Assembly: GCA_003514455.1 (NCBI GenBank)
Contig: DOQH01000047.1
Location: 1 to 13,862, forward strand
Direction of reading: 5' to 3'
Source: Candidatus Magasanikiibacteriota bacterium
GTDB lineage: Bacteria; Patescibacteriota; Patescibacteriia; Magasanikbacterales; UBA10003
DNA: 13,862 bases
Below the pieces are notes generated by a model, which was given only the letters and a program-made list of their open reading frames with translations, was not told where the DNA came from and did no database searches. A program made the translations under genes and the position numbers. This document shows, piece by piece, positions 1 to 13,862 of the stretch (the first letter of the stretch is position 1; the number at the start of each line of letters is the position of its first letter).

Positions 1-78
1 GAGGAATTTATCAAAAACTATCCTGGCTCAAAATTTCAAACAGTGAACCGCGATAATTATTTGGATTTTTTGATTTAA
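1..78 (+). CDS. C-terminal end of an unidentified protein (partial)
   Basis: Frame 1 is open from the window edge and ends with TAA at 76-78, giving the last 25 residues of a protein that ends NRDNYLDFLI. It is judged coding because it runs straight to a stop that is followed ten bases later by a strong terminator hairpin. It converges on glnA. The fragment is too short to identify a family, and I do not assign a function. Confidence 0.6.
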   Translation, partial: EEFIKNYPGSKFQTVNRDNYLDFLI

Positions 79-87
79 CAAATCTAA

Positions 88-118
88 AAAAACGCCTCCG
101 ATAATCGAAGGCGTTTTT
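88..118. terminator. Bidirectional intrinsic terminator between the partial gene and glnA
   Basis: AAAAACGCCT (88-97) pairs with AGGCGTTTTT (109-118) over 10 bp. CGA/TCG pairs above one mismatch and the loop is TAA. The stem carries A-runs on one side and T-runs on the other, so it has a U-tail in either direction. It sits between two convergent genes and can serve both, 11 bases before the end of glnA. Confidence 0.9.
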
Positions 119-128
119 GAATCAATTT

Positions 129-1496
129 TTAATACATCTCCAAATATCTCTCTTTTTCCCACTCGGTGACGGCAATCCGAAATTCATCCCACTCTTGCAT
201 CTTAATATCATAATATTTTTTAAATACATCTTCGCCCAGCGCGCTTTTTACTGTCTCATCTTTAGCCAAAGCATGCAAAGCGCCGTACAAATCCGGCGGC
301 AAAGTTTCAATGCCGCGGCTGACTTTTTCCATTTCAGTCAATTCATAGACATTTTCCTCCATTGGCGCAGGGCAAACACTCTTTTTTTCAATGCCGTCCA
401 AACCGGCGGCGAGCATGCCGGCAAAAACCAAATATGGATTGGACGAAGGGTCTGGTGAGCGCAACTCACAGCGCGTGGCCTTAGGTTTTTGCGGATTGAT
501 GCGCGGCACCCGTATCAAAGCCGAACGATTGGTGCGTCCCCAGCTCAAATACACCGGCGCCTCATACCCGGCCACCAGACGCTTGTACGAATTTACCAAA
601 GGATTAAGAATCGCCGAAAGCGCTTTCACATGATTTAATTGTCCGGCGATAAAATGCCGCGCCAAAACTGATAATCCGTACTCATCAACCGGGTCAAAAA
701 ACAAATTCTGGTCGTCCTGAAACAAACTTTGGTGCACATGCATGCCCGAGCCATTGATGCCGAAAAATGGTTTGGGCATAAAAGTGGCGTGCAATCCGTA
801 ATGCGCGGCAATATTTTTCAACGCGTATTTTAGGGTAACCACGCTATCAGCCGCGTTCAGGGCATCAGTATATTTAAAATCAATTTCCTGCTGGCCACTC
901 GCCACTTCATGATGCAAGGCCTCAACATCAATATTTAATTCCTGAAGCGCGCGCGTCATTTCTTTTCTTACTTCACCGGCTTTATCCATCACTTGATCAA
1001 AATAGCCGGCCTGATCATGCGGCTCTTTCGCAATATGGCCATTAAAATCCCGTTTCAAAAGAAAAAATTCCATTTCCGGTCCGACATAATAGGTATAGCC
1101 CATTTGTTTCGCGCGGGCAATCTGTTTTTTCAAAATATATCGCGGGTCGCTGGCATACGGCTCGCCGGACGGAGTAAAAACATCGCAAATAATCCGCGCC
1201 GTTATCGAATGTTTGATGGAATCGTCTTTAAATAAACCATTAGTCCACGGCACAATCGCGAAAGTGTTCAAATCCAGTTTCAAATACATATCGCTTTCAA
1301 AAATCCGCGCGAACCCTTCAATTGACGACCCGTCAAACCAAATATTGTACTCAATGGCTTCGGGCAGTTTGGAAACCGGAATAGTCACGGCTTTCAACTG
1401 GCCAAGTAAATCCGTGAACTGCAAATCAATAAATTTGACATTATGTTTTTGGCAGAGCGCCAATACTTCCTCCTGGCCTAAAATCTGATTTGGCAT
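129..1496 (-). CDS. glnA: Glutamine synthetase, type I (GSI-alpha-like)
   Basis: Makes glutamine from glutamate, ammonia and ATP in the cytoplasm. The 455 residues match the usual GSI length. Visible family motifs are FDGSSIEGF with the following Arg (54-64), GPEMEFF (139-145, metal ligands), HHEVASGQQEIDF (195-207), NGSGMHVH (248-255), NSYKRL..GYEAP (302-314) and ELRSPDP..NPYL (344-355). The C-terminal part resembles Bacillus GSI-alpha and lacks the adenylylation-type NLYDLP motif, so control by adenylylation is unlikely. In GSI-alpha enzymes feedback inhibition involves an Arg in SSIEGF-R and the Glu of GYEAP, and both are present. The ATG at 1496 begins a normal N-terminus, but there is no Shine-Dalgarno sequence. 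The gene lies 50 bases behind tRNA-Asn and, by position, downstream of the Asn-codon attenuator, with a weak possible promoter of its own at 1517-1544. Confidence 0.96.
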   Translation of the reverse strand: MPNQILGQEEVLALCQKHNVKFIDLQFTDLLGQLKAVTIPVSKLPEAIEYNIWFDGSSIEGFARIFESDMYLKLDLNTFAIVPWTNGLFKDDSIKHSITARIICDVFTPSGEPYASDPRYILKKQIARAKQMGYTYYVGPEMEFFLLKRDFNGHIAKEPHDQAGYFDQVMDKAGEVRKEMTRALQELNIDVEALHHEVASGQQEIDFKYTDALNAADSVVTLKYALKNIAAHYGLHATFMPKPFFGINGSGMHVHQSLFQDDQNLFFDPVDEYGLSVLARHFIAGQLNHVKALSAILNPLVNSYKRLVAGYEAPVYLSWGRTNRSALIRVPRINPQKPKATRCELRSPDPSSNPYLVFAGMLAAGLDGIEKKSVCPAPMEENVYELTEMEKVSRGIETLPPDLYGALHALAKDETVKSALGEDVFKKYYDIKMQEWDEFRIAVTEWEKERYLEMY

Positions 1497-1516
1497 ATGT
1501 TTGAGTGGGTGACCAC

Positions 1517-1544
1517 ATTAAATAAATAATTTGTTCCGCGGCAA
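1517..1544 (-). promoter_or_regulatory. Weak candidate promoter for glnA alone
   Basis: TTGCCG (1544-1539) and TTTAAT (1522-1517) are separated by 16 bases on the minus strand, immediately after the tRNA-Asn 3' end. A start near 1510 would leave a leader of about 14 bases. The match is modest and the region AT-rich. If real, it would let glnA partly escape the upstream attenuator. Confidence 0.3.
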
Positions 1545-1546
1545 AT

Positions 1547-1618
1547 CTCTCGGGGAAGGAATCGAACCTTCACTATCCTCGTTAACAGCGAGGCGTTTTA
1601 CCATTAAACTACCCGAGA
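1547..1618 (-). tRNA. trnN-GUU: tRNA-Asn (anticodon GTT)
   Basis: A complete cloverleaf can be drawn. The acceptor is TCTCGGG/CCCGAGA, the D-stem GTTT/AAAC, the anticodon stem CCTCG/CGAGG with loop CTGTTAA (anticodon GTT at 1586-1584), and the T-stem GAAGG/CCTTC with TTCGATT. The discriminator base is G, as in bacterial tRNA-Asn, and no CCA is encoded. GTT reads both AAC and AAT, so one gene of this kind can serve every Asn codon. No promoter is visible between this gene and the terminator at 1651-1682, so it should be the first product of the attenuated transcript and be released by RNase P and 3' processing. Confidence 0.96.
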
Positions 1619-1620
1619 AA

Positions 1621-1646
1621 ATTGGCGCCAAAAGCCTGTTGCCAAT
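1621..1646 (-). other. Inverted repeat just ahead of tRNA-Asn
   Basis: ATTGGC (1646-1641) can pair with GCCAAT (1626-1621), and TTGGCGCCAA (1631-1622) is itself a perfect palindrome. The structure lies between the attenuator terminator and the tRNA 5' end. It may help processing of the precursor or may only be spacer structure. Confidence 0.4.
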
Positions 1647-1650
1647 CCCT

Positions 1651-1682
1651 AAAATTAAAACACCCTCCGAGCAGTCGGAGGG
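1651..1682 (-). terminator. Attenuator terminator (segments 3:4) before tRNA-Asn and glnA
   Basis: On the minus strand CCCTCCGA (1682-1675) pairs perfectly with TCGGAGGG (1670-1663) over a CTGC loop. It is followed at once by TGTTTTAATTTT (1662-1651). The GC-rich stem and U-rich tract are those of an intrinsic terminator. It stands 32 bases before tRNA-Asn and about 95 bases after the predicted start of transcription, so it would stop transcription before any structural gene. Its 5' arm is also the target of the competing antiterminator. Confidence 0.85.
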
Positions 1683-1726
1683 GTCTGATGCTACAATTTT
1701 CAGCGCAATCAGAAAGCCCTCCGACT
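1673..1726 (-). promoter_or_regulatory. Antiterminator (segments 2:3) of the Asn attenuator
   Basis: AGTCGGAGGG (1726-1717) pairs with CCCTCCGACT (1682-1673) over 10 perfect base pairs. Beyond a small internal loop, TCTGAT (1713-1708) pairs with ATCAGA (1689-1684) for 6 more. This helix uses the 5' arm of the terminator, so the two cannot coexist. Segment 2 can alternatively pair with segment 1 upstream: CTCCG (1736-1732) with CGGAG (1723-1719), which frees the terminator. Segment 1 begins at the last base of the fourth consecutive Asn codon, and the leader stop codon lies just past segment 2. Confidence 0.82.
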
Positions 1727-1777
1727 CAAAGCGGAGTTATTATTATTGCTATTCAAGTTATATACAGCTATTTTCAT
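1709..1777 (-). CDS. Asn-rich leader peptide of the tRNA-Asn/glnA attenuator
   Basis: A 22-codon ORF runs from ATG (1777-1775) to TGA (1711-1709). It encodes MKIAVYN at the start and SALSRRAF at the end, with Asn at positions 7, 9, 11, 12, 13 and 14. The codons are AAC, AAT, AAT, AAT, AAT and AAC, all read by the tRNA encoded just downstream. The ATG lies six bases after the -10 hexamer, where transcription should begin, so the message is probably leaderless. A ribosome waiting at codons 11-14 would cover segment 1 and leave segment 2 free for the antiterminator. One that reaches the stop would cover segment 2 and let the terminator form. The peptide is probably a control device without a function of its own. 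Its short length is the main reason for caution. Confidence 0.8.
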   Translation of the reverse strand: MKIAVYNLNSNNNNSALSRRAF

Positions 1778-1783
1778 AAAGAT

Positions 1784-1812
1784 ACTATACAACACGCGGC
1801 CAATCTGGTCAA
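1784..1812 (-). promoter_or_regulatory. Promoter of the leader, tRNA-Asn and glnA transcript
   Basis: TTGACC (1812-1807) and TATAGT (1789-1784) are separated by exactly 17 bases. Each hexamer differs from the sigma-70-type consensus at one position. The -35 hexamer contains the TGA stop codon of trpS (1811-1809). The predicted start is at or next to 1777, the A of the leader-peptide ATG. Confidence 0.8.
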
Positions 1813-2789
1813 ATTAAACCAACTTTTTCTTTCACTTCCTTCATCTTTTTCTCTGCTAATTTTTTAGCGCGCGACTGTCCATCAAATAAAATTTTCAATA
1901 CTGTCTTGTCATCCGTGGCGGATATTTTTTTCTGAATTGGCTGTAAAAATTTATTGATTTCCAACGATAACGCTTTTTTAAAATCCGCGTAGCCCTGGCC
2001 CACAAATTCCTTTTCGGATTGCGCAATAGTTTGATTTTTTAATAAAGAATGGATTGTTAAAAGATTGGTGAGCGCGGGTTTGTCAGAACCGGAAACAACC
2101 TCTCTGCCGGAATCAGTCACAGCGCGAGCGATTTTTTTCTCAACTGTTTTCGCGTCATCAGTTAGAGCAATAAAATTAAAAGAAGAAACCGCGCTCTTGC
2201 TCATTTTCTTTAACGGGTCATCCAATCCCATAATCCGCGCGCCCTGTTTTTGTATCAAGGACTCGGGAATAACAAAAGTTTCGCCAAAATATTCATTAAA
2301 TCGCCGCGCCAGTGTGCGCGCCAATTCCACATGTTGTTTTTGGTCTTCACCAACCGGCACCGCGGCCGTGTCATACAACAAAATATCAGCCGCCATTAAA
2401 ACCGGATAAGTGAACAAACCGGCATTAATATTTTCTTTATGCGCAATGGACTTGTCTTTAAACTGCGTCATGCGCTCCAATTCCGGCAATTTTGCCAAAG
2501 TATTTAAAATCCAAGCCAGCTCGGTATGTTCAGACACTTGCGATTGGATAAAAATTGTTGATTTTTGAGGATCAAGCCCCAGAGCCAAATAAATTTTAGC
2601 CAATTCAATCGTATTTTTCCTTAATTCTGCTGATTTTTGCCTCACAGTCAAGGCGTGCAAATCCACAATACAAAAAATACTATCGTATTTTTTGGTCAAT
2701 TCCAGCCATTGCTTAATGGCCCCAAGATAATTGCCCAAATGAATTATGCCTGACGGCTGAATGCCGGAGAAAAGACGAGATGTGGACAT
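1809..2789 (-). CDS. trpS: Tryptophan--tRNA ligase
   Basis: A class I synthetase that charges tRNA-Trp in the cytoplasm. It has 326 residues, the normal bacterial length. The N-terminus SGIQPSG..HLGNYLGA carries the HIGH-type signature (HLGN at 17-20). SEHTELAW (86-93), ADILLYD and VGEDQ (146-150) are typical of TrpRS. The KMSKS loop is intact (195-199). The ATG at 2789 is 9 bases after the RNase J stop. GAGGT at 2807-2803 is 13 bases upstream, rather far for a ribosome-binding site. The gap also holds a consensus TATAAT, so trpS may be both read through from RNase J and started from its own near-leaderless promoter. No Trp leader or T-box is seen upstream of it. Confidence 0.97.
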   Translation of the reverse strand: MSTSRLFSGIQPSGIIHLGNYLGAIKQWLELTKKYDSIFCIVDLHALTVRQKSAELRKNTIELAKIYLALGLDPQKSTIFIQSQVSEHTELAWILNTLAKLPELERMTQFKDKSIAHKENINAGLFTYPVLMAADILLYDTAAVPVGEDQKQHVELARTLARRFNEYFGETFVIPESLIQKQGARIMGLDDPLKKMSKSAVSSFNFIALTDDAKTVEKKIARAVTDSGREVVSGSDKPALTNLLTIHSLLKNQTIAQSEKEFVGQGYADFKKALSLEINKFLQPIQKKISATDDKTVLKILFDGQSRAKKLAEKKMKEVKEKVGLI

Positions 2790-2797
2790 ATGAGTAT

Positions 2798-2803
2798 ATT
2801 ATA
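2798..2803 (-). promoter_or_regulatory. Candidate -10 element for a near-leaderless trpS transcript
   Basis: A perfect TATAAT (2803-2798) contains the TAA stop of RNase J (2801-2799) and lies 8 bases before the trpS ATG. Transcription would begin near 2791, leaving about two untranslated bases. The hexamer 17 bases upstream (GGTCTT) is a poor -35, so strength is uncertain. The same ATACTC spacer follows the -10 of the ATPase gene at 8465-8470. Confidence 0.45.
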
Positions 2804-4625
2804 CCTCAATAATCACCGGCAAGACCATAGGCCGGCGTTTGGTTTGAGTATAGAGGAATTGCCCCAAATCATTGCGAATTTTGTTTTTAATGAATTCGGC
2901 AAAGGCCGGTGAACGTGGATCGCCGTCACGCAATAATTTTTTGGCGCGCATACGCGTCTTTTCCACCAAATCCTTGTTTTCCTTCATATAGATAAATCCG
3001 CGCGAAATCAAATCCGGATTGCCGATCAAACGCCCGGTCTTTCTTTCAATAGTGGCGATGACCACAAGCATGCCATCCTCGGCCATTACGCGCCGATCAC
3101 GCAGAACAACATTGGACACATCTCCAACTCCGAGTCCATCCACCATCACATATTCAGACGGAACATATTCAGTTGTTAAGCGCGCGCCTTTTTTATCAAA
3201 CTCCATTACTTGTCCATTATCAGCTACAAAGATATTTTCTCTGGGAATACCAATTGAAGCGGCCAAATCAGCATGCGATTGCAACATAAAACGATTGCCG
3301 TGAATTGGAATAAAATATTTTGGCTTGGTCAAACGCATCATTAATTTCAAATCCTCTTGCTTGGCATGGCCGCCGGCGTGCACATCCATCATTTTGGAAT
3401 GCACCACCCGCGCGCCATGTCGCACCAAAGTGTCTTTCAAACTTTGCACAGTTCGTTCATTGCCCGGAACAACGGAAGAAGAAAAAATAATAGTGTCATT
3501 TTGTTTTATCTTTAAAAATCTATGTTCTTCGTTCGCAATGCGCATCAACACCGCGTTTTTCTCGCCTTGCGCGCCTGTGCAAACAACAATCAATCTTTCA
3601 TCGGGAATTTTTCTAACCTCGCCCTCTTCAATAATTGTGCCGGGCTTGTATTTCATATATCCAAGCTCGTGAGCAATCTCAATATTGTTAATCATGCTAC
3701 GGCCGTCAATAAAAACCTTACGGTTGTTTTTTTCCGCCAACGACATAATTTGCTGGGCGCGAGTTAAAAGAGACGCGAAAGTTCCAATAATAATACGACC
3801 GGGAGCTGCGGCAATGATTCTATCCAATTCCTCACCAACCACTTTTTCCGAAATCTGGTGCCCCGGACTTTCCGCGTCAGTTGATTCAGACATCAATGCC
3901 AAAACACCTTTAGTGCCAAACATGGCAATGCGATGCAAATCAGCCGGCTCGTCATTTACCGGAGTAAAATCAAATTTAAAATCACCGGTGTGCAGAACCA
4001 ATCCCAAAGGAGTGGATAGCGCCACGCCAAAAGCGTCCGAGATATTGTGATTGATGTGAAACGGTTCAAAAACAAAATTCTGACCCAATGGTACTTTGGT
4101 CTGGCCATTGACTAAAACAATGCGCAAAGGCGGAGCATCGCGGAATTCTTCCTGTCGTTTGCGCATAATGCCGGCTGTCAAAGGCGCGGTGTAAATAATC
4201 GGATTACCAAGTTTGCCAACCAAATGCGGAACTCCGCCAATATGATCATAGTGACCATGCGTAATAATCACTCCGCGGATATTTTTTTCTTTTCCTTTCA
4301 GATAATTAATATCCGGAATAATATAATCAATACCGGGCATGTCTTCCTCTGGAAATTGCAAACCGATATCCACAATTACAATATCATTACCATATTCAAA
4401 AATGGTCATGTTGCGGCCAACTTCTTCCAAGCCGCCCAAAGGAATAATTCTAAGACGGTCGTTTCCTGATTCAGAGCGATGTGGTTGCGTAGCGACTTGA
4501 TGGGACGCTGGACGCGGTCCGGCCAAAGGTCGAATGTGAGACATGCCTGATTTGGCATGAGTCGATGTGGTTGGACGAGCTCCGCTTGTTCGCGGTTTTT
4601 GTCCAGACCAAAAATGAGTTGTCAT
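2799..4625 (-). CDS. rnj: Ribonuclease J (metallo-beta-lactamase/beta-CASP RNase)
   Basis: Endo- and 5'-3' exoribonuclease of mRNA decay and rRNA maturation. The 608 residues include a Ser/Thr/Pro/Arg-rich tail of about 55 residues before the core. The core starts at LRIIPLGGLEEVGRN (58-72). Metal-binding residues are visible in THGHYDHIGG (122-131; H123, H125, D127, H128), H193, HTGDF with D215, and IHG with H442. The beta-CASP part holds GTFAS (281-285), CTGAQGE (349-355), VVPGNE (385-390) and DVHAGGHA (414-421). The C-terminal domain ends in LPVIIEV. The usual VHGEYR appears as IHGNRF, and HGHEDH as HGHYDH. The ATG at 4625 lacks a Shine-Dalgarno sequence; Met28 (4544) is an alternative, so the tail length is uncertain. 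The gene has its own strong promoter and a long leader. Confidence 0.95.
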   Translation of the reverse strand: MTTHFWSGQKPRTSGARPTTSTHAKSGMSHIRPLAGPRPASHQVATQPHRSESGNDRLRIIPLGGLEEVGRNMTIFEYGNDIVIVDIGLQFPEEDMPGIDYIIPDINYLKGKEKNIRGVIITHGHYDHIGGVPHLVGKLGNPIIYTAPLTAGIMRKRQEEFRDAPPLRIVLVNGQTKVPLGQNFVFEPFHINHNISDAFGVALSTPLGLVLHTGDFKFDFTPVNDEPADLHRIAMFGTKGVLALMSESTDAESPGHQISEKVVGEELDRIIAAAPGRIIIGTFASLLTRAQQIMSLAEKNNRKVFIDGRSMINNIEIAHELGYMKYKPGTIIEEGEVRKIPDERLIVVCTGAQGEKNAVLMRIANEEHRFLKIKQNDTIIFSSSVVPGNERTVQSLKDTLVRHGARVVHSKMMDVHAGGHAKQEDLKLMMRLTKPKYFIPIHGNRFMLQSHADLAASIGIPRENIFVADNGQVMEFDKKGARLTTEYVPSEYVMVDGLGVGDVSNVVLRDRRVMAEDGMLVVIATIERKTGRLIGNPDLISRGFIYMKENKDLVEKTRMRAKKLLRDGDPRSPAFAEFIKNKIRNDLGQFLYTQTKRRPMVLPVIIEV

Positions 4626-4741
4626 AAATAAGAGTTGGAAAAACAGTTGTTTTTCCTTAAATTAAGAGAGATTAAATAGAGAATATGCCGCGCGAATTTA
4701 TGAGCGCGAAACAATCTTTATCCAACCTGGAGAGTAATGAT
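4626..4741 (-). promoter_or_regulatory. Long structured 5' leader of RNase J
   Basis: From the predicted start near 4741 to the ATG there are about 115 untranslated bases, unusual among genes here. On the minus strand they hold a CGCGC/GCGCG hairpin near 4690-4710 and a perfect 8-bp hairpin GGAAAAAC-AACT-GTTTTTCC (4656-4637), which ends 11 bases before the start codon. GTTGGA, about 100 bases upstream of the ATG, can instead pair with TCCAAC just before it, competing with the second hairpin. No ATG-started leader ORF is present. Autoregulation is possible by analogy with RNase E, but this is inference. Confidence 0.5.
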
Positions 4742-4747
4742 TAATTA

Positions 4748-4776
4748 AGTATACCACAAATCCGGAAAACTGTCAA
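4748..4776 (-). promoter_or_regulatory. Strong promoter of RNase J (and trpS)
   Basis: TTGACA (4776-4771) is a perfect -35 and TATACT (4753-4748) a 5/6 -10, with an ideal 17-base spacer. The -35 overlaps the TGA stop (4775-4773) of the upstream permease gene. The promoter is the best match to consensus in the window. Confidence 0.88.
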
Positions 4777-5708
4777 GTCGCGGATAGAATTGAAATCCAA
4801 AAAGGCAATGAAATGATTGATAAAATAGTGCTTAAAACAATAGAACGAGCGATAAATTCTTTGTGCAATCCGAACTTGTCAGACAATGCAAACGGAGTAA
4901 TGGCCAAAGGCATGGCGGCTTGAATTATTGACGGAAAAAACAGCGATGGAGAAAATCCTAAAAATTTTACGCCAAAATAAAATGCGGCCGGCAAGATGAT
5001 GAGTGTCGCCAGTGAAAATAACAACGCCGGAACCCAATCTATAATTTTTCCAATTTTTGATCTGCCGATAAAAAGCCCGATGACGATCAACACTGTCGGC
5101 GTTACAGACGCTGTAATCATGTCCAGTGACTTTGTTAAAACAGATGGCAAAATAATTTTGAAACTCGCGACAAGTATGCCCAACACCACTGCTGCCAACA
5201 GCGGATTTTTTACCAAATCAACAAAAATAGTTTTCAAAATATCTCTTTTTCTTTTTTGCTTATCATTAAATTCCAAAAATCCAATGCCAAGAGTAAATAT
5301 CCAAAATAAATAAATCGCCACAATCAAGCTGGCGGATGAAAGAATTTTTTCACCTGATATCTGAATAAGTACCGGAATACCAAGATAGGCAGTATTGCCG
5401 AAAATCAAACAAAGAAAAAAAGTCCTAAACATTTTCTTTTCCAATCGCAAAATTTTTCCCAATAAAAAAGCGAATACAAAAGTCGCGATTATGAAAATGG
5501 AATTGAAAATTATCAAAATTGATTGTTCGGAAAAAGAAAAAGTTGTCTTGGCCAGAGCGGAAAAAATCAAAACCGGCAAACCAATTTTAAGAGCCAGCTC
5601 ATTTAAAACTTGTGACCAATTTTCCCCGATTTTCATCCAGCGCTGAAGCAAAGCACTTACAAAAATTACGAGAAACAACGGCGCGATAATTGAAAAAATT
5701 TGAGACAT
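4773..5708 (-). CDS. AEC (auxin efflux carrier) family permease
   Basis: An integral membrane transporter of 311 residues with about ten hydrophobic segments, the size and layout of the AEC family. Family features are the N-terminal membrane segment, GNTAYLGIP (104-112), KNPLL (167-171) after the cytoplasmic linker KQKRKRD, and AAMPLA (264-269) followed by a Ser/Thr-containing last helix. Bacterial members move small organic acids such as malate or other anions. The substrate cannot be read from the sequence, and auxin transport is not implied. The ATG at 5708 lies 14 bases behind tRNA-Arg with no Shine-Dalgarno sequence and no clear promoter. The gene is therefore probably on the same transcript as ruvA, the femAB-type gene and tRNA-Arg. 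Its stop codon forms part of the RNase J promoter. Confidence 0.85.
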   Translation of the reverse strand: MSQIFSIIAPLFLVIFVSALLQRWMKIGENWSQVLNELALKIGLPVLIFSALAKTTFSFSEQSILIIFNSIFIIATFVFAFLLGKILRLEKKMFRTFFLCLIFGNTAYLGIPVLIQISGEKILSSASLIVAIYLFWIFTLGIGFLEFNDKQKRKRDILKTIFVDLVKNPLLAAVVLGILVASFKIILPSVLTKSLDMITASVTPTVLIVIGLFIGRSKIGKIIDWVPALLFSLATLIILPAAFYFGVKFLGFSPSLFFPSIIQAAMPLAITPFALSDKFGLHKEFIARSIVLSTILSIISLPFWISILSAT

Positions 5709-5721
5709 AAAATTTAATTTT

Positions 5722-5793
5722 TGCCTCCAAGAGGAGTCGAACCTCTATTACAAGATCCGGAATCTTGCGTCCTATCCATTGAACGATGGAGGC
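5722..5793 (-). tRNA. trnR-CCG: tRNA-Arg (anticodon CCG)
   Basis: A complete cloverleaf: acceptor GCCTCCA/TGGAGGC, D-stem GTTC/GGAC, anticodon stem CAAGA/TCTTG with loop TTCCGGA (anticodon CCG at 5760-5758), and T-stem AGAGG/CCTCT with TTCGACT. The discriminator is A and no CCA is encoded. It reads only CGG. Its 5' end is one base after the stop codon of the femAB-type gene, and the permease begins 14 bases after its 3' end. It must be cut out of a messenger unless a promoter hides in the upstream coding sequence. A weak candidate there (TTGCCG, 15 bases, TATAAA near 5834-5860) has poor spacing. Confidence 0.95.
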
Positions 5794-5794
5794 A

Positions 5795-6769
5795 TTAAAT
5801 CAATTTTCGTATTTTTTTTATTTGCTGAAATAATTTATACATTTTCGGCTGGAACGGCAATTCGTAAGCGCCCGCAAAACTAAAAATTTCCCCGCCAAAC
5901 CCGCGCTTGAAGCGAGTAATCCCAGCCCAACTCGTTCTAAAATCAAAATCTTTTTCATCATCGGGATTAACACCGCCAAAATCATAATACTGATAACCAT
6001 TTTGTTTGGCAAATTGAATCGCGCGCCAATGCATAAAATATGGTGCCATTAAATCGCGATGCTCGTTTGCCGACGCGCCATGAACATAAGTAAAAGTGTC
6101 TCCAAAACCAATAAAAATACCTCCAGCCAGCATTTTGTTTTGATAATTCGCTACCAAAATCTGGCAACTGACAATTTGTAACATTAATTGATAATATTTT
6201 TTGGTGTGCAATTTAATTTTATCACGACGAGCGGTTTCTTTCATCAAACGCCAAAAAACATCAAACCCAATTTTACTATCACTGAATTCCAATTCTTTTT
6301 TTTCAGCCAATCGTATATTGTATCTGGTTTTCTGATGCATTTCCGCGAGCAGTTGCTCTTCGGATTTGCTTAAATCTAACAATAAAGTGTTGGTTGGTTG
6401 GATTGAAGGAACACGAACAATGAATCCTTCGCTTCGCTCAGGATGGCAGGATAACGGCTCAAACCGAAAAAAAACATGCCCATAATTAATAACGCCTTTT
6501 TTAATAAATTCCGCCATTTCCGCCAAGTGTAATTCCCCTACTGGCCCACGCGGGCAATACAAATATCCCATTCCCAAACCCAAATGATGTTCAATAATTT
6601 GCGCGGCGCCAATTTGTTCCGCCTCATCAAATACGCCCGCGCGCCATACGCGTCGACCAAACTCCTTTTGAAATTCTCCCCATTCCCATGATTGCAAAAA
6701 CTGGGCACGCGATTGCCCAGCCACAAATTTATCCCATTGCTCTTTATCATCAACCAGTCGGCATTCCAT
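5795..6769 (-). CDS. FemA/FemB-type aminoacyltransferase (peptidoglycan cross-bridge family)
   Basis: A 324-residue member of the FemABX/GNAT-fold family. Characterised members transfer amino acids from aminoacyl-tRNA to the peptide of lipid II, and this family usually works at the inner face of the membrane. Typical motifs are FLQSWEWGEF (24-33), KTRYNIRLAEKK (147-158), YYDFGGVNP (261-269) and RFKRGFGGE (286-294). There is no signal peptide. Which amino acid is added is unknown. ATG at 6769 follows the ruvA stop after one base, so translation is probably coupled. There is no Shine-Dalgarno sequence. Residues 108-116 (CHPERSEGF) come from a palindromic repeat inserted in frame between conserved segments. 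The gene's stop is one base from tRNA-Arg. Confidence 0.85.
   Translation of the reverse strand: MECRLVDDKEQWDKFVAGQSRAQFLQSWEWGEFQKEFGRRVWRAGVFDEAEQIGAAQIIEHHLGLGMGYLYCPRGPVGELHLAEMAEFIKKGVINYGHVFFRFEPLSCHPERSEGFIVRVPSIQPTNTLLLDLSKSEEQLLAEMHQKTRYNIRLAEKKELEFSDSKIGFDVFWRLMKETARRDKIKLHTKKYYQLMLQIVSCQILVANYQNKMLAGGIFIGFGDTFTYVHGASANEHRDLMAPYFMHWRAIQFAKQNGYQYYDFGGVNPDDEKDFDFRTSWAGITRFKRGFGGEIFSFAGAYELPFQPKMYKLFQQIKKIRKLI
6424..6444. repeat. Copy of a widespread palindromic repeat inside the FemAB-type gene
   Basis: The 21-base core reads ATCCTGAGCGAAGCGAAGGA plus T on the coding strand. It is an imperfect palindrome: ATCCT/AGGAT plus inner GC pairs around a tandem GCGAA. I recognise it as the dispersed element whose chance translation HPERSEG appears in many bacterial protein predictions. 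Here it is in frame and leaves the ORF open. It is the only copy in the window. Confidence 0.7.
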
Positions 6770-6770
6770 A

Positions 6771-7346
6771 CTATTTTTTATTCAACACTTTCAACGCTTC
6801 TTTCAAAACTTTTGACGCGTCGCCATCGGTTTTAATCGCTTTCACCGCGTCCCTCGCCTGATTTAATGAATAGCCCATTTCCACCAATGCCTCCACAACA
6901 TCGCCCAATTTGGAAGAGTCCCTACCGCCTGCTGCCCCGTCGGTTTTCTCCAATTTATCTTTCAACTCCACCACAATGCGCTCGGCAATTTTTCTGCCAA
7001 TGCCGGAGACCTTGGTCAAATAGGTCAAATCCCCATGAACAATCGCGCTTTTGATTTCCGCCAAAGACCCCAAAGCCAAAATATACAAAGCGCTCTTTGG
7101 CCCGACGCCCGAAACTGACACCAATGTTTTGAAAAAAGCCAATTCTTCGCCGGAAGAAATACCATACAAATCTTGAGCGTCTTCACGTACTTGCAAATAT
7201 GTAAAAATTTTAATGGAGTCGCCAACACTGTGTTGCAACAACAAATCTGGCGCGACTTTTACTTCATAACCCACGCCACAGGCGGTCAAAATCACAAAAG
7301 AATTTTTCCCGCGCGAAATAATTTTGCCCTCCAAGTATGAAATCAT
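6771..7346 (-). CDS. ruvA: Holliday junction branch migration protein RuvA
   Basis: RuvA tetramers bind Holliday junctions and load the RuvB motor during recombination repair. With the ATG at 7346 the protein has 191 residues, the normal size, and begins MISYLEGKI like its family. The OB-fold domain is about residues 1-62 with VREDAQDLYG (53-62). Two helix-hairpin-helix motifs, VSGVGPK (78-84) and VSGIGRK (113-119), form domain II. A short acidic/Gly linker leads to the C-terminal RuvB-contact domain (148-190). An upstream in-frame ATG would add 14 residues inside the preceding gene. The chosen start is preferred because GGTGA lies 10 bases before it, one of the few plausible ribosome-binding sites here. 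It begins 2 bases after the nif3-like stop. ruvB and ruvC are not adjacent. Confidence 0.95.
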   Translation of the reverse strand: MISYLEGKIISRGKNSFVILTACGVGYEVKVAPDLLLQHSVGDSIKIFTYLQVREDAQDLYGISSGEELAFFKTLVSVSGVGPKSALYILALGSLAEIKSAIVHGDLTYLTKVSGIGRKIAERIVVELKDKLEKTDGAAGGRDSSKLGDVVEALVEMGYSLNQARDAVKAIKTDGDASKVLKEALKVLNKK

Positions 7347-7348
7347 AA

Positions 7349-8311
7349 CTATTTCTTCACCCTGCTCACGCGAATCAATCCGGAGCAAGGAATAATTTTA
7401 ATGCCTTTTTTCTCCAACTCATCCAAAAATAAATTCAAACCCAAAGAATCCGAAGCAATGTGGCCGGCAATAATAATGTTCAAAAACGCGCCTTTGGCTT
7501 CAGCAAAACTTTTTTCATTCAAATGCATGCCGACTATTGTGCTCACACCGGCTTTGGATAATTCTTGAAAAATTTTATCCGATGGATTGGTGCCGCCGGT
7601 CATGTCCACATACACCTTGCCGGCGCGATTGCCCGCGCGGCCGCTGGTGATTTGCGGCCCGCTGGCGCGCCGCTTGGCTTCCTGATATTCAGGCAGTTCT
7701 GACAACGCGTCCATGACATCGCCAACTGTTTCCAATTTTTTCTTTTTGAAAAAATCAGTTAAAAATTCCTGCACCAAATTATCAGTCAAAGTGTGAATGT
7801 TCATTAAATTCAAACCGAGCAATCGCGCGGCGTCAATCTCGCGATAGTGATTGGCCGCGTGCACACTGCGCCCAACTTCACTGATGCGCTCCTGCATCAA
7901 ACTCTCGGCCACATGCACAGGCACGCCTTGTTTGGCAAAACTGTCCACCTGCAAATCCATTACCTCGTGCAATTCAGCCAAGGGCTTGCCAATGGGATGA
8001 TGCCCCAAAACCAAATCAATTTTTTCCCCGCGATCGCGCAATTCCTCGGCGAGCAATAGCTCACTCACGCCAATATCAACGCCCACCATTACTCCGCGCA
8101 CCTCGGCATTTGGTTTATCAACCAAATGAATACTAGAATCAGCGTATGGATCAACCAATTTAGTTTGGTCAAAATACTTTTTCTCGCTGGCCGATAGTGA
8201 TTCATACTGCTTTTTGATTTTGGCCAGATATTTCTTCACTCCCGCTTCCCCGCGAGGGTCGGCTTTCATGCCCATTTTCAGAGCCAAATCGTAGATTTGT
8301 TGTATTGTCAT
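7349..8311 (-). CDS. NIF3-like (NGG1p-interacting factor 3 family) metal-binding protein
   Basis: A 320-residue cytoplasmic protein resembling the NIF3/DUF34 family, which carries a dinuclear metal site. GVDIGVSELLLAEEL is followed by DLVLGHHPIG (H104, H105), the expected metal-binding His pair. The C-terminus holds GMHLNEKSFAEAKG and IIIAGHIASD (H284), where the second half of the site is expected. The family is often named GTP cyclohydrolase type 2, but its reaction is not settled and I assign none. A helical insert of about 100 residues separates the halves. The ATG at 8311 is preferred over a TTG 18 codons upstream, which would place the protein start inside a leader hairpin. It is the first gene of the nif3-ruvA-femAB-tRNA-Arg-permease block. 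Confidence 0.65.
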   Translation of the reverse strand: MTIQQIYDLALKMGMKADPRGEAGVKKYLAKIKKQYESLSASEKKYFDQTKLVDPYADSSIHLVDKPNAEVRGVMVGVDIGVSELLLAEELRDRGEKIDLVLGHHPIGKPLAELHEVMDLQVDSFAKQGVPVHVAESLMQERISEVGRSVHAANHYREIDAARLLGLNLMNIHTLTDNLVQEFLTDFFKKKKLETVGDVMDALSELPEYQEAKRRASGPQITSGRAGNRAGKVYVDMTGGTNPSDKIFQELSKAGVSTIVGMHLNEKSFAEAKGAFLNIIIAGHIASDSLGLNLFLDELEKKGIKIIPCSGLIRVSRVKK

Positions 8312-8338
8312 AGTGAATTTATTATCAAGCGAACGAGA

Positions 8339-8362
8339 GAAGAACAAATTTATTTGCTCTTC
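8339..8362 (-). repeat. Inverted repeat in the leader of the nif3-like gene
   Basis: GAAGAGCAAA (8362-8353) pairs with TTTGTTCTTC (8348-8339) around a TAAA loop, with one G-T pair, a 10-bp stem. It lies 28 bases before the chosen ATG and downstream of the promoter at 8399-8427. It has no following T-run, so it is not a terminator. It could be an operator or an RNA stability hairpin. Confidence 0.5.
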
Positions 8363-8398
8363 CAAGCGAGCGCAGATATCAAAGAGTTTATGCTCTTT

Positions 8399-8427
8399 AT
8401 TTTAGCAAAAAAAGATGAAAAAGGCAA
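8399..8427 (-). promoter_or_regulatory. Promoter of the nif3-ruvA-femAB-tRNA-Arg-permease block
   Basis: TTGCCT (8427-8422), a 17-base spacer and TAAAAT (8404-8399), the latter preceded by the extended -10 TG. The predicted start is near 8392, giving a leader of about 80 bases with the 8339-8362 hairpin. A second possible -10, GATAAT (8326-8321), lies 9 bases before the ATG and could yield a near-leaderless message. Confidence 0.6.
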
Positions 8428-8455
8428 CCACCCCCTGCCCAAAACCCTCACTTTC

Positions 8456-8464
8456 TGCTAAAAT
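8456..8464 (+). promoter_or_regulatory. Extended -10 promoter of the P-type ATPase
   Basis: TGCTAAAAT (8456-8464) is an extended -10 element without a clear -35. Transcription should start near 8471, leaving about three bases before the ATG at 8474. The identical nine-base element occurs on the opposite strand in the divergent promoter (8407-8399). Confidence 0.55.
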
Positions 8465-8473
8465 ATACTCACT

Positions 8474-10894
8474 ATGTCCCAAGAACTTTTAACCCAAATC
8501 CTCCCCACTCGACACGAATACAAAGGACTTTCTTCAGCCGAAGCCGCGGCGCGCCTGCAAGAATTCGGCCCCAACCGCCGCAAGCCAACCAAAAAGAAAA
8601 ATGGCTGGCAACGCGCTTGGCACATTGCCACCGAACCAATGATGCTGTTTTTAATCGCCGGCGCCGGAGTATATTTTTTTGTCGGCCAATTTTTGGAAAC
8701 CGCTATTTTGCTTGGCTCAATCATACCAATCATGCTCATGGAATTTTTCCAAGAACAGCGCACGGACAGAACTTTGGAAGCGCTGGATAAAATAATGGAA
8801 ACCTATTGCATGGTCTGGCGCGATGGAAAAACGCAAAAACTGGAAATTAAATTTTTAGCGCCAGGAGATTTGGTATATCTCACAGCCGGCGATAAAATCC
8901 CGGCTGATGGAATTTTACTAAAATCGCCGGGACTAATGATTGACGAATCAATGCTCACAGGCGAATCATTGGCTGTGGCCAAATCCGAAGCGCCAACAGC
9001 GCGGGAAAAAATTAACCGCGAACACCAACTATGGCAAGGCACAGTGGCAGTGCAGGGCGAGGGCAATATGCTGATTCTCACAACCGGTGAAAAAACAACT
9101 TACGGCCACTTGGAAACATTGGTCGGCCGCATCAAATCAGAGGCAACTCCATTGCAAAAAAAAATCAATCAGCTGGTGCGTTATGTGGCTATGGCAGCGC
9201 TCTTGGTCGCGGTGAGTGTCGGTATCTTGCTTTCTTTCAAATATGGCCTTGTGGCCGGGCTATTGGGCGGCATAACCATGGCCATTTCTTTAATCCCGGA
9301 AGAATTTCCAATTGTTTTCAGCGTCTTTTTAATTATGGGCGTGTGGCGACTGGCACGACAGCAAACACTGGTGCGCGACATGGCTAAAGTGGAAATGCTG
9401 GGCTCGGCCACGGTGATTTGCTCTGATAAAACCGGCACATTAACCAAAGGCCAAATGTCTTTGGAACAAATCTATACTCGCGACCATTTATATAGTGTTA
9501 AAGAAGAAACGCGCAATGACCATTTCACACATCTAATTAAATCAGCCCTGTTGTCCCTGGAACAAGTGGCTGTTGACCCAATGGAGGTTGAGGTTCAACG
9601 GTTTGCCAAAACATTGAAATTGGACACGGCCGCGATTTATGAAGAAAACACTTTGATTCAAGACGGCACTTTTAGCACCCAAACCAAAATGGTGCATCAT
9701 TTATGGCAAGAAAAATCCGGCGCCTGTTTTCAATACACTGCCGGAGCTCCGGAAGCAGTACTCACTCATTGTGTTTTATCAAAAGAAGAAAAAGACAAAA
9801 CAGAAAATGTTTTATCAAAAATGACTCAAAAGGGCTGGCGCGTGATTGCAGTTGCTGAACGTCCTTGCGCGATTGGAGAAAAAATTGCCACACGCGATTT
9901 ACAATTTATTGGACTTTTGGCCATGAGCGATCCGCCGCGCGAGGGAGTAAAAGAAGCGCTTGCCGCCTGCCAAACAGCGGGCATTCGCGTAATTATGATT
10001 ACAGGCGATAACAAGCTCACGGCTCACACTATTGCCGAGCAGATTGGCTTGAAACATCACGAAGAAATTATTACCGGAGATGATTTAAAAAATTTATCAC
10101 CGGCTGCACTCAAAGAAATTGTTTTGCGCCATGAAATTTTCGCCCGCATTGAACCGGAACAAAAATTTATGATCGTGGAGGCCTTGCAATCAGCAGGAGA
10201 AATCGTGGCCATGACCGGCGATGGAGTAAATGACGCGCCGGCATTAAAAAAAGCCCACTTGGGCATTGCCATGGGACAAAGAGGCACGGAAGCGGCGCGG
10301 GCGGCTGCCGGTATGGTGCTTTTGGATGACAATTTCGCCACTATTGTGACAGCGGTAAAAGAAGGCCGCCGCATTTTTGACAATCTGCGTCAGGCATTTA
10401 TTTTTCTTGTTTCATTTCATTTGCCGATTGTCGGCTTGGCAATTTTCCCGCTCTTTTTTGGCCAACCATTGATTTTTTTTCCAATTCATATAATTTTTTT
10501 AGAATTTATCGCTGATCCAGCAGCAGTACTAGGATTTGACAGAGAAAAAGCGCGACACGGTCTGATGAACGAATTGCCACGACCGGCAAATGAACCGTTG
10601 ATCAATCGCAAGCATATCAAACAAATTCTTTTGCGCGGCGTTAGTATTTTAGTTATTAGCTTTGGTTTGTATTATTGGGCGGCTATATATGGAAACAATA
10701 TCGTGCTCGGGCGCACTTTGGCTTTCAGCTCGCTTGTAATTTCTCAAGTACTTGTAATTTTACTGACTCGCGAGTGGCGGCAAGTGAAAAGCAATCCCCT
10801 GCTTTTGGGCATTTCCGGCCTGACTGTGGCGGCTCTGGCAACAATTTTGTTCATCCCAGCTTTGCGAGAGATTTTTTATTTTGGTTTGGGATAA
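8474..10894 (+). CDS. Cation-transporting P-type ATPase (P2-like, HAD-IC family)
   Basis: A membrane pump of 806 residues that uses ATP to move a cation. Order of elements: N-terminal cation-ATPase domain (10-45), M1-M2 (about 53-92), actuator domain with TGES (162-165), M3-M4 (about 235-292) with PEEFP (275-279), phosphorylation motif DKTGT (318-322, D318), nucleotide domain, MITGDN (508-513), TGDGVNDAPAL (581-591), then M5-M9. M4 has PEEFP where Ca2+ pumps have PEGLP, and M6 has FLEFIAD. Overall it resembles Ca2+-type pumps, but the ion is not settled. Two oddities are seen: the KGAPE motif reads AGAPE (423-427), and the protein ends just after M9. The start has no Shine-Dalgarno sequence and is almost leaderless. 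Confidence 0.92.
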   Translation: MSQELLTQILPTRHEYKGLSSAEAAARLQEFGPNRRKPTKKKNGWQRAWHIATEPMMLFLIAGAGVYFFVGQFLETAILLGSIIPIMLMEFFQEQRTDRTLEALDKIMETYCMVWRDGKTQKLEIKFLAPGDLVYLTAGDKIPADGILLKSPGLMIDESMLTGESLAVAKSEAPTAREKINREHQLWQGTVAVQGEGNMLILTTGEKTTYGHLETLVGRIKSEATPLQKKINQLVRYVAMAALLVAVSVGILLSFKYGLVAGLLGGITMAISLIPEEFPIVFSVFLIMGVWRLARQQTLVRDMAKVEMLGSATVICSDKTGTLTKGQMSLEQIYTRDHLYSVKEETRNDHFTHLIKSALLSLEQVAVDPMEVEVQRFAKTLKLDTAAIYEENTLIQDGTFSTQTKMVHHLWQEKSGACFQYTAGAPEAVLTHCVLSKEEKDKTENVLSKMTQKGWRVIAVAERPCAIGEKIATRDLQFIGLLAMSDPPREGVKEALAACQTAGIRVIMITGDNKLTAHTIAEQIGLKHHEEIITGDDLKNLSPAALKEIVLRHEIFARIEPEQKFMIVEALQSAGEIVAMTGDGVNDAPALKKAHLGIAMGQRGTEAARAAAGMVLLDDNFATIVTAVKEGRRIFDNLRQAFIFLVSFHLPIVGLAIFPLFFGQPLIFFPIHIIFLEFIADPAAVLGFDREKARHGLMNELPRPANEPLINRKHIKQILLRGVSILVISFGLYYWAAIYGNNIVLGRTLAFSSLVISQVLVILLTREWRQVKSNPLLLGISGLTVAALATILFIPALREIFYFGLG

Positions 10895-10904
10895 AAAGAT
10901 AAAC

Positions 10905-10935
10905 AAAAATCTCAGTCAATTAGACCGAGATTTTT
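10905..10935. terminator. Bidirectional terminator between the ATPase and ileS
   Basis: AAAAATCTC (10905-10913) pairs with GAGATTTTT (10927-10935). Beyond one mismatch GTC pairs with GAC around AATTA. A/T runs on the outside serve both directions. It lies 11 bases after the ATPase stop and 15 bases from the ileS stop. Confidence 0.9.
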
Positions 10936-10949
10936 TAAATCCAGTGTTT

Positions 10950-13862
10950 TTATATTTTCTCAATCTTAATCTCCGCCGACGCCCAATCAATTTCCATTTT
11001 CTCGCCATTGCCTTCTTCCAACTTTTTTGCCAAGACGCTCTTTTTTATTTCATCATTAAATTCCACAAACACTTCTCGCAACAATTTATCATCGGTTTGA
11101 TATTTAACAATAACTTTGTCGTTAATAGTCAGGCCTGATTCCTTGCGTTTTTGATTGATAGTGCGGATAATCTCACGCGCGAGTCCTTCTTTTTTTAATT
11201 CAGGCGTAATTTTCACATCCAACTCCACTTTCAATTCAGTGCCTTTTTTATTCATCTCCACTTTTTTAATATTCAACTCATCAGCCACAATTTGTTGCAA
11301 TTCCTCGGACAATTCGCCGCCCCCTACCTGCAAGCGCGACAATGGCTGGCGCACTTTAACACCATTTTCCGCCCGCAAGGCCAAACCCATTTCCACAATC
11401 TTTCGCGCCACCGCCATCTCAGTCAAAATTTTCTCATCAATCAATTTCTCTTCTGCTTTCGGCCAATCTTCCAAATGCACGCTTTCTTTTGCCCCGCCAA
11501 ATGTCAAATAGATTTTTTCCGCGATAAAAGGCGTGAATGGCGCCATTAATTTTGACAAAATCATTAAAACCTCGCGCAAAGTGGCCAAAGCCGCTTGTTT
11601 ATCCGTTTCGTCATCGCCTTTGAACCTGTCGCGCGAACGGCGTAAATACCATTGTGAAAGATCAGCAATAAAATCTAAAATTGGACGACTCGCCGTAACT
11701 AATTCATAATTATCCATTCCTTTGGTTATATCTTTAATCAATAAATGTAGTTTGGATAATATCCACTTGTCCAAAACATTTTTGCTGTCTACGCCAAAAA
11801 AATTAGCCGATTCATACATTTTATAAAATTCCACGACATTCCATAATGTATTAACTATTTTGTTATACGCCTCGCGCACGCCAATTTCCGAAAAATTCAA
11901 ATTTTCCGCTTCCATTACAGGCGAAGATGTCAAATAATAGCGCATTGCGTCAGCGCCATATTTTTCCAAAACAATTTCCGGCTCGGGATAATTTTTTAAC
12001 CGCTTACTCATTTTTTTGCCATCTTCAGCCAAAACAATTCCATTAACAATCACATTTTTAAAAGCCGGTTGACTCTCTTTCACCGATATAACCGGCTTTT
12101 TGCCGCTAGTCAAGGCAGTGGCTAAAACATGCAAAGTGTAAAACCAGCCTCGGGTTTGATCCTGTCCTTCAGCAATAAACTCGGCCGGAAAACCGGCTTC
12201 AAATTTTTCCTTATTTTCAAAAGGATAATGCATCTGGCCATAAGGCATACTGCCTGATTCAAACCAACAATCCAAAACTTCGGGCACGCGATGATAAATT
12301 TTATTTTCTTTTTTAATAATTAACTTGTCAATAATATGTTTGTGCAAGTCGCCGACTTTTTCGCCGGTTAAATCCTCAAGCTCTTGAACACTGCCAATGC
12401 AAATAACTTCGCCATCTTCATTTTCCCAAATAGGCAAAGGCGCGCCCCAAAAACGATTGCGCGAAACCGCCCAATCGCGAGCTCCTTCCAGCCACAAACC
12501 AAATCGGCCTTCTTTGATGCTTGCCGGCACCCATTTAATTTGCTGATTATTTTTCAATAATTGTTCTTTCAATTCCGGCACTTTAACAAACCAACTGCTA
12601 GTGGCATAATTTAAAAGCGGGGTATCACAGCGCCAGCAATGTGGGTAGCTGTGTTCTATTTTTTCTTTGCTGAATAGTTTTTTTTCTTTCGCCAGCCACT
12701 TTATTATTTCCACATCTGTTTTAGATGTGTCTTCAATCGGCTTAACCTCTTGCCCTGCAAAATCCGCCACTGCTGGAATAAACTTACCGTCCATAGAAAC
12801 ATGCTGAAAGAGCGGCAGGCCTTCTTTTTTGCCTAAATTATAGTCGTCCTCACCAAAAGCCGGAGCAATGTGAACCACTCCGGTGCCCTCTTCAGTTGAC
12901 ACAAAATCAGCCGCCATCACCCTGAAAGCATTTGGTGTATCCGCAAAATAGGGAAAAAGCGGTTCATACTTTAATCCTACAAGATCCGCGCCTTTTATTG
13001 TTTTGACTATTCTATAATTTTGACCATTATAGATGTATATTTGACTCAAAACATTATTAGGTACGAGTTTTTGTTCTTCTTTGACAAGCGCTTTTTTCGC
13101 TATAATATATTTTTCGTCGCTTGGAAGTTCATACTCATGATTTGAATCTATTTTTTTAATAGTAACTCTTGCTGTTTCCTCTATTTCAACATACTCAATC
13201 TCTTTATTGACAGCCAACAACACATTACCCGGCAAAGTCCATGGAGTTGTTGTCCAAGCCAAAATATAAACATCGCCGTCCATGCCTAATTTTTCTTTGG
13301 CATCTTTTACTTTGAATTTTACAGTCACTGAAATATCTTTTATAGTTTTATAATTCTGCGTCACTTCAAAATTGGAAAGTGGAGTCACGCAACGCGGACA
13401 AATGTGCATTGATTTATGGCCTTTATAGATCAAGCTCTGATTCCACAATTGTTTAAAAACCCACCACACGCTTTCCATATATGATTTATCCATTGTCTTA
13501 TAGTCATTTTCCATATCCACCCAGCGACCGATTCGTCTGATGGTTTTTTTCCATTCTTTTGCGTAACGCAAAACAGCAGAATGACAGGCCTGATTGAATT
13601 TATCAACACCAAAATTCTCAATATCTTTTCTGCTTTTCAAACTCAATTCTTTTTCAATGATATTTTCAATCGGCAAACCGTGACAATCCCAGCCCCATTT
13701 GCGTTCAACTCTAAATCCGCGCATAGTCCAATAGCGCGGAACAACATCTTTCATCAAAGAGGCAACAATATGCCCGTAATGCGGGAGTCCTGTCGCGAAC
13801 GGCGGGCCATCATAAAAAACATAGGGCTTGCTAGCAGGCCGGCTTTCCACTGATTTCTCAAA
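10950..13862 (-). CDS. ileS: Isoleucine--tRNA ligase, type 2 (5' end outside the window)
   Basis: Charges tRNA-Ile and edits Val-tRNA-Ile in the cytoplasm. The frame stays open to the right edge (FEKSVESRPAS just inside it), so about 40 N-terminal residues should be missing. The first in-window GTG is internal. Counting from that Val: HYGH in GLPHYGHI (21-28), WGWDCHGLPIE (52-62), editing-domain TTPWTLPGN (201-209) and GTGVVHIAPAFGEDDY (323-338), CPRC (151-154) and CWRC (405-408), NRFWGAPLPIW (465-475), and KMSKRLKNYPEP (613-624). KMSKR and the overall motif set mark the eukaryote-like type 2 enzyme, a group generally little inhibited by mupirocin. The anticodon-binding and C-terminal domains are complete to the TAA at 10952-10950. 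Confidence 0.97.
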   Translation of the reverse strand, partial: FEKSVESRPASKPYVFYDGPPFATGLPHYGHIVASLMKDVVPRYWTMRGFRVERKWGWDCHGLPIENIIEKELSLKSRKDIENFGVDKFNQACHSAVLRYAKEWKKTIRRIGRWVDMENDYKTMDKSYMESVWWVFKQLWNQSLIYKGHKSMHICPRCVTPLSNFEVTQNYKTIKDISVTVKFKVKDAKEKLGMDGDVYILAWTTTPWTLPGNVLLAVNKEIEYVEIEETARVTIKKIDSNHEYELPSDEKYIIAKKALVKEEQKLVPNNVLSQIYIYNGQNYRIVKTIKGADLVGLKYEPLFPYFADTPNAFRVMAADFVSTEEGTGVVHIAPAFGEDDYNLGKKEGLPLFQHVSMDGKFIPAVADFAGQEVKPIEDTSKTDVEIIKWLAKEKKLFSKEKIEHSYPHCWRCDTPLLNYATSSWFVKVPELKEQLLKNNQQIKWVPASIKEGRFGLWLEGARDWAVSRNRFWGAPLPIWENEDGEVICIGSVQELEDLTGEKVGDLHKHIIDKLIIKKENKIYHRVPEVLDCWFESGSMPYGQMHYPFENKEKFEAGFPAEFIAEGQDQTRGWFYTLHVLATALTSGKKPVISVKESQPAFKNVIVNGIVLAEDGKKMSKRLKNYPEPEIVLEKYGADAMRYYLTSSPVMEAENLNFSEIGVREAYNKIVNTLWNVVEFYKMYESANFFGVDSKNVLDKWILSKLHLLIKDITKGMDNYELVTASRPILDFIADLSQWYLRRSRDRFKGDDETDKQAALATLREVLMILSKLMAPFTPFIAEKIYLTFGGAKESVHLEDWPKAEEKLIDEKILTEMAVARKIVEMGLALRAENGVKVRQPLSRLQVGGGELSEELQQIVADELNIKKVEMNKKGTELKVELDVKITPELKKEGLAREIIRTINQKRKESGLTINDKVIVKYQTDDKLLREVFVEFNDEIKKSVLAKKLEEGNGEKMEIDWASAEIKIEKI

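What the first reader, a model, noticed from the sequence alone, without database searches (positions are those of the whole stretch)
1651..1812. Asn-codon transcription attenuator ahead of tRNA-Asn and glutamine synthetase
On the minus strand, a TTGACC-N17-TATAGT promoter is followed by a 22-codon ORF with six Asn codons, four of them consecutive. Then come three competing RNA pairings: 1:2 (CTCCG/CGGAG), 2:3 (10 bp plus 6 bp) and 3:4 (8 bp plus TGTTTTAATTTT). Segment 1 starts at the last base of the Asn run and the leader stop lies just past segment 2. A stalled ribosome should therefore give the antiterminator and a finished ribosome the terminator. The pairings and codons are seen directly; the mechanism follows the trp/his leader model; the regulatory role is inference. 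I know of no described Asn leader controlling tRNA-Asn and glnA, nor of such an attenuator in Patescibacteria.
Basis: partly seen in the sequence, partly recalled or inferred. Interest (0 to 1): 0.95.

Follow-up and report, generated by a model that had tools for sequence, protein, structure and literature searches.

The report
Self-sensing switch for asparagine tRNA
Just ahead of an asparagine transfer-RNA gene these tiny-genome bacteria carry a short reading frame packed with asparagine codons and a set of rival RNA hairpins, together predicted to let a ribosome that runs short of asparagine-tRNA switch that tRNA gene on, a kind of control for which I found no report at any tRNA gene.

Summary
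The 22-codon leader frame is minus strand 1777-1709, the terminator 1682-1663, tRNA-Asn(GUU) 1619-1546. Of 94 tRNA-Asn genes of the same D-stem kind ("U11") read in relatives, 86 carry a short Asn-rich frame upstream (85 genomes, 26 families of one class); of 50 of the other kind ("C11"), 1 does, weakly. Peptides, arms (74 distinct among 83) and neighbouring genes change. The Asn run, the near-leaderless start, the terminator (85 of 86) and the competing antiterminator (82 of 83 by co-transcriptional folding) stay. asnS follows the tRNA in 9 loci of four families, glnA in 5 of three. In the one-contig genome G014 it is the only tRNA-Asn found. Best reading: a ribosome-mediated attenuator whose conserved target is tRNA-Asn itself, with glnA an occasional passenger. 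Anatomy and recurrence are shown, folding is predicted, sensing and readthrough are inferred; there are no RNA data. The mechanism class is known (trp/his type). A tRNA gene as target was not described in any paper listed by ten full-text searches.

The parts
1807..1812 (-). -35 box TTGACC
   Evidence: sequence; promoter score 10 of 12
1784..1789 (-). -10 box TATAGT, 6 nt before the ATG
   Evidence: sequence
1709..1777 (-). leader ORF MKIAVYNLNSNNNNSALSRRAF*, six Asn codons, probably leaderless
   Evidence: congener L003 has MKRTVYNLNNNNNNSALSRRAF*
1736..1747 (-). run of four Asn codons AAT AAT AAT AAC (predicted stall site)
   Evidence: sequence
1732..1736 (-). segment 1 CTCCG, pairs with segment 2
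1717..1726 (-). segment 2 AGTCGGAGGG, 5' strand of the antiterminator
1684..1713 (-). inner 6-bp stem and loop of the antiterminator (1713-1708 with 1689-1684)
1675..1682 (-). segment 3 CCCTCCGA, 5' arm of the terminator; with 1674-1673 also the 3' strand of the antiterminator
1663..1670 (-). segment 4 TCGGAGGG, 3' arm of the terminator
1651..1660 (-). terminator T tail TTTTAATTTT
   Evidence: sequence
1546..1619 (-). tRNA-Asn(GTT) of the U11 kind, conserved target of the leader
129..1496 (-). glnA, type I glutamine synthetase, 49 nt after the tRNA, presumed co-transcribed
   Evidence: also follows the tRNA in L003, L025, L027, L147

Best explanation
This is most likely a ribosome-mediated transcription attenuator that senses how fast ribosomes read asparagine codons and would set the output of the tRNA-Asn gene behind it. 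Seen in the sequence: a promoter-like site places the start codon of a short Asn-rich frame at or near the expected RNA 5' end, followed by three mutually exclusive pairings and then the tRNA. Inferred steps: when Asn-tRNA is plentiful the ribosome runs to the stop codon and covers segment 2, so segments 3 and 4 form the terminator and little tRNA is made. When Asn-tRNA is short the ribosome stalls in the Asn run and covers segment 1, so segment 2 captures segment 3 as it emerges, the terminator cannot form, and RNA polymerase reads on into tRNA-Asn and, here, glnA. The loop would close on itself, because the product raises the supply of the molecule being sensed.
For: Linkage: Asn-rich leader at 86 of 94 U11-kind tRNA-Asn loci against 1 of 50 C11-kind, of which 34 are in the same class and 16 in others; with a stricter rule 58 of 87 tRNA-Asn loci of both kinds against 1 of 83 loci of other tRNAs. 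Spread: 85 genomes, 26 families. Coding: 507 of 1406 codons after the start are Asn, AAT 370 and AAC 137; AGC to AAC between window and congener lengthens the run. Terminator hairpin in 85 of 86, median -11.9 kcal/mol; -8 or better in 80 of 86 against 29 of 430 shuffled stretches. Switch: with a stalled ribosome and RNA made only to the terminator 5' arm, that arm is predicted paired upstream (>0.5) in 82 of 83 leaders, with a finished ribosome in 5 of 83, where the terminator averages 0.94; shuffled spacers average 0.48 against 0.83; spacers swapped between leaders 0.58, real above own swapped mean in 82 of 83. Promoter score >=10 of 12 in 58 of 84 against 1.3% of shuffles, Shine-Dalgarno-like in 1 of 84. 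Neighbours: asnS in 9 of 86, glnA in 5, aspS in 1.
Against: No RNA, ribosome-profiling or starvation data. Eight U11 loci lack the leader by my rule: three have a gene end or promoter-like site abutting the tRNA (L009, L016, L021), one has the Asn tract out of frame (L155), three have none recognised (L195, L197, L275), one is a contig edge (L235). Folding is not uniform: if the whole RNA reaches equilibrium in the stalled state the terminator still wins (>0.5) in 23 of 83 leaders, so there the antiterminator must act kinetically; with no ribosome the terminator wins in 47 of 83 and not in the window. Only 50 of 83 leaders individually beat 95% of their shuffles and 41 of 83 beat 95% of the swaps. 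Segment 1:2 is the weakest part: 77 of 83 fold to -3 kcal/mol or better, but only 57 of 83 are below the mean of their shuffles. My hairpin rule is loose: 207 of 430 shuffled stretches also give some hairpin, with median -4.3. No double compensatory change between window and congener. Transcription coming from trpS could add tRNA independently.
Confidence: 0.86

Rival explanations
1. The hairpin is an ordinary terminator of the upstream gene, and the Asn-rich frame is an AT-rich accident between it and the tRNA.
For: In the window trpS ends just upstream on the same strand, and a terminator there would be normal.
Against: Upstream genes differ from locus to locus and in several (for example L004, L007, L014) the longest upstream ORF runs the other way, with nothing to terminate. 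An in-frame Asn run precedes the hairpin in 86 of 94 U11 loci and in 1 of 50 C11 loci. Mixed AAT and AAC speak against a simple DNA repeat.
Confidence: 0.04
2. It is a T-box-like element in which uncharged tRNA-Asn binds the leader RNA directly, with no translation.
For: T-boxes control aminoacyl-tRNA ligase genes, asnS among them in some species (passages of PMC2494555).
Against: No T-box match at the gathering score in the window or in 20 leader loci. The recurrent feature is a frame with several Asn codons that opens at a -10 box, not a single specifier codon.
Confidence: 0.03
3. The switch is real, but its physiological purpose is glutamine or ammonium supply through glnA, with tRNA-Asn incidental.
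For: glnA lies 49 nt behind the tRNA in the window and behind it in three families; a leader sensing Asn-tRNA could report amide-nitrogen supply (inference).
Against: glnA follows in only 5 of 86 leader loci and asnS in 9 of 86. Caveat: the loci were found through the tRNA, so leaders at glnA without the tRNA would have been missed.
Confidence: 0.06

Closest known systems
trp/his/phe-type ribosome-mediated transcription attenuators (theory in PMC1183508, passages read)
   Same: Short leader ORF with a run of codons for the sensed amino acid, then 1:2, 2:3 and 3:4 pairings with a terminator as the last.
   Different: Target is a tRNA gene rather than biosynthetic enzymes; probably leaderless start; asparagine; a lineage for which none of the papers listed in my ten searches describes such a leader.
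Histidine leader peptides before hisS paralogs in bacilli (PMC2965389, passages read)
   Same: A leader peptide controls the charging machinery (a tRNA synthetase); here asnS follows the tRNA in 9 loci.
   Different: There the target is a synthetase mRNA; here the first and constant target is the tRNA.
Polycysteine leaderless short ORFs of mycobacteria (Canestrari et al. 2020; seen only as cited in PMC9031893)
   Same: Leaderless short ORF with a run of one amino acid's codons, responding to its supply.
   Different: That review says they regulate translation of downstream genes; a tRNA is not translated, so here the output has to be transcription or RNA processing.
T-box riboswitches controlling asnS or aspS operons (PMC2494555, passages read)
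   Same: Control of tRNA-charging genes, including some asnS and aspS genes.
   Different: Sense tRNA directly by RNA pairing (recalled); no T-box match here at the gathering score.

Membership tests
Ribosome-mediated transcription attenuator (trp/his type) | Short translated leader ORF with several codons for one amino acid | tested here: met
   ORF with 3-9 Asn codons at 86 of 94 U11 loci. That it is translated is inferred.
Ribosome-mediated transcription attenuator (trp/his type) | Intrinsic terminator (3:4) between the leader ORF and the first gene | tested here: met
   85 of 86 loci, -8 kcal/mol or better in 80 of 86 against 29 of 430 shuffles; window -14.1 on its own
Ribosome-mediated transcription attenuator (trp/his type) | Mutually exclusive antiterminator (2:3) favoured when the ribosome stalls at the sensed codons | tested here: met
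   Predicted during transcription in 82 of 83 (stalled) against 5 of 83 (finished); arm-swap control. At full equilibrium 23 of 83 would still terminate when stalled. Folding predictions only.
Ribosome-mediated transcription attenuator (trp/his type) | Protector pairing 1:2 | tested here: inconclusive
   Clear in the window; MFE -3 kcal/mol or better in 77 of 83, but below the shuffled mean in only 57 of 83
Ribosome-mediated transcription attenuator (trp/his type) | Controlled genes concern the sensed amino acid | tested here: met
   tRNA-Asn by the way the set was made; independently asnS at 9 of 86, glnA at 5, aspS at 1
Ribosome-mediated transcription attenuator (trp/his type) | Readthrough rises when the charged tRNA is limiting | not testable with these tools
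   needs transcription or starvation data
T-box riboswitch | T-box covariance model match | tested here: not met
   Rfam gathering search: only tRNA matched in the window and in 20 leader loci
Leaderless translational-coupling uORF (mycobacterial type) | Downstream target is a translated ORF coupled to the leader | tested here: not met
   First downstream feature is a tRNA gene in every counted locus, since tRNA-Asn defined the set
Leaderless translational-coupling uORF (mycobacterial type) | Start codon at or near the transcript 5' end | tested here: inconclusive
   Best -10 box ends 6-9 nt before the start codon in 61 of 84 (only 4-11 nt was scanned) and Shine-Dalgarno-like in 1 of 84; transcript ends not mapped

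The most novel reading that the evidence does not exclude
A tRNA thermostat: across many families of one class of tiny-genome bacteria a tRNA gene is autoregulated by the decoding of its own codons. Ribosome speed over AAY codons in a leaderless leader measures the tRNA-Asn supply directly and sets transcription of tRNA-Asn. In many genomes this is the only tRNA-Asn found, so all Asn decoding would hang on the loop; in others it is an inducible second isoacceptor beside a constitutive one.
Probability: 0.55. Interest if true: 0.92.

Novelty: new variant of a known kind. Interest (0 to 1): 0.87.

Why it matters
Amino-acid leaders are known in front of biosynthetic and synthetase genes. A leader in front of the tRNA itself would make a tRNA pool self-correcting through the translation that uses it. 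It gives uncultured minimal-genome bacteria a widespread and testable regulatory circuit. It raises concrete questions: why asparagine only, and why only the U11 kind of tRNA-Asn. It also offers a compact, portable reporter of Asn-tRNA supply.

Tried and rejected
Dispersed repeat: rejected, one match of the leader DNA in the own genome. T-box or another catalogued RNA: no match at the gathering threshold. Leaders at other tRNA genes: 31 tRNA genes of the own genome (read from loci of 30 of its 35 family matches) and 30 of G014. Flagged and set aside: a Lys frame and a Leu frame (G014) that start with TTG; a Leu frame (G014, anticodon gag) with an ATG start and six Leu codons but no run of three, not folded; an Arg frame (own genome, anticodon tcg) with seven Arg in a row, which has an ATG start at 37 codons and TTG starts at 32 or fewer, and which by eye lies out of frame over the end of an upstream open frame (sequence). 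Asn leader before the own asnS: only TTG frames, read as the end of the upstream gene. Viral contigs: one pattern scan, 0 matches. Naming the lineage: in 50 named genomes (41 with names of Patescibacteria groups or plain 'bacterium', 9 of other phyla) the U11 pattern matched 2: a MAG titled only 'bacterium' that has the leader (L314) and Gullanella endobia without one. So the class could not be named. The automatic choice of start codon was wrong in a few loci (for example L003 taken at an internal GTG), which blurs the -10 distances. Rows dropped: the 79 named trpS loci from the tRNA counts; duplicates by upstream sequence; L276 (masked bases) and L278 (contig edge, leader present), which ARAGORN did not call; BLAST hits that ARAGORN called another tRNA or none; two loci with the hairpin more than 70 nt from the stop, and L152, whose hairpin loop exceeded my limit. 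About twenty weak places and most beyond the 30 loci were not fetched.

Full report
What is there. On the minus strand between trpS (2789-1809) and glnA (1496-129) lie a promoter-like site (TTGACC 1812-1807, TATAGT 1789-1784), a 22-codon frame with six Asn codons (1777-1709), rival hairpin arms (1736-1663), a T tail and tRNA-Asn(GTT) (1619-1546). The coordinates of the finding hold. I add the exact ORF ends and the fact that the ATG sits 6 nt after the -10 box, which predicts a leaderless transcript.

Chance. The antiterminator half (1731-1675) and the whole (1731-1663) fold better than all 200 of their shuffles; 1 of 200 shuffles matched the terminator part alone. The leader DNA gives one match in the own genome.

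Relatives. In the only same-genus genome sampled the leader reads MKRTVYNLNNNNNNSALSRRAF: a serine inside the Asn tract has become Asn. The hairpins hold with one G-C to G-U change in 3:4 and two pairs lost at the end of 2:3. Beyond the genus BLAST aligned little more than the tRNA, yet the same layout returns: -10 box, ATG within a few bases, short frame with an Asn run, stop, terminator 15-52 nt later (83 of 85), tRNA-Asn. I collected tRNA-Asn loci by BLAST of the tRNA and by D-stem patterns and read their upstream DNA.

Two kinds of tRNA-Asn. The loci split by the D-stem: GTT..AAC ("U11") or GCTC..GAGC ("C11"); the names are mine, the numbering is the standard one, recalled. An Asn-rich leader stands before 86 of 94 U11 loci and 1 of 50 C11 loci (34 in the class, 16 in other classes), the one being a weak GTG frame in another class. 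With a stricter rule the figures are 58 of 87 tRNA-Asn loci of both kinds and 1 of 83 loci of other tRNAs. The 86 leaders come from 85 genomes of 26 families, all in the window's class. The U11 pattern occurs in 81 of 380 genomes drawn from the class and in 13 of 379 drawn from the phylum. Those 13 are among the 34 same-class genomes of that draw; 0 of the 345 genomes of other classes match. The own genome has one tRNA-Asn of each kind; the C11 copy has no leader.

Is it the only tRNA-Asn? Of 56 U11-bearing genomes tested with the C11 pattern, 28 also match it. The other 28 were tested with a general anticodon-loop pattern: 19 show a single hit, 2 show two U11 hits, 7 show a further, non-U11 hit. 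So in 21 of 56 only U11 genes were found. Against a strong claim: in the same of 13 U11-less genomes showed no hit at all though each must have a tRNA-Asn, so some genes escape, perhaps for introns, and the reversed control pattern matched in 5 of 41 genomes. In G014, one contig at 99% completeness, ARAGORN finds one tRNA-Asn among 30 tRNA genes, and it is the leadered one; that list lacks Cys, Gly, Phe and Pro.

The codons. The 86 leaders hold 507 Asn codons, AAT 370 and AAC 137, 36% of the codons after the start. Mixed codons argue for selection on the amino acid or its tRNA rather than for a DNA repeat. In similar pairs, positions holding Asn in at least one member show 136 identical, 29 synonymous and 43 replacement cases, against 85, 18 and 131 at other codons. 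The pairs are not independent and the Asn positions were part of the selection, so this is descriptive.

The switch. A terminator-like hairpin with a T run was found in 85 of 86. The rule alone is loose (207 of 430 shuffled stretches pass), but -8 kcal/mol or better is reached by 80 of 86 real and 29 of 430 shuffled stretches. I modelled two ribosome positions with ViennaRNA at 25 C for 83 leaders. Stalled means RNA free from the end of the last Asn codon; finished means ribosome at the stop codon, RNA free from 12 nt after the first base of the stop. With RNA made only as far as the terminator 5' arm, that arm is paired upstream with mean probability 0.83 when stalled and 0.16 when finished; the terminator itself reaches 0.94 when finished. 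Shuffled spacers give 0.48, and 50 of 83 leaders individually beat 95% of their shuffles. Spacers from other leaders give 0.58; 41 of 83 beat 95% of their swaps and 82 of 83 beat the mean. The swap control is the harder one because by eye most arms are C-rich and most segments 2 G-rich. With the whole RNA at equilibrium the terminator still wins in 23 of 83 stalled leaders, and without a ribosome in 47 of 83, though not in the window. So in about a quarter of leaders the antiterminator must win by forming first. Segment 1:2 is less certain. These mixed results moved my confidence from 0.88 to 0.86.

Partners. asnS follows the tRNA in 9 leader loci (G046, G184, G026, G012, G332, G276, G308 and two copies in G036; four families), by BLAST to the own asnS at 49-67% identity. 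glnA follows in 5 (G000, G001, G023, G056, G075; three families) and aspS in one (G353). 63 of the 86 loci had any same-strand ORF of 70 codons or more starting within 250 nt. NCBIfam confirms asnS for L012, aspS for L152 and glnA for the window. Repeated joining of Asn-related genes in separate families supports Asn-tRNA as the sensed signal and shows glnA to be one of several passengers. Why glnA would profit is inference: glutamine is the usual amide donor for making Asn (general knowledge).

Mechanism. The best-supported explanation is trp/his-type attenuation acting on a tRNA gene. Shown: the parts and their recurrence. Predicted: the folding. Inferred: translation of the leader, stalling at Asn codons, termination and readthrough, co-transcription of glnA. 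Because the target is a tRNA, translational coupling cannot be the output.

Literature. Ten full-text searches of the open-access library listed between 4 and 20 papers each, of 4 to 939 that matched. None of the listed titles and abstract openings describes a tRNA gene controlled by a leader peptide, an Asn leader peptide, or such an attenuator in Patescibacteria. Unlisted matches and most subscription papers were not seen. I read passages of PMC2965389, PMC2494555, PMC9031893 and PMC1183508, and only listings of the rest.

Taxonomy. The nearest named trpS relatives are Moranbacteria and other Patescibacteria at about 60% identity, and the genome is 767 kb, so Patescibacteria is likely but not shown.

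Verdict. The mechanism class is known; the target and the lineage appear new.

Noticed in passing
L155 (G062), about 125 nt upstream of the tRNA: Leader hairpins and Asn tract are present, but the tract is out of frame with the ATG, with a run of seven A between them. It could be a sequencing error, decay, or slippage.
   Followed up: no
own genome C17:22956-26226 (L140, L141): An AsnRS and an aspartate--tRNA(Asn)-type ligase (PRK05159, 502 bits against cut-off 353; below the cut-off of TIGR00458) lie near each other, in a genome that also has two kinds of tRNA-Asn.
   Followed up: partly
L171 (G090) 1498-1946: The C11 tRNA-Asn stands about 300 nt upstream of the leadered U11 tRNA-Asn, on the same strand.
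   Followed up: no
L009, L016, L021: Relatives with a U11 tRNA-Asn but no leader; a promoter-like site (L009, L016) or the end of trpS (L021) abuts the tRNA, apparently losses of the leader.
   Followed up: partly
L159, L161, L162, L168, L169, L274: Several related genomes carry a similar long ORF, which by eye resembles an ABC transporter (not tested), directly after the leadered tRNA-Asn.
   Followed up: no
window 5721-6769: tRNA-Arg(CCG) follows directly after a FemAB-family gene (PF02388), a family that uses aminoacyl-tRNA in cell-wall bridges (recalled).
   Followed up: no
window 86-118: A near-perfect hairpin flanked by A and T runs just after glnA, a likely bidirectional terminator.
   Followed up: no
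G014, whole genome: Only 30 tRNA genes found, none for Cys, Gly, Phe or Pro; perhaps intron-bearing genes missed by the model.
   Followed up: no
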